In this document: piece by piece, positions 1-64,000 of the stretch
How positions within the stretch are numbered: position 1 is the first letter of the stretch
Layout of the letters: each line of letters opens with the position of its first letter
Assembly (NCBI RefSeq): GCF_003670115.1
Contig: NZ_QQTY01000003.1
Coordinates: forward strand, 1 to 64,000
DNA length: 64,000 bases
Direction of reading: 5' to 3'
From: Natronorubrum halophilum
GTDB taxonomy: Archaea > Halobacteriota > Halobacteria > Halobacteriales > Natrialbaceae
Position numbers and translations under genes: made by a program
Notes under the pieces: model-generated
What the model was told of the DNA's origin: nothing
Databases searched by the model: none
The model's input: only the letters and a program-made list of their open reading frames with translations

Positions 1-91
1 GAACGCCCTGACGGGCGTTCGCCGTCCGCTCGTTCTCCCAAGATTCTTCAAAATCCGGTTCATAGCTTTCGCTGAGCAGGTCTGCGAGCAT
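1..91 (-). CDS. IS6-type transposase, N-terminal 30 codons only (partial)
   Basis: An ATG at 91 opens a frame that reads MLADLLSESYEPDFEESWEN and continues open to the window edge, ending in NARQGV. This acidic N-terminus followed by (A/V)RQGVRLH is what I recall from haloarchaeal IS6-family transposases of the type whose core carries AVKINGDWSW. Degraded copies of that core occur at 49.5-50.2 kb and 51.8-52.1 kb. Only the start is visible, so activity cannot be judged. The gene is too short for ordinary ORF calling here. Confidence 0.55.
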   Translation of the reverse strand, partial: MLADLLSESYEPDFEESWENERTANARQGV

Positions 92-149
92 CTAACCAAT
101 TCACTCAACGACCTGCTCACTTCTCAAATTGACTCAACTAGACAGTGCC
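1..149 (-). mobile_element. End of an IS6-type insertion sequence, running off the window
   Basis: The outer end is at about 149, where the sequence (read on the minus strand) starts GGCACTGTCTAGTTGAGTC. The same kind of end, GGCACTATCTAGTTTAGC, is found at 51778 beside a recognisable transposase remnant, which supports calling it a terminal repeat. The transposase start lies 58 nt inside. The rest of the element is outside the window, so whether it is intact cannot be told. Confidence 0.6.
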
Positions 150-366
150 TTTCCGCTGTAATCGTCGGGATTTAAGCGCGTATGTATTGCCGTCTACGTC
201 GTGAACGGAGTATACTTTTCTGTGAGCTCTTCTCTCCATGATCGTAAACATTTCTGCCCGATATGAGAGAGTATCTGCGTCGAATTCGAGCATATTATTT
301 GTAGTTCACGATACTTGATCAATTTTCGAAAAAGCTTACAAGTGACGTACGTCGCTGGCCGAACGT

Positions 367-1320
367 ATGGCGCAGGAATCCAGCACTGCCGACCGCACTG
401 AGTCCTCGACCTCCGAGCGCAATACGGTATTAACGCGGCGATCGTACGTTCAGTCGATCGTAGCAGGTGCGGCCACCAGGCTGGGTATTACTGCAGGGGG
501 CGTGACGAAAGTCGGCATGACTGTAGTAGGGGCTCTTACGGCCGAGGAGTACGAGGTCCTCAAGGCCGACGGGCAGATGGTCCGGATCGGGGAGGGTGAG
601 ACGTTCGAAAATACCCTTATCGACCTCACGAGGGGACGGTCTTTCACGCTCGTAGTCAACGGCGGGGGTTCGGTGATTCGAAATATTGGGTTCAAAGGGT
701 TGTGCCGGGGTTCTGGCTTCCAAATACTGGTCACGGCGTCTAGTGGAGAAGTGATCGTCGAAAACCTCTATCTCGGCGACGGCGCGACGAAGGAAGGTAG
801 CGGCCACGAACACGGACCCGGCGCGATTTTCTGCAACAACGAGGGAGACAGCGACGTTACCTTCCGGTATTGTAACGTCCAAGGCTATCCGAACAGCGGA
901 TTCTACTGCTCCAATACTGGGGATTCCGGCTCCGTCACATTCGAGAACTGCTACGGAAAGAACAACGGGGTCGCCACTTTTCACTGTGCTGGCCCCGACG
1001 ACTCGCTCCGTAATTGTGTCGGGTATAACGACGACACCGACTACGGTCCCGGATACGACGGATTCACCGAACGCAACGGTTATCCCGTTTGGGTCGGGTC
1101 TTCAGGTCCGGTCACGATCGAAAATTCCCACTTCGCTGCCGGAGCGTATCCTGAAACGCTTCGTACTCACGGAGGTGGGAGTATCGATTTCGAATCCGGC
1201 TCGTATAGTGGAACGTTCCGAGGGGCAGTACGAACCGGTAATGTTGCTACCGATCCGAATCTTTCGATTCCCGAAGGTGTCCCGAAAAGTGCTGAAGAGG
1301 CCGCAATCGAATCTACCTAA
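367..1320 (+). CDS. Secreted right-handed parallel beta-helix protein (pectate-lyase-like fold)
   Basis: The 317-residue product has a twin-arginine motif (RRSYVQ, residues 24-29) followed by a short hydrophobic stretch, so it is probably exported by Tat after folding. The rest is a series of short repeats rich in G, N, S and aromatic residues (VIRNIGF, VIVENLYL, VTFRYCNV, VTFENCYG, LRNCVGY, VTIENSHF), the spacing expected of beta-helix rungs in polysaccharide lyases and related surface proteins. No catalytic motif specific to one lyase family was recognised. A TATA-like stretch (CTTACAA) lies about 34 nt before the ATG. Its stop overlaps the stop of the convergent DoxX gene by 4 nt. It could process extracellular polysaccharide or act as a surface adhesin. 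Confidence 0.6.
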   Translation: MAQESSTADRTESSTSERNTVLTRRSYVQSIVAGAATRLGITAGGVTKVGMTVVGALTAEEYEVLKADGQMVRIGEGETFENTLIDLTRGRSFTLVVNGGGSVIRNIGFKGLCRGSGFQILVTASSGEVIVENLYLGDGATKEGSGHEHGPGAIFCNNEGDSDVTFRYCNVQGYPNSGFYCSNTGDSGSVTFENCYGKNNGVATFHCAGPDDSLRNCVGYNDDTDYGPGYDGFTERNGYPVWVGSSGPVTIENSHFAAGAYPETLRTHGGGSIDFESGSYSGTFRGAVRTGNVATDPNLSIPEGVPKSAEEAAIEST

Positions 1321-1802
1321 ACGATCTCGCGATCGAGAAACAGGTGCTCGAGACTATACTGTCCACTTCCGTATAAAACGAGGACGAGGAACGCTGCGAT
1401 GTATAGTAATCCGAGTTCCCCTCCGTTCTGGATCGGGATGATTCCGTCTGGAAGATGAGCGATAAACTGAGCGACGACCATCTGTCCAGCCGCGATGAGT
1501 GCGACGAGCCGAGTCAGCACGCCGATGACGAGGAGGAGACCTCCGATTAGCTCAATAACGCCGGCGACACCGTACATACCGAGCAACGGCGCAGCGCTTC
1601 CACTTCCGCTTACGCCACCAAAGAGGCCGAATAGTTTCTGGGCGCCGTGTTGCATAAATAACAGCCCGACGAGAACACGAAACACGAAGTAAATGTGTTC
1701 TTCATATGATTTCACGTGGCGGCCGAGTAGAGAATACATCTCGTCTTTAGACTGATTATTTAGAGTTGAATCTCGTCCGTCGCAGGTGGTTCCAGATGCC
1801 AT
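1317..1802 (-). CDS. DoxX family membrane protein
   Basis: This 161-residue protein has about four hydrophobic segments. The first carries the family's recognisable run (VFRVLVGLLFMQHGAQKLFG); later ones are GVAGVIELIGGLLLVIGVLT, a middle segment with ALIAAGQMVVAQF, and a final helix. DoxX/DoxD-like proteins are small membrane proteins with poorly defined roles in redox or thiol metabolism. A TATA-like box (TATAAAGAGG on the minus strand, near 1826) sits about 25 nt before the ATG at 1802, which supports this start, although an internal ATG at residue 22 is possible. It is convergent with the beta-helix gene and stands alone. Confidence 0.75.
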   Translation of the reverse strand: MASGTTCDGRDSTLNNQSKDEMYSLLGRHVKSYEEHIYFVFRVLVGLLFMQHGAQKLFGLFGGVSGSGSAAPLLGMYGVAGVIELIGGLLLVIGVLTRLVALIAAGQMVVAQFIAHLPDGIIPIQNGGELGLLYIAAFLVLVLYGSGQYSLEHLFLDREIV

Positions 1803-1930
1803 CAGGAAATAGTTTAGCCTCTTTATACTTATGATTTATCCCATATGGACGTAATTAGATGCGCATCCGCGCTCGAGATCCTAACGGGTCCTGGCCAACA
1901 CCCCTGGTTGCGTTTTCCGCATGCTAAACA

Positions 1931-2746
1931 TCACTCGAGACGGTCTATGTCATAGAGCGTCCGCTGAAAGGTTTGATCTAGTCCGCACGTTAACCCGCCG
2001 TCAACTACGAGCTCGGTTCCGGTCACGAACCGACCGAGGTCGCTGGTCAGGTACAGGACTGCGTTCGCGACGTCATCGGGCGTCCCAAACTCTTGCAATG
2101 GATACTGGTCAAGCAGTTGTTCGCGGAAACGCTCGTCCCAGTCTGCGGCGCGTTGTTCACGTCGGGATTCGGTGATAATCGTTCCTGGACAGACGGCGTT
2201 CGAACGAACTCCGTACCGACCGTACTGAGTCGCAATCAGACGAGAAAAGGCGTGTGTCCCATTCTTTGCCGCAGAGTATGCAGGGAGGCCGAGACCAGTG
2301 AGCGCGTTTGCCGAGGAAACGAACACGATGGACCCGCCATCCGATTCGATCATCACCGGCAACACTTCGCGTGTGCAGGTGTATGGCCCAGTCAGGTTCA
2401 GATCGATGATCGTCTCCCAGGAGTCCTGATCGACGGTGTGAGCGATATCATCGTCAAGCGCGCCGCCGGCGTTGTTCACGAGGATGTCTACCGTCCCGAA
2501 CTCTTCAAGCGCCTCGTCAACCATCGAACGGACAGATGTCGTCCCCGTCACGTCAGTCTTCACGAACAGCGCTTCTCCATCAACGGCCTCGATTCGAGAT
2601 ACGGTTTCGAACGCGTTTTCAGCGTCGACATCGGCGACTACGACTTTGGCTCCCTCTCCGGCGAGCGTCGATGCGATCTCCCGCCCGATTCCCTTCGCCC
2701 CACCGGTAACGATAGCTGTTTGACCCTCGAGTACCCGATTGTCCAT
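1931..2746 (-). CDS. Short-chain dehydrogenase/reductase (SDR)
   Basis: A classical SDR of 271 residues. The Rossmann motif TGGAKGIG is at 14-21, NNAG at 91-94, and the catalytic Ser (144/145), Tyr157 and Lys161 (YSAAK) are all in place. The C-terminal PGTI and VDGG motifs are also present. An aspartate at the end of the second strand (VADVD) suggests preference for NAD. The substrate cannot be named; sugars, polyols and hydroxyacids are common in this family. It is divergent from the creatininase-family gene with 94 bp between the starts, so the two may share regulation. It could belong to the neighbouring amino-sugar cluster. Confidence 0.85.
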   Translation of the reverse strand: MDNRVLEGQTAIVTGGAKGIGREIASTLAGEGAKVVVADVDAENAFETVSRIEAVDGEALFVKTDVTGTTSVRSMVDEALEEFGTVDILVNNAGGALDDDIAHTVDQDSWETIIDLNLTGPYTCTREVLPVMIESDGGSIVFVSSANALTGLGLPAYSAAKNGTHAFSRLIATQYGRYGVRSNAVCPGTIITESRREQRAADWDERFREQLLDQYPLQEFGTPDDVANAVLYLTSDLGRFVTGTELVVDGGLTCGLDQTFQRTLYDIDRLE

Positions 2747-2840
2747 GTACTGCGAATCGTTATCGCGACTCCATCAAGTAGGTTTCCCTGTTAACCGGCC
2801 AGGTCGAATGAACTATGGGGATCCTCTGTGAGTGGACGAT

Positions 2841-3644
2841 ATGCTTGGCTTCGACGACAGCTATCGGTCTGTAGCGTGGGCTACAACTCCAGCAAACAAA
2901 ATTCGTGCGATCGGATCCCAAGAAGGGTCCGTTCTTGTTGTTCCCGTCGGTAGTGTCGAACAGCATGGGTACCACCTACCCGTCGGGACCGATACGATGC
3001 TCGCAACGGCTGTCTCTATGGCAAGCGCTGACGCCATTGAGGAAGACCTCCCGGTGCTCGTGACGCCGTCGATTTGGTGTGGCTACTCGCCACATCACCG
3101 ATCGCTCGGTGGGACGCTCACGGCCGCGTTCGATCACCTTCTCACCCACATCCGGAGCATCGTGGAGGCCGGACTCGCAAACGGATTCGACGCCGTCGTC
3201 CTCGTCAACGGCCATGGCGGGAACCGGGCGCTCGTCGGTGCCGTCGTCAGCGAGGTCGGCCACGCATATCCGGACAGTCAGGTACTCGGATTTACGTACT
3301 TCGACCTCGCGACCGAGGTCATCGAGGAGATTCGTGACAGTGATCTTGGCGGAATGGCCCACGGCGGAGAGTTCGAAACGTCGCTCATGCTTCACTTGGA
3401 TACGGCTCTCGTTGACCGGGACGCGATGGACGCGGAACCGTTCGACGAACCGTACGACCTCGGTGACGAAGACCTCCTCGAGCCGGGACCGCTCGGAGTC
3501 TACCGGCCGTTCGAGGAATACTCGGAGTCGGGCGCGATCGGTGCACCGAAGCGAGCCTCCGCGAAAAAGGGAAATGTCATCTTTGAGTTCATTACAGACG
3601 AAATCGCGGATCTCTTCCGAGAGATCCACGCGCGAAACCGATAA
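2841..3644 (+). CDS. Creatininase-family amidohydrolase
   Basis: The 267-residue product shows the metal-binding signatures of the creatininase/FAPy-deformylase family: GSVEQHGYHLPVGTD (Glu40, His42, Asp51), NGHGGN (123-128) and AHGGEFET (His174, Glu177). Members cleave C-N bonds in cyclic or formylated amides, or act in cofactor maturation. An in-frame GTG at 2832 is an alternative start giving three more residues; I chose the ATG at 2841. It converges on the HAD phosphatase gene with 9 bp between them. Its place beside an amino-sugar cluster makes an amide substrate plausible, but that is inference. Confidence 0.8.
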   Translation: MLGFDDSYRSVAWATTPANKIRAIGSQEGSVLVVPVGSVEQHGYHLPVGTDTMLATAVSMASADAIEEDLPVLVTPSIWCGYSPHHRSLGGTLTAAFDHLLTHIRSIVEAGLANGFDAVVLVNGHGGNRALVGAVVSEVGHAYPDSQVLGFTYFDLATEVIEEIRDSDLGGMAHGGEFETSLMLHLDTALVDRDAMDAEPFDEPYDLGDEDLLEPGPLGVYRPFEEYSESGAIGAPKRASAKKGNVIFEFITDEIADLFREIHARNR

Positions 3645-3653
3645 TCGTACTCG

Positions 3654-4379
3654 CTAGTGGATGATGGTGGCGAACAGATTCTCGACCAGGCGGAGATCAC
3701 GAGTGTCAACTACCGCATCGACTACCTCGTACACTCCGTCATCGATTCGGTCATCTGGGTCGAATAACACCGACGTTCCCGCGACCTCGAACGCCTCTTC
3801 ATCCGTATGCGAGTCACCGATGTAAAACACGTCGTCCGTGGTAATCCCACGATCCCGACAGACTCGTTCGAGTACGTCGTCTTTGTGATCCGGGCCAACC
3901 CCGGCATCGACACCCGTGATGGTTCCCGAATCATCGAATCGGATCTCGTTTCCGAAAGTAAATTCGGGGCCGAACTCTGTTAGCACGTCCTGGAGGTTGG
4001 TTACTCCGGCACTGACCGTCCCGAACGGAACGTTAGCGCTCGCGATCGTCTCGAGCAAGGCCTCCGCACCTCGGGTGAGTTTCACAGCCGCCGCGGCACG
4101 GCAAATGTGGGCCTCAGTGACGCTGCGATCGGCCAGTAGGGCCACGTTCTCCTCACACCATTCTGGGAACGTCCGTTCGCCCTCGCGGTATTGCTCGGTC
4201 AATACCTTCCCCTGGTCACGCGTTCCGAATAGCTCCTGGAGGAGGAGCCAGCCGCCACGCTGGTCCACAAGTGTACCATCGAAGTCAAACGCCACGAGTT
4301 CTGGCCGAGAGGCAGTCTTCCACGTCGATGTCTCGGAGACGGTGACACCGGGGGGCGCGTCGATCGTACGGTGCGTCAT
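3654..4379 (-). CDS. HAD-superfamily phosphatase (PSP-like)
   Basis: This 241-residue protein contains HAD motif I (FDFDGTLVD, residues 31-39), a Thr/Ser in motif II (GTVSAG), a lysine for motif III in the DHKDD region, and motif IV (GDSHTDEEAF). The helical cap after motif I and the overall length fit the phosphoserine-phosphatase-like HAD-IB group. The start overlaps the stop of the AnmK-like gene by 4 nt (ATGA), so it is the last gene of a tightly coupled operon. A sugar-phosphate such as MurNAc-6-phosphate or GlcNAc-6-phosphate is a possible substrate by context only. Confidence 0.8.
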   Translation of the reverse strand: MTHRTIDAPPGVTVSETSTWKTASRPELVAFDFDGTLVDQRGGWLLLQELFGTRDQGKVLTEQYREGERTFPEWCEENVALLADRSVTEAHICRAAAAVKLTRGAEALLETIASANVPFGTVSAGVTNLQDVLTEFGPEFTFGNEIRFDDSGTITGVDAGVGPDHKDDVLERVCRDRGITTDDVFYIGDSHTDEEAFEVAGTSVLFDPDDRIDDGVYEVVDAVVDTRDLRLVENLFATIIH

Positions 4380-5671
4380 GGGAGGCTCACCTTCCCCATT
4401 ACGACCGGGTCGTCCGCCCCCGTCGATCCGGGGACGTTGTTCGGTCGACCGTCCAGACGGGCGATACCCATAAGCGCGAACAACGCAGCCTCTTTCGAAT
4501 CCGGATCGAACCCAAGCGACGAGAGTCGATCGACATCACACGCTACGCGGTCGGACAGCATAGTCAGGAGCGTGGGATTGTACGCACCGCCGCCGGAGAC
4601 AAACACTTCGTCCGGATACGGATCGGCAAAGCGATCGTACGCGTCAGCTATCGTCGCGGCCGTGAACGCCGTCGCCGTCGCTACGAGGTCGGCGTCGTCA
4701 AGTCCACGCTCGCGTCCGGCCTCAATGAATCGGCGTGCGTATTCGTGACCGAAGTCCTCTCGTCCCGTCGTTTTCGGGGGCGACGCTTCGAAGTAGGGTG
4801 CGTTCATGAACCGGTCGATTACGGATTCATCCGGCGTCCCCCGTGCCGCGATCTCCCCGTCGACGTCGTACGTTTGCTCGCCATCCGTGAGGATTTCGAC
4901 GACAGCGTCGATAACCATGTTACCGGGTCCAGTATCGAACGCGCGCACATCATTGCGTCCCGGCGACGGCGGCAGAAGCGTGCAGTTCCCAATGCCACCG
5001 ATGTTCTGCAACGAACGATGTCTTTCCTCATCGCTGAATACTGTCGCGTCCAAGTACGGTGCCAACGGGGCACCGTGACCGCCGGCCGCGATATCAGCCG
5101 TCCGGAAGTCAGAAACCGTCTTTACCCCCGTTTCGCGGGCAATGACGCTCCCGTCCGCGATCTGAAGCGTCGATCGTCGGGGACAGCCGACACCGGGGAG
5201 TTCCTCCTGGGTTCCGATATGCCAGATCGTCTGACCGTGACTCCCGATTACGTCGACGTTTTCGGGGTCGACTCCCGCTTCGTCCATCGCAGCCGTCGCG
5301 ACATCCGCAAGGAGGCTTCCGAGGCCGATATTCAACCGACACGCCTCGTCGACAGTCCCTATCTCTTCATCGCACAGTTCGACCAACCGCGTCCTGAGTT
5401 CCATCGGGTATTCCTCGGAAACGAAGGATTCGACAGTGACCTCATAGGGGTACTCCTCGTTCGTTCCCGTCTCCGTCACTGAACAGCAGGCAGCATCGAT
5501 ACCGTCGAGAGAGGTTCCCGACATGATGCCGACGGCGTACCTCGCGTTGCCGCCGTCCGTTCGTACGAGTGACTGGCCGGTTCGCGAGAGCGTGTCCGAC
5601 GACACACTGCTGTGTTGGTATTCTTTCGTGCAATTCCGTTGCGGGGTCGACTGCTCTGGGTTACTGGTCAT
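4376..5671 (-). CDS. anmK: Anhydro-N-acetylmuramic acid kinase
   Basis: AnmK hydrolyses the 1,6-anhydro bond of anhydro-MurNAc and phosphorylates it with ATP to give MurNAc-6-phosphate in peptidoglycan recycling. The signature motifs are here: GIMSGTSLDGID (48-59), GSHGQTIWH, VSDFRTADIAAGGHGAPL (with the conserved catalytic-type Asp), NIGGIGNCTL and FDTGPGNM. At 431 residues it is longer than the usual ~370 because of a Ser/Thr-rich N-terminal extension of about 43 residues; there is no better start before the first motif. It overlaps the acetyltransferase upstream by 11 nt and the phosphatase downstream by 4 nt. Archaea have no peptidoglycan, so a catabolic role on bacterial wall sugars, or on another anhydro-sugar, is likely. 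Confidence 0.93.
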   Translation of the reverse strand: MTSNPEQSTPQRNCTKEYQHSSVSSDTLSRTGQSLVRTDGGNARYAVGIMSGTSLDGIDAACCSVTETGTNEEYPYEVTVESFVSEEYPMELRTRLVELCDEEIGTVDEACRLNIGLGSLLADVATAAMDEAGVDPENVDVIGSHGQTIWHIGTQEELPGVGCPRRSTLQIADGSVIARETGVKTVSDFRTADIAAGGHGAPLAPYLDATVFSDEERHRSLQNIGGIGNCTLLPPSPGRNDVRAFDTGPGNMVIDAVVEILTDGEQTYDVDGEIAARGTPDESVIDRFMNAPYFEASPPKTTGREDFGHEYARRFIEAGRERGLDDADLVATATAFTAATIADAYDRFADPYPDEVFVSGGGAYNPTLLTMLSDRVACDVDRLSSLGFDPDSKEAALFALMGIARLDGRPNNVPGSTGADDPVVMGKVSLP

Positions 5672-6125
5672 GAATCGATTTTCTGAATATGTACTCGCTG
5701 ATACCGTTCTCCACGTAGTTTTCGAGAATACAGATCCGATCGTATCCGTGTTGGCGATAGAACTCCTGTACCGCCTCGTTGAAGTCAGATACGAGAAGGA
5801 ACACGTCGTTGCTCGTGCTCTCCGCCGAAACGTACTGCTCGGCGCAGTCCATTAATGCAGTTCCGGTTCCCTGCCCTTGAGCGTGTTCTACAACGCCGAT
5901 GAGTTTAATATAGCCGGATCTATCGAATGCGCCGTTCGGAACGACCCACACGAAGCCCGTTACGCCACCGTCAACGGTCGCGACAGCGAGCAGATCCTCG
6001 TCTGCAACGGCCGCATCATCGACCCGATAGGTCGCTTCGTACTCCGTCCACGGAACTGTCGTCGACAAGATTTCGTTGATTACTGCGAGATCGTCCTCCT
6101 CGTACGGGCGAATGGTCTCGCTCAT
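5661..6125 (-). CDS. GNAT-family N-acetyltransferase
   Basis: The 154-residue protein has the acetyl-CoA-binding loop of the GNAT fold (V-x-x-x-x-QGQGTGTAL, residues 78-90), preceded by the beta-4 strand (GYIKLIGVV) and followed by the ending typical of the family (VQEFYRQHGY). The N-terminal IRPYEEDDL is also characteristic. It sits between the serine hydrolase (4-nt overlap) and AnmK (11-nt overlap), so it is co-translated with both. An amino sugar, or the amino group of a released wall peptide, would fit as acetyl acceptor, but nothing in the sequence identifies it. Confidence 0.85.
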   Translation of the reverse strand: MSETIRPYEEDDLAVINEILSTTVPWTEYEATYRVDDAAVADEDLLAVATVDGGVTGFVWVVPNGAFDRSGYIKLIGVVEHAQGQGTGTALMDCAEQYVSAESTSNDVFLLVSDFNEAVQEFYRQHGYDRICILENYVENGISEYIFRKSIHDQ

Positions 6126-7204
6126 GAATCATTTGCCCTCTTTGTTGTCGCGGCGGCGATGTCGTGAACCTGCTGCCGAAACGGCTCCAGCGATCCGTCG
6201 GGGTCCATTGTCAGAGCGTGGTTCGTGAGCAGAACGACGAACTGGTCGCGATCCGGATCAATCCACATCGAAGTACCCGTAAACCCGGTGTGGCCAAACG
6301 CGTCCGGTGACCACGCGGTCCCCGGGGTATCTCCTCGTCCGAGTTTCCAGCCGAGTCCCTGTGACGCGTCTATAGAACCGATTGCATCCGTGCGAAGCCG
6401 ATCGACCATAGCAGAGGAGAGGAATCGGCCTTCACCGTGGACGCCTCGACTCAATAGCATCCGTGCGACGGTGGCGAGATTTCGGCCTGTCGAGAAGATG
6501 CCGGCGTTTCCAGATTCACCGTCCATCGCCCGCCCGAGGTAGTCGTGTATCTCTCCCTCGAGAACTCGGTCGGCCCAGCGACGGTCGCGTGTCGCTGCCA
6601 CGTTCTCACTCTGGATCGGCCCGATCGCCGTATCCGTAAGTCCGAGCGGATCGGTCACGTACGTCTCGAAGAGCGTTGCAAGGCTCTCACCGGTAACACG
6701 GCGGAGGACCTCTGCGAGGAAAACGAAGTTCAGGTCGCTGTAGACGTACCACTCGTTCGGTTCTGAGAGTACCGATAGCGGGCTGTCGAACAGCGACTCG
6801 AGTACCGCCGATTTGGATTCCCAGCCGAACGGAAAGGCCTTGTATGGAGGGAGACCGGACGTGTGCGTCAGCAGGGACCGTAGTGGGATTGCACCTCGTT
6901 GTGTATCATGGAGTTCGTCGATGTGTGAACCCACCGTCGACGAGAGTGTCAGTTCCCCCGCTTCAACGAGTCGTAGAGTGATTGTCGTCGTTGCAACCAC
7001 CTTCGTAAGTGATGCGACATCGAATTTTGTGTCCGGGGTAACCGGGTCGCCAGCAAGGTTTCGTTGACCCGTGGCGAGGTGTGTATCGACACCGTTGGTC
7101 GATCCGACGACTACGACAGCTCCGTCAAACAGCCCCTGATCGATACCGCTTTCGAGACGAGAGCGTAGGGCGGTCGTCCGATGAAACGGTGTCGTGTCAG
7201 TCAT
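6122..7204 (-). CDS. Serine hydrolase of the class C beta-lactamase/AmiE type
   Basis: The three active-site motifs of the penicillin-binding/beta-lactamase fold are present: SLTK (65-68), Y-S-D (155-157) and HTG (305-307). I took the ATG at 7204 (360 residues, MTDTTPFHRT); the frame is open for 50 more codons but that part lies inside the ABC ATPase gene and looks like shadow sequence. No signal peptide is evident, so it probably acts in the cytoplasm. In Bacillus the MurNAc-peptide amidase AmiE belongs to this fold and is encoded beside namZ; the same neighbourhood here suggests removal of peptide from muropeptides. Esterase or D-amino-peptidase activity are alternatives. Confidence 0.82.
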   Translation of the reverse strand: MTDTTPFHRTTALRSRLESGIDQGLFDGAVVVVGSTNGVDTHLATGQRNLAGDPVTPDTKFDVASLTKVVATTTITLRLVEAGELTLSSTVGSHIDELHDTQRGAIPLRSLLTHTSGLPPYKAFPFGWESKSAVLESLFDSPLSVLSEPNEWYVYSDLNFVFLAEVLRRVTGESLATLFETYVTDPLGLTDTAIGPIQSENVAATRDRRWADRVLEGEIHDYLGRAMDGESGNAGIFSTGRNLATVARMLLSRGVHGEGRFLSSAMVDRLRTDAIGSIDASQGLGWKLGRGDTPGTAWSPDAFGHTGFTGTSMWIDPDRDQFVVLLTNHALTMDPDGSLEPFRQQVHDIAAATTKRANDS

Positions 7205-8309
7205 CCTGATCCTCAGGAACGGTGCCGCGGAGCTGATCCGGAGCCACCCCCGTCGGCCCGCCGACCGTCCCAGTTCGTGTATTGGGATTGGTGAAGTGAC
7301 ACAGATATTGATGCTCGGATGATTCGACGGCAGGCTCGGGCTTAACCGCCGCACATGCTTCCTGAGCGAGCGGGCATCGGGTATGAAACCGGCATCCAGA
7401 GGGAGGATTTATCGGGTCCGGTGGCTGTCCCTCCAATCGGATTTTTTCGCTTCCGCCTTTGCCGATTTCCGGAACCGCAGACAGGAGTGACTGCGTGTAC
7501 GGGTGTTTCGGATTCTCGAATATCGTCTCGGTCGGTGCGACCTCGACCATCTCACCGAGATACATTACGCCCACGCGATCCGTGAGATAACGAATGGTTC
7601 GAAGGTCGTGCGAAATGAATACGAGCGTTAGGTCGTACTCATCCTGAATCTCGGTGATGAGTTCCAGGATCTGCGCCTGGACGGTGACATCCAGCGCGCT
7701 CGTGGGTTCGTCAGCGACGATAAACGTGGGATTGACGCTAACCGCGCGTGCGATCTCCACGCGTTGCTTCTGCCCGCCCGAGAGTTCGTGTGGGTACCGA
7801 TGGCGCATCCCTGGGTCGAGGCCGACGCGATCAAGCAGCGATCGGACCTCCGCGTCTTGTTCCTCCTTGTCAAGATCGCGGTGAAGTTCGAGCGGCCGTC
7901 GGAGTATTTTCCCGATCTGCTTGCGTGGATTCAACGAGGAAGAGGGATCCTGATGGATGAACTGGATCTCAGAACGGAAGGGGCGCAACGCGCGGTTCGA
8001 CAACTCGGTCAGATCGCGTCCCCGATAGGTGATCGACCCGCCAGTCGGCTTTTCCAGTCGAAGTAACGTTCGCGCGAGCGTCGATTTGCCACATCCGCTT
8101 TCACCCACGAGACCGAAGGTCTCCCGCTCGGCGAGCGTTAGCGAGACGCCATCGACTGCTTTGACGTGATTGGTTTCCCCGACGATCGAGGCGAGCAGCC
8201 CTTCGTTTACGGGGAAATACTTCTCGAGTTCGGAAATTTCCAGCAGCGGCTCCGCGTCGCTAACGGCTCCGTCAGCGGCACTCAAGTCGTGATCGTGATT
8301 CACGTTCAT
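7197..8309 (-). CDS. Peptide-type ABC transporter ATPase (DppF/OppF-like)
   Basis: Of 370 residues, with Walker A GESGCGKST, signature LSGGQKQRVEIARA, Walker B FIVADEPTSALD and the switch histidine (ISHD). The C-terminal oligopeptide-transporter domain follows, with the cysteine-containing GCRFHTRCPLAQEAC typical of Dpp/Opp ATPases that bind an iron-sulfur cluster. A leading aromatic/acidic segment (LEKYFPVNEGLLASIVGETNHVKAV) is normal for the F subunit. It overlaps the second ATPase upstream by 4 nt and the serine hydrolase downstream by 8 nt. Confidence 0.93.
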   Translation of the reverse strand: MNVNHDHDLSAADGAVSDAEPLLEISELEKYFPVNEGLLASIVGETNHVKAVDGVSLTLAERETFGLVGESGCGKSTLARTLLRLEKPTGGSITYRGRDLTELSNRALRPFRSEIQFIHQDPSSSLNPRKQIGKILRRPLELHRDLDKEEQDAEVRSLLDRVGLDPGMRHRYPHELSGGQKQRVEIARAVSVNPTFIVADEPTSALDVTVQAQILELITEIQDEYDLTLVFISHDLRTIRYLTDRVGVMYLGEMVEVAPTETIFENPKHPYTQSLLSAVPEIGKGGSEKIRLEGQPPDPINPPSGCRFHTRCPLAQEACAAVKPEPAVESSEHQYLCHFTNPNTRTGTVGGPTGVAPDQLRGTVPEDQDD

Positions 8310-9544
8310 GGCTCACCTCCAGTCGCTTCCGACCGACCTCGATCGGCCGTCGATCGATGCGGTGCCAAGCTGTCACCGTTGCCGTAGAGGACGCAATGGA
8401 CGCCGTGTCCGGTCAGTTTATCTCGACGCGGTAACGGCGCGGTCCCCTCGGCCCCGCCGTCACGAACGGGGAGCGGTTCATCCGACGCGGTCACCGGATA
8501 CAGGAGCGGAAACTCTGTATCACAACAGGCCGTCACTGACGGACACCGCGGGGCGAATGGGCAACCAGACGGTTTGTCGGTCGGATCAGGTACCTGTCCA
8601 GCCAGCGGATCGAGGGTCTCTCCTCCTTCGAGGCTGGGGATGCTATCGAGTAGTGCTTTCGTGTAGGGGTGTTTCGGATGGTCGAACAGTTCGTCCGTCG
8701 GCGCTTGCTCGACGATCCGGCCGGCGTACATCACGGTAACGCGGTCGCAGATTTCGTTCACGACACCCATATCGTGCGTAATGAACAGAACCGCAGTGCC
8801 GAACTCGTTTTGAATCTCGGTGATAAGGTCCAGGATTTGCGCTTCGATGGTTACGTCCAGCGCTGTCGTCGGTTCGTCTGCGATCAACAAGTCGGGCTGA
8901 CAACCGATCGCCATCGCGATCATCGCTCGCTGCTTCATGCCGCCGGAGTATTCGTGGGGGTATTCCAGCGCGCGCTTTTCCGGGGCAGGAATTCCGACCC
9001 GCTCGAACAACTCGACCGTCTTCTCCCACGAATTCTTGTACTTCGTCGGATGCGACTTCGGTCGGATCAGGTTTCCGAGTACGGATTTCTCAAGCCAACT
9101 GATTCCCTCGCCCGGGATTGACCGGTGAGTTCGAATCGTCTCAGATATTTGATCGCCAACCGTGAGGACGGGATTCAGCGACGATCCAGTCTCTTGGAAG
9201 ATCATCGAGATTTTGTTCCCACGAATCTCACGAAGTTCGTCCTCAGTCTTTTCCAGCATCTCTTGACCATCGAACTCAATCGTCCCATCGATCTGGGCCG
9301 AGTCATCCAGTAACCCAAGAATCGACGACGCGGTCACCGACTTGCCGCTGCCACTTTCTCCCACGAGACCGACGGTCTCACCCGGTTCAATCGACAATGA
9401 CACGTCGGTTACCGCTTCGACAAGTCCTTCTTGTGTCGGGAAATTTACCGAGAGGTCCACGACATCCAGTAGCGCCTGTGCGCCATCCGATCGCTTTCTC
9501 TCTGTACCGGTTCCCGTCGTCTCGAATTTTTGATTTTGCGTCAT
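8306..9544 (-). CDS. Peptide-type ABC transporter ATPase (DppD/OppD-like)
   Basis: The 412-residue protein has Walker A GESGSGKS, Q-loop (MIFQETGSSLNPVLTVG), signature YSGGMKQRAMIAMAI, Walker B LLIADEPTTALDVT and switch ITHDMG, then the oligopeptide C-terminal domain with a cysteine-rich stretch (GCPFAPRCPSVTACC). The C-terminal tail of about 60 residues after that domain is longer than usual and rich in Arg, Gly and Asp. There is an insertion of about 30 residues after the Q-loop (GEGISWLEKSVLG), also seen in some haloarchaeal DppD proteins. Start and stop overlap the neighbours by 4 nt on both sides. Confidence 0.93.
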   Translation of the reverse strand: MTQNQKFETTGTGTERKRSDGAQALLDVVDLSVNFPTQEGLVEAVTDVSLSIEPGETVGLVGESGSGKSVTASSILGLLDDSAQIDGTIEFDGQEMLEKTEDELREIRGNKISMIFQETGSSLNPVLTVGDQISETIRTHRSIPGEGISWLEKSVLGNLIRPKSHPTKYKNSWEKTVELFERVGIPAPEKRALEYPHEYSGGMKQRAMIAMAIGCQPDLLIADEPTTALDVTIEAQILDLITEIQNEFGTAVLFITHDMGVVNEICDRVTVMYAGRIVEQAPTDELFDHPKHPYTKALLDSIPSLEGGETLDPLAGQVPDPTDKPSGCPFAPRCPSVTACCDTEFPLLYPVTASDEPLPVRDGGAEGTAPLPRRDKLTGHGVHCVLYGNGDSLAPHRSTADRGRSEATGGEP

Positions 9545-10458
9545 CGGCTAGCCTCCATTTCTTCCTCTTGGTGTGGGTCAAGGGCGTCACGAAGTGCATC
9601 ACCTATGAAATTGAGGTTCAGAACGGTGAACATGATTGCGAGACCCGGTGCTATCGTCCACCACGGCGCATGCGTCATGAACTGACGGCTATCCGCCAGC
9701 ATGCGTCCCCATGACGGTTCCGGTGGTGGAACACCAAGCCCGAGAAATGAGAGAGCACTCTCCAACAGGATTGCGACGGCCATGCTAATCGTTCCCTGCA
9801 CGATTATCGGTGCTGTGACGTTCGGGAGAATCTCCCATCCGATGATCCGGAAGTCAGACTCCCCGATCGATCGAGCGGCCTGAACGAACTCCTCGTCTTT
9901 GACCGAGAGAACGCTCCCGCGAGTGACCCTGGCAAAGATCGGCCAGTAGACCACTCCGACTGCGATAATCACGTTGTACCAGTTCTGTCCTAGGATAGCG
10001 ACCATCGCCAGCGCGAGTAGCAGCGCCGGGAACGAGAAGATCGTATCTGCGAACCGCATAATCCCCTCCCCCAGTACGCCCTCGTAGTACCCGGCGATCG
10101 CACCGAGCGTCACGCCAATTCCGGCTGCCACAGCGACGCCGACGAACGCAACGGTGAGCGACGTGCGAGCACCGAGTGCTACCCGTGCGAGGATATCACG
10201 ACCGTATCGATCAGTGCCGAACGGATGAACCAGTGACGGTGCCTGGTTCATGATATCCAGATTTGTCGCCGTCGGATCGTGTGGAATTACGAATGGCCCG
10301 AGTACCGCGAAGAAGAACGTGATCCCGAGCCCCACCGTCCCGAGGAGTGCAAGTTGGTCGTTACGAATCGTTCGAACGAATACCTTAAGGAACGACTGAT
10401 AGTTCGATCCCTCGTGCATTTCGCTGTCAACATCGGCGGTTGATTGTGTATCACTCAT
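9541..10458 (-). CDS. Peptide-type ABC transporter permease (DppC/OppC-like)
   Basis: This 305-residue membrane protein has about six hydrophobic segments and the permease EAA loop (ARSIGESDFRIIGWEILPN). The periplasmic-side motif HPFGTDRYGRDILARV and the family's ending (GLGVPPPEPSWGRMLADSR) identify the C-type subunit. An N-terminal cytoplasmic tail of about 30 residues precedes the first membrane helix. It overlaps the B-type permease upstream by 8 nt and the DppD-like ATPase downstream by 4 nt. Confidence 0.94.
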   Translation of the reverse strand: MSDTQSTADVDSEMHEGSNYQSFLKVFVRTIRNDQLALLGTVGLGITFFFAVLGPFVIPHDPTATNLDIMNQAPSLVHPFGTDRYGRDILARVALGARTSLTVAFVGVAVAAGIGVTLGAIAGYYEGVLGEGIMRFADTIFSFPALLLALAMVAILGQNWYNVIIAVGVVYWPIFARVTRGSVLSVKDEEFVQAARSIGESDFRIIGWEILPNVTAPIIVQGTISMAVAILLESALSFLGLGVPPPEPSWGRMLADSRQFMTHAPWWTIAPGLAIMFTVLNLNFIGDALRDALDPHQEEEMEASR

Positions 10459-11395
10459 AGCGGATCCTCGGATCGAGATAGGTGTATAGGATGTCTACGA
10501 TGAAGTTGACCGTCGTGAACAGGAACGCCGTAACTAGCAGGACGCCCTGTAAGATCAGGAAGTCTCGATTTAGAACACCGTTCAGGGCGAGACGTCCGAA
10601 TCCAGGAAGCGCGAAGATCTCCTCGATGACGATTGAGCCGCCGAGCAAGTAGCCCAAGTTGATCCCGATGATCGTCACCGTGGGGATGAGCGCGTTCATG
10701 ATGGAATGTTTGTTGTGGATTAGTGCGGGGACGAGTCCCTTGGCAGTTGCGACCTCGACGTACTGTTGGTCCATCACCTCGAGCAAACTCGAGCGCATAT
10801 ACCGCATTACGATCGCCGCCTGAGCCGTCCCGAGCGCGATCCAGGGAAGGATCAGATATCGAATTCCCTCGATAGGGTACGCTAAGGGAGAAACAAAACC
10901 GGAGGCCGGCAGTACCCGAAGATACTCCGCGAACACCAAAATTAGGAGAATTCCGAGGAAGAAATTCGGGATTGCGATCCCCGAATACGCGACGACGGTC
11001 GCCCCGGAATCGAACTTCGTGTTTCGGCGGGTGGCGGAGATGATGCCGGCCGGAATGCCGATGAGGATGGACACTAAGAGAGCGCCACCAGCCAGCCAGA
11101 GAGTCACTGGAAGCGTCTGGACGATGAGATCGCTAACGGGTTGTCCATACATTATCGACGTCCCGAGGTCCCCGGTCAAAACGTCCCCCAGCCAGTTGAA
11201 GTATCGGACATACAACGGCTGGTCGAGACCGAGATCCTCGCGGACCATCTGAACCTGTTCTTCCGTGGCTTCCGTCCCGAGCATCGTCCGGACGGGGTCA
11301 CCACCAGCCACATTGATCAGCAGAAATGCGATCAGCGTTACGCCGAACAGGACAGGGACGTACTGGGCAATTCTCTTGACGATGTAGCGTTTCAT
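10451..11395 (-). CDS. Peptide-type ABC transporter permease (DppB/OppB-like)
   Basis: The 314-residue protein begins MKRYIVKRIAQYVPVLFGVT, the standard N-terminal helix of DppB-like permeases, followed by DPVRTMLG and the LGLDQPLYVRYFNWLGDVLTGDLGTS region. The EAA loop reads YVEVATAKGLVPALIHNKH and the C-terminus has FALPGFGRLALNGVLNRD. Six membrane helices are expected. It begins 11 bp after the substrate-binding protein gene and is part of the same transcription unit. Confidence 0.95.
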   Translation of the reverse strand: MKRYIVKRIAQYVPVLFGVTLIAFLLINVAGGDPVRTMLGTEATEEQVQMVREDLGLDQPLYVRYFNWLGDVLTGDLGTSIMYGQPVSDLIVQTLPVTLWLAGGALLVSILIGIPAGIISATRRNTKFDSGATVVAYSGIAIPNFFLGILLILVFAEYLRVLPASGFVSPLAYPIEGIRYLILPWIALGTAQAAIVMRYMRSSLLEVMDQQYVEVATAKGLVPALIHNKHSIMNALIPTVTIIGINLGYLLGGSIVIEEIFALPGFGRLALNGVLNRDFLILQGVLLVTAFLFTTVNFIVDILYTYLDPRIRYE

Positions 11396-11406
11396 TTTCC
11401 AAAATG

Positions 11407-12993
11407 TCAGTTATTTAGAGAGGTGTCGTGGAAACTCGTGAGGTTCGCGATTTCCAATTCGTACCCTTCGACCTCCGTGCGGTATGCGACGGATTCGTTG
11501 TCGAAGTAGAGGTACGTCATCGGGACCTCCTCTTGAACGATCTCCTCAATTTCACCGTAAATATCCGCTCTGGCATCCAGATCCGTCTCTGAACGCCCCT
11601 CTTCGAGGAGTTCGTCGACCCGGTCGTTTTCGAAACCCCAGTGGTTCCACGGCCCTTCAGAATGGTACTGTCTGTAGTACCATCCGTCTGGATCCACGCG
11701 ACCGCTCCACGATCCGATCGCCATTTCGTAGTCATTGTTGACCCAGACCTCGTCGAGCCAGGTCGAGAAGTCGAGTTCGACGACCTCGACATCGAACCCG
11801 AGGTCGGAGAGGTGTCCCTGGATCAGTGTCGCAGCGTCCGCACCGGGCCCCGGAGTTCGCGAAACTTTGATCGAAGTTTCGACATCATTCGGATCGACTC
11901 CCGCCTCATCGAGTAACTTGTGAGCGTGGTCCAGATCCTGAGTCGGAGCGGGACCGGGATCGATCCTATTCACCCATTCACTCGCGGGCGGGATTGGATG
12001 ATGAACCGGTTCGCCGTGTCCGAAGAGGACGCCTCGAACGATGTCGTCTCTGCTGATCGCATGGCTTACGGCGCGTCGGACACGCGCGTCGTCGAATGGC
12101 GCCTCGTTGCCGTTGAACCAATAGCCCTGATTGAAAAGGCCAGTCTCCGTCGCTACCTCCGTTTCGCTGTTTTCGGAGAGGCCTTCGATATCCTGGTACG
12201 GAACGCTCTCCAAGACATGCGTGTCGCCCACCTCAAGTGCCGTCAGTCGGGCTGCCGGCTCGGGGACGATACCGAATTCCACGTCTTCCAGGTTTGGCAC
12301 GCCGTCGACATGGTAGTCGTCGAATGCTTCAATCTCGACACCCTGATTGATCGTCCAGTCCACGAACGAGAACGGTCCCGTTCCGACCGGGTGCTCCTGC
12401 AGGTCCACCTCTTCCGCTGCTCCTTCGGGAATGATTTCTACGGACTCCGCGAAGGCGGTCAACATCGGTGCGAACGGCTCGTCGAGTTCGAATCGAACTG
12501 TGTACTCGTCGACAGCCTCGACGTTCTCGACTCGGGTAAAGTTCGCCGCACGTGGCGAGCCAACGTCCGGATCCATCACGCGCTCGAACGTGTACACCAC
12601 GTCGGTAGCCGTCATTTCGCCACCGATCGGCTCGTGGAACTGAACGTCCTCCTTGATCGAGATCGTGTATTCGGTCTCGTCATCGCTGATCTCGTAGTCT
12701 GTGGCGAGCAGCGGTTCCGGCTCGAGGTCGGCGTTGAGCCGAAAGAGGCCCTCGACGATGTTTTCTAGCACGCGCTGGGCCCTGTTGATGGTGGTCAGAT
12801 GCGGATCGAAGTTCTCGGGGTCGTCAGGGAACGTAACGAAAAGGGCCTGTCCATCCCCGCTCCCACCAATACCCTTCCGGGGTTCCGCGTCACCCTCGCT
12901 ACACCCTGCAAGTGCCGCTCCGAGAGCAATCCCAGAGATAGCGCGCAAAGTGCTACGCCTATCGAGGCCGATGTCATTGCTATCGCTTTGCAT
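11407..12993 (-). CDS. Peptide/muropeptide-type substrate-binding lipoprotein (SBP family 5)
   Basis: At 528 residues this fits family-5 binding proteins (Dpp/Opp/MppA type). The N-terminus has a Tat-like RRSTLRAIS (12-20) and a lipobox ending AGC (Cys31), so it should be an exported lipoprotein anchored on the outside of the membrane. Family hallmarks are the FDPHLTTINRAQRVLENIVEGL region, YTISIKEDVQFHEP, TATDVVYTFERVMDP, HPVGTGPFSF, and RRAVSHAISRDDIVRGVLFGHGEP. A TATA-like box (TTTTATAATG, minus strand, near 13023) about 30 nt upstream marks the operon promoter. The ligand is unknown; peptides, glycans and muropeptides are all bound by this family, and the downstream anmK points to muropeptides. 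Confidence 0.93.
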   Translation of the reverse strand: MQSDSNDIGLDRRSTLRAISGIALGAALAGCSEGDAEPRKGIGGSGDGQALFVTFPDDPENFDPHLTTINRAQRVLENIVEGLFRLNADLEPEPLLATDYEISDDETEYTISIKEDVQFHEPIGGEMTATDVVYTFERVMDPDVGSPRAANFTRVENVEAVDEYTVRFELDEPFAPMLTAFAESVEIIPEGAAEEVDLQEHPVGTGPFSFVDWTINQGVEIEAFDDYHVDGVPNLEDVEFGIVPEPAARLTALEVGDTHVLESVPYQDIEGLSENSETEVATETGLFNQGYWFNGNEAPFDDARVRRAVSHAISRDDIVRGVLFGHGEPVHHPIPPASEWVNRIDPGPAPTQDLDHAHKLLDEAGVDPNDVETSIKVSRTPGPGADAATLIQGHLSDLGFDVEVVELDFSTWLDEVWVNNDYEMAIGSWSGRVDPDGWYYRQYHSEGPWNHWGFENDRVDELLEEGRSETDLDARADIYGEIEEIVQEEVPMTYLYFDNESVAYRTEVEGYELEIANLTSFHDTSLNN

Positions 12994-13019
12994 ACTTCGG
13001 ATACTGAACTGGATTGGAT

Positions 13020-13031
13020 CATTATAAAACT
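13020..13031 (-). promoter_or_regulatory. TATA-like box of the importer/anmK operon
   Basis: On the minus strand the sequence reads GTTTTATAATGA, about 30 nt before the ATG of the binding-protein gene. This matches the position of an archaeal TATA box for a short-leader or leaderless transcript. It would drive the nine overlapping genes down to the HAD phosphatase. Confidence 0.45.
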
Positions 13032-13087
13032 ATCGAGGACGAGGGATCAAAACCGGCTATCTTCTAAACGAAATTGCAACCAACACC

Positions 13088-14260
13088 TTATTTGTAGAGG
13101 AGATATTCGGAATTAGACTCGAAGAATCGGTTTCCTTCGTCGTTCCATGCCTCTACGATGCGATCGATTGCGACGCGAAGGTTGGCGCCGTTTCTGACAT
13201 CCTGCGTGGCGATCCGTAACTCGGGTCCGCCAGTAAGATCGTCGATCAGGTATCCGCCGTTGATTTGAACCCAGGCACACTCGGCGTATTCGTAAAATGC
13301 GGTGAGAATCATAGTGACGCCAACTCTGATCGGATCGAACACTTCGCGATCGAGAACGTGAACTTGCACACCCTCCACATCCGATCGCTCGTGCTTCGAA
13401 AACAGAGGGGTGAAATGTGCGGATCGAAACTTCACACCAGGCGGATTCATGTCGTTTAGCATCGCTGCGAAGGTCGTTGCACCGATCCAGGGTGCACCGA
13501 CTAATTCGAAGGGGTTTGTTGTTCCGCGCCCTTCTGAGAGGGTCGTCGCCTCGAAGAGACACGTTCCGGGATAAACCAGCGCGGTCATCAAAGACGGCAT
13601 GTTCGGAGACGGCGGGACCCAGGTCAACTCGAGGTCGTCGAACCACCGTTCGCGGGACCAACCTTCCATCTCGATTACTGTGAGATCCGCATCCAACTCC
13701 ATCTCACTCGCGAAGTAGCGTCCGAGTTCGCCGACTGTCATACCGTGGAGTATCGGGAGGGGACTTCCGGTCGGTTGCTGAGTGAGCGTGCCTGCAGGAC
13801 CGAGCGGGGCGATGGGATTGGGTCGATCGAGCACAGTAACAGGGGTATCAGCCTTCGCCGCCTCAGTGAGGACGTGCCCGAGTGTTCGCGCAAACGTCGA
13901 GAAACAGGTACCGACCTCCTGTATGTCGTAAATTAATCGATCGAGTTGCGCTATCTGCTCGACTGTCGTTCCGTTCGGCCCTCCATTTCGGCCGTTTCCT
14001 TGTGATGTGAGATCGTACACCGGAAATCCCGTTTTCTCGTCGATGTGCTCGGTTATCGCATCCTGTGAGTGTTCGTTGCCACGGATACCGTGAGTCGGTC
14101 CGAACAGCGCTTCGAGTTGGACGACGTCGCTCTCGTTCAGCAAGTCAATAGTCGATTCAAGATCAGCCGTAACTCCGGACGGATTGGTGACGAGCCCGAC
14201 TGTTGGCTCCTCCCGACCACGATCCGCATCGAGAAACACTTCGACCCCTAAGGTAACCAT
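13088..14260 (-). CDS. DUF1343 / NamZ-like exo-beta-N-acetylmuramidase (GH171 type)
   Basis: NamZ removes terminal MurNAc from the non-reducing end of peptidoglycan fragments. The 390-residue product carries the family's conserved stretches: VGLVTNPSGVT (21-31), ALFGPTHGIRG (51-61), YDIQEVGTCFSTFARTL, VLDRPNPIAPLG, LPILHGMTVGELGRYF, WVPPSPNMPSLMTALVYPGT, and LSEGRGTTNPFELVGAPW. There is no signal peptide, so it is probably cytoplasmic and works after import. One oddity: the position that I recall as Glu in most members (GPEHG) is Thr56 here, which may affect catalysis. A TATA-like box lies about 30 nt upstream (near 14290). It lies 94 bp upstream of the binding-protein gene. Confidence 0.88.
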   Translation of the reverse strand: MVTLGVEVFLDADRGREEPTVGLVTNPSGVTADLESTIDLLNESDVVQLEALFGPTHGIRGNEHSQDAITEHIDEKTGFPVYDLTSQGNGRNGGPNGTTVEQIAQLDRLIYDIQEVGTCFSTFARTLGHVLTEAAKADTPVTVLDRPNPIAPLGPAGTLTQQPTGSPLPILHGMTVGELGRYFASEMELDADLTVIEMEGWSRERWFDDLELTWVPPSPNMPSLMTALVYPGTCLFEATTLSEGRGTTNPFELVGAPWIGATTFAAMLNDMNPPGVKFRSAHFTPLFSKHERSDVEGVQVHVLDREVFDPIRVGVTMILTAFYEYAECAWVQINGGYLIDDLTGGPELRIATQDVRNGANLRVAIDRIVEAWNDEGNRFFESNSEYLLYK

Positions 14261-14305
14261 TCTACTAAATTAGTCTATGAGCATTGCAAATAAACGCTTC
14301 TACTA

Positions 14306-15466
14306 TTACAATTCTACGCCCCGAAGCCACTCGACATGCTCATCGGTCATCAGCGAATGATTGTACACGTGGACGGCAGCCGGGTTTTCGTCGAGCACTG
14401 AATCGATTGCACTCATCCACCTCGATTGATCGTTCCAGAGGGCAGGGTCCACCGTGATTCCCGCTTCGGTTCGTATCCCCGTCCGCTCACGGATCCGCCG
14501 AACTCGCCCGTCCGTAACCGCTGAATCATCCGAATAATACAGCGCCGTAACCGAGTCTAAGTGGGGTGCGATTCGCTCGAGGTGAACCCCGGCCCATCGT
14601 CCGTCGTCAACCCCTCTGCCCAACCCGTCCGCAACGTAGTAGTTCAGTGGAACTCGGCCGCTGCTCGCCGCGAGGTCTGAAACGAGTTCAGTGACAGTAT
14701 CTTGCCTGAACGCGAACAAATCATTCAGACAGTGATGTTCGTCTATTAGATCCACGAGAGAAGTATCGGAAGGGCCGGTCACGCTATTCAACGACCGTGA
14801 AAGGAGGTCCCGAACCAGCTCTGCTGTCGGCTCGAGATCGAAGTCGGCTCGTTCTTGACACGCATCACAGAAACACTGTGAGAGCAATACCTGACTCAGA
14901 TCGTCACTCGCAGCGAAGTTCTTCAGGTGACCGAACGACTCGCCGTGAGGATGAAACGCTGTTGGATACCCTATCGATTCGAGGTCGATCCGACTCACAC
15001 CGTAGTCGGCGAGCATCCGGACGATCTCTGCTAGATACGCCCGGACAGCCGGATGGCTGGGGCAGAGGCCGTGCTCATGTACCGTTCCGAAGGGGCCGAC
15101 GGGTCGGTACTCGGGGTTTTCATTCGCCAATCGAGAGCTGTGCAAGCACACGGTCCAAGCGGACACGTCCAAGTCGACAGCGGTTGCGACGGCAATTACC
15201 TCACGAAGCGGGTCGGATAGTCCGGCCACCTCACATACCGGAGGGTCGATGCTGGAGTCGAAGAAATCGTCTTTCTTCGGTCGGAAGAAGCACCCTCCGG
15301 GCGTATCCGTAAAAGGATTTGATCCCGATCGTGGGTTGAGCGTCCTGATCGAGTGATACTGGGCGGCGACGTTGATACGGTCGACGCCGGTGTCTACTAG
15401 CTCCTGGCAGGTTCTTTCTAACCCTTTTTCCTGAAGTGCCCACGGGTACGCCCAGACACACTTCAT
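14306..15466 (-). CDS. Uncharacterised TIM-barrel-like protein, possible glycoside hydrolase
   Basis: I do not recognise a named family for this 386-residue protein. It starts MKCVWAYPWALQEKGLERTC, with a pattern of beta strands and helices compatible with a (beta/alpha)8 barrel; VSRIDLESIGYPTAFHPHG looks like a strand with acidic and His residues at an active-site end, and a C-F-C-x-x-C cluster follows (QCFCDACQ). Further acidic/His-rich ends occur at AGVHLERIAPHLDSV and VHVYNHSLM. Such CxxC-containing barrels occur among uncharacterised bacterial sugar-acting proteins. There is no signal peptide. It lies 45 bp upstream of the NamZ-like gene and 52 bp downstream of the enolase-superfamily gene, so it is likely part of the same pathway. 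Confidence 0.6.
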   Translation of the reverse strand: MKCVWAYPWALQEKGLERTCQELVDTGVDRINVAAQYHSIRTLNPRSGSNPFTDTPGGCFFRPKKDDFFDSSIDPPVCEVAGLSDPLREVIAVATAVDLDVSAWTVCLHSSRLANENPEYRPVGPFGTVHEHGLCPSHPAVRAYLAEIVRMLADYGVSRIDLESIGYPTAFHPHGESFGHLKNFAASDDLSQVLLSQCFCDACQERADFDLEPTAELVRDLLSRSLNSVTGPSDTSLVDLIDEHHCLNDLFAFRQDTVTELVSDLAASSGRVPLNYYVADGLGRGVDDGRWAGVHLERIAPHLDSVTALYYSDDSAVTDGRVRRIRERTGIRTEAGITVDPALWNDQSRWMSAIDSVLDENPAAVHVYNHSLMTDEHVEWLRGVEL

Positions 15467-15518
15467 TTGAAACCCCCATTGTTACGCGATCGCGTCCTCC
15501 CCGTACTCTCTCCTCCGT

Positions 15519-16637
15519 TCATGCGTCAAGACGATACTCTTCGACCTTGGACTCATCGACCGTGATCCCCAAGCCGGGGCCAGTGGGAACCGGGTACGCC
15601 CCGTTTTGAACCTCGAAGGGATCCACAAGTACGTAATCCTCCCATCCGTAATACACGGAATCAGGTGCCATATCGATAGCAGCGGTGGAACCAACGAGAT
15701 GAAGCATCGCAGCGGTCTTGATTCCGAGGTCGAACCCACAGTGATGCGAGACCGACACGCCCGCTGCTTCAGCTTCTGCGGCTTGCCCTCGTGCCGCTGA
15801 GAGACCGCCAGCAGGAACAAGATCGATGACGGCAGCGTCGATGGCATCCGCCTTTAACAGTTGTCGAAGGTTGCCGTTGAAGTACGTGTCTTCGTTTACG
15901 CCAATCGGCGTACGCGTCCGGGAACGGAGCGACGCGTAACTTCCGAAAGTTTCCGTTCGGATCGGTTGTTCGATGTACTCTAGGAGAATTCCGCGGTTTT
16001 CTAGTCTGGTAAGCGCACGGACGGCCTCGGTCATCGTCCACCCCTGATTCGGATCGAGACGAAAATCGAGTTCGCCGTCAACGGCGTCGTGCATCGCCGC
16101 CAACCGCTCAACATCCACGTTCCAGTCCGGCCCCGCTTTCGTTTTCAAGGAAGTGAACCCTGCGTCAGCAGCTTGCTGGGCGTGAACTGCAGATTTCTCG
16201 GGAGAAAGGATCCCCAGACAAAACGCAACGTCGACCTCGTCAGTTACCCTCCCGCCGAGTAGCTCCGATATCGGCGCGTCGTTTTTCTTCCCGAGAGCAT
16301 CCCATACAGCGGTATCAACCGCGCCCAAAAAGGGGTCAATTCGAACGTAGGGATAATAGAACTCCTCGAGGACCGCGTGCGCATTCTCGATCGACTCCCC
16401 GATTAGTTTCGGCGCAATAACGTCCTCGAGTACCGTTTTCGTGACGCTGGCCGATTTGAGCGCGACCAACATCTCACCCCAACCGAGGATTCTCTCGTCC
16501 GTTTCCAGACGAACGAGAACCCGATCCACAGATTCGACCTGGTCGTGGTTGCTGACGTACGGTGCCAATCCGAGTTCCGCTTCAAGGGGGGCGACACCCA
16601 TTCGTACCGGGATCGCCTCTAGGTCCGTGATGGTCAT
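15519..16637 (-). CDS. Enolase-superfamily enzyme, mandelate-racemase subgroup
   Basis: These enzymes abstract the proton next to a carboxylate, usually as racemases or acid-sugar dehydratases. In this 372-residue protein the full mandelate-racemase set can be read: KTK (Lys165, Lys167), metal ligands Asp195 (DPNQGW), Glu223 (YIEQP) and Glu249 (NED), then Asp272 (VIDLVPAGG) and His298/299 (VSHHCG) as the His-Asp dyad. The second lysine expected in muconate-cycloisomerase or Ala-Glu dipeptide epimerases is absent. A TATA-like GATATAG about 25 nt upstream of the ATG (near 16660) supports this start. The substrate is unknown; a 2-hydroxy-acid or a sugar acid fits the chemistry. Confidence 0.85.
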   Translation of the reverse strand: MTITDLEAIPVRMGVAPLEAELGLAPYVSNHDQVESVDRVLVRLETDERILGWGEMLVALKSASVTKTVLEDVIAPKLIGESIENAHAVLEEFYYPYVRIDPFLGAVDTAVWDALGKKNDAPISELLGGRVTDEVDVAFCLGILSPEKSAVHAQQAADAGFTSLKTKAGPDWNVDVERLAAMHDAVDGELDFRLDPNQGWTMTEAVRALTRLENRGILLEYIEQPIRTETFGSYASLRSRTRTPIGVNEDTYFNGNLRQLLKADAIDAAVIDLVPAGGLSAARGQAAEAEAAGVSVSHHCGFDLGIKTAAMLHLVGSTAAIDMAPDSVYYGWEDYVLVDPFEVQNGAYPVPTGPGLGITVDESKVEEYRLDA

Positions 16638-16739
16638 ACTGCCAATGCTCGTGGCATTCTATATCAATCCTTTTGTCGGACCAGATACACAACGTCGGAA
16701 AGCCACTCCAGACTCTGTTCGATAGAGTTGAAACGCAGC

Positions 16740-17513
16740 TCAGGAATGAGCGATTCGAAGATCAATGATATTCGCGGTACTTTTCACCTGTTGAGAGGCT
16801 GTATCTATCTGGTCGATACTACCGCTAGCACCAGCGATTCCGATGGCGGCGACGGCTTTCCCGCTCTCGTTTTTGACTGCTGTTCCAATGCTCGTGACAC
16901 CGGGTAAACGGCCACCGACATCGATCGCGAGACCGCGTTCGCGAACCTCAGCGAGAACCGTGTGCAACTCACCCGGATCGGAAATAGTGGAATCAGTGCG
17001 TTCAGGAAGACCAAAACGATCGATGATCTCGTCAATCTCCTCGTCAGAAAGATACGCCATATACGCCTGGCCAACGCCGGAAGTATGGAGTGGAATCCGC
17101 TTTCCTGGACGGAGGTCGACCGGTACCGCCCCATCGTCGGACGAAACGTAAAGCATGACTCCCACGCCATTCTCTTCAGTAAGAAGAAATGCCGTCTGAC
17201 CGGTCTCCGAAGCGAGCTGGTCCAGTTCGTCCTGTGCTGGCAAGTACGCTTCACGGGTTCGACGCGCGTAATCTCCAATATCCAGGAATCGCAGTCCGAC
17301 GTGATACTGATGCCCCTGCTTGATGACGTAACCACGTTTCTGAAGCGTCGAAATATGATTGTGGACCGTACTGGCTGGTAACCCGACGGCATCGGCGATT
17401 TCAGTGAGTCGCGCCCCGTTGAGTTGCCGCAACGTTTCGATAATGTCCAGGGATCGGGCCGTCGTTTTGACGGTATTTCCTTCGTTCTGGGGCATGTTTT
17501 TCGTTATCAACAC
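16740..17513 (-). CDS. IclR-family transcriptional regulator
   Basis: The 257-residue protein has the N-terminal winged helix (RSLDIIETLRQLNGARLTEIADAVGLPASTVHNHISTLQKRGYV) and the C-terminal effector domain with the conserved GKRIPLHTSGVGQAYMAYL and SIGTAVKNESGKAVAAIGIAG. Haloarchaeal IclR proteins usually regulate adjacent catabolic genes in response to a small-molecule ligand. A second in-frame ATG at 17495 (MPQNEGN) is an equally good start. It is upstream of and co-oriented with the enolase-superfamily gene, 102 bp away, and is the best candidate regulator of the block from 3.6 to 16.6 kb. Confidence 0.93.
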   Translation of the reverse strand: MLITKNMPQNEGNTVKTTARSLDIIETLRQLNGARLTEIADAVGLPASTVHNHISTLQKRGYVIKQGHQYHVGLRFLDIGDYARRTREAYLPAQDELDQLASETGQTAFLLTEENGVGVMLYVSSDDGAVPVDLRPGKRIPLHTSGVGQAYMAYLSDEEIDEIIDRFGLPERTDSTISDPGELHTVLAEVRERGLAIDVGGRLPGVTSIGTAVKNESGKAVAAIGIAGASGSIDQIDTASQQVKSTANIIDLRIAHS

Positions 17514-18358
17514 TCTATACTAGTTCGTAATAACTGTTTCCCTAGAATGACCCTTCGACGAACGTACTTTTCAGCATGTCTGAAATCGCATCCAGAAGAT
17601 TACATCGGTACGTCTGTAATTTCTCAACGGAGAAATACGATGGATTGGATTTCAGGTAGCTCGTTCGAAGGTTCCAAATGTACCTGATAGCGGTTGAAAC
17701 ACCTGTTTAGTCGTCCGAACGGTCTTAGATAGCTTGCTTGGAGACTCGACAGAATTACCACTCTTTTGAAATATCCCGAGCCAAGGAACACCTTGCCACC
17801 ACGTCTGATTTCGCTTGTCCGATCTAACCGGAGATATTATTCTAAGGGAAAGGTACTCTCGTAACGTCGGATGAAAAATAGAAACTGATGCTGCACCGGC
17901 TAGTATTGAACCCTTTTCGCAGACAATTGTCGACGAGCGGCCGGAGTTCCGCTTCGGCGTTCAATCTCAGAGTAGATACCATACGTGGGAATGACTCAGA
18001 GGGGCAAAAATAGCACGGTCCGTTGAAGCGACGTGCCGTCGGATCGATGCGCGCGAACGTCTCGCGGCATTCGTGCCCACGACGATACGAATCGCGATGT
18101 GCTTGGGATCCGTACCCACGATGCGTTCGCTGTTACGAAACGGTGTCGTTCACAACGGCTGATAGGAACGTGGTAGGGAATCGCATATACCGACAGTTGT
18201 TTACAGACGTACGAGTGTATACTTCGAGTCTAACGATTGCATCGGATACATCTCCGTCGGTCGGAGAGTCGTTTCGTCTCAGCGAACGGCGGTCTTTCTT
18301 CGCCCCTTATCGACGGGAAAATATAGCGAATCCATTATATACCCGGTGTCCGTAGCGG
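17514..18358. other. 845-bp intergenic gap between two divergent IclR genes
   Basis: No supportable gene was seen. The stretch changes from AT-richer sequence on the left to GC-rich sequence on the right, so it is where the base composition of the window switches. Open frames here (for example 18023-18355) lack codon bias, recognisable motifs or a credible start. A TATA-like ATTATATACCC at 18334 precedes the right-hand IclR gene by about 25 nt. The left part may contain eroded coding sequence but I could not identify it. Confidence 0.5.
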
Positions 18359-19132
18359 ATGCGTATGAAAGGAGACGAAAGCGATGGACGATCGATTAAA
18401 TCGGACGAAACCCTGTTCGCTATCGTCGAATCACTTCGGGAGAGCGAGGGCGCCGGAGTGACGGAACTGGCGGACAGGCTCGACCTGGCCAAGAGTACGG
18501 TGCACAAACACCTCGTGGGCCTCGAGCGACACGGGTACGTCGTCAACGAGGACGGTCGTTACCGCCTCGGACTGCAGTTTTTCAACGTCGGCGTCTCCGT
18601 TCGGAACCAGTTCGAGGTCTACCACGCGGCCAAAGAGCGGATCGATCAGTTGGCCTTCGACGTCGACGAGACGGTGTGGCTCATCGTTCCCGAGAACGGC
18701 ATGGGAATGTTCCTCTACGGGGTCCCGCGGAGCGAGTCGTTCTCGTTCGATTCGACGATCGGGAACTGGGTTCCGCTCCACGCCAACTCGGCGGGCAAAG
18801 CGATCCTGGCACACCTGCCGGAACGCGAGGTTCTGGAGACCATCGATCGACACGGGCTGCCTACCAGGACCGAGAACACGATAACCGACCGGGACGCGCT
18901 GTTCGAGGAACTCGAGCGCGTCCGCGAGCGCGGGTACGCGGTAAACTATCAGGAAGACCTGCGCGGGCTGCACGCCCTGGCAACGCCGGTGATCCGCGAC
19001 GGGCGGCCGATCGCGGCGGTCGCGATCGCCGGCGCCGCGAACCGGCTCACGGAGGAACGCATCGAAGGGGAACTCTCCGAACCGCTGCTCGAGGCGGTCG
19101 ACGACATCGAACTCCGCCTGGTGTACGGGTAG
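18359..19132 (+). CDS. IclR-family transcriptional regulator
   Basis: This 257-residue protein has the winged helix (ETLFAIVESLRESEGAGVTELADRLDLAKSTVHKHLVGLERHGYV) and the ligand-binding half (NWVPLHANSAGKAILAHLPE, LATPVIRDGRPIAAVAIAGA). An ATG two codons later (18365) is an alternative start. The TATA-like ATTATATA about 25 nt upstream suggests a leaderless transcript. It opens the GC-rich catabolic region, and a regulatory role on the aromatic/acyl-CoA genes to the right is likely, with the UbiA gene lying convergent 30 bp downstream. Confidence 0.93.
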   Translation: MRMKGDESDGRSIKSDETLFAIVESLRESEGAGVTELADRLDLAKSTVHKHLVGLERHGYVVNEDGRYRLGLQFFNVGVSVRNQFEVYHAAKERIDQLAFDVDETVWLIVPENGMGMFLYGVPRSESFSFDSTIGNWVPLHANSAGKAILAHLPEREVLETIDRHGLPTRTENTITDRDALFEELERVRERGYAVNYQEDLRGLHALATPVIRDGRPIAAVAIAGAANRLTEERIEGELSEPLLEAVDDIELRLVYG

Positions 19133-19162
19133 CCCGCGGCTCGAACGCGAATCGCCGTTGGA

Positions 19163-20047
19163 TCAGGGGAGCAGTTCGGGGCGAACCGCCAGGAACAGCG
19201 CGGCGGCGAAGAGGTACGTCGAGCCGATGAACAGCGGGACGGCGCGGTCGGCCGCGAGCCCGACGACGACGCAGGCGATCACGGCGCCGAGGGGGAAGAC
19301 GCCCGCGAGGGCCGCTCGAGGAGGGAGCACACCCACGACGCTCGAGCAGGCGAGCAGTGCGACCGCGGCGACGACGAAGACCCAGGCGACGGGGCGGGCG
19401 GCGTCCGGACCGACGACGACGGGGATCGTCCGCTTCGGAACGCGCCGGTCGTGGTCGTAGTCGAGCAGGTCGAGCAGGACGTTGATCCCCGCGAGCAACA
19501 CCAGGAAGACGGCCGCAATCGCGACGATCGACGCCGATACCGAACCGGTCTGGGTCGCGTAGCCGCCAGCCGTAGCGAGGGCGATTCCGATCGGGTAGTC
19601 GAGGGTCCCGGTGGCGGGGGCGGCGTCGAGGTGAGGCGCGTGCAGCAGGCCGAGGGCGACGAGCGGCGCGGTGAGCGCGGCTGGGTCGGGACCGACGGCC
19701 GCCCAGAGGAACGCGACGCAGCAGGCGAAGGCGGCGCTCGCGGCGACGATCGCGACTCGGATCTCGGTCGGCGCGAGAGGATTGTCGGCGTCCTCTCCCC
19801 TGACGTAGTAATCGACGTAGCCGTCCTTGAGGTGAGCGACGTAGACGGCCAGCCCGATCGCGAGTGCGTGGACGGCCGCCGTCGGGACCGCCGCGTCGCC
19901 GGCGAGGGACGCGCCGAACAGCGACATCGCGACCCCCGGCAGGAGGAACACCGGCTGGACGTGCGCGACGAGCCCTCGAGTCGTCCGGCGAAGCCGCGTT
20001 CGACGCGAGCGTTCGTGCACGCTTACCCGTGAGCTGCCGAGGGTCAT
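19163..20047 (-). CDS. UbiA-family prenyltransferase
   Basis: With the ATG at 20047 the product is 294 residues with about eight hydrophobic segments. The two Asp-rich substrate and Mg-binding motifs are seen as DGYVDYYVRGEDADNP (75-90) and DLLDYDHDRRVPKRT (193-207). UbiA enzymes attach prenyl chains to aromatic rings or other acceptors in the membrane (menaquinone, archaeal lipids, heme). The frame is open for 29 more codons upstream, but that part has no hydrophobic start and overlaps promoter-like sequence. It is convergent with IclR and divergent from the CoA ligase. Whether it belongs to the catabolic genes is unclear. Confidence 0.85.
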   Translation of the reverse strand: MTLGSSRVSVHERSRRTRLRRTTRGLVAHVQPVFLLPGVAMSLFGASLAGDAAVPTAAVHALAIGLAVYVAHLKDGYVDYYVRGEDADNPLAPTEIRVAIVAASAAFACCVAFLWAAVGPDPAALTAPLVALGLLHAPHLDAAPATGTLDYPIGIALATAGGYATQTGSVSASIVAIAAVFLVLLAGINVLLDLLDYDHDRRVPKRTIPVVVGPDAARPVAWVFVVAAVALLACSSVVGVLPPRAALAGVFPLGAVIACVVVGLAADRAVPLFIGSTYLFAAALFLAVRPELLP

Positions 20048-20183
20048 AATTGGTCCCGTTCGGCGGCACCTCGAGGGAATGTTCGACACGGGGAATCGCT
20101 GTCCAGTACCGTCCGTCAAACCGTAGCTTATCATAATAATTAATACCCTCGGTAGCCCGTCTCACACATACGCGACCAGACCG

Positions 20184-21731
20184 ATGAAGTACATCAATAT
20201 GTTCGAGCGAACCGTCCGGTGTCACTCGGCGAAGACGGCGCTCGTGACCGACGACGGGCGGTCGATGACGTACGGCGAACTAGACGAGCGAACGACCCGA
20301 CTTGCGAACGCGCTGAACGAACGCGTCCCGGATCGACGCATCGCAACGCTCGCCCTCACAGGACCGCTCGCAATCGAGACGATGTTCGCGAGCCAGAAGC
20401 GAGGGATCGCGAACGTGCAGCTTCCGTTCCGCGACAGCCCCGGCGCCCTCGCGTCGATGCTCGAGCCGACGGGGGCGGCGATTCTGCTGTTCGACGACGC
20501 GAACGCCGAGAAGGCCCTCGAGGTGCTCGACCGCACGGCGATCCAGACGGGGATCCACGCGGGCGAGAAGGCGATCGATCGCGCGAGCGTCGAGGACTAC
20601 GAGGACGTGATCGCGAACGCGTCGACGGACCCAGTCAAGCCCGATTCAGCGTATGAACACGGCATCTTCTACACGAGTGGAACCACGAGCACGCCGAAGG
20701 GGGTGCTGTTCGACCAGGAGCAGATGTGGTACGGTGCGATGCAGGTCGTCATGGAGATGTCCATCGTAGAGACGGACACCGCGCTCGTCACGACGCCCTG
20801 GTACCACATGGTGACGACCGACGCGTGGATCCTCCCGCACGTTATGGCCGGTGCGACGATGGTCGTACAGTCCGACTTCGAACCGGACGAGGCGCTTCGC
20901 CTCATCCGGGACTACGACGTGACGGGGATGCTCGCCGTCCCGACGCAGCTCCACGTGCTGGCCGACACGCAGGCGGCCGAGGGGTACGACGTCGACACCC
21001 TCTCGTACATCCGGACGGGCGGCTCGATCGTGACCGAGCGGCTCGTGGAGAAGGCCTCAGAGCACCTGACCGAGGGCGTGTACAACACCTACGGGCTGAC
21101 CGAGGGCGGCCCGAACCTCACCTTCGCCCACCCGTCGCTGCAGGACGACCACACCGGGACGATCGGAAAGGAGTCGTTCACGTGGGAGCTTCGGGTCGTC
21201 GAGGCTGCAGATCCGGACGAGGATCCCGACCCGACGACGACCGTCGAGCCGGGCGAGATCGGCGAGATCATCGCCCGCGGGCCGGGCATGAGCGACGGCT
21301 ACCTGGACCATCCCGAGGAGAACGAGCGAACGTACGTCGATGGTTGGCTCCGGACGGGCGACTGCGCGGAACTCGACGAGGACGGCTACCTCTACATCGT
21401 CGGCCGCGTCGACAACATGATCGTCAGCGGCGGAGAGAACGTCTACCCCGAGGAGGTCGAGGACGTCCTCGAGTCCCACGAAGCGATCGAGAAGGCTGTC
21501 GTTGTCGGCCTCGAGGACGAACAATGGGGTCACCGCGTCGCGTGCGTCGTCCACGCGAACGGGTCCGACGACATCGACATCGAGGCTCTCGACCGATTCT
21601 GTGAGGACAACGACGAATTGGCCAACTTCAAGCGACCGCGCGAGTACGCGGTAACGGACGAACCGCTCCCGCGAACTGACACGGGAACGATCGAGCGGGC
21701 GACGGTCTACGAGAATTTCTTCGACGCGTAA
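20184..21731 (+). CDS. AMP-forming acyl-CoA ligase-like protein, catalytic lysine motif altered
   Basis: At 515 residues this matches class I adenylate-forming enzymes. Motifs in order: YTSGTTSTPKGVLF (P-loop), TPWYHMVTTDAW, YGLTEGGPN, DGWLRTGDCAELDEDGYLYI and GRVDNMIVSGGENVYPEEVE. Near the C-terminus the usual GK(I/F) motif, whose lysine is needed for adenylate formation, reads TDTGTIERA here, so the lysine is replaced by Thr. It may therefore be a CoA transferring half-enzyme, a specialised ligase, or impaired. A TATA-like AATTAATACC is near 20137. Location in the gentisate region suggests an aromatic or short-chain acid substrate. Confidence 0.88.
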   Translation: MKYINMFERTVRCHSAKTALVTDDGRSMTYGELDERTTRLANALNERVPDRRIATLALTGPLAIETMFASQKRGIANVQLPFRDSPGALASMLEPTGAAILLFDDANAEKALEVLDRTAIQTGIHAGEKAIDRASVEDYEDVIANASTDPVKPDSAYEHGIFYTSGTTSTPKGVLFDQEQMWYGAMQVVMEMSIVETDTALVTTPWYHMVTTDAWILPHVMAGATMVVQSDFEPDEALRLIRDYDVTGMLAVPTQLHVLADTQAAEGYDVDTLSYIRTGGSIVTERLVEKASEHLTEGVYNTYGLTEGGPNLTFAHPSLQDDHTGTIGKESFTWELRVVEAADPDEDPDPTTTVEPGEIGEIIARGPGMSDGYLDHPEENERTYVDGWLRTGDCAELDEDGYLYIVGRVDNMIVSGGENVYPEEVEDVLESHEAIEKAVVVGLEDEQWGHRVACVVHANGSDDIDIEALDRFCEDNDELANFKRPREYAVTDEPLPRTDTGTIERATVYENFFDA

Positions 21732-21944
21732 GCGATCGATAAAACCCCGGCCACAGCCCGTCCCTCGTTATATGCTGTCCCAGTAGACGAGGGCGCTACC
21801 GTCGGAAAAACCACTGTCCGACGTCTACGCCGTCACCCTGTAGGACGGCGGATCGACCCGCTACCGAGATGGAACGCACCGTCCGCCGTCTCGAGACCGT
21901 ATCTGTGGGAAAACGTTTTCACACGCTGATTCGACTACCACTGT

Positions 21945-23330
21945 ATGGTCGTGACGAGCCTATTCGATCCTAGCGGAATCGCCGTCGTAGGGGCCTCAGC
22001 AACGCCCGGAAAGATCGGTTACGAAGCGATGCGCAACGCCGTCGAGTTCGACGGACCGGTGTACCCGGTCAACCCGTCGGCGGAGGGGACCGTGTTCGAC
22101 CGGGAGTTCGTATCTTCCGTGACCGATATCGAGGACGACGTCGTAGACCTCGCACTGCTGTGCGTGCCGGCGACGGTCGTCCCGGACGTCGTCGAGGAGT
22201 GCGGCGAGGCGGGGATCGGCGGCGCCGTCATCTTCGCCGGCGGCTTCGCCGAGGCGGGCGCGGAGGGCGAGCGGTTGCAGCGGCGACTGATCGAAGCCGC
22301 GACCGACGGCGACGTCCACCTGCTCGGGCCGAACACGAGCGGTTTCCTGCTTCCCTCGGAGAACCTGTACGCGACGTTCGCGACCGACGTCGAGACAATC
22401 CCCGCGGGGAACGTTGCAATCGTCGCCCAGAGCGGCGGCCTCGCCTACGCCCTCGCCTTCCGCGCGGAGAACGAGGGGCTCGGCGTCTCCGCGATGGTCG
22501 GCCTCGGCAACCGCGCCAACGTCGGCTTCCAGGAGGCGATCGAGCACTTCGACGCGGACGACCGAACGGACGCCATCCTGCTGCACGTCGAGGGGACCGA
22601 CGACGCGCGCGGCCTCCTCGAGACCTGTCGCGCGGTCGAAACACCGGTTGTCGCCTACAACGTCGGCGAGCAGGACGTCGGCGACTTCGCCGAATCCCAC
22701 ACGGGCGCGCTGACCGGGCGATACGAGCTGTACGAAGCCGGCTTCGCCCAGTACGGCGTCCCGACGATCCGCTCGAGCCAGGAACTGCTCGACGCGGGGA
22801 AAGCCTTCTCCACCTGCCCGCTCCCCGACGGCCCGAACGTCGGCGTCGTCACCGCGCAAGCGGGACCGGGGATCGCTATCACCGACCGCCTGAAAGCCGC
22901 CGGAGCGGAGTTCCCGGCGCTCACCGACGAGACGCAGGAGGCCGTCGAGGAGATCCTCCCCGGGATGACCTACTCTGCGAACCCCGTCGACACCGGGCGG
23001 CCGATGCCCGAGTTCGGCGACGTCGTCGCGGCCGTCGCGCGCGACAAGAACGTGGATATCGTCCTGGTCTACGAACTGTACGAGCGAGCGCTGGGATACC
23101 CGACCGAGACCCTCGAGGAGCTCGTGGACGAGGTCGACAAGCCGATCGTCTTCGCAACCGGCGGCCCCGAAGCCGTGCTGGCCGACGAACTCGCCGGGCT
23201 CGAGTCGCTCGAGATCCCGACCTTCCGGACGCCCGAGCGGGGTGCCGATGCCGCCGCAGCCCTCGTGCAGCACGCGCTGCGAAACGCCGATCCGGACGCG
23301 ACCGCCGCGGTCGAGGGGGTGAGTCGATGA
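21945..23330 (+). CDS. ADP-forming acyl-CoA synthetase, alpha (CoA-binding) subunit
   Basis: The enzyme type interconverts acyl-CoA + ADP + phosphate and acid + CoA + ATP. The 461-residue subunit has an N-terminal CoA-binding Rossmann domain (FDPSGIAVVGASATPGKIG, residues 7-25), succinyl-CoA-ligase-like domains (IVAQSGGLAYALAF, GLGNRANVGFQEA), and the phospho-histidine motif ESHTGALTGRYELYEAGF. Its stop overlaps the beta-subunit start by 4 nt (ATGA), so both are made together. Aromatic or branched acids are substrates of haloarchaeal and Pyrococcus homologues. Confidence 0.9.
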   Translation: MVVTSLFDPSGIAVVGASATPGKIGYEAMRNAVEFDGPVYPVNPSAEGTVFDREFVSSVTDIEDDVVDLALLCVPATVVPDVVEECGEAGIGGAVIFAGGFAEAGAEGERLQRRLIEAATDGDVHLLGPNTSGFLLPSENLYATFATDVETIPAGNVAIVAQSGGLAYALAFRAENEGLGVSAMVGLGNRANVGFQEAIEHFDADDRTDAILLHVEGTDDARGLLETCRAVETPVVAYNVGEQDVGDFAESHTGALTGRYELYEAGFAQYGVPTIRSSQELLDAGKAFSTCPLPDGPNVGVVTAQAGPGIAITDRLKAAGAEFPALTDETQEAVEEILPGMTYSANPVDTGRPMPEFGDVVAAVARDKNVDIVLVYELYERALGYPTETLEELVDEVDKPIVFATGGPEAVLADELAGLESLEIPTFRTPERGADAAAALVQHALRNADPDATAAVEGVSR

Positions 23331-24058
23331 CCGATTCCGACGCGGCCGAGACGACTGATGCGATCGAATCGGCGCTCGCGGAGGACCGGTCCGCGCTGAC
23401 CGAGTCCGAGGCGAAGGGGCTGGTGGCCGACCGCGGCCTCTCGGTTCCCGACGGCGAGACCGTCGACTCGCCGGACGAGGCGGTCGAGACTGCCGAGCGA
23501 ATCGGCCACCCGGTCGTCGCGAAGGTCGCCTCGCCGGCGGTCCAGCACAAGAGCGAGTGGGCCGACGGCGCCGGCGTGGCCGTCGGCCTCGAGGACGCCG
23601 ACGCGGTTCGAACGGCCGCAGAGCAGATCTTCGACGCGGCTGCCGACCGCGAACTCGACGCCGCGGCCCTCGTCGAGGAAGGAGTCGACCTCGAGGCGGG
23701 ACTCGAGGTGATCGTCGGCGGCACGCGCGACCCGTCGTTCGGTCCGACCGTCCTCGTCGGCCTCGGCGGAATCGCCGTCGAAGTTTTGCAGGATGTTAGC
23801 CACCGGATCGCGCCGGTATCGACCGCCGAGGCCGTCGAGATGACCCGGGAGCTCGAGGCGTCGCCGCTGTTCGACGGCTACCGCGGATCCCCCGCGGTCG
23901 ACCGAACCGCGATCGCGGAGGCGATCGTCACCGTCGGAGACCTGCTGGTCGAGCGCGAGGAGATCCGCGAACTCGAGGTCAATCCGCTGCTGGCGCGGCC
24001 CGACGGGGCGGTCGCCCTCGACGCGCTGGTGACGCTCGACGCGCTCGAGGACGCGTAG
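23327..24058 (+). CDS. ADP-forming acyl-CoA synthetase, beta (ATP-grasp) subunit
   Basis: The 243-residue subunit starts MTDSDAAETTDAIESALAED, at the ATG overlapping the alpha stop. ATP-grasp features are LTESEAKGLVADRGLSVP, HPVVAKVASPAVQHKSEWADG (with the beta-subunit histidine in VQHK), GGTRDPSFGPTVLVGLGG and RELEVNPLLA. In longer open frames this region is fused to out-of-frame alpha sequence; the overlap and motif start show the true 5' end. It may also serve the second alpha subunit at 39.9 kb, which has no beta partner of its own nearby. Confidence 0.92.
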   Translation: MTDSDAAETTDAIESALAEDRSALTESEAKGLVADRGLSVPDGETVDSPDEAVETAERIGHPVVAKVASPAVQHKSEWADGAGVAVGLEDADAVRTAAEQIFDAAADRELDAAALVEEGVDLEAGLEVIVGGTRDPSFGPTVLVGLGGIAVEVLQDVSHRIAPVSTAEAVEMTRELEASPLFDGYRGSPAVDRTAIAEAIVTVGDLLVEREEIRELEVNPLLARPDGAVALDALVTLDALEDA

Positions 24059-24126
24059 GACCTCGACGCGGACGCTCCTCGTCGACGGTGTGGAAGACGC
24101 GAAAACTGCGGCGCGTTCGAACGCGG

Positions 24127-25005
24127 TCAGTCGTCCTGCTGGCTCTTCTCGACGTGGATGTCCTCGAACGCGAGGTCGCGATCGGTCACCTCGACCGTCA
24201 TCGAGCCCACGTTCTCGATCTCGGCGTCGATCGTGTCGCCGCCGGTGATCGCGCTGACACCCTCGGGCGTCCCGGTTGTGATCACGTCGCCCGCTTCGAT
24301 GGTCATTCCGATCGAGGCGTACTCGACGACGTCGGCGCAGCTGTAGATCATGTCGCCGGTGTTCTCCTGCTGGCGCGTCTCGCCGTTGAGCTGCAGTTCC
24401 ATCTCGAGGTCGTGCGGGTCGCCGACTTCGTCGGGCGTCGCAACGCACGGGCCGATGATGGTGAACGTGTCGTAGGACTTGCGGTTCGAGCGGTCCTGGT
24501 CGCCCCGGACGGAGACATCGAGTAGGATCGTGTAGCCGAGGATCGCGTCCCAGACGTCGTCGGCGTCGATGTCCTTGACCTCCTCACCCATGACGAACGC
24601 GAGTTCGATCTCGTGGTCGACCCGCCGATCGTGAAACGGGAGTTCGATGCCGTCCTCCGGCCCGGCGACGCTCGAGGGCGCCTTGAGGAAGTAGCCCTTG
24701 TCCTCGATGGTGAACCACTCCTCGGTGACGATGTCCTTGTCGGCGAGGGCTTCCTCGACGTGGTTCTCGTAGTTCAGTGGTGCCGCGATCACTTTGCCGG
24801 GGCGGCGGACGGGAGACTCGACGGTGACCTCCTCGAGGTCGTGGTCGGGATCTTCGTCCTCGTACTCGCTGGCGTCTACGCCCTTGCGCGCGTACTCTTT
24901 GAGGGGATCGTTCGTCTCGAGGCCGAGTCGGTCGGTGACGTCGATGACGCGGTCGTCGTCTGTGAGCAAGCCCAGTCGGTCGTCGTTGAACCTGACGAAT
25001 CGCAT
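24127..25005 (-). CDS. Fumarylacetoacetate hydrolase-family protein (probable fumarylpyruvate/maleylpyruvate hydrolase)
   Basis: The start at 25005 gives 292 residues beginning MRFVRFNDDRLGLLT. FAH-family motifs: KVIAAPLNYENHVEE, the metal-binding DHEIELAFVMG, Asp in VSVRGDQDRS, SYDTFTIIGPCVAT and DVITTGTPEGVSAI. In the gentisate pathway an enzyme of this family splits fumarylpyruvate into fumarate and pyruvate. It is transcribed away from the gentisate dioxygenase, with 172 bp between starts. A TATA-like TATTTATGTG lies about 30 nt upstream. No maleylpyruvate isomerase was seen, so it might act directly on maleylpyruvate. Confidence 0.88.
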   Translation of the reverse strand: MRFVRFNDDRLGLLTDDDRVIDVTDRLGLETNDPLKEYARKGVDASEYEDEDPDHDLEEVTVESPVRRPGKVIAAPLNYENHVEEALADKDIVTEEWFTIEDKGYFLKAPSSVAGPEDGIELPFHDRRVDHEIELAFVMGEEVKDIDADDVWDAILGYTILLDVSVRGDQDRSNRKSYDTFTIIGPCVATPDEVGDPHDLEMELQLNGETRQQENTGDMIYSCADVVEYASIGMTIEAGDVITTGTPEGVSAITGGDTIDAEIENVGSMTVEVTDRDLAFEDIHVEKSQQDD

Positions 25006-25159
25006 GGTAGGTCCACTGTCGCACGCCCACATAAATAATCCCTTCTCGATCGACGATGCGTTCGGATCGGCGGGCGTCCGTCGACCCGAACGGGAACGAC
25101 CGAGCCGTCGTCGTTCGCTCGTGAGGGCGCTTGAGGGCTCCAACACACTTATGGTCTCG

Positions 25160-25168
25160 TTTGACAAA
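25160..25168 (+). promoter_or_regulatory. Candidate operator TTTGACAAA before gentisate dioxygenase
   Basis: The nine bases form an inverted repeat (TTTG-A-CAAA) between the TATA-like box and the ATG at 25178. The identical motif lies at the same place before the LivK-like gene (28769-28777), so both may respond to one regulator. Confidence 0.35.
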
Positions 25169-25177
25169 AATGCGAAC

Positions 25178-26257
25178 ATGGCACAGCAGGATCCAGAGGA
25201 GCTCCTAGAATTGAGTTCTGACACGCGGAGTACCCTCGAGAAGAACGGCCTCCGCCCGCTCTGGGAAGTGGAAGACGATATGGGGAGCCTCCTCGACGAC
25301 CTCGAACCGAACATCTGGAAGTGGGAGGACATCAAAGCCGCCATCGACGGCATCGAGGAGGACGTCCCGATCGCCGACCTCCCGCCGGGCTTCCAGCGGC
25401 GGGTCGCGGTCCCGATCAACGCGAAGCACGCCATCTCGAATACGATCTACGTCGGCGTCCAGACGGTCTCTCCCGGGGAGACCGCTCCCTCCCACCGCCA
25501 CGCTGCCAGCGCCCTGCGGTTCACCATCGACGGGAACGAGGACATGAAGACGGTCGTCGCGGGTGAGGAGTTCCCGATGCGGGACAACGACCTCGTCACG
25601 ACGCCACAGTGGGAGTGGCACGACCACGTCAACGACTCCGACGAGACCGCCGCCTGGCTCGACGTCCTCGACCTCCCCCTGTTCCTCGACACGCTGAACA
25701 ACACCCACGTCTTCGAGAACCACGAACTCGAGCGTCAGCCGGTCACGAAGACACAGGGCTACTGGGACTCCCAGTACGGCCGCGGCCGCCCCGCGCACGA
25801 GCAAACGGACGGTTCCATCCCCGGCCCGTTTCAGGGGAACAAGGAGCCGACGCCGCCGTACCGCTTCGGCTGGGACGAGATGCTCGAGTCGCTCCGGCAG
25901 TACGCCGACAACGACGACCCGGACCCCTACGACGGGTACAGCCTCGAGTACGTCAATCCGGCCACCGCGGAGGCGCCGCTGTTTCCGACCATGTCCTTCC
26001 GCGCCCAACTGCTCAACGAGGGCCCGACGGACGCCCACTTCCATAACTCGACGGAAGTCTACTTCGTCATCGAGGGCGATGGCGCGACCCACGTCGACGG
26101 CGAGGCCTTGGAGTGGGGGCAGTGGGACCTCTTCGCCGTACCGCCGGACAGCCCGCACCACCACGAACCGGACGACGAAGCGATCCTGCTGGGTATGACC
26201 GACCGGCCGATCCTCGAGTCGATGAATTTCTACGCCGAGGCCGAAGTCTCGGAGTGA
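25178..26257 (+). CDS. Gentisate 1,2-dioxygenase
   Basis: This bicupin Fe(II) ring-cleavage enzyme opens gentisate to maleylpyruvate. The 359-residue product from the ATG at 25178 carries the first cupin's metal-ligand run SHRHAASALRFTIDG (around 102-116) and the second cupin's DAHFHNSTEVYFVIEGDG with PPDSPHHHEP. The N-terminal LRPLWEVE and the PVTKTQGYWDSQYGRGRPAHE linker are as I recall them for haloarchaeal gentisate dioxygenases. 1-Hydroxy-2-naphthoate or salicylate dioxygenase are relatives. A TATA-like CTTATGG (25149) and a TTTGACAAA motif (25160-25168) precede the start. Upstream in-frame codons are excluded because they run through the divergent gene. Confidence 0.9.
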   Translation: MAQQDPEELLELSSDTRSTLEKNGLRPLWEVEDDMGSLLDDLEPNIWKWEDIKAAIDGIEEDVPIADLPPGFQRRVAVPINAKHAISNTIYVGVQTVSPGETAPSHRHAASALRFTIDGNEDMKTVVAGEEFPMRDNDLVTTPQWEWHDHVNDSDETAAWLDVLDLPLFLDTLNNTHVFENHELERQPVTKTQGYWDSQYGRGRPAHEQTDGSIPGPFQGNKEPTPPYRFGWDEMLESLRQYADNDDPDPYDGYSLEYVNPATAEAPLFPTMSFRAQLLNEGPTDAHFHNSTEVYFVIEGDGATHVDGEALEWGQWDLFAVPPDSPHHHEPDDEAILLGMTDRPILESMNFYAEAEVSE

Positions 26258-26374
26258 GGGTGTTCGGTTCGCCTCGACTTGGAGCACCGACGGCGGCGGT
26301 ATCGGCGTGTCCGCTCCCTCGAGGACCGGCCGACTGGGTAATGCTCTTATAGATCGTCGCCATAACGTTCTCGT

Positions 26375-26560
26375 ATGGCCGAGTTCGAAAACCCGTACGT
26401 CGACGAGGATCCGTTTGTCCGGGCGCACTTCGACTGTCTGAACTGTGGCGGGAAGCTCTGGGAGTACGCGATCCAGCGCCAGATGGTCTGCGAGGACTGT
26501 CTCGACGTCTTTCCCTCGGAGGAGGTCTTCGAAGCCAGCGTCGAATCGGCCGCCAACTGA
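26375..26560 (+). CDS. Small zinc-finger (two CxxC) protein
   Basis: The 61-residue acidic protein contains CLNCGG and, 17 residues on, CEDC, a four-cysteine knuckle of the type called CPxCG-related small zinc fingers in haloarchaea. A TATA-like CTTATAG lies about 30 nt before the ATG, which supports real expression and this start. Similar proteins have regulatory roles, but its partner is unknown. It is free-standing between the dioxygenase and the aldehyde dehydrogenase. Confidence 0.7.
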   Translation: MAEFENPYVDEDPFVRAHFDCLNCGGKLWEYAIQRQMVCEDCLDVFPSEEVFEASVESAAN

Positions 26561-26850
26561 GCCGCCGAGCACCTCCGCCTTCGTCAGTCGTCACCGCAGT
26601 GCCGTTTCCGCGCTATCGCCACCGCGGTACCGACGCGTTTTCCGCGGAACGGTCACGGGAACTGCTCCGTCCGCTCGAGGTCGTCGGTGCCCGACGGAGA
26701 CGGCGGACACCTCTCTCCGTCGGACTCCATCTTGTTCGAAGCGCATACGCCCGGGTTCGCGGGCGCGAAGAATCAGGCTTCGGGAAGCTCGAGGACGCCT
26801 CGAGTGCGCCCCCGAAAAACGGATTCGACGCGGATACCCAGTCGGCGCGG

Positions 26851-28392
26851 TCAGAACGGGTACTCGCGCGGCTCGCGCTGGATCGAGATCCACTTCGTCT
26901 CGGTCACCTCGCGGAGGAACTCCTCGGTGTTGTAGCCGCCCATACCGGAGGCGCCGGTGCCGCTAAACGGGACGTGAGCCTCGTCGTTGATGGGCTGGTC
27001 GCCGATGTGGACCATCCCCGTCTCCATGCGGTCGGCGATCGACCGCGCGGTCTCGCGGTCGCCTGCGTGCACGGACCCGGAGAGGCCGAACTCCGTGTCG
27101 TTGACGATCTCGATCGCCTCGTCGATATCGGAGAAGGGGATCACCGGTGCGATGGGACCGAAGTGCTCGTTGCACGCCGCGGCCATGTCGTTCGTCACGT
27201 CGGAGAGCACCGTCGGCTCAATGACGAGCGAGTCCTCGACGTCACCAGAAGTCGAAGACTTCTGGCTGGCTAACGAATCGCTTTGCGATTCGTGAACGCC
27301 CTCGAGGTCGACGATCCCGCCGCCGGTCTCGAGCGTCGCACCCGCGTCGATCGTCTCCGCGACGTATTCGAGCATCTCGTCGCGCTGGTGTTCGTCGATC
27401 ACGGGACCGAGGTGAACCTCGTCGTGGGCGCTGCCCGCGACGAGCGACTCCGCCCGGTCGACGAGATGGGTGACGTAGTCGTCGTAGACGTCTTCGTGGA
27501 CGACGTGGCGGTTGATCGAGATGCAGACCTGTCCCTGGTGGATGAACGAACCGAAAACTGCCCCGTCGACGGCGCGCTCGAGGTCGGCGTCCGCGGTGAC
27601 GACGTGGGCGTTGTTGCCGCCCAGTTCCATCGCGGGCGTCGCCAGGTTCTCGGCCGCCGCGGCGGCGACCCGTCGACCGACCTCCGTCGAGCCGGTGAAC
27701 GCCACCACGTCGCTCTCGGGGTGGCCGGCCACGCGGTCGCCGATCTCGGAGCCGCGGCCGGTGACGACGTTGAGGACGCCGTCGGGGAGGTCCGTCTCCT
27801 CGAACAGCGTCGCGAACAGCAGGCCGCCGCTAATCGGCGTGTTCGTCGCCGGCTTGAGCACGACGGCGTTGCCGGCGGCGATGGCGGGAAGCACCGCCCG
27901 CGCCGAGAGGTTCAACGGGAAGTTCCACGGCGAGATGACCGTGACGACGCCTTTCGGTTCGCGCTTTATGAGGTGTTCCTTCCCGGGAATGTTCGACGGG
28001 GCATGTTCGCCCTTCATCCGCCGCGGCAGCGTCGCCGCCTCGCCCGCCTGGTCGGCGGTGAGGTGGTGGGACGTGTGGCCGTAGCCGGCGGTTCCGCCGG
28101 CCTCGTGCGTGAGTAGTTCGATAATCTCCTCCTCAAACTCGTGCAGCGCCTCGGTGAACTGCTGGATAACCTCCTGACGGGCTGCGGGGGGTTGGTCCCT
28201 CCACTCGGTCTGAGCAACAGCCGCCGCCTCGTAGGCGTCGTCGACGTCCGACTCGGTGGCCGCGGGAACCTCGGCGAACACCTCCCGCGTCGACGGGTCC
28301 GCGATCGGGATGGTGTCGCCGTCTCCGTCGACCCACTCGCCACCGATGTACAGTGCGTTCCAGTCCGCCCTCGGCGATATCGCGTCCGGCAT
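26851..28392 (-). CDS. NAD(P)-dependent aldehyde dehydrogenase with an in-frame hairpin insertion
   Basis: The ATG at 28392 gives 513 residues starting MPDAISPRADWNALYIGGEW. ALDH motifs are complete: ISPWNFPLNLS, VTGRGSEIGD, VAFTGSTEVGRRVA, MELGGNN (general-base Glu) and QGQVCISINR (catalytic Cys). Between GGGIVDLEGV and DSLVIEPTVLS there are about 20 extra residues rich in Ser (HESQSDSLASQKSSTSGDVE), encoded by two perfect hairpins (27245-27293). The insert keeps the frame and probably forms a surface loop. Substrate is likely an aromatic or aliphatic aldehyde; it stands next to gentisate genes. Confidence 0.9.
   Translation of the reverse strand: MPDAISPRADWNALYIGGEWVDGDGDTIPIADPSTREVFAEVPAATESDVDDAYEAAAVAQTEWRDQPPAARQEVIQQFTEALHEFEEEIIELLTHEAGGTAGYGHTSHHLTADQAGEAATLPRRMKGEHAPSNIPGKEHLIKREPKGVVTVISPWNFPLNLSARAVLPAIAAGNAVVLKPATNTPISGGLLFATLFEETDLPDGVLNVVTGRGSEIGDRVAGHPESDVVAFTGSTEVGRRVAAAAAENLATPAMELGGNNAHVVTADADLERAVDGAVFGSFIHQGQVCISINRHVVHEDVYDDYVTHLVDRAESLVAGSAHDEVHLGPVIDEHQRDEMLEYVAETIDAGATLETGGGIVDLEGVHESQSDSLASQKSSTSGDVEDSLVIEPTVLSDVTNDMAAACNEHFGPIAPVIPFSDIDEAIEIVNDTEFGLSGSVHAGDRETARSIADRMETGMVHIGDQPINDEAHVPFSGTGASGMGGYNTEEFLREVTETKWISIQREPREYPF
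27245..27293. repeat. Twin short palindromes inserted inside a coding gene
   Basis: Two perfect hairpins lie side by side. At 27245-27265 the arms CCAGAAGTC/GACTTCTGG enclose GAA; at 27273-27293 the arms ACGAATCGC/GCGATTCGT enclose TTT. Together they make most of the extra residues in the aldehyde dehydrogenase without breaking its frame. This looks like a small palindromic element that tolerates insertion into proteins. Confidence 0.7.
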
Positions 28393-28570
28393 GATCGCTT
28401 GACCGTTCACGTTCCGCGCACAAAGTTTCGTGGTAACATGTATGTCACCATCGCGTTGAGAACGAGCGGTCGGCAGGAGCCGACCGAATTCGGCCCGAAA
28501 ACGCCGGTTCAAGTGCGCTTCCGACGGATCGTCGAGTTCCGAGCCGAGTCAGTGCGGTTCCCGCTTGGTC

Positions 28571-28694
28571 TATAGTAACGACTGAAACGATCTACACACC
28601 CATCGCATCCCCGCGGTTCTCGCTCACTCCGTTCGCTCCGAACCGCGCTGCACTCGTCCGATGGGGTGTGCATCGACGTTCAGTGGCTACTATA
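28571..28694. repeat. MITE-like imperfect inverted repeat, 124 bp
   Basis: The outer ends are TATAGTA(A/G)C and its complement (GGCTACTATA), and the arms continue with ACTGAA, ACACCC(C)ATCG and GCGGTTC in mirror order, leaving a centre of GCTCACTCCGTTCGCTCC. No ORF is inside. The structure suggests a non-autonomous mobile element or a large RNA hairpin, of a kind I associate with Natrinema/Haloterrigena-type genomes. It sits in the 392-bp gap between the aldehyde dehydrogenase and LivK-like genes. Confidence 0.55.
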
Positions 28695-28768
28695 CGCATC
28701 CGCCGAATCCGACACTCCGCCGACAGGTGTCAGATATGAACCATACCATTTAATATGTTCGTGTTTCA

Positions 28769-28777
28769 TTTGACAAA
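28769..28777 (+). promoter_or_regulatory. Candidate operator TTTGACAAA before the LivK-like gene
   Basis: The motif is the same nine bases as at 25160-25168 and lies 8 nt before the ATG at 28785, just downstream of a TATA-like TTTAATATG (28749). It could allow co-control of aromatic uptake and ring cleavage. Confidence 0.35.
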
Positions 28778-28784
28778 CCACGCC

Positions 28785-30023
28785 ATGGGGAATCTTCACA
28801 GCAGCCGAACTAGGCGTTCGTATTTAAAAACGACTGGCGCGATTACAGGGGCGGCCACGTTGGCCGGCTGTTCATTGTTGAGTAGCGACGAGAGCAGCGC
28901 TGACATCACGATCGCGACGACGATCCCGCAGGAGGGCGCGTTCTCTTCGATGGCCGAGGAGATGGAACAGGGGTACGACCTCGGCGTCGCACACATCGAA
29001 GAGACGCTCGACCAGGAGGTGGAGCTGCTGGTCGAGAACGACGAGAGCGACCCGAGCGTCGTCATCGAGAGCCTCCGGAAGATGGCCGGTGACGCCGACA
29101 TGATCTGGGGGAGCTTCTCGAGCGAACTCGTGACCGCGGGCAGCAGCGTCGCGGAGTCCGAAGGGATCCCGTTCGTCGCCGCCTACTTCGCACAGGAGGC
29201 GCCGCACCGAAACGAGGACTACGAGTGGACCTACGCGGCGTTCCCGAAGTCGAGGGACGTCGCGCGGTCGACGCAGGGCCTCTTAGAGACCATTCCCGAG
29301 GGCGAGCGGCCGACCAACGTCGGCATCTGGGAGCCCAACTCCGACTGGGGCGAAGAGCAGTCGGACTCCTGGGAGGAGACCCTCGGCGACGCGGGCTACG
29401 ACATCGTCCTCAGGGAGCAGTACGAGTACGGCTCGAGCGACTTCTCGACGATGATCTCCCAGTCGGCCAACCAGAACGTCGAGGTCCTCCTGTCGGTGCC
29501 GACACCGCCGGACGGAATCACGATGATCGAGCAGATAGAGGAACGCGACTTCTCGCCGGACCTCACAAAGTTCGTTCGCGCCGCCGACCCCCAGGACTGG
29601 TGGAACGCGCTCGGCGAGAGCGGCGAGTACGTCTGCATGTGTCCGGGCTGGGTGCCCGGCATGACGGGCAACGGGAACGAAGAGATGTGGAACGCGTACG
29701 TGGACGAGTACGGACTCGAGGATGACGCGTTCATCCGCACGGCGGTCGGCGGCGGGTACAACGTCGCGCAGGTGACCGCCCAAGCGATCGACGCCGCAGG
29801 CTCTACCGACCCGTCGGACGTCCAGGGGGCGCTCCAGTCGGAGACCTTCGAGACGGTCATCGGCTCGTTCAGCTTCGAGGAGAACGGGCTGCCTACCGAA
29901 GGCGAATTGACGGCCCCGACCGGCCAGTGGCTGGACGGCAACCAGTACACCGTCTACCCGGAGACCGACGACGATCGTGCCTCCGACCTCCAGTACCCGA
30001 TTCCGGCCTGGAGCGAGCGATAA
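28785..30023 (+). CDS. Branched-chain/aromatic-acid ABC transporter binding lipoprotein (LivK-like)
   Basis: From the ATG at 28785 the 412-residue product starts MGNLHSSRTRRSYLK, a Tat motif (10-15), followed by lipobox LAGC (Cys29). The mature part is a type I periplasmic-binding fold (ITIATTIPQEGAFSSMAEEMEQGYDLGVAHIE; MIWGSFSSELVTAGSSVAESEGIPFVAAYF). An earlier in-frame ATG at 28755 is unlikely, as it coincides with the TATA-like TTTAATATG. It is followed 33 bp later by the LivH-like permease. The gentisate neighbourhood suggests aromatic acids rather than amino acids as ligand. Confidence 0.88.
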   Translation: MGNLHSSRTRRSYLKTTGAITGAATLAGCSLLSSDESSADITIATTIPQEGAFSSMAEEMEQGYDLGVAHIEETLDQEVELLVENDESDPSVVIESLRKMAGDADMIWGSFSSELVTAGSSVAESEGIPFVAAYFAQEAPHRNEDYEWTYAAFPKSRDVARSTQGLLETIPEGERPTNVGIWEPNSDWGEEQSDSWEETLGDAGYDIVLREQYEYGSSDFSTMISQSANQNVEVLLSVPTPPDGITMIEQIEERDFSPDLTKFVRAADPQDWWNALGESGEYVCMCPGWVPGMTGNGNEEMWNAYVDEYGLEDDAFIRTAVGGGYNVAQVTAQAIDAAGSTDPSDVQGALQSETFETVIGSFSFEENGLPTEGELTAPTGQWLDGNQYTVYPETDDDRASDLQYPIPAWSER

Positions 30024-30056
30024 CACTCGATCTCCAACCCACGCTCACCACTATAT

Positions 30057-30938
30057 ATGGTTTCACCAGAACTCGCGTTCGAATCGCTGTTAAACGGGCT
30101 CCTCATCGGAGGGACCTACGCCGTCGCCGCGCTCGGCCTCTCGCTCGTGTTCGGCATCATGGACGTCGTCAACCTCGCCCATGGACACATGCTCATGGTC
30201 GGCGCGTACGTCGGCATTCTCCTGTTTGCCGCCACCGGGATCACCCCGCTCCTGGGCATGCTGCTCGCGGCCGCCCTGCTGTTCGGGTTCGGAGTGTTCC
30301 TCCAGCGCGTACTGTTAGAGCGCGTCGTCGACAAGGGGATGGAACAGCCGATCATCGTCCTCTTCGGGCTCGCGCTCGTCCTCGAGAGCGGCGGCCGGAT
30401 CGTCCTCGGCAGCGAGCCACAGCGAGCCAGCCTCGGCATTCCGGGCTCGAGCATCCCCGTCGGACCCGCCGTACTGTCGTTCCCGCGGGTCGTCACGTTC
30501 GTCGTCTCGGTCGCCCTGATCGTCGCGGTCTGGGCGTTCCTCAAGTACACGACGACGGGCCTCGCGATCCGGGCGACCGCACAGAACACCGACGCGGCCC
30601 AGTACATGGGCATCGACACCGGAAGAATCTACATCATCACGCTCGGCCTCGGGACGGCGCTGGCGGGCGCGGCCGGCGCGCTGCTGTCGATTCTCTTCCC
30701 CTTCACGCCGTACGCGGGCTGGTCGTACCTGCTGAAGGCGTTCGCCGTGGTCGTCCTCGGCGGCGTGGGGAGCGTCATCGGGACGCTCGTCGGCGGGTTA
30801 CTCCTCGGCGTCTCGGAGAACGTCGGCGTGCTCTTCATCGGCGGCGGCTACCGTGACCTGATCAGCTTCAGCATCTTCCTCCTCGTTCTCCTGGTGCGAC
30901 CCCAGGGGCTGTTCGGTAGCTCGGGAGGTGGGGAGTGA
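30057..30938 (+). CDS. Branched-chain-type ABC transporter permease (LivH-like)
   Basis: The 293-residue membrane protein has about eight hydrophobic segments. The family start (LLNGLLIGGTYAVAALGLSLVFGIMDVVNLAHG) and the EAA-like segment (TGLAIRATAQNTDAAQYMGID) identify LivH. The ending GGGYRDLISFSIFLLVLLVRPQGLFG is also typical. Its stop overlaps the next start (TGATG), so LivH and LivM are translationally coupled. Confidence 0.94.
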   Translation: MVSPELAFESLLNGLLIGGTYAVAALGLSLVFGIMDVVNLAHGHMLMVGAYVGILLFAATGITPLLGMLLAAALLFGFGVFLQRVLLERVVDKGMEQPIIVLFGLALVLESGGRIVLGSEPQRASLGIPGSSIPVGPAVLSFPRVVTFVVSVALIVAVWAFLKYTTTGLAIRATAQNTDAAQYMGIDTGRIYIITLGLGTALAGAAGALLSILFPFTPYAGWSYLLKAFAVVVLGGVGSVIGTLVGGLLLGVSENVGVLFIGGGYRDLISFSIFLLVLLVRPQGLFGSSGGGE

Positions 30939-31981
30939 TGGCGGGCTCCGAACACGAACGCGGGAGCTTCATCCGGACGATGCTCGGTAACCGCCGCCGA
31001 GTGGCGATCGCGATCGTCACCGTGCTGGCGTTCGCGACGATACCGTTCGTCACCGAGCGGTGGCTCACCCAGGTCTTCTTTACCGTGCTCGTCTTCGTGA
31101 TCCTCGGCGTCTCCTGGGACATCATCGGCGGCTACGCCGGCCAGATCTCGCTGGGACACGTCGCGTTCTTCGGGTTCGGCGCGTACGTCTCCGCCTGGTT
31201 GACGACGCCGACGCGAGCCGGCTTCCCCGAGTCGATCCAGTCACCGGTGATCGTCGCCGTCCTCGGCGGCGCGATCGTCGCGGGCCTCCTCGCGCTCGTC
31301 ATCGGACCGGTCATCTTCCGCCTGACGGGCCACTACTTCGCGATCGGGACGCTCGCACTCGCCGCGATCATCGAGCTGATCCTGTCGAACGAGCGCAGCG
31401 TCTCCGGGGGCTCGAGCGGCTACTTCGTCGACTCGGGCTCCGCCGAGTACCAACAGCTGTTCCTCCTGACCCTGGCCGTGACGGTCGTTACAGTGATCGT
31501 CTCCTACTACGTCGTCACGAGTCGGTGGGGTCTGGCGATGCGAGCGATCCACGACGACGAGACGGCGGCCAGCAGTCTCGGGATCAATCCGCTCAAGTAC
31601 AAGCTGATCGCGTTCGGCATCGGGTCGAGCATGGCTGGGATGGCGGGCGGGCTCTACGCCCAGTACACGGGATACCTCAATCCCGCGGACGTGCTCGGCC
31701 TCCACTGGATGGTCGAAGCGCTCGTGGTCGTCGTCCTCGGTGGGATGGGAACGATCACCGGACCGATCCTGGGGGCCGGACTGTTCGTCGGGCTCGACTG
31801 GATCCTCGGCGAGGTGGCGAGCGGCTACTCGACGGCGATCGAGGGGCTCCTCATCATCCTCTTCATGATCTACATGCCGAAGGGGATCTACGGGCTCATC
31901 ACTAGCCGAACCGGCGATACGTCGGAGGAAGACCCGCCGAGCGAGACCGTCCCGACTCCCGACGAATCGGCAACCGACTGA
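30938..31981 (+). CDS. Branched-chain-type ABC transporter permease (LivM-like)
   Basis: This 347-residue permease has about nine hydrophobic segments with the family motifs SWDIIGGYAGQISLGHVAFFGFGAY, LTGHYFAIGTLALAAI and SRWGLAMRAIHDDETAASSLGINPLKYKL. The ATG at 30938 overlaps the LivH stop; a GTG one codon earlier is possible. The last 30 residues are a Ser/Asp/Pro-rich cytoplasmic tail. The cognate ATPases are not adjacent but lie at 32.1 kb (minus) and 35.2 kb (plus). Confidence 0.94.
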   Translation: MAGSEHERGSFIRTMLGNRRRVAIAIVTVLAFATIPFVTERWLTQVFFTVLVFVILGVSWDIIGGYAGQISLGHVAFFGFGAYVSAWLTTPTRAGFPESIQSPVIVAVLGGAIVAGLLALVIGPVIFRLTGHYFAIGTLALAAIIELILSNERSVSGGSSGYFVDSGSAEYQQLFLLTLAVTVVTVIVSYYVVTSRWGLAMRAIHDDETAASSLGINPLKYKLIAFGIGSSMAGMAGGLYAQYTGYLNPADVLGLHWMVEALVVVVLGGMGTITGPILGAGLFVGLDWILGEVASGYSTAIEGLLIILFMIYMPKGIYGLITSRTGDTSEEDPPSETVPTPDESATD

Positions 31982-32124
31982 CGTCCGCCCCTTCGAACCG
32001 TTCACTCGTTCCTTCTCCGATCGATCCGCCTCGAGGCGCGCCTCACACGACGAGCGGGACGCTTTCGGAGCGGCGTTCGAGATCGGTGTGAGAGCGCGAA
32101 AACGAGTCGACGTCGGTCCGGTGA

Positions 32125-32829
32125 TTACCCGCCGAGGTACGTCGCCGTGACCTCGTCGTTCGACGCGAGTTCGTCGCTGTCACCCGACATCGAGATCCGG
32201 CCCGACTCGAGGACGTACCCTCTGTCGGCGATTCGGAGCGCGTTGTTGACGTCCTGCTCGACGATGAGGACGGTCGTACCCCGGTCCGTAACCTCCTCGA
32301 TCGCCTCGAACACGTCGTCGACGAGCACGGGCGCGAGGCCGAGACTCGCTTCGTCGAGCAGGATCAGGTCCGGATCGCTCATCAGACCTCGACCGATCGC
32401 CAGCATCTGTTGCTCGCCGCCCGAGAGGGTCCCCGCCGGCTGGTCCGTTCGTTCCTCGAGTCGGGGGAAGACGTCGTAGACGAACGAAAACCGCTCGTCC
32501 GTCCCCTCGGGATTCGTGTACGCGCCGAGACGAAGGTTCTCCTCGACGGTGCTCTCTGTGAATATCTCGCGACCCTCGGGAACGTGGACGATCCCCTTCG
32601 GGACGACCTCGTCCTGGTCCAGGTCGCCGATCGACTCGCCGCCGTAGCGTACCTCGCCCTTCCGGGGCGTTAGCGGACCACAGATCGTCTTGAGGATCGT
32701 GGTCTTTCCCGCTCCGTTCGCGCCGAGCAGCGCGACCGTTTCCCCCTCCGCTACGTCGAAGCTCACGTCCCAGATCACCTGAACGTTGCCGTACGCGACG
32801 TCGATCGAGTCGATTTCGAGCAGTGTCAT
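32125..32829 (-). CDS. Branched-chain-type ABC transporter ATPase (LivF-like)
   Basis: The 234-residue protein has Walker A GANGAGKTT, Q-loop, signature LSGGEQQMLAIGRGL and Walker B LILLDEASLGLAP. The Q-loop region reads VHVPEGREIFTESTVEENL, which distinguishes LivF from LivG. A TATA-like CTTTTTATTC lies about 30 nt upstream on the minus strand. It faces the LivM gene tail to tail, with 143 bp between them. Confidence 0.95.
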   Translation of the reverse strand: MTLLEIDSIDVAYGNVQVIWDVSFDVAEGETVALLGANGAGKTTILKTICGPLTPRKGEVRYGGESIGDLDQDEVVPKGIVHVPEGREIFTESTVEENLRLGAYTNPEGTDERFSFVYDVFPRLEERTDQPAGTLSGGEQQMLAIGRGLMSDPDLILLDEASLGLAPVLVDDVFEAIEEVTDRGTTVLIVEQDVNNALRIADRGYVLESGRISMSGDSDELASNDEVTATYLGG

Positions 32830-33037
32830 TGTATGCCGTGACGCTCTCAGTACAGGAATAAAAAGATGCCCCTGGCCCGCGGCGTCGGGTTCGCTGGAGG
32901 GGCAACGCTGAACCTCGACCCGACGGTCTCCGCCGGGTCAATCGGGCGATCACAGCCGGTGAGCAAACATGTCCGAACCAAAATCGGCCCCCCGGCGGAT
33001 CACAACTACTATGAGAACGTGCTGCATTGTCACGTCC

Positions 33038-34273
33038 ATGAGCGGTGAAACGACGGAGACACCGGTATTGATAGCCGGCGCCGGCCCAGTCGGCATGACG
33101 GCAGCACTGGCACTGAACGCCCGCGGGGTGGAGACCACCATCCTCGAGGCCGAACCCGAGGACAGGGACCGGTCGGGGAGTCGCGCCATCTACATCCACG
33201 GATCGACGCTGCGCACGCTCGAGCGAATCCACCCGGGACTGGGGACCGGCCTCGTCGACGAGGGGCTCATCTGGCCGACCCGACGCACCCTCTACCGGGG
33301 GAAGGAGGTCTTCAACCGGACGTACGACTCGCCCGGCGGCAGGGGCGATATCCCGCACTTCACGAGCGTTCCCCAGGTCGTCACGGAGCAGTACATGCTC
33401 GACGCGCTCGACGAGGCCGGGATCGAGGTCCGCTGGGAGTCGGCGGTCGAAACCGTCGACCCCTCGCCGGAGGGCGTCCGCGTCGAGACCGCTGACGGTC
33501 GCGAGTGGAACTGCGAGTATCTCGTCGGCGCCGACGGCGGCGGGTCGACCGTCCGCAGCGAGATCGGCGTCGACTTCGAGGGCGACCAGTCGGCGAACCA
33601 CTTCATCATCGCGGACGTCGAGGACGAGGAGATCGACGACGACTACCCCGGCCTCGAGCGGATGTTCCACTACGACGCGCCCGAGGCAGACGGGCGGAAC
33701 GTGCTGCTCGTCCCGTTCACCGGCGGCTGGCGCCTCGACATCCAGTGTTACGAGGACGACGATCCCGAGGAGCTCATCGGCGACGAGCGGATGCGCGAGT
33801 TCGTCCGCAACGTCATGGGAGAGCGCTACGAGGACAACGTGACGTGGGCATCGTCCTATCGGTTCCTTCAGGTGAAGGCGGACTCGTTCGTCGACGAACA
33901 CCGCCGCGTCCTGCTGGCTGGTGAGGCGGCCCACCTGCTCGCGCCGTTCGGCGCCCGCGGCATGAACTCCGGCATCGCCGACGCCGACGAGGCCGCCTCG
34001 GCGATCGCGGTCGCGATCAATGCGAAGACGGAGGCCGTCGCCCGCGACGAGGTCGAACTGTTCGCCGCGCGCCGCGAGATAGCCGCCGAGTACAACATCG
34101 GCGCGGCCGGACAGGCCCTCGAGTACCTCCAGGGCGACGATCCGGTGACGGTGTTGCGAAAGGAGGTCGCCGCCGAGATGGCCGACTCCTTCGAGACGGC
34201 GGGCGAGTGGCTCGACGACGCGCCGTACGGTCCCCACGGTACCCCGCCGATCATCTCGACCGGGAACTACTGA
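33038..34273 (+). CDS. FAD-dependent aromatic-ring hydroxylase (PheA/MhpA type)
   Basis: From the ATG at 33038 the 411-residue product begins MSGETTETPVLIAGAGPVGM, with the dinucleotide fold GAGPVG, the second FAD motif YLVGADGGGSTVR (DG motif) and LLAGEAAHLLAPFGARGMNSGIADA (GD-type motif, with Glu replacing the usual Asp in GDAAH). These flavoproteins hydroxylate phenols and hydroxybenzoates with NAD(P)H and O2. Next to a gentisate dioxygenase, 3-hydroxybenzoate 6-hydroxylase or salicylate hydroxylase activity is the natural guess. It stands between the two Liv ATPase genes. Confidence 0.87.
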   Translation: MSGETTETPVLIAGAGPVGMTAALALNARGVETTILEAEPEDRDRSGSRAIYIHGSTLRTLERIHPGLGTGLVDEGLIWPTRRTLYRGKEVFNRTYDSPGGRGDIPHFTSVPQVVTEQYMLDALDEAGIEVRWESAVETVDPSPEGVRVETADGREWNCEYLVGADGGGSTVRSEIGVDFEGDQSANHFIIADVEDEEIDDDYPGLERMFHYDAPEADGRNVLLVPFTGGWRLDIQCYEDDDPEELIGDERMREFVRNVMGERYEDNVTWASSYRFLQVKADSFVDEHRRVLLAGEAAHLLAPFGARGMNSGIADADEAASAIAVAINAKTEAVARDEVELFAARREIAAEYNIGAAGQALEYLQGDDPVTVLRKEVAAEMADSFETAGEWLDDAPYGPHGTPPIISTGNY

Positions 34274-34480
34274 CTCGAGCGGAGCGCGTCGGCGGTTACC
34301 CTCCTTTCCGTCGTTTTTCGTCGACCAAACCGGTGTGGCTCTCCCGTTGTCGAGGGTTACGTTCGACGAGCGGCGGGGCCGGCCGCGCCGACCGATCGTG
34401 AACGGAACCGTATCGGTACGCGGCGTGCGAAGAGTGGGGTTCGAAATCGAAATTCGAGCCAAAAAAGGGCGACCGATCCG

Positions 34481-34804
34481 TCAGTGCAGGCCCAGCCGCT
34501 TTGCGACCCAGTGGTCTCGAGCGGCCATCACCAGCTCCTCCTCGTCGGCGAAGTCCGTCGTCTCGGCGACGAACTCGTCCCACTCGCCGTGGAGAACCGT
34601 CTCGAGGTCGGCGGCGGAGTCGGCGTCGCCGGGACTCGCTGCGACCATCTCGTCGAAAGAGTCGAACTCGGTGCGTTCGCGCACGAAGGCGTCGTCGAAC
34701 ACGTCGGTGATCGGAATCTCCTCGTTCACGTCGTAGACGTCCCCCGCGTCCGGGAAGTCCTCGCGCTGCGTTGCGACCGCTTCGTAGTCCGTTTCCAGTG
34801 CCAT
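34481..34804 (-). CDS. Hypothetical protein, haloarchaeal type, unknown function
   Basis: Starting at the ATG at 34804 the 107-residue product is very acidic and probably mostly helical (MALETDYEAVATQREDF; FVRERTEFDSFDEMVAASPGDAD; FADEEELVMAARDHWVAKRLGL). No cysteine, membrane segment or known motif was seen. An upstream start at 34828 or 34945 is possible. It sits convergent with the ring hydroxylase and might be an accessory protein for it, for example a small partner in aromatic oxidation, but this is a guess. Confidence 0.5.
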   Translation of the reverse strand: MALETDYEAVATQREDFPDAGDVYDVNEEIPITDVFDDAFVRERTEFDSFDEMVAASPGDADSAADLETVLHGEWDEFVAETTDFADEEELVMAARDHWVAKRLGLH

Positions 34805-34849
34805 GCCAGCATTCGTCGTCGATACCATGTAAATCCATCTCATCCGCGC

Positions 34850-35092
34850 GCCGGTTGCCGCGTCGACGAGCGGATGCGCGAGTTCCAGCCGGAAGCGCGC
34901 AGCGGCGATCCGGTGAGAGATATCTGCCACCACGCGGCGGAGCACGACTTCGATCAGATCTTCCTCGCCGGGCAGAAGCGTTCGCGGGCCGGCAAGGCCC
35001 TCTTCGAGAGCGTCACGCAGGACGTGAGACTCTCGGAGGATCGGCCGGTGCTCGTCTGCGGTGACGGCCCCGACGACCCCCCGGAGGCATGA
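34850..35092 (+). pseudogene. Truncated universal stress protein (C-terminal part)
   Basis: In the plus frame ending at 35092 the sequence reads EHDFDQIFLAGQKRSRAGKA followed by LFESVTQDVRLSEDRPVLVCGD, which matches the C-terminal strand, the G-x2-R-S-x2-G-x-A nucleotide-binding loop and the last strand of UspA domains. The N-terminal half, with the usual VPVDGS start, is missing upstream. A start at 34874 gives 72 residues but no full domain. It is most likely a relic. Confidence 0.5.
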
Positions 35093-35200
35093 CGCGCGGA
35101 GGTGACGATCAACGGTCGGATCTGCGTTCGGACGAACGGAGCCTAGGGCCGACGTGCGAGGGGGTAGGTTTATGCGAGTGGATAGTCAACTCATCGCAAA

Positions 35201-35956
35201 ATGACGCTACTCGAAGGAGAGAATCTGACGAAGAGTTTCGGGGGAGTCCTCGCCGTTGACGACGTCTCGTTCTCGATCGACCGGGGGGAATCGGTCGGTC
35301 TCATCGGTCCGAACGGGGCCGGCAAGTCCACGCTGTTTCGCCTGATCACCGGCGTCCACGAACCCACGGAGGGCCGCGTCTTCCTCGACGGCGACGAGAT
35401 CACGGGAAAGGATTCCCACGAGATCTGTCACCAGGGGCTCGTCAAGACCCACCAGATCGTTCGGCCGTTCGAACACATGACCCTGCTCGAGAACGCGACC
35501 GTCGGCGCCGAGTTCGGCGGTCGCGACGTCGACGATCCGCGGGAGAAGGCCTACGAATCCCTCGAGTTCGTCGGCCTCGACCACCTGACGCACACGAAGC
35601 CCGGCGAACTGAGCGTCGGCGCGCTCAAGCGACTCGAGATCGCGCGCGTGCTCGCGACGGATCCGGACGTGATGCTGTTCGACGAGGTCGCGGGCGGCCT
35701 GGATACCGACGAAACGGAGGCGATCGTCGACCTCATCGGCGACATCAAGGAGAGCGGCAAGACGATCTTCCTCATCGACCACGTGATGCGAGCGCTGATG
35801 TCCGTGAGCGAGCGGGTGTTCGTGCTCGACAACGGGCAGCTCATCGCGCGGGGGACGCCCGAGGAGATCCAAAACAACCAGCGCGTCATCGAGTCCTACC
35901 TCGGGACGTCAGCCGGTCGTGACCACGACGCGACCGACCCCGTCGCGGGCGACTAA
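35201..35956 (+). CDS. Branched-chain-type ABC transporter ATPase (LivG-like)
   Basis: The 251-residue protein has Walker A GPNGAGKST, signature LSVGALKRLEIARVLA, Walker B VMLFDEVAGGLD and the switch IDHV typical of LivG. The Q-loop reads VKTHQIVRPFEHMT. A TATA-like GTTTATGC lies about 31 nt upstream (35170), supporting a leaderless start. It completes the Liv set together with the genes at 28.8-32.8 kb. Confidence 0.95.
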   Translation: MTLLEGENLTKSFGGVLAVDDVSFSIDRGESVGLIGPNGAGKSTLFRLITGVHEPTEGRVFLDGDEITGKDSHEICHQGLVKTHQIVRPFEHMTLLENATVGAEFGGRDVDDPREKAYESLEFVGLDHLTHTKPGELSVGALKRLEIARVLATDPDVMLFDEVAGGLDTDETEAIVDLIGDIKESGKTIFLIDHVMRALMSVSERVFVLDNGQLIARGTPEEIQNNQRVIESYLGTSAGRDHDATDPVAGD

Positions 35957-36006
35957 CGGGCTCGCTCCCGCGTCACGGCCCGGTTCGCCGCGCGCCGCGA
36001 CGTTCC

Positions 36007-36408
36007 TCACTCGGCGGTGCTCTCGAGGACCGTTCGTAAGTCGTCGGGAACAGGAACGCTGCCGTCGCCGTCGACGGGGACGCAGACTCGATACTCCGTG
36101 CCCTCGAAGACGATCTCCCCGTCGTGGGTCGCAACGTAGTCGAACCGGACGCTCGACTCCCCGACCTCCGGTCTCAGTTCGATCTCGACCTGGTCGCCGC
36201 CGCGAACCTGTCCCGTGAAGTCGAAGTCCATCGAAACGAGTGGCAGACCCAGACCGCGTTCCTCGGTCAACTCCCAGTAGGGGACGCCGACGTCTTCCAT
36301 GAACACGTCCGACGTCTCGTGGATCGCGTCGATCATGCGGGGGTAGTGTGCGATGCCGAACGGGTCCGTGTCCGAAAAGCGGACGGTCCATACGTGCGTG
36401 AAACTCAT
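36007..36408 (-). CDS. Hotdog-fold acyl-CoA thioesterase (4-hydroxybenzoyl-CoA thioesterase type)
   Basis: The 133-residue protein begins MSFTHVWTVRFSDTDPFGIA and then HYPRMIDAIHE, with the 4HBT family's catalytic Asp (D-T-D-P-x-G-x-x-x-Y/H). The strand GQVRGGDQVEIELRPEVGESSVRFDYV is also typical. It would release free acid from an aryl- or acyl-CoA, for instance hydroxybenzoyl-CoA before ring hydroxylation. It is divergent from the large FAD/Fe-S oxidase with about 209 bp between the starts. Confidence 0.87.
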   Translation of the reverse strand: MSFTHVWTVRFSDTDPFGIAHYPRMIDAIHETSDVFMEDVGVPYWELTEERGLGLPLVSMDFDFTGQVRGGDQVEIELRPEVGESSVRFDYVATHDGEIVFEGTEYRVCVPVDGDGSVPVPDDLRTVLESTAE

Positions 36409-36617
36409 GCTTCGTCCCGTAGAGACCCGGCCAGGGATTATAAAAACCGCGGCGAACGACTGGACGGTCTCCTGGATACGACCGAGGCGACGCTGATCGG
36501 TGCCGGTACGATGCAGCGATCCTCCAACCGCGCGGACGCGAACAGGCCGACGCCCGGTACGGCCGCCGAGCGCGACCGATCGAACCGTTTAGTTCCTTCG
36601 AGCGAAACGAAGGCGGT

Positions 36618-39600
36618 ATGACCGCAGATTCTGACGGCAGAGTCGAGCGCGCCGAACGGAACGGCGAAGCACCCTCGCCGCCCGAGGCCGATCCTCGGGC
36701 GCCGTACGAGTACGTCGCGGACGACGCCGAACGGCCGGCTCTGGTGTGCGACCTCCGGGCGCGCGTCGAGGGCGACGTTCGGTTCGACGCCTACACGCGT
36801 CAGCTGTACGCAACCGACGCGAGCGCGTACGAGGTGACGCCGATCGGCGTCGTCTTTCCGGAGTCGACCGACGACGTGGCGGCGACCGTCGCCTACTGCG
36901 CCGAGCGCGAGCTCCCGGTCCTCCCGCGTGGCGGCGGAACGAGCCTCGCCGGACAGGCCGTCAACGAAGCCGTCGTCCTCGATTTCACCAGGTATATGGA
37001 CGATATCGTTTCGATCGACCCCGACGCCCGGCGAGCCCGGGTTCAGCCGGGGACGGTTCTCGCCGACCTCAACGAGTCGCTCGCCCCGCACGGGCTGAAA
37101 TTCGCGCCGGATCCCGCCGCCGGGAATCGGAGCGCGATCGGCGGCGCGATCGGTAACAACTCGACCGGCGCCCACTCGCTGGTCTACGGCAAGACGGACG
37201 CCTACGTCGAGGAGTGCGAAGTCGTCCTCGCCGACGGAACGGTCGCCACCCTCGGCGAGGTCCCCCTCGAGGACCTTCGCGACCGCGCCGACCCCGACGG
37301 GTCGATCCTGGATCGGGTGGCCGCCGAAGCCGTGCGGATCGTCGACGAGGAGAGCGACGAAGTACACGAGCGCTTCCCCGATCTGAAGCGAAACGTTTCC
37401 GGATACAACCTCGACGCGCTCGTCGAAGAGGCCGAGACGGGGAGTATCAACCTCGCACGCCTGCTCGCCGGTAGCGAGGGGACGCTCGCCGTCGTCACCG
37501 AGGCCGAGGTGTCGCTCGAGCCCGTCCCGGAGACGAAGGCGGTCTCGCTGCTGTTCTACGAGGGCGTGCTCGAGGCCGTGACCGACGTCCAGCACGTCCT
37601 CGAGCACGAGCCCGCGGCGGTCGAACTGATCGATGACGTACTCCTCGGACTGGCTCGGGAGACGACGGAGTTCGAGGAGGCGGCGTCACTCGTCCCCGAC
37701 GCGGCCGACGCGGCGCTGCTGGTCGAGTTCTACGCCGAGGACGACGATCACGGCCGCGATCAGACGGCTGGGCTCCTCGGGGACAGGGTATCGGGAACCG
37801 ACACCGTGACGGAACCGCCCACGAATCGGCCGGTAATCGACGAGACGAGCGCGTTCGCCGGGCTGGAGGCCCACGACGAGGCCGAGCGCGAGATGTTCTG
37901 GACGCTCCGAAAGGCCGGCTTGCCGATCCTCCTCTCGCGGACGTCCGACGAGAAACACATCAGCTTCATCGAGGACTGCGCGATCCCGCCCGAACACCTT
38001 CCGGAGTTCGTCGAGCGGTTCCAGTCGCTGCTCACCGAGACGGACCGTGACGACGACGCGGCGTTCTACGCCCACGCCGGACCGGGGGTGCTCCACGTCC
38101 GCCCGCTCGTCGATACGAAGGCCGATCGGGACCGCGAAGACATGGCCGCCATCGCCGACGCAGTGACGGATATGGTCGTCGAGTTCGGTGGCAGCGTCTC
38201 CGGCGAGCACGGCGACGGCCGGGCCCGAACCCAGTGGAATCACAAGCTCTACGGGGACGACCTCTGGCAGGCCTTCCGAGATCTGAAGACCGCGTTCGAT
38301 CCCGACTGGCTGCTCAATCCGGGCACCGTCTGTGGCGACCACGACATGACCGAGCACCTCCGGTATGACGACGACTACAAGTACGACGCCGGCTTCGAGC
38401 CAGCGCTGAACTGGGACAACGAGAACGGGATGCAGGGGATGGTCGAACTCTGTCACGGCTGCGGCGGCTGTCGTGGCGGCCAAGAGACCACCGGCGGCGT
38501 CATGTGCCCGACCTACCGGGCCGCGGACGAGGAGGTCACGACCACGCGCGGGCGGGCGAACCTGCTCCGGCAGTCGATGAGCGGCGACCTGCCCGACGAC
38601 CCCACCGACGACGAGTTCGCAGAAGAGGTTCTCGACCTCTGTATCGGCTGCAAGGGCTGTGCGCGGGACTGTCCGAGTGGCGTCGACATGGCGAAGCTCA
38701 AAACCGAAGTCATGCACGAGCGCCACCAAGAACACGGCGCGAGCCTGCGTGACAGGCTCTTCGCCGACTTCGACACGCTCGCGGCGCTCGGGAGCGCGCT
38801 CGCCCCGGTTTCGAACCTCGCGCAGTCGCTGCCCGGATCGGACGTGCTCGCCGAAAAGACGGTCGGGATCGCGAACGAGCGGTCGCTACCCACGTTCCAG
38901 CGGGAGACGCTACGGGACTGGTTCGAGAAGCGAGGCGGCACGGCCGCCTCGGAAAAGCGAGCGGTGGGGGCGCGAGCAGAGCGAGGATCCCGGGTCCCGG
39001 AGGCAGAGGCCGAGCGGAAGGCCATCCTCTTCGCCGACACCTACACCAACTACAGCCACCCCGAGGTCGGGAAGGCGGCGGTTCGCGTCCTCGAGGCCGC
39101 CGGCGTCCGCGTGGACGTGGCAGAGCGCACCGACAGCGGTCGACCGGCCCTGTCGAAGGGGTTCGTCGGTCGCGCTCGAGACGCAATGGCGGCGAACGTC
39201 GCGGAGCTCCACCCCCGCGTCCGAGAGGGGTGGGACGTCGTCCTCGTCGAACCCTCGGACGCCGTGATGTTCCAGGCGGACGCGCTCGACCTGATCACGG
39301 GTCCGAGGGTCGAGAACGTGGCGGCGAACACCTACGGCGTCTGCGAGTACCTCGACGCGTTTCGGATCGACGAGGCCGTCGACTGGTCGCCGCCGGCGGA
39401 ATCGGTGGTCTATCACGGCCACTGCCACCAGAAGGCCGAAAAGAAGGACCACCACGCCGTCGGCGTCCTCCGGCGGGCGGGCTACGAGGTGGATCCGCTC
39501 GACTCGGGCTGTTGCGGGATGGCGGGGACGTTCGGATACGAGGCCGAGCACTACTCGCTGAGCCGCGCCATCGGCGACATCCTCTTCGAGCAGATCGATG

Positions 39601-39779
39601 AGAGCGACGCGACGGTCGTGTCCGCGCCCGGGACGTCCTGTCGAACCCAGCTGGCCGACGGGCGGATCGAGCCGGTTCCCGCGAATAGTTCGCTTTCCGG
39701 CACGGCGCTCGACCGCGAGGAGCCGCCGACGCCGATCGAACTGCTCGCTCACGGACTCCCCGGCGGTACGTCGCGGTGA
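36618..39779 (+). CDS. FAD-linked oxidase with Fe-S and CCG domains (D-lactate/2-hydroxyacid dehydrogenase type)
   Basis: This 1053-residue protein has a PCMH-type FAD domain (PRGGGTSLAGQAV near 103-115; GGAIGNNSTGAHSL), an FAD-oxidase C domain (VSGEHGDGRARTQWN near 530), two Fe-S cysteine clusters (CHGCGGC near 612 and CIGCKGCARDCP near 674), and a C-terminal heterodisulfide-reductase-like CCG domain (GHCHQKAE, SGCCGMAGTFG near 963). The arrangement matches Dld- and YdiJ-like enzymes that oxidise D-lactate or D-2-hydroxyglutarate and pass electrons to the quinone pool. An Arg/Glu/Ala-rich linker near 780-800 joins the last domain. Confidence 0.88.
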   Translation: MTADSDGRVERAERNGEAPSPPEADPRAPYEYVADDAERPALVCDLRARVEGDVRFDAYTRQLYATDASAYEVTPIGVVFPESTDDVAATVAYCAERELPVLPRGGGTSLAGQAVNEAVVLDFTRYMDDIVSIDPDARRARVQPGTVLADLNESLAPHGLKFAPDPAAGNRSAIGGAIGNNSTGAHSLVYGKTDAYVEECEVVLADGTVATLGEVPLEDLRDRADPDGSILDRVAAEAVRIVDEESDEVHERFPDLKRNVSGYNLDALVEEAETGSINLARLLAGSEGTLAVVTEAEVSLEPVPETKAVSLLFYEGVLEAVTDVQHVLEHEPAAVELIDDVLLGLARETTEFEEAASLVPDAADAALLVEFYAEDDDHGRDQTAGLLGDRVSGTDTVTEPPTNRPVIDETSAFAGLEAHDEAEREMFWTLRKAGLPILLSRTSDEKHISFIEDCAIPPEHLPEFVERFQSLLTETDRDDDAAFYAHAGPGVLHVRPLVDTKADRDREDMAAIADAVTDMVVEFGGSVSGEHGDGRARTQWNHKLYGDDLWQAFRDLKTAFDPDWLLNPGTVCGDHDMTEHLRYDDDYKYDAGFEPALNWDNENGMQGMVELCHGCGGCRGGQETTGGVMCPTYRAADEEVTTTRGRANLLRQSMSGDLPDDPTDDEFAEEVLDLCIGCKGCARDCPSGVDMAKLKTEVMHERHQEHGASLRDRLFADFDTLAALGSALAPVSNLAQSLPGSDVLAEKTVGIANERSLPTFQRETLRDWFEKRGGTAASEKRAVGARAERGSRVPEAEAERKAILFADTYTNYSHPEVGKAAVRVLEAAGVRVDVAERTDSGRPALSKGFVGRARDAMAANVAELHPRVREGWDVVLVEPSDAVMFQADALDLITGPRVENVAANTYGVCEYLDAFRIDEAVDWSPPAESVVYHGHCHQKAEKKDHHAVGVLRRAGYEVDPLDSGCCGMAGTFGYEAEHYSLSRAIGDILFEQIDESDATVVSAPGTSCRTQLADGRIEPVPANSSLSGTALDREEPPTPIELLAHGLPGGTSR

Positions 39780-39882
39780 CGTCGGACCCGTCGACGTGTC
39801 CGTGCGGGATCGCGCCTAGAGCGCGTCGGCCGAGCCCGAGAGATCCACGGAATTTATGGTACGACGCTCGGTGTACCACGGT

Positions 39883-41217
39883 ATGAGCCTATCCGATCTC
39901 TTCGATCCGGACGGGATCGCCGTCATCGGTGCGTCGGCGACGCCGGGCAAACTCGGAAACGACGCGATGTCGAACGTCGAGGCCTACGACGGCGAGATCT
40001 ACCCCGTAAACCCCTCGAGTTCGGGGACCGTCCACGGCTACGAGTTCGTCGACTCGGTCGCCGAGACCGACGCCGACCTGGCGCTGTGTTGCGTCCCCCG
40101 CCACCTGCAGCCGACGGTCCTCGAGGAATGCGGCGAGGCGGGCGTCGGCGCCGCGGTTATCTTCGCCGGCGGCTTCGCCGAGATGGGCGGCGAGGGCCGG
40201 GAACTCCAGGACGATATCGAGCGAATCGCCGACGAGTACGACACTACCGTCCTCGGTCCGAACACGGCCGGGTACGCGATCCCACACTCGGACCTCTACG
40301 GGTCGTTCGTCCCCCGGATCCGCGAAGTCGGGACCGGCAACGTCGGCATCGTCGCTCAGAGCGCCGGCGTCGCGATCACCCTCTCGTTTCACCTGACGCG
40401 GGAGGGGTACGGCGTCTCGTCGATGTTCGGCCTCGGAAACCGGGTGAACACGGAGTTCGCGGACGTGATCCCCGTCCTCGACGAGGATCCTCGCACCGAG
40501 GCGATCGTCCTCCACGTCGAGGGCACGGAGGACGTCGACAGGCTCCTCGAGGTCTGCGAGGAGGCCGACACCCCGATCGTCGCGTACAAGGTGGGCGAAC
40601 GGGCCGATCCGGACTTCGCGCAGGCCCACACCGCGGCTCCCTCGCAGGACGACGCGATGTACGAGGAGGCGTTTGACCGACCGGGCCTGGCGATGGTCTC
40701 CTCGACGACCGAACTGCTCGACGCCGGCCGGGTGCTCGCGAATGCGCCGACGCCCGACGGCCCGAACGTCGGCGTCGTCACCGCGCAGGCGGGACCGGGG
40801 ATCATCGTCAACGACTACCTCGAGGACGCGGGTGCCACCTTCCCGGACCTCACCGAGGGGACGCGAGAACGAGTCGACGACCTCCTCGAGGGGATCACGT
40901 ACACGGAGAACCCCGTGGACACGGGTCGACCGATGCCCGAGTTCGGGCGAGTCGTCGACGCCGTCGCGCGCGACGAGAACGTCGACATCGTGCTGGTCTA
41001 CGAGATTTACGAGGACTCGCTCGGCTACCCGGTCGACGAACTCGAGGCGCTCTCCGAGGAGGTAGACAAGCCGATCCTCTTTACGGTGGCCGGGCCGCAC
41101 GAGGCCCTGCGGGAGGAGCGCGAGCAGATGGAGGCCCTCGGCGTTCCGACGTTCGACACGCCCGAGCGCGGGGCACAAGCCGTGGCGGCGCTGATCGAGT
41201 CGATCTCTGGGGAGTAG
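39883..41217 (+). CDS. ADP-forming acyl-CoA synthetase alpha subunit, second copy
   Basis: The 444-residue product from the ATG at 39883 (MSLSDLFDPDGIAVIGASA) is a clear paralogue of the protein at 21.9 kb and shares most motifs (GASATPGKLG; IVAQSAGVAI; ENPVDTGRPMPEFG). The phospho-histidine region reads AQAHTAAPSQDDAMYEEAF instead of SHTGALTGRYELYEAG, so the His is kept but its surroundings differ. The TATA-like TTTATGG at 39853 is 30 nt before this ATG and rules out the earlier in-frame ATG at 39856. There is no beta subunit beside it. Confidence 0.88.
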   Translation: MSLSDLFDPDGIAVIGASATPGKLGNDAMSNVEAYDGEIYPVNPSSSGTVHGYEFVDSVAETDADLALCCVPRHLQPTVLEECGEAGVGAAVIFAGGFAEMGGEGRELQDDIERIADEYDTTVLGPNTAGYAIPHSDLYGSFVPRIREVGTGNVGIVAQSAGVAITLSFHLTREGYGVSSMFGLGNRVNTEFADVIPVLDEDPRTEAIVLHVEGTEDVDRLLEVCEEADTPIVAYKVGERADPDFAQAHTAAPSQDDAMYEEAFDRPGLAMVSSTTELLDAGRVLANAPTPDGPNVGVVTAQAGPGIIVNDYLEDAGATFPDLTEGTRERVDDLLEGITYTENPVDTGRPMPEFGRVVDAVARDENVDIVLVYEIYEDSLGYPVDELEALSEEVDKPILFTVAGPHEALREEREQMEALGVPTFDTPERGAQAVAALIESISGE

Positions 41218-41274
41218 TCGCCGCAGGCTCGACACCCGAGACAGTTTTGCCGTTGTACTGAGAGGTATGGATCA

Positions 41275-42672
41275 ATGACTCGTTCGGACGTGATCGAGAC
41301 ACTCAGATCGCCCCCGTTTGCGTTCTCCGTGGCGGCGATCGTCGGCCTCGCGACGTGGGCGCTCGGCTCGGGATCGACCGCGGCGGCGACGATCCTTTCG
41401 ATCACGCTCTTCTGTATCGTCCTCTGGATCCTGACGCCCGTCCCGCCCTCGTATACGGGACTGATCGGTATCGGACTGATCGCCGTCACGACCTCGACGG
41501 ACCTTGCGCTCTCGGGCTTCCAAAAGCCGGCGACGTGGCTCATCGGCTTCGGGTTGCTGATGGGCGAGGCGACCCGACGCAGCGGACTCGCGACTGCGTC
41601 GGGTCGGTGGATAGCGGTCAGGAGCGTCTCGGAGTCGGTCCGGTCCGATCCCGTCCGGACGTACCGTCGGCTGCTCCTCGCGCTCTCGCTCGGCGCCCAC
41701 GTCCTCGCGCTGTTCGTCCCCTCCGCGCTCGTGCGCATCCTCGTGGTGGCGCCGATCCTCCGGGAGACCGGATCACTCTTCGACTCTCGGGAAGCCCGAA
41801 CCGGGATCTACCTCGGACCGCTGTTCGCGACCTTCTACGGCTCTGCGGGCATCCTGACCGCCGACCTCCCGAACATCATCATCACCGGGTTCGGGGAGTC
41901 GCTGGCCGGGCACACCATCTCGTGGTCCGACTGGTGGGTCCACATGTACCCGATCATGGGCATCACTCGCGTCCTGCTCGTCGTAACCGTCGTCTATCTC
42001 CTCTTTCGGCCGTCGCCTGACTCGAGCGTCGACATGCCCGAGACGGACGGCGCCGGGATCGGCAGCGTCGAGCGACGAATGCTGGGCTTCCTGCTCGTCG
42101 GCGCGTTGATCTGGGCGACCGACTTCGCCCACGGCTTCCACCCGGTGATCGGCGCCGTCGCCGTGGTCGTCCTCGCGTTCCTGCCGGGAATCGGCGTCGT
42201 CGACTTCGACGGGATCGGGGGCGAGGTCGACTTCTCCATCCTCTTTTTCATCGCGGCCGTGTTCGCGATCGGCGACGGGCTCACCGAGACCGGGTTTACG
42301 GACGAGGCGTCCACGCACCTCCTCGACCTCATTCCGACCGACGCGCCGCTCGCGGTGATCCTCGCGTGCGTCTTCTTCGTCACGTTCGCGCTGGCGTTCC
42401 TGATGGAGGGGCTGGCCGTCGCGAGCGTCCTCACGCCGATCCTGATCCCGTACGCGGAGGCGGCGGGCCTCCCGTTCACGCCGGTCCTGATGGCCGAGGC
42501 GATGGCCCTGAGTTCGTACTTCTTCCCGTACCAGTCGGCGGTGCTCATCGTCATCCTTGCGGAGGGCGAAGTCGAGACCTGGGAGGTGATCCGGACGACG
42601 GTCGCCTGCTCCGTCGCCACGATCCTCCTGTTGCTCCCCCTCCAGCTCGGCCTGTTCGACCTCCTCTACTGA
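41275..42672 (+). CDS. SLC13/DASS-family anion permease
   Basis: The 465-residue protein has about eleven hydrophobic segments. The segment LWILTPVPPSYTGLIGIGLI and the LPNIIITGFGES and FLMEGLAVASVLTPILIPYAEAAGLPF regions resemble the divalent-anion:sodium symporter family (di- or tricarboxylates, sulfate). In this setting it may carry a dicarboxylate or an aromatic acid. It lies 57 bp downstream of the acyl-CoA synthetase subunit and may be co-transcribed. Confidence 0.82.
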   Translation: MTRSDVIETLRSPPFAFSVAAIVGLATWALGSGSTAAATILSITLFCIVLWILTPVPPSYTGLIGIGLIAVTTSTDLALSGFQKPATWLIGFGLLMGEATRRSGLATASGRWIAVRSVSESVRSDPVRTYRRLLLALSLGAHVLALFVPSALVRILVVAPILRETGSLFDSREARTGIYLGPLFATFYGSAGILTADLPNIIITGFGESLAGHTISWSDWWVHMYPIMGITRVLLVVTVVYLLFRPSPDSSVDMPETDGAGIGSVERRMLGFLLVGALIWATDFAHGFHPVIGAVAVVVLAFLPGIGVVDFDGIGGEVDFSILFFIAAVFAIGDGLTETGFTDEASTHLLDLIPTDAPLAVILACVFFVTFALAFLMEGLAVASVLTPILIPYAEAAGLPFTPVLMAEAMALSSYFFPYQSAVLIVILAEGEVETWEVIRTTVACSVATILLLLPLQLGLFDLLY

Positions 42673-42774
42673 TCCCCGAGGGGACCCGTCCTCGAGTGGA
42701 CCCGCGATTGTGTCTCGAGTCGCGATCGACGTTTCTCCAAAGATATATAGTATTCAGTCACGCACAGATTCTTG

Positions 42775-44745
42775 ATGGCAAATGACACTGTAGAGCGCGT
42801 AGCAGTGCTGGGTGCCGGTAGCATGGGACACGGTATCGCGGAACTCGCCGCGCTCGGCGGGTACGACGTGACCATCCGGGACATCGACGAGGAGATCGTG
42901 ACCGAGGGCTACGAGAACATCGAGTGGAGCCTCGAGAAACTCGAGGAGAAGGGACGAATCGACGAGCCGAGCGATGTCGTGCTCTCACGCATTAACAGGA
43001 CGACCGACCTCGCCGAGGCCGTCGACGACGCCGACCTCGTGATCGAGGCGGTTCCCGAGCGGATGGATATCAAGCGCGACACGTTCTCGTCGGTCGACGA
43101 GCACGCGCCGGAGCACGCGATCCTGGCGTCGAACACCTCGAGCCTCTCCATCTCGGAGATCGCCGAGGCGACGGATCGTCCCGATCGGGTCGTCGGCCTC
43201 CACTTCTTCAACCCGCCGGTGAAGATGGATTTGGTCGAGGTCACCTACGGCGAGGCCACCACCGACGAGACCGCCGAAACCGCCTACGCCTGGGCCGAGT
43301 CGATCGACAAGACGCCCATCTACGTCCGCAAGGACGTCCACGGCTTCGTCGTCAACACCGTGCTCGTTCCGTTCATGGAGGAGGCCGCCTGGATGCTCTC
43401 CGAGGACGAGACCACCGTCCAGCAAGCCGACGCAACGATGGTCTACGAGCGGGGTTACCCGATGGGGCCGTTCGAACTCAACGACTTCGGTGGCATCGAC
43501 ATCGGCTACCACTTCCGCGCCGAGTCCGACCAGCCCGTCCCGCCGGTCGTCGAAGAGAAAGTCGACAACGAGAACCTCGGGAAGAAGACCGGCACGGGCT
43601 TCTACGACTACGAGGACGGAGAGACGTCTCAAGCAGACGGCGACGGCGTCGACTACCTCCCCGAGGACGCCGGCGACTTCGACTGGCTGCGCACCGAAGC
43701 GGTGATGATCAACAAGGCCGCCTGGCTCGTCGGCAACGACGTCGCCACCCCCGAAGCGATCGACACCGGCTGTCGCCTCGGCGGCAGCTTCCCCGAGGGC
43801 ATGTGCCGCCGCGGCGACCGCCTCGGCCTCGACCGCGTCCTCGAAAAGCTCGAGGACCTCCACGCGGAGTACGGCGCCGAGCGCTTCGAGCCCTGTGACT
43901 ACTTGGTCGAACTCGTCGAGGACGGCTGGACCGGCGAGGACGCCGGCAAGGGCTTCTACGACTACCGAACCGACCCGCCGTATCACTATCTCGAGTGGGA
44001 GATCGACGACGCGGGCGTCCTGAACGTCGTCCTCTCGCGTGAAGAGCGGATGAACTCCATGTCCGAGGACATGTTCATGGAGATCGACCGCCTCCTCAAG
44101 AGCGTCGATACGGACGAGATCTCCTGCGTCGTCTTCGAGGGCGCCGGCGACCGCGCCTTCTCCTCCGGAGCGGACATCACCGGCTTCACCGCCGCCGAGC
44201 CGACCGAGATCATGGAGGTCGACGAGATGTTCCAGACCGTCTACCACTTCGACCGGCCGACGGTCGCCAAGATCGACGGCTTCTGTCTCGGCGCCGGCAT
44301 CGAACTCGCGCTGGCCTGCGACATCCGCATCGCCACCGAGGACTCGCTCGTCGGTACCCCCGAGACGACGCTGGGCGTGATCCCCGGCGGCGGCGCCACC
44401 CAGCGCCTCGTCCGCCTCGTCGGTGAGGCCCGCACCAAGGAGATGATCTTCCGCGGCATGCAGTTCGACGCCGCACAGGCCGAGGAGTGGGGCATCGTCA
44501 ACCACGCCGTCCCCGACGAGGAGTTCGACGACCTCGTCGACGACGTCGTCTCCGACCTCACCGCCAACGCGCCGCTCGCGCTCAAGGTCGCCAAGGAGGT
44601 CATCCACGACGGCCAGGAGGCCGGCCTCGAGGCAGCCCTGGCGATGGAGAAGAAGTCCTTCGGCCTGCTGGCGACCACCGACGACATGTACGAGGGCGTT
44701 ACCGCTTTCCGTCGGAACCGCGAACCACGGTTCGAAGGTGAATAA
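42775..44745 (+). CDS. 3-hydroxyacyl-CoA dehydrogenase / enoyl-CoA hydratase fusion
   Basis: The 656-residue bifunctional protein has an NAD-binding dehydrogenase half (VAVLGAGSMGHGIAELAA; HFFNPPVKMDLVEV) and a C-terminal hydratase half (SSGADITGF; DGFCLGAGIELALACDIRIA; TPETTLGVIPGGGATQRL with the catalytic-type Glu). Two copies of the GFYDY-type dehydrogenase C-terminal motif separate them. The ATG at 42775 is preferred over an in-frame TTG one codon earlier. A TATA-like GATATATAG at 42742 lies about 32 nt upstream. It is the first gene of a four-gene beta-oxidation operon. Confidence 0.93.
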   Translation: MANDTVERVAVLGAGSMGHGIAELAALGGYDVTIRDIDEEIVTEGYENIEWSLEKLEEKGRIDEPSDVVLSRINRTTDLAEAVDDADLVIEAVPERMDIKRDTFSSVDEHAPEHAILASNTSSLSISEIAEATDRPDRVVGLHFFNPPVKMDLVEVTYGEATTDETAETAYAWAESIDKTPIYVRKDVHGFVVNTVLVPFMEEAAWMLSEDETTVQQADATMVYERGYPMGPFELNDFGGIDIGYHFRAESDQPVPPVVEEKVDNENLGKKTGTGFYDYEDGETSQADGDGVDYLPEDAGDFDWLRTEAVMINKAAWLVGNDVATPEAIDTGCRLGGSFPEGMCRRGDRLGLDRVLEKLEDLHAEYGAERFEPCDYLVELVEDGWTGEDAGKGFYDYRTDPPYHYLEWEIDDAGVLNVVLSREERMNSMSEDMFMEIDRLLKSVDTDEISCVVFEGAGDRAFSSGADITGFTAAEPTEIMEVDEMFQTVYHFDRPTVAKIDGFCLGAGIELALACDIRIATEDSLVGTPETTLGVIPGGGATQRLVRLVGEARTKEMIFRGMQFDAAQAEEWGIVNHAVPDEEFDDLVDDVVSDLTANAPLALKVAKEVIHDGQEAGLEAALAMEKKSFGLLATTDDMYEGVTAFRRNREPRFEGE

Positions 44746-44747
44746 TC

Positions 44748-45938
44748 ATGGTCCGAAACGTCGCGATCGTCGGCGGCGGTCACTCCGACTGGGGTGAGCG
44801 CGCCGCAACCTGGAAGGACCTCGCCCAGGAGGGCGGCAAGGCGGCCTTCGACGCCGTCCCCGAGGTCGGCCCCGAAGATATCGAAGGGCTGTTCGTCGGC
44901 GCGGTCCAGCCCGAGCGGTTCGCCAACCAGACCCACGTTGCTCCGCTCGTCGCCGAGTTGCTCGGCATCGAAGTGACCGAGATGATTGCCCGGACGGAAC
45001 TGGCGTGTGCCAGCGGGCAGGCCGCGTTGCGATACGCGTGGCTCGCCATCGCCGCCGGACAACTGGACGTCGCGCTCGTGCTCGGCGTCGAAAAGATGAA
45101 CCTCGGCCGGAAGTACATGCCCGAGATGCAGGCGTCGATGGCGAACGTGCTCGACCGCGAGTTCGACGGCGCCAACGGCCTCGCCGCGCCGCCGTTTTTC
45201 GCGTGGTACGCCCAGCGCCACATGCACGAGTACGGCACCACCCGCGAGCAACTCTCGCAGGTCGCCGCCAAGAACAAGACCAACGCCTCGAAGACCGACT
45301 TCGCGCAGTTCCAGTCCTCGTGCGCTATCGAAGACGTCGAGGAGTCGCCGGAGATCGCCGCTCCGCTGCACCTGTTCGACTGCAGCGGGATCACCGACGG
45401 CGCCGCCGGGGCGATCCTCATGAGCGAGGAGAAAGCCCGCGAAGTCACCGACACGCCGGCCTTCATCACGGGCAGCGGCCAGTCGTCGATGGCGGGCAAC
45501 TCGATCAACAACCTCCCGTCGCTCTCGACGTGGCCCCAGGCGCGCAAGGCCTCCCAGAACGCCTACGAACAAGCGGGGATCGAGGATCCGCTCGCAGACA
45601 TCGACGTCGCGGAGGTTCACGACTGCTTCTCGATCAGCGAGATCATCGAGTACGAAGAACTGGGCTTCGCCGAGCGCGGCGAGGGCGGCCAGTTCATCGA
45701 GGACGGGCGCAGCCACATCGACGGCGACGTCGCCGTGAATCCCCGCGGCGGTCTTCTCGGCTGTGGCCACCCGCTAGGGGCGACCGGCATCTCCCAGGCC
45801 CTGGAGATCACCCACCAGTTCCAGGGAACAGTATCGAGCGACAGGCAGGTAGACGACCCCACGACGGGCCTGATCCACAACCTGAGTGGCAGCGCCTCCG
45901 TCCACAGCGTGATGGTTTTAGACCGTGATCCACAATGA
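44748..45938 (+). CDS. Thiolase-family protein (acyl-CoA acetyltransferase)
   Basis: The 396-residue protein carries the nucleophile Cys87 (LACASGQAA), the EVHDCFSISEIIEYEELG segment and GCGHPLGATG (near 340). It belongs to the archaeal thiolases encoded with a zinc-ribbon OB-fold partner, and that partner follows with a 4-nt overlap. It starts 2 bp after the hydratase fusion. The reaction is thiolytic cleavage of a 3-ketoacyl-CoA, or the reverse condensation. Confidence 0.92.
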   Translation: MVRNVAIVGGGHSDWGERAATWKDLAQEGGKAAFDAVPEVGPEDIEGLFVGAVQPERFANQTHVAPLVAELLGIEVTEMIARTELACASGQAALRYAWLAIAAGQLDVALVLGVEKMNLGRKYMPEMQASMANVLDREFDGANGLAAPPFFAWYAQRHMHEYGTTREQLSQVAAKNKTNASKTDFAQFQSSCAIEDVEESPEIAAPLHLFDCSGITDGAAGAILMSEEKAREVTDTPAFITGSGQSSMAGNSINNLPSLSTWPQARKASQNAYEQAGIEDPLADIDVAEVHDCFSISEIIEYEELGFAERGEGGQFIEDGRSHIDGDVAVNPRGGLLGCGHPLGATGISQALEITHQFQGTVSSDRQVDDPTTGLIHNLSGSASVHSVMVLDRDPQ

Positions 45939-46441
45939 GTGACGACACACCCGACAGAAAGCGCGTCTCGGTGCCCGAGGAGATCGAGCTGCCGCGACTG
46001 CTCGACTTCTACGAACTCCAGACCGACGACCACACCCGAATCCACGAGTTCTACGAGAACCTCCGGGACGGGCAGCTGACGACCACCCGGTGTCAGGACT
46101 GCGAGGAGATCCACTACCCGCCGCGGATCGTCTGTCCCGAGTGCATGGGCGACAACCTCGCATACGTCGACCTCCCCCACGAGGGCGAACTGTTCGCCTT
46201 CTCGGAGGTCCGCGGCGGCCTGCCGATCGGGCTGGCCGAACACGACGTCCCATACGTCGTCGCCGTCGTCGACCTCGGGCCGGTGCGGCTGTCCGCCAGG
46301 GTCGACGGCGCGGCCTACGACGACCTCGAGATCGGCGATCCGGTCGAACTGAATATCGTCGAGATCGACGGTCCCACGGAGGAGGAACGCGTGTTCTACC
46401 GATTCGAACCGGTCAACGAGAACGGCGGTGATTCGGAATGA
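45935..46441 (+). CDS. Zinc-ribbon OB-fold protein (DUF35), thiolase partner
   Basis: This 168-residue protein has a zinc ribbon TRCQDCEEIHYPPRIVCPEC, then an OB-fold (GELFAFSEVRGGLPIGLAEHDVPYVVAVVDL). In other archaea such proteins bind thiolase and channel acyl-CoA. The N-terminal 40 residues form a helical, acidic lead. It overlaps both neighbours by 4 nt (ATGA). Confidence 0.92.
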   Translation: MSDDTPDRKRVSVPEEIELPRLLDFYELQTDDHTRIHEFYENLRDGQLTTTRCQDCEEIHYPPRIVCPECMGDNLAYVDLPHEGELFAFSEVRGGLPIGLAEHDVPYVVAVVDLGPVRLSARVDGAAYDDLEIGDPVELNIVEIDGPTEEERVFYRFEPVNENGGDSE

Positions 46442-48063
46442 ACGACTACGAACTCACGTTACAGGTCATGATCGAACGGGCCACGGATCTGTTCGGTCAC
46501 AAGGAGATCGTCTCCGAACTCGCCGACGGAACGACCCACCGCTACACGTACGCCGACGCGTACGAGCGGATGGGGCGACTCGCGAACGCGCTCGACGACC
46601 TCGGGGTCGACCCCGGGACGCGCCTGTCGGTGATGGCGATCAACCACTACCGCCACTACGAACTGTACTTCGCGCTCCCGTGCAGCGGCCGGAGCATCCA
46701 CATGACGAACCACATGCTCCCCGACGAGCACCTCGTCGAGATCATTAACGAGGCCGAAGACGAGGTCGTCTTCGTCGATTCCGAGTTCGTCGAGACCGTC
46801 GAGCGAGTGGCGGATCAGTTCGAGACCGTCGAACACTACGTGATTCTCGACGACGAGGTGCCCGAAACCGACCTCGAGCCGGTGTACGCCTACGAGGAAC
46901 TTCTCGAGGGGCAGGATCCGGAGTACGACTGGCCGGAGATCGACGAGGACGACGAGGCGGGCATCTGCTACACTTCCGGGACGACGGGGCTGCCGAAGGG
47001 GGCGGCTTACTCCCACCGGGACCTCTACCTCCACACGCTCACGCACGGCCACGTCGACGTCTTCGAGATCGGCGAGAACGACGCCGTGATGCCCGTGGTC
47101 CCGATGTACCACGTCAACGGCTGGGGACTTCCCTACTCCGCGACTATGTCCGGTTCGAAACTGGTCCTGCCGGGCCCCAAGACCGACGCCGAGGCGATCG
47201 CCGAACTCATCGACCGCGAGGAGGTGACCGTCACGGCGGCGGTGACGACGGTCTGGCTCGAGATGGCGGAGTTCTACGACGAGCGCGACGACGTCGAACT
47301 CGAGAGCCTGGATCGAGTGCTCATCGGCGGCACGTCGCCGCCGGAGTGGCTCATGGAGAAGTTCGACAAGGAGATCGACGCGCCGATCCACCAGGGGTAC
47401 GGGATGACCGAGGCGGCGCCCCACCTGGTCAATACGATGACGACGACCGAGGTCGCCGACCTCCCCGAGAGCGAGCGCTACCAGCAGCAGATGAAACCCG
47501 GCATCCCCGCGCCCGGCGTCCAGATTCGGCTGCGGGACACGAGCGGCGACCCGGTCCCCCACGACGGGGAGTCGACCGGCGAGATCCAGGCTCGGTCGCC
47601 GTGGCTCATCGACGAGTACTACGCTCGCCCCGAGGAGACCGAGGCGTCGTTCACGGAGGACGGCTGGTTCAAGTCAGGCGACGTCGGCGTGATCGACGAG
47701 TACGGCTACCTCGAGGTCGTCGACCGCCTCGACGACGTCATCAAGAGCGGCGGGGAGTGGATCTCCTCGCTCGAACTCGAGAACGAATTCATGGCCCACG
47801 ACGCCGTCGCGGAGGCGACGGTGATCAGCGTCGAACACCCGAAGTGGGAGGAGCGCCCGGTCGCTTACGTCGTGGCCTCGACGGACGAAATCTCCGCCGC
47901 CGAACTCCGCGAACACCTCCTCGAACGGTTCCCGAAATGGTGGCTCCCCAACGAGATCTTCTTCTGCGAGTCGATCCCAAAGACGACGACCGGGAAGTTC
48001 GACAAGAAGGTCCTTCGCGACGAATTCATCGACGAGTACGACTCGTTGCCGCTCGAGGAGTAG
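46438..48063 (+). CDS. Acyl-CoA ligase (AMP-forming, fatty-acid-CoA ligase type)
   Basis: The 541-residue protein has all adenylation motifs: YTSGTTGLPKGAAYSHR, VVPMYHVNGWG, QGYGMTEAAP, DGWFKSGDVGVIDEYGYLEV, and the intact catalytic lysine in TTTGKFDKK near the C-terminus. The sequence resembles medium/long-chain fatty acid ligases of the AlkK type. It closes the beta-oxidation operon and would activate the acid that the preceding enzymes degrade. Confidence 0.92.
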   Translation: MNDYELTLQVMIERATDLFGHKEIVSELADGTTHRYTYADAYERMGRLANALDDLGVDPGTRLSVMAINHYRHYELYFALPCSGRSIHMTNHMLPDEHLVEIINEAEDEVVFVDSEFVETVERVADQFETVEHYVILDDEVPETDLEPVYAYEELLEGQDPEYDWPEIDEDDEAGICYTSGTTGLPKGAAYSHRDLYLHTLTHGHVDVFEIGENDAVMPVVPMYHVNGWGLPYSATMSGSKLVLPGPKTDAEAIAELIDREEVTVTAAVTTVWLEMAEFYDERDDVELESLDRVLIGGTSPPEWLMEKFDKEIDAPIHQGYGMTEAAPHLVNTMTTTEVADLPESERYQQQMKPGIPAPGVQIRLRDTSGDPVPHDGESTGEIQARSPWLIDEYYARPEETEASFTEDGWFKSGDVGVIDEYGYLEVVDRLDDVIKSGGEWISSLELENEFMAHDAVAEATVISVEHPKWEERPVAYVVASTDEISAAELREHLLERFPKWWLPNEIFFCESIPKTTTGKFDKKVLRDEFIDEYDSLPLEE

Positions 48064-48450
48064 CTCGAGAGCCCGATTTTGACTGCCTCTCGTCTGCCGC
48101 GCGTTTCTTGATGTGCTTTCACACTCGTTCGACGATGCCGCCTCGAGTGATCTCTGTTCTCGGACTGTCCATTATCCATGGACGAGCGACTTTGTCTCCC
48201 CATCCCTCGAGTCAAAACAACCGCGGAGCGCCGCTCGAGGTGAACGAATTTACGTCCATACCTATGTAATTGTACTGACGGAGCTATCAGTACATCGACG
48301 ACTCCGTCCAACATTGATAGACGCCTACCGACGAGATCCCCTCTGCACGTCCGTTCCGAATCGCGCTTCTGATCGAGAAGGGGGAGCGAGCGAGGCAACG
48401 TCGTCCAATATAATCGAACGATTTATCGACGAGCGACCGAACGTACGCGT
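48064..48450. other. Intergenic gap with an inverted repeat upstream of IclR
   Basis: No gene was seen in these 387 bp. A perfect inverted repeat TGTACTGA/TCAGTACA with an 8-nt spacer lies at 48271-48294. A TATA-like ATTTATC at 48421 is 29 nt before the IclR start, so that transcript may be leaderless. Confidence 0.5.
48271..48294. promoter_or_regulatory. Candidate operator: 8-bp inverted repeat, 8-bp spacer
   Basis: The arms TGTACTGA and TCAGTACA are perfectly complementary, with CGGAGCTA between. It is placed about 157 bp before the IclR gene and 207 bp after the ligase stop. Position and symmetry suggest a regulator site or a transcript hairpin; neither can be decided here. Confidence 0.3.
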
Positions 48451-49212
48451 ATGACCGAGAGAACGTCCGCGATGTCGTCGGTCCTCAGGGCGTTCACCGT
48501 CCTCGAGACCCTGTGGGAGGTCAACAGCGCGGGACCGTCCGAGATCGCCGCTCGGCTTGACATCCCGAAGAGCACCGCACACGTGTACCTCCGCACGCTC
48601 GCGGAGACGGGGTACGTCATCAACGACGGTGGTGAGTATCGGCTCAGCTATCGGTTCCTCACGACCGGCTCCCGGCTCAAGCACCGAAACAGTCTCTTTC
48701 AAGTAGCCGAGGAGTTCCTGAAGGACCTCGCTGACCGGACCGGCGAGCTCGTGTCGCTGGTGGTCGAGCAATCGGGACAGGCAGTGATCCTGCACAAGAC
48801 GTTCGGCGACCGCTCGCTCGAATTAGGCATATACTCGGGAATGACGACGCCACTGCACACGAACGCAACGGGGAAGGTAATTCTCGCGTACCTCCCGGAC
48901 GAGCGAACCGACGAGATCATCGAAACGCAGGGATTGGCGCGGGTGACCGACGAGACGATCACCGACGAGGCCGTGTTGCGGTCGGAGCTGGACGAGATTC
49001 GAAAGCGAGGGTACGCCGTGGACTGGAACCAGCAGGTCATCGGAATGGGGATCATCGCCGCACCCATCCTCGTCGAGGGCCGGCTTGACGGGGCCGTCGG
49101 CATCGTCAGTCCGACGGGGCGGATCAGGAACGACCGCTACCAGCGGACGCTCCTCCAGAAATTACAGGAGACGATCGATTCGATCTCGATCAAGTATCGG
49201 TACGGGACGTGA
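48451..49212 (+). CDS. IclR-family transcriptional regulator
   Basis: The 253-residue protein has the winged helix (LRAFTVLETLWEVNSAGPSEIAARLDIPKSTAHVYLRTLAETGYV) and effector domain (MTTPLHTNATGKVILAYLPDE, IAAPILVEGRLDGAVGIVS). It follows the beta-oxidation operon in the same direction and marks the right edge of the GC-rich region. It may control that operon or the decarboxylase beyond the insertion-sequence remnant. Confidence 0.92.
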   Translation: MTERTSAMSSVLRAFTVLETLWEVNSAGPSEIAARLDIPKSTAHVYLRTLAETGYVINDGGEYRLSYRFLTTGSRLKHRNSLFQVAEEFLKDLADRTGELVSLVVEQSGQAVILHKTFGDRSLELGIYSGMTTPLHTNATGKVILAYLPDERTDEIIETQGLARVTDETITDEAVLRSELDEIRKRGYAVDWNQQVIGMGIIAAPILVEGRLDGAVGIVSPTGRIRNDRYQRTLLQKLQETIDSISIKYRYGT

Positions 49213-49500
49213 GCGTCCGAAACGGTTGGTTCGACCGCACTCTCGAGCGATCGAGCCCCTGCTGTCCTGCTCGGGTTCGAGCGACTCGTTCGCGCGCGCG
49301 ACCGACGGAAGTCAGGGGCCGAACGCCGATTCTCACTCGTCACACTCGTTCCCGCGTCCGCTTCTCGACCGCGACCATTTCTCGATCCGTCTCGACGTGT
49401 GACGTCTCGAAGCACGGTTGAACTCCGACATCCGTCTCGAGCGCCGGTCGCCTCGAACCGCATAATTAAATCAATGTGAATCTCATGCCATAGGTGAAAC

Positions 49501-50256
49501 GGTATAGTTTAGCACCTCCGCTGGCATCTGTCCCTTGAGTGATTGGTACGGCCGTTGCGTGATATAGTAGTGTTCGAACTCTTCAAGTCAGTTTCTGACG
49601 CCCCGCCCGACTGTCAACCGATACGTTATGGAATCGAACGACACTCATTTTGAGTGTCTGATACCACTTTTCGAGGAGATTTCGTTCGTACAGTTAACCA
49701 GCTACTCGGTTCTAACCGAGAGGTTCAAGTCCGATAACGAATTGGCCGACGAGAAACTCAGCTCCGGAAAGATCGTGTTTCTCGTAGATTTTCTGGAGAG
49801 ATACAGCCGCCGAATCAGTGCCGTTCCGACCAAACAACGCGACGTCGAGGATCAGGTTTGTCTCGGAGTCTATTGCAGTGAACGACCAAGACCAATCGCC
49901 GTTAATCTTGACAGCGGTTTCGAACAGCGACCCGCGACGGCGACGCCGCCGACTGATCTCGTTCTCCATCATATAACCAACATATACAATTTCAGACCGC
50001 TCCATGAGAGCGTTCAACGTCTAATTCAGCGAGGATCGTTGTTATCTCTCGAAGCGAACAGCCGGCTTCGTGGAATCGGACGGTGAACGCCCTGACAGGC
50101 GCCGCCATCCGCTATCCTGGACGAACTCCACGAATAGATCGTGGATGGCTCGGTGGCGATCCCAGTTACCGGCAGGAACCTTCCCGGGCCGAACGTCAAA
50201 CGGTGCTGTCAGATCGATGAGACCCAATACTCAAAGTCGCTGCATCCGATAGTGCC
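49501..50256 (-). mobile_element. Degraded IS6-type element with transposase pseudogene
   Basis: On the minus strand, pieces of one transposase appear in different frames: a helix-turn-helix part (FHEAGCSLREITTILAELDV, then ERSHGAV and a stop), the catalytic core (AVKINGDWSWSFTAIDSETN, LILDVALFGRNGT, EKHDLSGAEFLV), LYERNLLEKWYQTLKMSVVR and a tail (EHYYITQRPYQSLKGQMPAE). Frameshifts and stops make it non-functional. The 3' end (GTATAGTTTAGCACC, 49502) resembles the terminal repeat at 51778. GATAGTGCC at 50248-50256 may be the other end, 3 nt before the next gene's ATG. Confidence 0.75.
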
Positions 50257-50259
50257 CTC

Positions 50260-51699
50260 ATGAATCGCTCCAATCTACCTGATTCAGCGTTTGTCGACCC
50301 AAGTGGAGCGAACGCCGAGGCCGTGCGTGACCTTACGGAGGAGTTCCTCAACCAACTCGTCACACAACTCGAAACCGCCAACGACCGCTCGCCGTTACCT
50401 GAGGAGCCGCCCGTTCTCTCCGCTACGATTCCGGAGTCGCCGCGGTCTTCGGACGACCTGCTCGAGGCGCTTGAAAAGATCGTCGACGGATCGATGAATC
50501 CCGCCCACACCGGATACATCGGCCACATGGACACGACACCGACAACGATCTCCGCGCTCGGCGACTTCATCGCGTCGGCGGTCAATAACAACATGCTGAG
50601 CGTGGAGATGTCACCGGTGTTCTCCGAACTCGAAGTCCAGTTGACCGAGGCCATCGCTATAGAGTTCGGCCTCGGACCCAACGCCGGCGGGGTGCTCGCC
50701 AGCGGCGGCAGTCTCGCGAATCTCCACGCCCTGTCGGTCGCCCGAAACCAGGCATTCGACGTTCACGAAGGGGGTCTCGCAGGGATGGACCGCGAACCAG
50801 TGCTGTTCGCCTCGGAGGTAGCACACACCTCGCTGCAGAAGGCTGCGATGCTGCTCGGACTCGGGACCGACGCCGTTGTCGCCGTCGGGACGGACGACGA
50901 TTCACGAATGGACCCAGCTTCGTTGGAGCAGGTGATCGACCGGGAGAAACGGAATGGGCGAGCGCCATTTTGTGTCGTCGTGACGGCCGGTACGACCACG
51001 ACCGGGAATATCGATCCACTTCCAGCGGTCCGTGACATCGCCGACGATTACGACCTCTGGTTCCACGTCGACGCAGCCTATGGCGGCGCGCTCGTGTTCT
51101 CTGAAGCCGAACGCGACCGGCTCGATGGGATAGAGGCCGCGGACTCGGTGACGTTCAATCCTCAGAAGTGGTGTTATGTCGCCAAGACGTGTGCGATGGC
51201 ACTGTTCGCCGACGCCGGCGTACTTCAGGAGGACTTCCGGATTGGAGCGCCGTACATGCGTGGTGATGAAGCGCTCCCGAATCTCGGCGAACTGAGCATT
51301 CAGGGGACCCGACGGGCGGGTATCTTGAAGTTGTGGCTCACCTTTCAGCATCTCGGTCATGACGGCCTCGAACAACTACTCGATGAGAGCTATCGGTTAA
51401 CAGCTTCTCTTCGCGATCGCGTAGTCGAACACGACTCATTAGAGCTGGCGAGTGAGCCGGAGATGAACATCATTTGCTTCCGAGCAGTGCCCGAGTGGTG
51501 CCCCCCGGAGGAGCGGGATAACCTGAATAATCGGCTCCAAGAAGAGTTACTCTCCAAACACGATATCTTCGTGTCGCTACCGACCTATCGCGACAGCAGG
51601 TGGCTTCGGGTCGTCCTTCTGAATCCATTTACCGGAGAGGACACCATTCGACGGCTGTTCAGCGGCATTGACGTAGTCCTAAACGCAGAAGAGACGTAA
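50260..51699 (+). CDS. PLP-dependent group II decarboxylase
   Basis: The 479-residue protein resembles aromatic-L-amino-acid/glutamate-type decarboxylases. It has the substrate-side NPAHTGYIGHMD, the SGGSLANLHAL cofactor loop, HVDAAYGG (PLP-pairing Asp) and the PLP lysine in FNPQKWCY (near residue 302). The C-terminus WLRVVLLNPFT is also usual. The amino-acid substrate (aromatic amino acid, diaminobutyrate or aspartate) cannot be told. The gene is intact although both sides hold IS6 remnants of the same orientation, one ending only 3 nt before the ATG, so its promoter may come from the insertion sequence. Confidence 0.88.
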   Translation: MNRSNLPDSAFVDPSGANAEAVRDLTEEFLNQLVTQLETANDRSPLPEEPPVLSATIPESPRSSDDLLEALEKIVDGSMNPAHTGYIGHMDTTPTTISALGDFIASAVNNNMLSVEMSPVFSELEVQLTEAIAIEFGLGPNAGGVLASGGSLANLHALSVARNQAFDVHEGGLAGMDREPVLFASEVAHTSLQKAAMLLGLGTDAVVAVGTDDDSRMDPASLEQVIDREKRNGRAPFCVVVTAGTTTTGNIDPLPAVRDIADDYDLWFHVDAAYGGALVFSEAERDRLDGIEAADSVTFNPQKWCYVAKTCAMALFADAGVLQEDFRIGAPYMRGDEALPNLGELSIQGTRRAGILKLWLTFQHLGHDGLEQLLDESYRLTASLRDRVVEHDSLELASEPEMNIICFRAVPEWCPPEERDNLNNRLQEELLSKHDIFVSLPTYRDSRWLRVVLLNPFTGEDTIRRLFSGIDVVLNAEET

Positions 51700-51740
51700 G
51701 AGGTCCGAACTTCAGAACCGGAATAGAAAGCACGCTTGAT

Positions 51741-51770
51741 CTCCTCCCGCGACTTTAGACGCGGAAGGAG
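51741..51770. repeat. 30-bp hairpin between decarboxylase and IS remnant
   Basis: The arms CTCCTCCCGCG and CGCGGAAGGAG pair with one mismatch around an 8-nt loop. It starts 41 nt after the decarboxylase stop and ends 7 nt before the IS end. It could be a terminator, or the subterminal hairpin left by an IS200/IS605-type element. Confidence 0.45.
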
Positions 51771-51777
51771 GTCAATT

Positions 51778-52150
51778 GGCACTATCTAGTTTAGCACCTC
51801 CGCTGGTGTCTATCCGCTGAGTGACTAATACAGTCGTTATACGTTCTAATAATGTATTCTCTGTTCAAGACACACGGGTATTCGCCCGACTGCACATCCA
51901 CGGGTTATGGAAACGGTCAACCCGCACCTTGAGGGCCTGAAACCATTTTTCGATCAGATTCCTCTCGACGTAGTCGAGCTGATCATTCAATTCCAATCGG
52001 GGAAGGGAAGTCAGATATTCGCAACTATCGACGAGGGACACCGTGTCGTCGAGATCGCGTTTCTCGGTCAATCGATACAGGAACGCAGCGGCTTGACCGA
52101 TGCCTTGCCATCCGAGTATTGTGACACCGAGAATGAGACGTGAGCCCAGA
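51778..52150 (-). mobile_element. Degraded IS6-type element, C-terminal half of the transposase
   Basis: The end GGCACTATCTAGTTTAGC starts at 51778. Inside, on the minus strand, one frame reads LILGVTILGWQGIGQAAAFL, YRLTEKRDLDDTV, LDYVERNLIEKWFQALKVRV and DRFHNPW, then is interrupted; PAEVLN and a stop follow near the end. The N-terminal half and the other terminal repeat are missing. It has the same orientation as the remnant at 49.5 kb. Confidence 0.75.
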
Positions 52151-52340
52151 TTTGTTGTATCTTATACCCAATACTATATGACGGCAAAATTGGCAGAAAT
52201 TTTATTCATAGCGACCTGTGACGGCGAAGTCGTCCGCAGAACACTGCGCTCTGCTGTCGAGGCGAATCAAAGATTCGTCGACCATTGGAGTGCCTTGCGC
52301 TCCAAGAGGCCGCACGAGAGCAGCGTTCTTGTAGACGTCA

Positions 52341-52589
52341 ATGGGTCTGGGACGCTGTCAGCCAACCGGTGTACACCGTTCCAGGTTGCTTGATGAGAGC
52401 GTTCTCCGCCAATCAAGCGAAAAATCGCTTGTGTCCCTCGGAGAGAAAAGCCGGTCGCGTGAGGCAGACGGCGAACAACGCGACAGTTTTATTTGGGACG
52501 GTGTCAATCTTCGGCGCGGTCGTCTCGAGGTGTACGGCAAGTCCCGTGAACGCAACTCCGTCGGTCTCACAAACGCACTTCTAATTTAA
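52341..52589 (+). pseudogene. Probable relic of a tyrosine recombinase (integrase)
   Basis: The plus-frame segment DSFIWDGVNLRRGRLEVYGK followed by SRERNSVGLTNAL resembles the (L)xWxDVDLxxGxxxVxGKxxx region between the first catalytic Arg and Lys of haloarchaeal phage-type integrases. Nothing of the C-terminal HxxR...Y part follows, and the preceding sequence is not readable as a domain. It therefore looks like a fragment of a lost integrative element. Confidence 0.4.
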
Positions 52590-53467
52590 TAGCTCCGGAT
52601 GAGATTACAGTTGTACCGGTGTAAATCCCTGCACATCATCCATGATCTATGATAATAATGGAGTTCCGTTTGAGGGTGCAAAGTAGAGATCTCATCTTCC
52701 GATCCGACGTCTACAGTATCACTCCAGCAGGATCATGATCTCGCGTCCGTGCTTGGCTCTGGTAACGAGAAGCACTTCGTCGTGAAGACGGCGACAAGTC
52801 TATTGAGCCGGATTCTTCCGGTGCTGAGCCGGACTATTATTCTGTGAGCGCAGATTAGCGAGCGGGCAATTCGTACCTTTCGCGAGATGGTAGTAATTCG
52901 AAGAGTAGGGCGTAAGTAGAGCGGATATCATCGCAATCGGGTGAAGAGGTGCGTGAACGCGCTCGAAAACGTGAACGTGCGTTTCCCGATTAACATACCA
53001 TGCTCCACAATAGCTAAACTAGCCTATAGAATATCTGCAGTAGCCTCCAGAGGTTTGCCAACCATAACATGACGGAGAATAGCTGCCTGCCGGTGACTCT
53101 GTCAAAGACAGGAGTATCTACTCATACGGACGGCCATGTGAATTTTGATATCAACCACCGTTCGAGGAAAACTGTTGACGAACAATCCTCAAATCCGATT
53201 CAGGTGGACGATTTACAGACAGTCGGATGAGCTGGACTACTATCGACGTTTCAAGCCGTGACGGATGGCCAAATATGAGCGGAGGTCACTATTACCGAAC
53301 TATATCCAGCTATACTCTAAATTAGCCAACTCAAATACTAATACCCGCCACTATTACGCTACTACGTGGTAGCTTCTCACCTTGGCCTACTATGTGTGTG
53401 CAAAAATCCAGCATAGCTGAATATCGATCCCTAAAGAGTGATTTACACATCACCAATTCAGGAATGC
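52590..53467. other. AT-richer non-coding stretch, no gene seen
   Basis: No frame in these 878 bp has a credible start, codon bias or motif. Stop codons are frequent in all frames. It continues the decayed mobile-element zone and ends with the IclR stop. A TGTGTGTG-CAAAAATC string at about 53394 is similar to TGTGTGTGAGAAAATC at 54266, on the other side of the IclR gene. Confidence 0.5.
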
Positions 53468-54238
53468 TCACGTGTAGGTGATATTGAGTTCGATTATGTT
53501 AGCGACGCTCTGAAGCATATCAGGGAGTTCTTCGCGAAAGCGTTCGTTCTGGAACCGGCTGGTCGGTCCTGAGACACTGATCGCACCTTCGACCTCTTCA
53601 GAGTTGTTGATAATAGGGACCGCGACGCAGCGAAGACCTTTAACGCGTGCTTCGTCATCTAACGCGTAACCCGTCTCGCGAACCTGCTCGAGTTCCTCGA
53701 ACAAAGTCTCACGGTCAGTTACCGTGTTCTCTGTCGCTGCCGGCATTCCGTGTTGATCGAGGATCTCGACGACGCGATCTCTTGGGAGGTGTGCCAGTAT
53801 CGCTTTCCCGAGACCAGTGTTGTGTAGGTGTACCTCCTGGCCGATGTACGAGTCCGTCATGACCGCGTCTTCGCCGTGAGCACGGTGCAAATAGAACCCT
53901 TTTCCGTTCTCTTCAACGAGCAGGTTCGCCAGTTCGCTGGATTCGTCGGCTAACGCAGTTACTTCGTCCTTCGCAATAGCATAGAGCCGTTGTCTGTGCT
54001 GTGCGTGGCCGCCCAAATCGAGCAACTTGAGACCGATTCGATAGGAGTTCCCCTCTTTGACGACGTAGCCGTCCTCTTCGAGAGTGCTAAGGTAGTTGTG
54101 GAGGCTGCTCTTCGAGAGTTCGAACTCCTTGGTCAGTTCGGTCACGGTGGATTTGTTCTTGGATTTCAGTGCGTCCAAGATTCGGAAGGTAGTTTGTGCC
54201 GTTTTCACCCGGTTCGGTGATTGGGTATCTTCCATCAT
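53468..54238 (-). CDS. IclR-family transcriptional regulator
   Basis: The 256-residue protein has the winged helix (TTFRILDALKSKNKSTVTELTKEFELSKSSLHNYLSTLEEDGYV) and effector domain (GQEVHLHNTGLGKAILAHLP, CVAVPIINNSEEVEGAISVSGP). A second ATG follows directly (54235). A TATA-like ATTTATGTG is about 27 nt upstream and overlaps a short palindrome (CACAT-AA-ATGTG, 54258-54269), which could be an autoregulatory site. It is divergent from the GH88 gene and is the likely regulator of the saccharide module. Confidence 0.93.
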   Translation of the reverse strand: MMEDTQSPNRVKTAQTTFRILDALKSKNKSTVTELTKEFELSKSSLHNYLSTLEEDGYVVKEGNSYRIGLKLLDLGGHAQHRQRLYAIAKDEVTALADESSELANLLVEENGKGFYLHRAHGEDAVMTDSYIGQEVHLHNTGLGKAILAHLPRDRVVEILDQHGMPAATENTVTDRETLFEELEQVRETGYALDDEARVKGLRCVAVPIINNSEEVEGAISVSGPTSRFQNERFREELPDMLQSVANIIELNITYT

Positions 54239-54446
54239 TGGTGACTACTGTTCGGCGCACATAAATGTGTGTGTGAGAAAATCGAATATAGAATCAGTAT
54301 TTCTGATAGTGGTGCCACCACTGAACCTCGTATCGAAGTCTCCCAGTCAAACGCTCGGAATAGACCGAATATGAGGTCGGTACCAGTCGATAGCGTGTCC
54401 GGAGACCGCGATAAGTTTATTAGATTTCCATCGGAACAGGCTGTAG

Positions 54447-55655
54447 ATGCCACGAAGACCAGCCGCGATACAGGCAAGCATTTCAGATCAAGGGATACCC
54501 GGCGAGTACACGCAGCCTCCGGACGTCGATCGTACGGAGCTCAAGCGCGCACTGTCGACCGCGATCGACCAGATCGACCGCAATCTCGACGAGTATTACG
54601 ACCGCTTTCCCGAGCCATCCAGCGAGAATCTCGTCTATTCACCGACGGATAACACCGATGGATGGACAACGTCGTTTTGGACTGGCCTCTGCTGGCTCGC
54701 CTACGAAGTAACGGGGGACGCGCGGTACCGGAGAGCCGCCGAAACGCAGCTCGAAACCTTCGAACGGCGACTGGAATCGGGCGAAGTCAAAACGCACGAT
54801 CTCGGGTTTCTCTACACGTTGTCCGCGGTCGCCGGCCATCGACTCACGGGAAATGATCGATATCGGTCCGCCGCTATTACCGCAGCGGACTACCTAACCG
54901 ATCGTTTCTGGGAGGCACCCGGTCTCATCCAAGCCTGGGGCGATCACGAAGCGTCGGAAGATTCCTGGGAACGGGGCCGGATGATTGTCGATTCGATGAT
55001 GAACCTTCCCCTACTGTTTTGGGCGAGTGAAGCCACTGGTGACCCAACATACGCCTCGATCGCCGAGACACATGCACGAACGAATGGACAGCACATCATC
55101 CGACCGGACGGATCCACATTTCATACGTTTAAATGTGATGTTGTCACCGGTGCGCCGATCGGGGGAGAAACAGCGCAAGGATACGAAGCGAATTCCTGCT
55201 GGTCACGTGGACAGACATGGGCGATCTACGGGTACGCTCTCGCGGGCGACTATACCGACGAGGACGAGTACGTCGAGATCGCTGCCAAACTAGCGAACTA
55301 CTACCTCTCAAAGCTGGAGAACGACCACGTCCCCCGTTGGGATTTCGATGCACCCCCTGACCAGGACATCCGCGACAGCTCGGCCGCTGCGATCTCCGTT
55401 TGCGGTCTCGATGAACTTGCTCGCCAACTCCCGTTCGCCGACGATCGAACGCGTTGCTACCGGAACGCGGCGCTGAGCACGCTCGAGAGCCTCGCAACAG
55501 ACTACTCAACCAAAGACACAGAATCGACTGGGTTACTCACCGATGGTGCATACGACCCCTCTGACGGCGATTACGACGAGTGTTGTATCTGGGGGGATTA
55601 CTTTTACGTGGAGGGTCTCGTTCGGGCAACTCAACAGTGGCCTCAGTACTGGTGA
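54447..55655 (+). CDS. GH88-family unsaturated glucuronyl hydrolase
   Basis: GH88 enzymes hydrolyse the unsaturated uronic acid at the non-reducing end of oligosaccharides made by polysaccharide lyases. The 402-residue (alpha/alpha)6-barrel protein shows NTDGWTTSFWTGLCWLAYEVTGD, HDLGFLYTLSAVAGHRLTG, the catalytic-type Asp in RMIVDSMMNLPLLFWAS (near 181), HTFKCDVVTG and NSCWSRGQTWAIYGYAL. There is no signal peptide, so it acts on imported oligosaccharides. A TATA-like GTTTATTA (54415) lies about 30 nt upstream. Confidence 0.93.
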   Translation: MPRRPAAIQASISDQGIPGEYTQPPDVDRTELKRALSTAIDQIDRNLDEYYDRFPEPSSENLVYSPTDNTDGWTTSFWTGLCWLAYEVTGDARYRRAAETQLETFERRLESGEVKTHDLGFLYTLSAVAGHRLTGNDRYRSAAITAADYLTDRFWEAPGLIQAWGDHEASEDSWERGRMIVDSMMNLPLLFWASEATGDPTYASIAETHARTNGQHIIRPDGSTFHTFKCDVVTGAPIGGETAQGYEANSCWSRGQTWAIYGYALAGDYTDEDEYVEIAAKLANYYLSKLENDHVPRWDFDAPPDQDIRDSSAAAISVCGLDELARQLPFADDRTRCYRNAALSTLESLATDYSTKDTESTGLLTDGAYDPSDGDYDECCIWGDYFYVEGLVRATQQWPQYW

Positions 55656-55767
55656 GATCGCCTTCGTGTAGGCGACGAGCGGACCTATTTGAACGAATCG
55701 GGCGTTCAGACACCGCGAAAACAACACGGGACGGTACGTTTATAGGATTTATCGATAATAGTGATAC

Positions 55768-57594
55768 GTGAATCCATTGAAAGAGAACCCGCTTCGATCT
55801 CGAAGCGACTTCGAACGGGCAGTAGAACAACTGTACGAACCTCTCGTCCCTCATTTCAGTGACGGAAAAGCGAGGGTCAGGCCGACGGCTACCGGCGCTC
55901 GTTTTCCCCCCGTATCGGCTGAGTTGGAAGGATTCGCCAGGCCGCTGTGGGGAATTGTTCCGCTGAGTGTCCACAGTGATTTCGATCACTGGTCGATTCT
56001 CCGGACCGGATTGGTCAACGGAACGGACCCGACCCACGAAGAGTACTGGGGAACGGCAGATGACTACTCGCAGAAACACGTCGAAATGGCTGCGATCGGA
56101 CTCGGACTCGCACTCACGCCGGAGAACGTGTGGAAGCCGTTATCCCGAAACGAACGGGAACAGTTAGTCACGTGGTTGAACCAGATAAACGAGGCCGAAC
56201 TCTACGACTGCAACTGGCTCTTCTTTCGGGTGATGGTGAACCTAGGGCTTCGCTCGGTCGGTGCACGGCACGACTGGGAGTTCACCCAACGTTCACTCGA
56301 TCGACTCGATTCGTTTTATCTCTCCGACGGGTGGTACACTGACGGGCCGAGAGACGACCAGAGTCCGATCGACTACTACCTCCCGTGGGCGATGCACTTC
56401 TACGGATTGATCTACGCCACATTGGTCGGTGATGAAGACCCGGAGAGAGCGGAAGCGTTCCGTACTCGAGCTGAGAAGTTCGCTACCCACCACATACATT
56501 GGTTCGACGAGAGCGGTCGCGCGATCCCGTTCGGTCGAAGTCTGACTTACCGCTTCGCGCAAGCCTCGTTCTGGGGCGGACTTGCCTTCGCCGGGGTGAA
56601 CCCACTTCCGTGGGGTGTCGTCCGGGGAATCTGGGCGCGTAATATTCGGTGGTGGCTCAGGCAACCGATATTCACTGACGGTGGGCTCCTCTCTGTCGGG
56701 TACCGATACCCGACAATAAAGGTCTCGGAGACGTACAACTCCCCGAACTCCCCGTACTGGGCGATGAAGGCGTTCTTCCCGCTCGCACTCGAACCGAACC
56801 ACCCGTTCTGGGAATCGGCAGAGGAGCCACTCCCGGAACTTCCGGACGAGATCGTTCAAGAGGAGGCTGGAAAGGTCATTCTTCGCGACGACGGCCACCT
56901 GTTCGCTCTTTCGTCGGCTCAGGACAGCGTTCACGGCCGAGAAAAATATACGAAATTCGCCTACTCGACGGAGTTCGGGTTTTCAGTCGCCGGGCGAATG
57001 CCGGGTAAAGGGAACGCAGGTCACGACAGTGCCCTTGCGCTAAGCCTCGATGGGGACTTGTATAAGATCCCGGCTACGGCGACCAGTATGGATTGTGATG
57101 GGACTACGTTACGATCACGATGGAAGCCCTGGGATGGCGTCACTGTCGATACCTGGCTCGCTCCAGCACTCCCCTGGCATGTGCGCGTACACAGATTGCA
57201 GACCGACCGACCGGTCTACAGCGAGGAGGGTGGATTCGCGCTCAACCAGTTGGGTGACGACAACTCGGCGTTCGACCACGACACTCGAGATGCGACCGTC
57301 GTTGCCAGGTACCCCAACGGCCTGAGCGGCATCGTTGATCTGTTCGGGGACCGCACTCCGGTCGTTGTCGATGAAGAACCGAACACGAACCTCAACCATC
57401 CACGAACCGTCGTTCCCACGTTGCGAGGTTCCCACCAGTCTGGAGAGCACTGGCTCGCATCAGGTGTGATGGCGTCTCCCAACAGCGAGAAAGCCTGGAA
57501 CGAGGGATTCGAGACGAGAACCGACGGGGACAGTGTCGAAATCTGGAACTCGGCCGGTAAGATGGTTGTCCAATGCTCGTCGAATCGCCCGTAA
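55768..57594 (+). CDS. DUF2264-family protein, polysaccharide utilisation
   Basis: The 608-residue product starts at a GTG (55768). A TATA-like GTTTATAGG about 30 nt upstream (55738) places the transcript start at this codon and supports it. The N-terminal half is an (alpha/alpha)-barrel-like domain with FARPLWGIVPL, YCNWLFFRVMVNLGL-like and GWYTDGPRDDQSPIDYY motifs known from DUF2264; the C-terminal half is beta-rich. Family members occur in polysaccharide utilisation loci beside GH88/GH105 enzymes and lyases; no activity is firmly established to my knowledge. It follows GH88 by 112 bp. Confidence 0.82.
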   Translation: MNPLKENPLRSRSDFERAVEQLYEPLVPHFSDGKARVRPTATGARFPPVSAELEGFARPLWGIVPLSVHSDFDHWSILRTGLVNGTDPTHEEYWGTADDYSQKHVEMAAIGLGLALTPENVWKPLSRNEREQLVTWLNQINEAELYDCNWLFFRVMVNLGLRSVGARHDWEFTQRSLDRLDSFYLSDGWYTDGPRDDQSPIDYYLPWAMHFYGLIYATLVGDEDPERAEAFRTRAEKFATHHIHWFDESGRAIPFGRSLTYRFAQASFWGGLAFAGVNPLPWGVVRGIWARNIRWWLRQPIFTDGGLLSVGYRYPTIKVSETYNSPNSPYWAMKAFFPLALEPNHPFWESAEEPLPELPDEIVQEEAGKVILRDDGHLFALSSAQDSVHGREKYTKFAYSTEFGFSVAGRMPGKGNAGHDSALALSLDGDLYKIPATATSMDCDGTTLRSRWKPWDGVTVDTWLAPALPWHVRVHRLQTDRPVYSEEGGFALNQLGDDNSAFDHDTRDATVVARYPNGLSGIVDLFGDRTPVVVDEEPNTNLNHPRTVVPTLRGSHQSGEHWLASGVMASPNSEKAWNEGFETRTDGDSVEIWNSAGKMVVQCSSNRP

Positions 57595-57811
57595 GAGACC
57601 CGTAGGGAATCTTCGACGACGCGGCTTTCGGGTGGATCTCTGGCTTTTTCACTCCACGAAGACTACTAAACGCGAGCAGAAAATAGGACCGTCCGTTCTC
57701 CGAAAATGGTTAGCCGACCTGGATTTACTCCTAGCTTTATTATGAACGGTGCAGATAGTACGTATATCGTGATCACAAGGGCATAGCGCATGTCACCTTG
57801 ATGGAGTAACG

Positions 57812-57865
57812 ATGAACTCGAAGCATATGCACTCAGCACATACCAGTGGAGGGAACGTAGAATGA
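57812..57865 (+). CDS. Possible 17-codon leader peptide
   Basis: A short frame (MNSKHMHSAHTSGGNVE) ends in TGA overlapping the next gene's ATG (ATGA). The purine-rich GGAGGG inside it could serve as ribosome site for the downstream gene. It may be a coupled leader, or chance. There is no other support. Confidence 0.25.
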   Translation: MNSKHMHSAHTSGGNVE

Positions 57866-58959
57866 GGTACAAAGCAGGCATCATCGGAACAGGAGGCATC
57901 GCCGGAATGGGAATCCTCGGAATGCACGACGTGGAGGACATCGGGAACAAAAAGATCGACGCGAGCCATGCCGGGGGCTACGACAGTACCGAAGAGATAG
58001 AACTCGTCGCTGTCGCGGACGTCGACGAAGAGAAACTCGCCACGTTCGGGGATGCATGGGATATACCGCCGAGTCAACAGTATGTCGGTCACGACGCGAT
58101 GCTCGCGAACGAGGATCTGGACGTGGTTTCGGTCTGTACGCCTTCTTATCTCCACTACGAACACACGGTCGACGCGGCACTCTCGGCGGCGAATCCAGAG
58201 ATCATCTGGTGTGAGAAACCCATCGCCTCACAGGTGAGCGAAGCAGAGGAGATGGTCGAGGTTTGCGAGCAGACCGACACAGAGCTACTCATCAACCATT
58301 CTTTCCGTTTCACAGACAAGCTCCAGCGGCTGTATGACCTCATCCATGAGGAAAACATCTTAGGCGACGTGAAGTCCGTGAGCACGCAGTACAGGATGGA
58401 GTTGATGCGAAACTCGACTCACGTACTAGATACACTCGTGTACCTCCTCGATGCGCGGGCCGAACAGGTAAATGGCCACATTACCGGCGAGAACGAAGCA
58501 ATCGACTCTCTCGACGCGGCAAAGGAAGTTGTCGATGCCGGTGGTGGAGGACACGTCGTGATGGATGACGGCTCGTTCGTGACCGTCGACTGTACCATTC
58601 CGCGGGAGATGTCCTCAATGACATTTAATTTCATCGGAACTAACGGAAAACTGTACATGAATAACGATGACGGGGTGTGGCAGTACTGGTCGCTCGAGAA
58701 CGGAGAACACGTGGAACAACCGCTGCCCGGCATTGAAGGTTCATGGACGTGGGAGGACGATTACAGGAGATCGTTCGCCAACGCAGCGGCCCACGTGCAG
58801 GACATATTGAACGGTGAGGAGGTGAACTATTCACCGGGAATCAAAGCCGTCCGATCCCTGGAGATCATCGTCGGGTTCTATCTCTCCCACTACACCGACT
58901 CGTCAGTCGACATTCCACTCCCCCAACCCCTTCGCGAGATCCCAATTACGTCTTGGTGA
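57862..58959 (+). CDS. Gfo/Idh/MocA-family oxidoreductase
   Basis: The 365-residue protein has an N-terminal NAD(P) Rossmann fold (AGIIGTGGIAGMGI; VAVADVDEEKLATFG), the family's CTPSYLHYEH and WCEKPIAS motif (Lys near 118) and a C-terminal alpha/beta sheet domain with the loop FRFTDKLQRLY. These enzymes oxidise or isomerise sugars, inositols and glycosides. GGAGGG lies about 8 nt before the ATG. In this module it may act on the released uronate or its reduced product. Confidence 0.9.
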   Translation: MRYKAGIIGTGGIAGMGILGMHDVEDIGNKKIDASHAGGYDSTEEIELVAVADVDEEKLATFGDAWDIPPSQQYVGHDAMLANEDLDVVSVCTPSYLHYEHTVDAALSAANPEIIWCEKPIASQVSEAEEMVEVCEQTDTELLINHSFRFTDKLQRLYDLIHEENILGDVKSVSTQYRMELMRNSTHVLDTLVYLLDARAEQVNGHITGENEAIDSLDAAKEVVDAGGGGHVVMDDGSFVTVDCTIPREMSSMTFNFIGTNGKLYMNNDDGVWQYWSLENGEHVEQPLPGIEGSWTWEDDYRRSFANAAAHVQDILNGEEVNYSPGIKAVRSLEIIVGFYLSHYTDSSVDIPLPQPLREIPITSW

Positions 58960-59104
58960 GGGAAGGTACGGAATAAGCGGCTTGTGAGAGTGCGAGGAAC
59001 GAGAGAACGGTCATGTCGTCGCTGTGTCGCTCCGGGAGGAGGGATTTCGCACCACTCGGCCCGATAGCGAAAAGCAGTGTGAACGGTGTGTACTATGGAT
59101 TCAC

Positions 59105-59911
59105 TTACTCATCTAGCCACGGAGCGCCGTCCCTCTCGATGTACCGCTCAGTTCGTTCGATGTTCTGGATTCGTTCGATGTCCTTGCTATCGAGTTCCAG
59201 ATCGACGGCTTCGAGATTGTCTCTGATATGCGCTTCACTCGTCGCTTTCGGTATGACGCTGACGTTGTCGCGCGCGAGTAACCATGCGAGACTGACCTGG
59301 GGCGGGCTGGCATCGTGTTTGTCTGCGATGGCTACTACCTCGGGGAGGTCGAAGACGTTTCCGCGCGCAAGAGGGGAGTAGGCGACGTGGTTGTACCCCC
59401 GTTCCTGGGCGTGAGCGACGAGGTCGTCCTGTTGAAGTAGGGGATGGGTTTCCACTTGATGAGCGAACAAGGGGGATTCGAGATAATCGATGGCCTCCTC
59501 GAGTAGTTCGGTGCTGAAATTACAGACCCCCACGTGTTTGATCAGTCCCCGGTCGACGAGTTCGTCGAACGCTGGCATCGTCTCCGATGCGTCGTAGTTC
59601 CCGACCGGCCAGTGAACGTACAGTAGGTCCAGATATTCTAATCCGAGCCTGTCGAGGGTCACTTCCAACCCTTCGATGACCTCGTCGTACGCGAGACCGA
59701 ACATCTCGGCGTGTACCTTCGAACCGACGAACACCTCCTCGCGGGGAACGTCCGCCGCAACAACGCCTTCGCCGACTGCTTCTTCGTTGCCGTAGTACTG
59801 TGCGGTGTCGATGTGACGATATCCCTCCTCCAGAGCTGTTCGCACGGTTTCGACGCACGTGTCATAGTCTGTGTTCTGCCAAGTTCCAAGTCCTATTGCA
59901 GGTAAACTCAT
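59105..59911 (-). CDS. Aldo/keto reductase
   Basis: The 268-residue TIM-barrel protein has the complete catalytic set: Asp35 and Tyr40 (HIDTAQYYGNE), Lys65 (VGSKVH) and His100 (LLYVHWP). The NADPH-binding end (SVIPKATSEAHIRDNLEA) is also present. A TATA-like AATTATAAC about 30 nt upstream suggests a leaderless transcript. It faces the Gfo/Idh gene tail to tail and would reduce an aldehyde or ketose, for example a keto-uronate from the GH88 product. Confidence 0.93.
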   Translation of the reverse strand: MSLPAIGLGTWQNTDYDTCVETVRTALEEGYRHIDTAQYYGNEEAVGEGVVAADVPREEVFVGSKVHAEMFGLAYDEVIEGLEVTLDRLGLEYLDLLYVHWPVGNYDASETMPAFDELVDRGLIKHVGVCNFSTELLEEAIDYLESPLFAHQVETHPLLQQDDLVAHAQERGYNHVAYSPLARGNVFDLPEVVAIADKHDASPPQVSLAWLLARDNVSVIPKATSEAHIRDNLEAVDLELDSKDIERIQNIERTERYIERDGAPWLDE

Positions 59912-60175
59912 ACGAGGACCTTCAACCTAACCTAAGTTATAATTTTGGGGATATCGATACCGCGTCTTCCGGATCGCGTCTATCGCTCACGCGACAGAGT
60001 GTGCTGTCGCTCGCCTATCTATTGGTCACGAAGATAACTCTTCGAGAGCCACGCTCGCCGAGATTACACGGGATACCCCAGTAGACAGAGCTGCGTACCC
60101 GGGTAAAATCATGTCCCACGTTGACGTTCACCGTAACGTTTATGATCATCCATCGTTATCGTAGCCGTGTTAGCT

Positions 60176-61483
60176 ATGAAAGGTCAGAACGGCGTCTGTA
60201 GCCGACGTAATATCCTGACGACGCTTGGCGGGCTCGGTGCCGCAAGCATGGCAGGGTGTATTAGTACGGAATCGCCGACGGATTCCCCGAGCAGTTCCGG
60301 AGAGATGGCAGATTCCTTCGCGTTTTGGGAGATGAGCGGTAGCTGGGACCATCACATGACCCAGTACAAGGAGGAAACCGGCGTCTCGATCAATCACACG
60401 AACATGGGCTATGATGAAATCATCGACCGCCTTCAGACGCGACTTCTGGCGGGGACCGACGCGCCCGGCGTCGCCATGATTGAGTATTCGTCACTCAAGC
60501 AGGTTGCTGACACGGGCGGACTTCGAGACCTCACCCCATGGATCCAAGAGGCTGAGATCGAAAAGGAGTTCGCATCCTCGATCTGGGAGAGCGTCAGTAG
60601 CGGCGAAGAGACGTACGAGATACCGTACGATATCAATCCGACGAGTCTGTTCTACCGGAACGACGTCTGGGAGGAACATGGCGTCAGCGACGACATCGAG
60701 ACGTGGGATCAGCTGATCGAGGAGGGAAAGAAGCTCCCGGACGACGTTGCGCTGCTTTCGGTCCCGTCCGCTGCACTGGACCTGTACTGGCGAATGCTTT
60801 ACTGGCAGTTGGGGGGCCAAACGTTCGACGGCGACGGTAATCTCGCGTTCGATAACGAAAAATCCCTCAGAGTTTTCGAGTTGCTAAATCGTCTGGGGGA
60901 AGAAGGACTCACGAGCGACGTTACTAATTGGAGTCAACAGTGGTTTAGCGGATTCAACAGCGGGTCAATTACAGGGTACTGCTCGGGAGCGTGGTTCAAC
61001 TCGACGCTCCAAGAGTCCGTGAGTGACACCTCCGGAAAGTGGAGGGCCATGAAGCTTCCCGCCTTCGAGAAAGGTGGGCCTCGAGCGAGCAACCGCGGCG
61101 GGTCCGGACTTTGTATCCCCGAGCAAGTCGACGACGACGTCGCTCGTCGAACGTTCGATTTTGCTTTGAAGACGAACGCCAATGCGGAGGAAATGGCGTG
61201 GCTCTTCGAGAACGTCGGGAATTTTAGCGCGTACAAACCCGCCTACGAGGAAGACGTGTTCGACCAAGAATTCGAGTTCTTCGGTGGACAGAAGCTCGGT
61301 CAGTTGTGGATCGAACAGATCGAAAATATCCCACCTCACCGCTTCACTGTGGATACCCCGACGGTTATGGACATCATCAATTCGGAACTACGAAAGGTGG
61401 TTTATGGCGACACCAGTCCGAAAGATGGACTCGAGAATGCGGTGAAGGATGCTAAGAAACAGACGAATCGAGGTGTTGCCTGA
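60176..61483 (+). CDS. Sugar-type ABC transporter binding lipoprotein (family 1)
   Basis: The 435-residue product from the ATG at 60176 starts MKGQNGVCSRRNILTTLGGL, a Tat-like motif, and a lipobox MAGC (Cys28). The mature domain has features of family-1 sugar-binding proteins (DSFAFWEMSGSWDHHMTQYKEETG; IPYDINPTSLFYRNDVWEEHG; WRAMKLPAFEKGGPRASNRGG). A GTG three codons earlier is less likely. A TATA-like GTTTATGATC lies about 37 nt before the ATG. It heads the sugar import operon. Confidence 0.92.
   Translation: MKGQNGVCSRRNILTTLGGLGAASMAGCISTESPTDSPSSSGEMADSFAFWEMSGSWDHHMTQYKEETGVSINHTNMGYDEIIDRLQTRLLAGTDAPGVAMIEYSSLKQVADTGGLRDLTPWIQEAEIEKEFASSIWESVSSGEETYEIPYDINPTSLFYRNDVWEEHGVSDDIETWDQLIEEGKKLPDDVALLSVPSAALDLYWRMLYWQLGGQTFDGDGNLAFDNEKSLRVFELLNRLGEEGLTSDVTNWSQQWFSGFNSGSITGYCSGAWFNSTLQESVSDTSGKWRAMKLPAFEKGGPRASNRGGSGLCIPEQVDDDVARRTFDFALKTNANAEEMAWLFENVGNFSAYKPAYEEDVFDQEFEFFGGQKLGQLWIEQIENIPPHRFTVDTPTVMDIINSELRKVVYGDTSPKDGLENAVKDAKKQTNRGVA
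61470..61475 (+). promoter_or_regulatory. Shine-Dalgarno site GAGGTG supporting a TTG start
   Basis: The hexamer lies 8 nt before the TTG at 61484, at the right distance for a ribosome-binding site. It is inside the last codons of the binding-protein gene and marks translation re-initiation inside the operon. Confidence 0.5.
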
Positions 61484-62476
61484 TTGAGCTCGATTGACCG
61501 TAGGGCACAACTCAACAATCTCTACGATGAACTGCGATTCAAGCGCCAGCGATTGAGCGAAGTGTTCCCATCGATTTCGAACACGCCACTGGTGCTGTTG
61601 AGCCCGATGCTCGTGCTTTTCGCTTTATTCTTGGCATTTCCCGTCATATTCACTATATTTCTAGCATTTTTTGAATTCCAAGGTATCTCTACGGATTCGT
61701 TACTGGTGGTAGACCTGGGTATTGTCTACTTCACCGTTCCTGAAGTGGTGAATCTGGAGTACGTCGGACTGCAGAATTTCGAGCGAATGCTGACTGACAA
61801 CGTCCTACACCAAGCACTGTTTAACACGGTGTATTTGTTCGCAGTGCTGATTCCGACGATGGTGATCATTCCGCTCACCTTAGCGATCGCGTTGAACTCG
61901 TCGCTGATACGGTTTAGGAACACGTTTCGGAGTCTCCTGCTCATCCCGACAGCCGCGAACACGATCGCCTACGCTGTCGTTTTCATCGCAATCGTCGCCG
62001 AAGGAGGGCTGGCGGACAGCCTCTTTGTACTCATCGGAATCGATCCGATCGCGTGGCTCCGGAACGGGTTCTGGTCCAGAAATCTAATAGCGTTCATGTC
62101 TGTCTGGAGATGGACCGGATACAATATGATTATCTTCCTCGCTGGACTGCAGACGATTCCCGAATCGCTCTATGAAGCGGCGGAGATCGACGGAGCGACG
62201 CGGCTCCAGAAATTTCGCTACGTGACGGTGCCACAGCTGAAGCCGGTACTGCTGTTCATCGTCATCACGAGCACGATCTCCATCTTCAAGAAGTTCGCAG
62301 AGCCACAGCTGCTGATCACCTCCGGTGCACCCCTTAAAGAGACTCGAACGATCGTCTACTACATCTATCAGGTTGCGTTCCAGAACCTTGAGCTGGGGTA
62401 CGGCTCTGCCCTGACCGTTCTACTCGTCGCGATTGTTACGACTGTGTCCCTGATCCAATTCCGGGTGGCTGATTAA
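61484..62476 (+). CDS. Sugar-type ABC transporter permease (MalF/UgpA type)
   Basis: The 330-residue membrane protein has six or seven hydrophobic segments and the EAA loop YEAAEIDGATRLQKFRYVTVPQLKP. It starts with TTG directly after the previous stop; a strong GAGGTG lies 8 nt before it (61470-61475), which supports this unusual start. It is followed 1 bp later by the second permease. Confidence 0.9.
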   Translation: MSSIDRRAQLNNLYDELRFKRQRLSEVFPSISNTPLVLLSPMLVLFALFLAFPVIFTIFLAFFEFQGISTDSLLVVDLGIVYFTVPEVVNLEYVGLQNFERMLTDNVLHQALFNTVYLFAVLIPTMVIIPLTLAIALNSSLIRFRNTFRSLLLIPTAANTIAYAVVFIAIVAEGGLADSLFVLIGIDPIAWLRNGFWSRNLIAFMSVWRWTGYNMIIFLAGLQTIPESLYEAAEIDGATRLQKFRYVTVPQLKPVLLFIVITSTISIFKKFAEPQLLITSGAPLKETRTIVYYIYQVAFQNLELGYGSALTVLLVAIVTTVSLIQFRVAD

Positions 62477-62477
62477 G

Positions 62478-63326
62478 ATGCACGAAAAAGACCTGAACGA
62501 GGCGCTGTGGAAGTTCGGTGGCTACGGATTCGTTATCGGCGCAGTCCTGTTCGTAATGATTCCGATCTACTGGCTCCTCATCGCTTCGACGCTCCCACAG
62601 ACCGAAATTCTCGGAAACACCGGGAGTTTCCCACGACTGCTTCCAGGATCGCATTTCTTCGACAACGCTCAAGCGCTGGCGGAGCGCCAGACTGTCAACT
62701 ACTATCAGAGCGTACTGAACAGCATCATCGTGGCGAGTCTGTACACTGTGCTCTCGTTGATCCTCTGCTCGATGAGCGGATTCGCCTTCGCTAAATACGA
62801 TTTCAGATTCAAAGAGCTGATCTTCTTGGCGATCCTCGGTACTCTCATCATCCCGATCAATCTGCTTGTGATTCCACTGTTCTTGCTGGTCTCGAACATG
62901 GGAATCTCGAACTCGTTTGCCGCGATTATCCTTCCGTGGGCAGCGTATCCGGTCGGAATCTTCTTCATGCGCCAAACGATGCAGTCTATACCGGATTCGC
63001 TGTTGGAAGCCGCCCGAATGGACGGGGCCACGGAATTTCAGCTCTACTACCGGGTCGCTCTCCCAGCGGTGAAATCCGGAATGGCGGCCCTGGCGGTGAT
63101 CCTCTTCTTATTCCAGTGGAACCTCTTCCTCTGGCCGTTAGTGGTTCTCCAAGAGGACAAGTTCACGATCCCCGTCGCACTAACAAAGATCATGAGCCAA
63201 CAGACGCCTGCGTACGATCAGCTGATGGTTGCGGCACTTATCGCTATCGTACCGATGCTCATCGTCTTTATCGCTCTGCAGCGTCACTTTGTAAATGGTA
63301 TCCTCGCAGGAGCAGTCAAGGAGTGA
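62478..63326 (+). CDS. Sugar-type ABC transporter permease (MalG/UgpE type)
   Basis: The 282-residue permease begins with a short cytoplasmic tail and has six hydrophobic segments. The EAA loop reads LLEAARMDGATEFQLYYRVALPAVK. The family end (IALQRHFVNGILAGAVKE) is complete. It is tightly linked to both neighbours, 1 bp after the first permease. Confidence 0.94.
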   Translation: MHEKDLNEALWKFGGYGFVIGAVLFVMIPIYWLLIASTLPQTEILGNTGSFPRLLPGSHFFDNAQALAERQTVNYYQSVLNSIIVASLYTVLSLILCSMSGFAFAKYDFRFKELIFLAILGTLIIPINLLVIPLFLLVSNMGISNSFAAIILPWAAYPVGIFFMRQTMQSIPDSLLEAARMDGATEFQLYYRVALPAVKSGMAALAVILFLFQWNLFLWPLVVLQEDKFTIPVALTKIMSQQTPAYDQLMVAALIAIVPMLIVFIALQRHFVNGILAGAVKE

Positions 63327-63332
63327 TGATCA

Positions 63333-64000
63333 ATGACAGAAATAAAAATTGACGGACTGAAGAAGACGTACGACACCAAAAACAACGAGATCGTTGCAGT
63401 CGACGACCTTGATCTGGAAATAAAGGACGGAGAGTTCATCGTATTCGTCGGCCCCTCCGGATGTGGGAAGTCAACCACACTCCGGTGTATCGCTGGCTTG
63501 GAGAGTATTACCGAAGGAAAGGTGCAATTCGACGGTCAGGTAGTCAACAACCTTCGCTCCCGTGACCGGGACGTCGCGATGGTTTTCCAGAACTACGCTC
63601 TGTATCCGCACATGACCGTCGAACAGAACATGAGTTTCGGTCTCAAACTTTCTTCAAAACTATCGAGTGAAGAGATCAATTCACGTGTGACCGACACTGC
63701 GGAGATGATGGGAATCGATGACCTGTTGTCGAAAAAGCCGGGGGAGTTGTCTGGCGGCCAGCAACAGCGCGTAGCCCTGGGTCGCTCGATCGTTCGTGAA
63801 CCGGGAGTGTTCCTCATGGACGAACCATTGTCGAATCTGGACGCCAAGCTTCGGGCGGGGATGCGAACCGAAATTCAGGAACTTCAGAACGATCTGGATG
63901 TTACGACGATATACGTCACGCACGATCAAACCGAAGCGATGGCAATGGGTGATCGAATCGCTGTACTTAGCGACGGGATTCTACAACAGATCGATGTCCC
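63333..64000 (+). CDS. Sugar-type ABC transporter ATPase (MalK/UgpC type), cut by window end
   Basis: The visible 222 residues from the ATG at 63333 contain Walker A GPSGCGKST, Q-loop VFQNYALYPHMTVEQN, signature LSGGQQQRVALGRSI, Walker B VFLMDEPLSNLD and the switch THDQTEAM. The C-terminal regulatory OB domain lies beyond the window. It begins 6 bp after the second permease and completes the sugar importer. Confidence 0.95.
   Translation, partial: MTEIKIDGLKKTYDTKNNEIVAVDDLDLEIKDGEFIVFVGPSGCGKSTTLRCIAGLESITEGKVQFDGQVVNNLRSRDRDVAMVFQNYALYPHMTVEQNMSFGLKLSSKLSSEEINSRVTDTAEMMGIDDLLSKKPGELSGGQQQRVALGRSIVREPGVFLMDEPLSNLDAKLRAGMRTEIQELQNDLDVTTIYVTHDQTEAMAMGDRIAVLSDGILQQIDV

Follow-up and report, generated by a model that had tools for sequence, protein, structure and literature searches.

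The question raised by this locus is how an aldehyde dehydrogenase gene of Natronorubrum halophilum can contain a double palindrome and still be read through in frame. The window, i.e., the whole stretch of 64,000 nucleotides that was analyzed, carries an ALDH gene whose nearest solved relatives are benzaldehyde/4-hydroxybenzaldehyde dehydrogenases. The initial annotation described two hairpins with 9-bp arms in this gene (27245-27293) as an inserted palindromic element adding about 20 residues without a frameshift. With a probability of approximately 0.88, the segment is one copy of a tiny, nonautonomous, double-hairpin family of mobile elements of Halobacteria, whose insertion added a 19-residue peptide and left the frame intact. 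The location proposed initially was correct, although its edges were slightly tight, the element occupying 27242-27298 and encoding 19 residues. The features of the locus are as follows.

26854 to 28392, minus strand: host gene ALDH (P0001), aldehyde dehydrogenase of 513 aa, PF00171
27237 to 27241, plus strand: target CGACG, in agreement with the family consensus CRNCG
27240 to 27243, plus strand: CGTC tag at the left edge
27242 to 27298, plus strand in hairpin order and antisense to ALDH: whole element, 57 bp, defined by empty orthologues
27245 to 27265, plus strand: hairpin 1, 9-bp stem CCAGAAGTC/GACTTCTGG and loop GAA, supported by covariation in the family
27266 to 27272, plus strand: linker CTGGCTA, placing the copy in the subfamily with a YTGGC linker
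27273 to 27293, plus strand: hairpin 2, 9-bp stem ACGAATCGC/GCGATTCGT and loop TTT, supported by the family
27294 to 27298, plus strand: right end GAACG, whose opposite strand reads CGTTC and resembles a CGTY tag

The element DNA (TCACCAGAAGTCGAAGACTTCTGGCTGGCTAACGAATCGCTTTGCGATTCGTGAACG, 57 bp, with bounds set by comparison with empty sites) encodes residues 366 to 384 of P0001, 19 residues reading VHESQSDSLASQKSSTSGD, and the ALDH reading frame crosses it without a stop or shift, as originally claimed. The arms of hairpin 1 (27245-27253/27257-27265) and hairpin 2 (27273-27281/27285-27293) are perfect. Folded as single-stranded DNA, the 57-mer forms exactly these two hairpins (-18.2 kcal/mol), compared with a mean of -6.2 for 200 shuffles, none of which was as good (z = -6.2). 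The right end GAACG places CG at either edge of the element, as a 2-bp overlap or duplication, so that a 2-bp duplication is indistinguishable from a shared end. Aligned to a bacterial ALDH structure, the protein matches in two halves, with residues 361 to 382 between them; an AlphaFold2 model of ALDH made without an alignment had a mean pLDDT of 35, too low to use. The genes nearby encode an FAA hydrolase (24130-25434, minus strand), a two-cupin protein resembling gentisate 1,2-dioxygenase (25160-26257) and a periplasmic binding protein (28755-30023), and the region from 24130 to 30023 is probably an aromatic-compound degradation cluster.

Comparison with orthologues indicates a clean insertion at an empty site. 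Rather than all sharing the segment, 19 ALDH orthologues (L004-L006 and 16 others; 15 of the same clade and four of the same genus) lack the 19 residues. The same-genus orthologues L004-L006, approximately 60% identical, are each 19 residues shorter at this position. The closest orthologue found in the class-wide search, L471 (genome G227; 79.6% identical), has the exact empty site, GGGIVDLDG/VEDSLV, which is the empty form of GGGIVDLEG-VHESQSDSLASQKSSTSGD-VEDSLV in the window.

The same element was found at hundreds of places in Halobacteria when haloarchaeal genomes were searched. Two flexible patterns were used, which required neither hairpin 2 nor the inner part of hairpin 1; the first matched in 40 of 61 genomes of the host's taxonomic family and the second in 102 of 292 genomes of the class, with up to 24 copies in one genome, while reversed-pattern controls gave no match in the same 61- and 292-genome searches. 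Named records with matches include Haloterrigena, Natrialba, Halorubrum, Haloarcula, Halobacterium, Halogranum and Natronomonas. The collection comprises 270 distinct copies; individual counts refer to 265 copies with enough flank, 262 distinct pattern matches or 255 distinct copies. Its consensus has the target C[AG]NCG, followed by TC[CA][CT]CAGAA, and the end AACG, in the layout CRNCG, TC[CA][CT], hairpin 1 (CAGAA..TTCTG), linker, hairpin 2 and AACG. The C at -6 and the G at -5 of the target are each found in 257 of 270 copies, with TC next, and the tag is exactly CGTC in 224 of 255 distinct copies, the remainder being mostly one-base variants. Copies are mostly 54 to 60 bp long, and approximately 37% are 55 or 56 bp. 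The ALDH element scores 68.4 bits against the covariance model of the family (E = 1.8e-26 in the window).

Conservation of hairpin 2 and of the inner part of hairpin 1 was not built into the patterns. Hairpin 1 is extended by at least 3 pairs in 77% of the 262 distinct matches (2.7% in shuffles), and the stem of hairpin 2 has at least 6 bp in 87% of them (1.8% in shuffles). In addition, among 255 copies, hairpin 1 is closed by a T-A pair in 128 and by a C-G pair in 113. These stem statistics, together with the T-A/C-G swap, indicate that the hairpins persist although their sequence varies. Counted from CAGAA, the stem of hairpin 1 has a length of 8 or 9 bp in 218 of 255 copies, with one further pair when the closing pair is included; hairpin 2 mostly has 9 to 10 bp, and loops of 3 nt predominate in both (217/255 and 225/255, respectively). 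Loops vary freely and are often mutual reverse complements (GAA/TTC and GGA/TCC), as if the hairpin tips invert.

In bacterial records and IMG/VR contigs, pattern matches had no combination of two hairpins, tag and end among the matches listed; two bacterial records passed a loose scanner by weak stems only and carried no CGTC tag. True copies thus appear, from their sequence features and among the matches listed, only in Halobacteria. The empty ALDH site, CCTCGA-CGCCC-TCGAGG, and several IS605 palindromes suggested insertion into hairpin loops; this was ruled out by the joined flanks of the 270 copies, whose mean stem was 3.33, versus 3.49 in controls.

In-frame copies occur in unrelated conserved genes, with essential ones such as that of RNA polymerase among them, and encode recognizably the same peptide, as had been predicted for haloarchaeal proteins. 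Read-through of the host gene was called with a codon model, for which 251 haloarchaeal reading frames served as the training set, in 25 of the 265 copies with enough flank; by manual grouping, with orthologues counted once, they represent approximately 19 genes. All 25 share one orientation and phase, and their peptide is hydrophilic, with the pattern DV-ES--S-ANQNA--SGD. The hosts (Pfam/NCBIfam) are RNA polymerase subunit A' (RpoA1), leucyl-tRNA synthetase, a class I tRNA synthetase, MutS, TnpB, quinolinate phosphoribosyltransferase (QRPTase), enoyl-CoA hydratase, shikimate dehydrogenase (AroE), SDR enzymes, a P-type ATPase, a histidine kinase, S9 peptidases and an FAA hydrolase. On sequence comparison, the cleanest in-frame case is RpoA1 of genome G299, in which a clean 54-bp insertion encoding VRESGALASQPEAVASGD is missing from the ten same-genus orthologues examined; RpoA1 of G130, 98% identical over the aligned part, has the exact empty site.

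The share of the in-frame configuration predicted from target-site phase and stop codons alone is 47%, and the competing sense phase, with a more hydrophobic and basic peptide, was expected at 28% and occurs in none of the 25. The single orientation and phase can be attributed to the target motif occupying chiefly two codon phases in haloarchaeal genes, to the observed frame being almost never stopped, and to a soluble peptide rich in Ser, Asp, Glu, Asn and Gln that suits surface loops of acidic halophilic proteins. A further 14 copies are flanked on both sides by coding sequence with a shift or stop between, several of them lying between neighboring genes or in decayed transposon genes. Furthermore, copies of 55 to 56 bp cannot be in frame, so the family overall is not built for coding.

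Older in-frame copies are present in the same genome as the window, where a scan with the covariance model R1 gave approximately nine confident copies plus remnants. The older in-frame copies are positioned as follows.

G000:C4:219337-219390 (L484): older in-frame copy
G000:C2:283458-283511 (L489): older in-frame copy
G000:C2:481149-481186 (L492): older in-frame copy
G000:C1:448132-448169 (L490): older in-frame copy
G000:C2:455302-455358 (L488): older in-frame copy

The hosts are ArgG, TrpC, PurA, a thioredoxin-reductase-like protein and an FAD oxidase, all with the element in the same orientation, and the peptides include EQRSSANQNASRSGDAE. Two copies are reduced to approximately 38 nt, with the peptide still recognizable (ANQNASRSGD). 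Aligned with solved structures, ArgG and PurA have 17 to 18 extra residues exactly at the element, and TrpC has a gap at the element position.

Among 131 copies that have a length divisible by three and are not in frame in genes, 130 keep the gene-compatible frame open, compared with 72 to 80% when stems and loops are randomized; other frames also exceed this null and the copies are related, so the evidence for frame selection is suggestive only. Selection on that frame, with Halobacteria hosting protein-invading DNA that continues to seed core proteins, RNA polymerase among them, with disordered peptides and that may move by a single-strand mechanism, is a tentative proposal that we consider possible but on balance doubtful.

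The first genus-level pattern search found look-alike hairpins adjoining IS605 transposons and inside TnpB, and empty counterparts exist for the TnpB and IS605-flank copies. In the C-terminal tail of TnpB the element lies in the sense orientation, so the orientation rule is not universal. A copy of 57 to 60 bp lies at a fixed spot near the end of TnpB in L074 and L083, between aatcaacg and cctgtggagactgc, and this site is occupied in many genomes (L091, L133, L134, L143, L147 and others), with stems varying between genomes. Guide RNAs of TnpB are thought to be encoded near the end of its gene. Another copy, L325 (G247:C5:92401-92453), may form the end of a protein with a DnaK-like acidic tail, near whose stop codon it lies.

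The ALDH insertion has a twin. In L384 (G164:C9:58319-58371), from another family, the same insertion occurs at the same base, with 54 of 57 bases identical to the element in the window, while the rest of the gene differs by 23.5%; only 5 of 490 windows are as low in divergence as the insertion. In the ALDH tree, the window gene groups with L471 (support, 100/99) and L384 with L473 (96/93), and both L471 and L473 are empty. With the insertion in two lineages that have empty sisters, a single insertion followed by simple descent is insufficient. Three histories are conceivable: separate insertion of two near-identical young copies into one site, transfer of a short stretch between lineages, or an old insertion that was repeatedly lost. 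Same-site insertion or short transfer fits the low divergence better than repeated loss.

Three other readings of the segment were weighed. It might be suspected of being an ancient loop native to the surface of this ALDH subfamily, palindromic by chance and immobile, since the site is a length-variable loop at which other ALDH groups (L453-L465) carry acidic or Ser-rich loops that are similar in length but unrelated. However, the 15 same-clade and four same-genus orthologues are empty, the closest relative has the exact empty site, and the DNA fits a family model whose copies lie at unrelated loci; on this sequence evidence the reading is in the main refuted, and its remaining probability is negligible. 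That the peptide is held by selection for a function, rather than being tolerated by chance, would account for the near identity of the insertion in L384 against the divergence elsewhere in the gene. Nevertheless, this seems improbable: the sisters L473 and L471 are empty, as expected of transfer or of independent insertion of young copies, third positions, which the peptide would not need, are conserved too, and the same peptide occurs in unrelated proteins. A regulatory element that spread as a structured RNA, be it a terminator, a riboswitch or a guide RNA, is in keeping with the stable hairpins and with the many copies close to TnpB genes, whose guide RNAs overlap the gene end, but the copies lie in unrelated genes on both strands and their stem sequences differ widely, which makes it very improbable. 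An Rfam search with the element returned no family match at E values up to 1.

The most serious competitor, although still unlikely, accepts mobility and differs on origin: the unit would be a terminal-only PATE, i.e., the fused ends of an IS200/IS605 transposon with the core deleted, moved by the TnpA of that transposon, as in the 52-bp elements of Haloquadratum. PMC3119063 describes 52-bp haloarchaeal elements that carry no transposase and no inverted terminal repeats, have palindromes close to their ends and use a 4- to 5-bp target. The present family likewise has a palindrome near each end and lacks a terminal inverted repeat; its target, CRNCG, is similar to its right end, CAACG, and many copies lie inside IS605/TnpB elements. 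Against this, no parental transposon with the family termini was found among 26 Y1_Tnp loci (23 from eight copy-rich genomes and three from the window's own genome), none of which ends in hairpin 1 and hairpin 2; copies near these loci are whole double-hairpin units. In L075, the TnpB element is complete without the unit, so the unit inserted into that element and is not its terminus. Moreover, two genomes that carry copies (G310 and G279) gave no Y1_Tnp matches.

The double-hairpin family can be compared with several known systems. The Rickettsia palindromic elements (RPE) of Ogata and Claverie are small palindromic repeats found between and inside genes, with in-frame insertions in conserved proteins that are kept where tolerated (PMC2229807, PMC3733652). 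The haloarchaeal palindrome likewise lies in frame in many unrelated conserved genes, but classic RPE measure 105 to 146 bp, whereas the present family measures 54 to 60 bp, forms two separate hairpins and has its own target (CRNCG), peptide and host class. In its mode of action the family works like RPE; the similarity to Rickettsia elements noted initially holds in this sense, descent being a separate matter.

Head-to-head dimers of CGTC-tagged REPs include RPE-4 and RPE-6, and intragenic dimers encode 20 to 30 residues, including some in tRNA synthetase and DNA repair genes (Di Nocera 2013; PMC3733652). These REPs have no dedicated transposase and were named from five bacterial phyla and no archaea (PMC3733652). 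The haloarchaeal family shares the CGTC tag, stems of 8 to 9 bp, paired dimer units, intragenic coding dimers and, at the loci examined, the lack of an associated transposase gene. In contrast, REP loops are 4 to 5 nt and those of the family mostly 3 nt, the right tag of the family reads CGTT, and the REP stem starts with AT, where haloarchaeal copies mostly have C-T and only a CGTCAT/CGTCAC subset could comply. The REP tail CCA has no separate counterpart after hairpin 1, and the linker TTGGCT contains TGG, the CCA of a second unit read backwards. With loop length differing and the tail and stem-start rules not clearly followed, the family is not filed as a CGTC REP. It also differs from MITEs, as its ends, CGTC.. 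and ..AACG, form no inverted repeats beyond CGTY.

The repeats of Suyama et al. (2005) are reportedly palindromic elements of Methanocaldococcus jannaschii. They are reported as an archaeal repeat fused into protein genes (cited in PMC2229807), from a different archaeal class than Halobacteria, and the likeness is one of description only. PATEs or terminal-only IS605 elements of Haloquadratum walsbyi, the shortest of approximately 52 bp, are likewise haloarchaeal, with palindromes near both ends, no transposase gene and no inverted terminal repeats (PMC3119063, accessible text); coding insertions were not met in that text, the comparison resting on description and not sequence. PATEs lack a target duplication; the present family has CG at both edges, which may be a 2-bp duplication or part of the element end. 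A 2025 survey covering bacterial and archaeal REPs does not contain the word "halo" in its text, and no earlier report of this haloarchaeal family was found in a partial coverage of the literature, in which one may be missed.

The family shows that protein-entering mobile palindromes extend beyond Rickettsia and other bacteria; they are widespread in free-living archaea and have entered an RNA polymerase subunit there. The family accounts for odd insertions of 18 to 20 residues in haloarchaeal protein alignments. It also offers recent, clean insertions with empty relatives in hosts that are in principle genetically workable, making two long-open questions testable: what moves CGTC-type repeats, and what insertions of this kind cost or bring to the host protein.

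The element inserted 3' of the CG in a CRNCG target of ALDH, antisense to the gene. With a length of 57 bp and the right frame open, the insertion gave ALDH a hydrophilic peptide of 19 residues and left its frame unbroken, and copies seen inside genes are those insertions that left the host gene intact. The element is presumably tolerated by host proteins rather than beneficial, and ALDH carrying it is probably still active. IS200/IS605-type Y1 transposases recognize hairpins in single-stranded DNA. Movement of the family may be effected in trans by an enzyme with such recognition, and a Y1 transposase is the natural suspect because the target CRNCG resembles the right end CAACG. The link between haloarchaeal PATEs and transposons of the IS605 type (PMC3119063) points the same way. 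In L118 (G015:C3:20500-26500) and L159 (G051:C1:791200-797000), IS605-type genes are accompanied by four copies in both orientations, as if IS605-type transposons were a preferred landing ground, like SMR-A elements in Haloquadratum.
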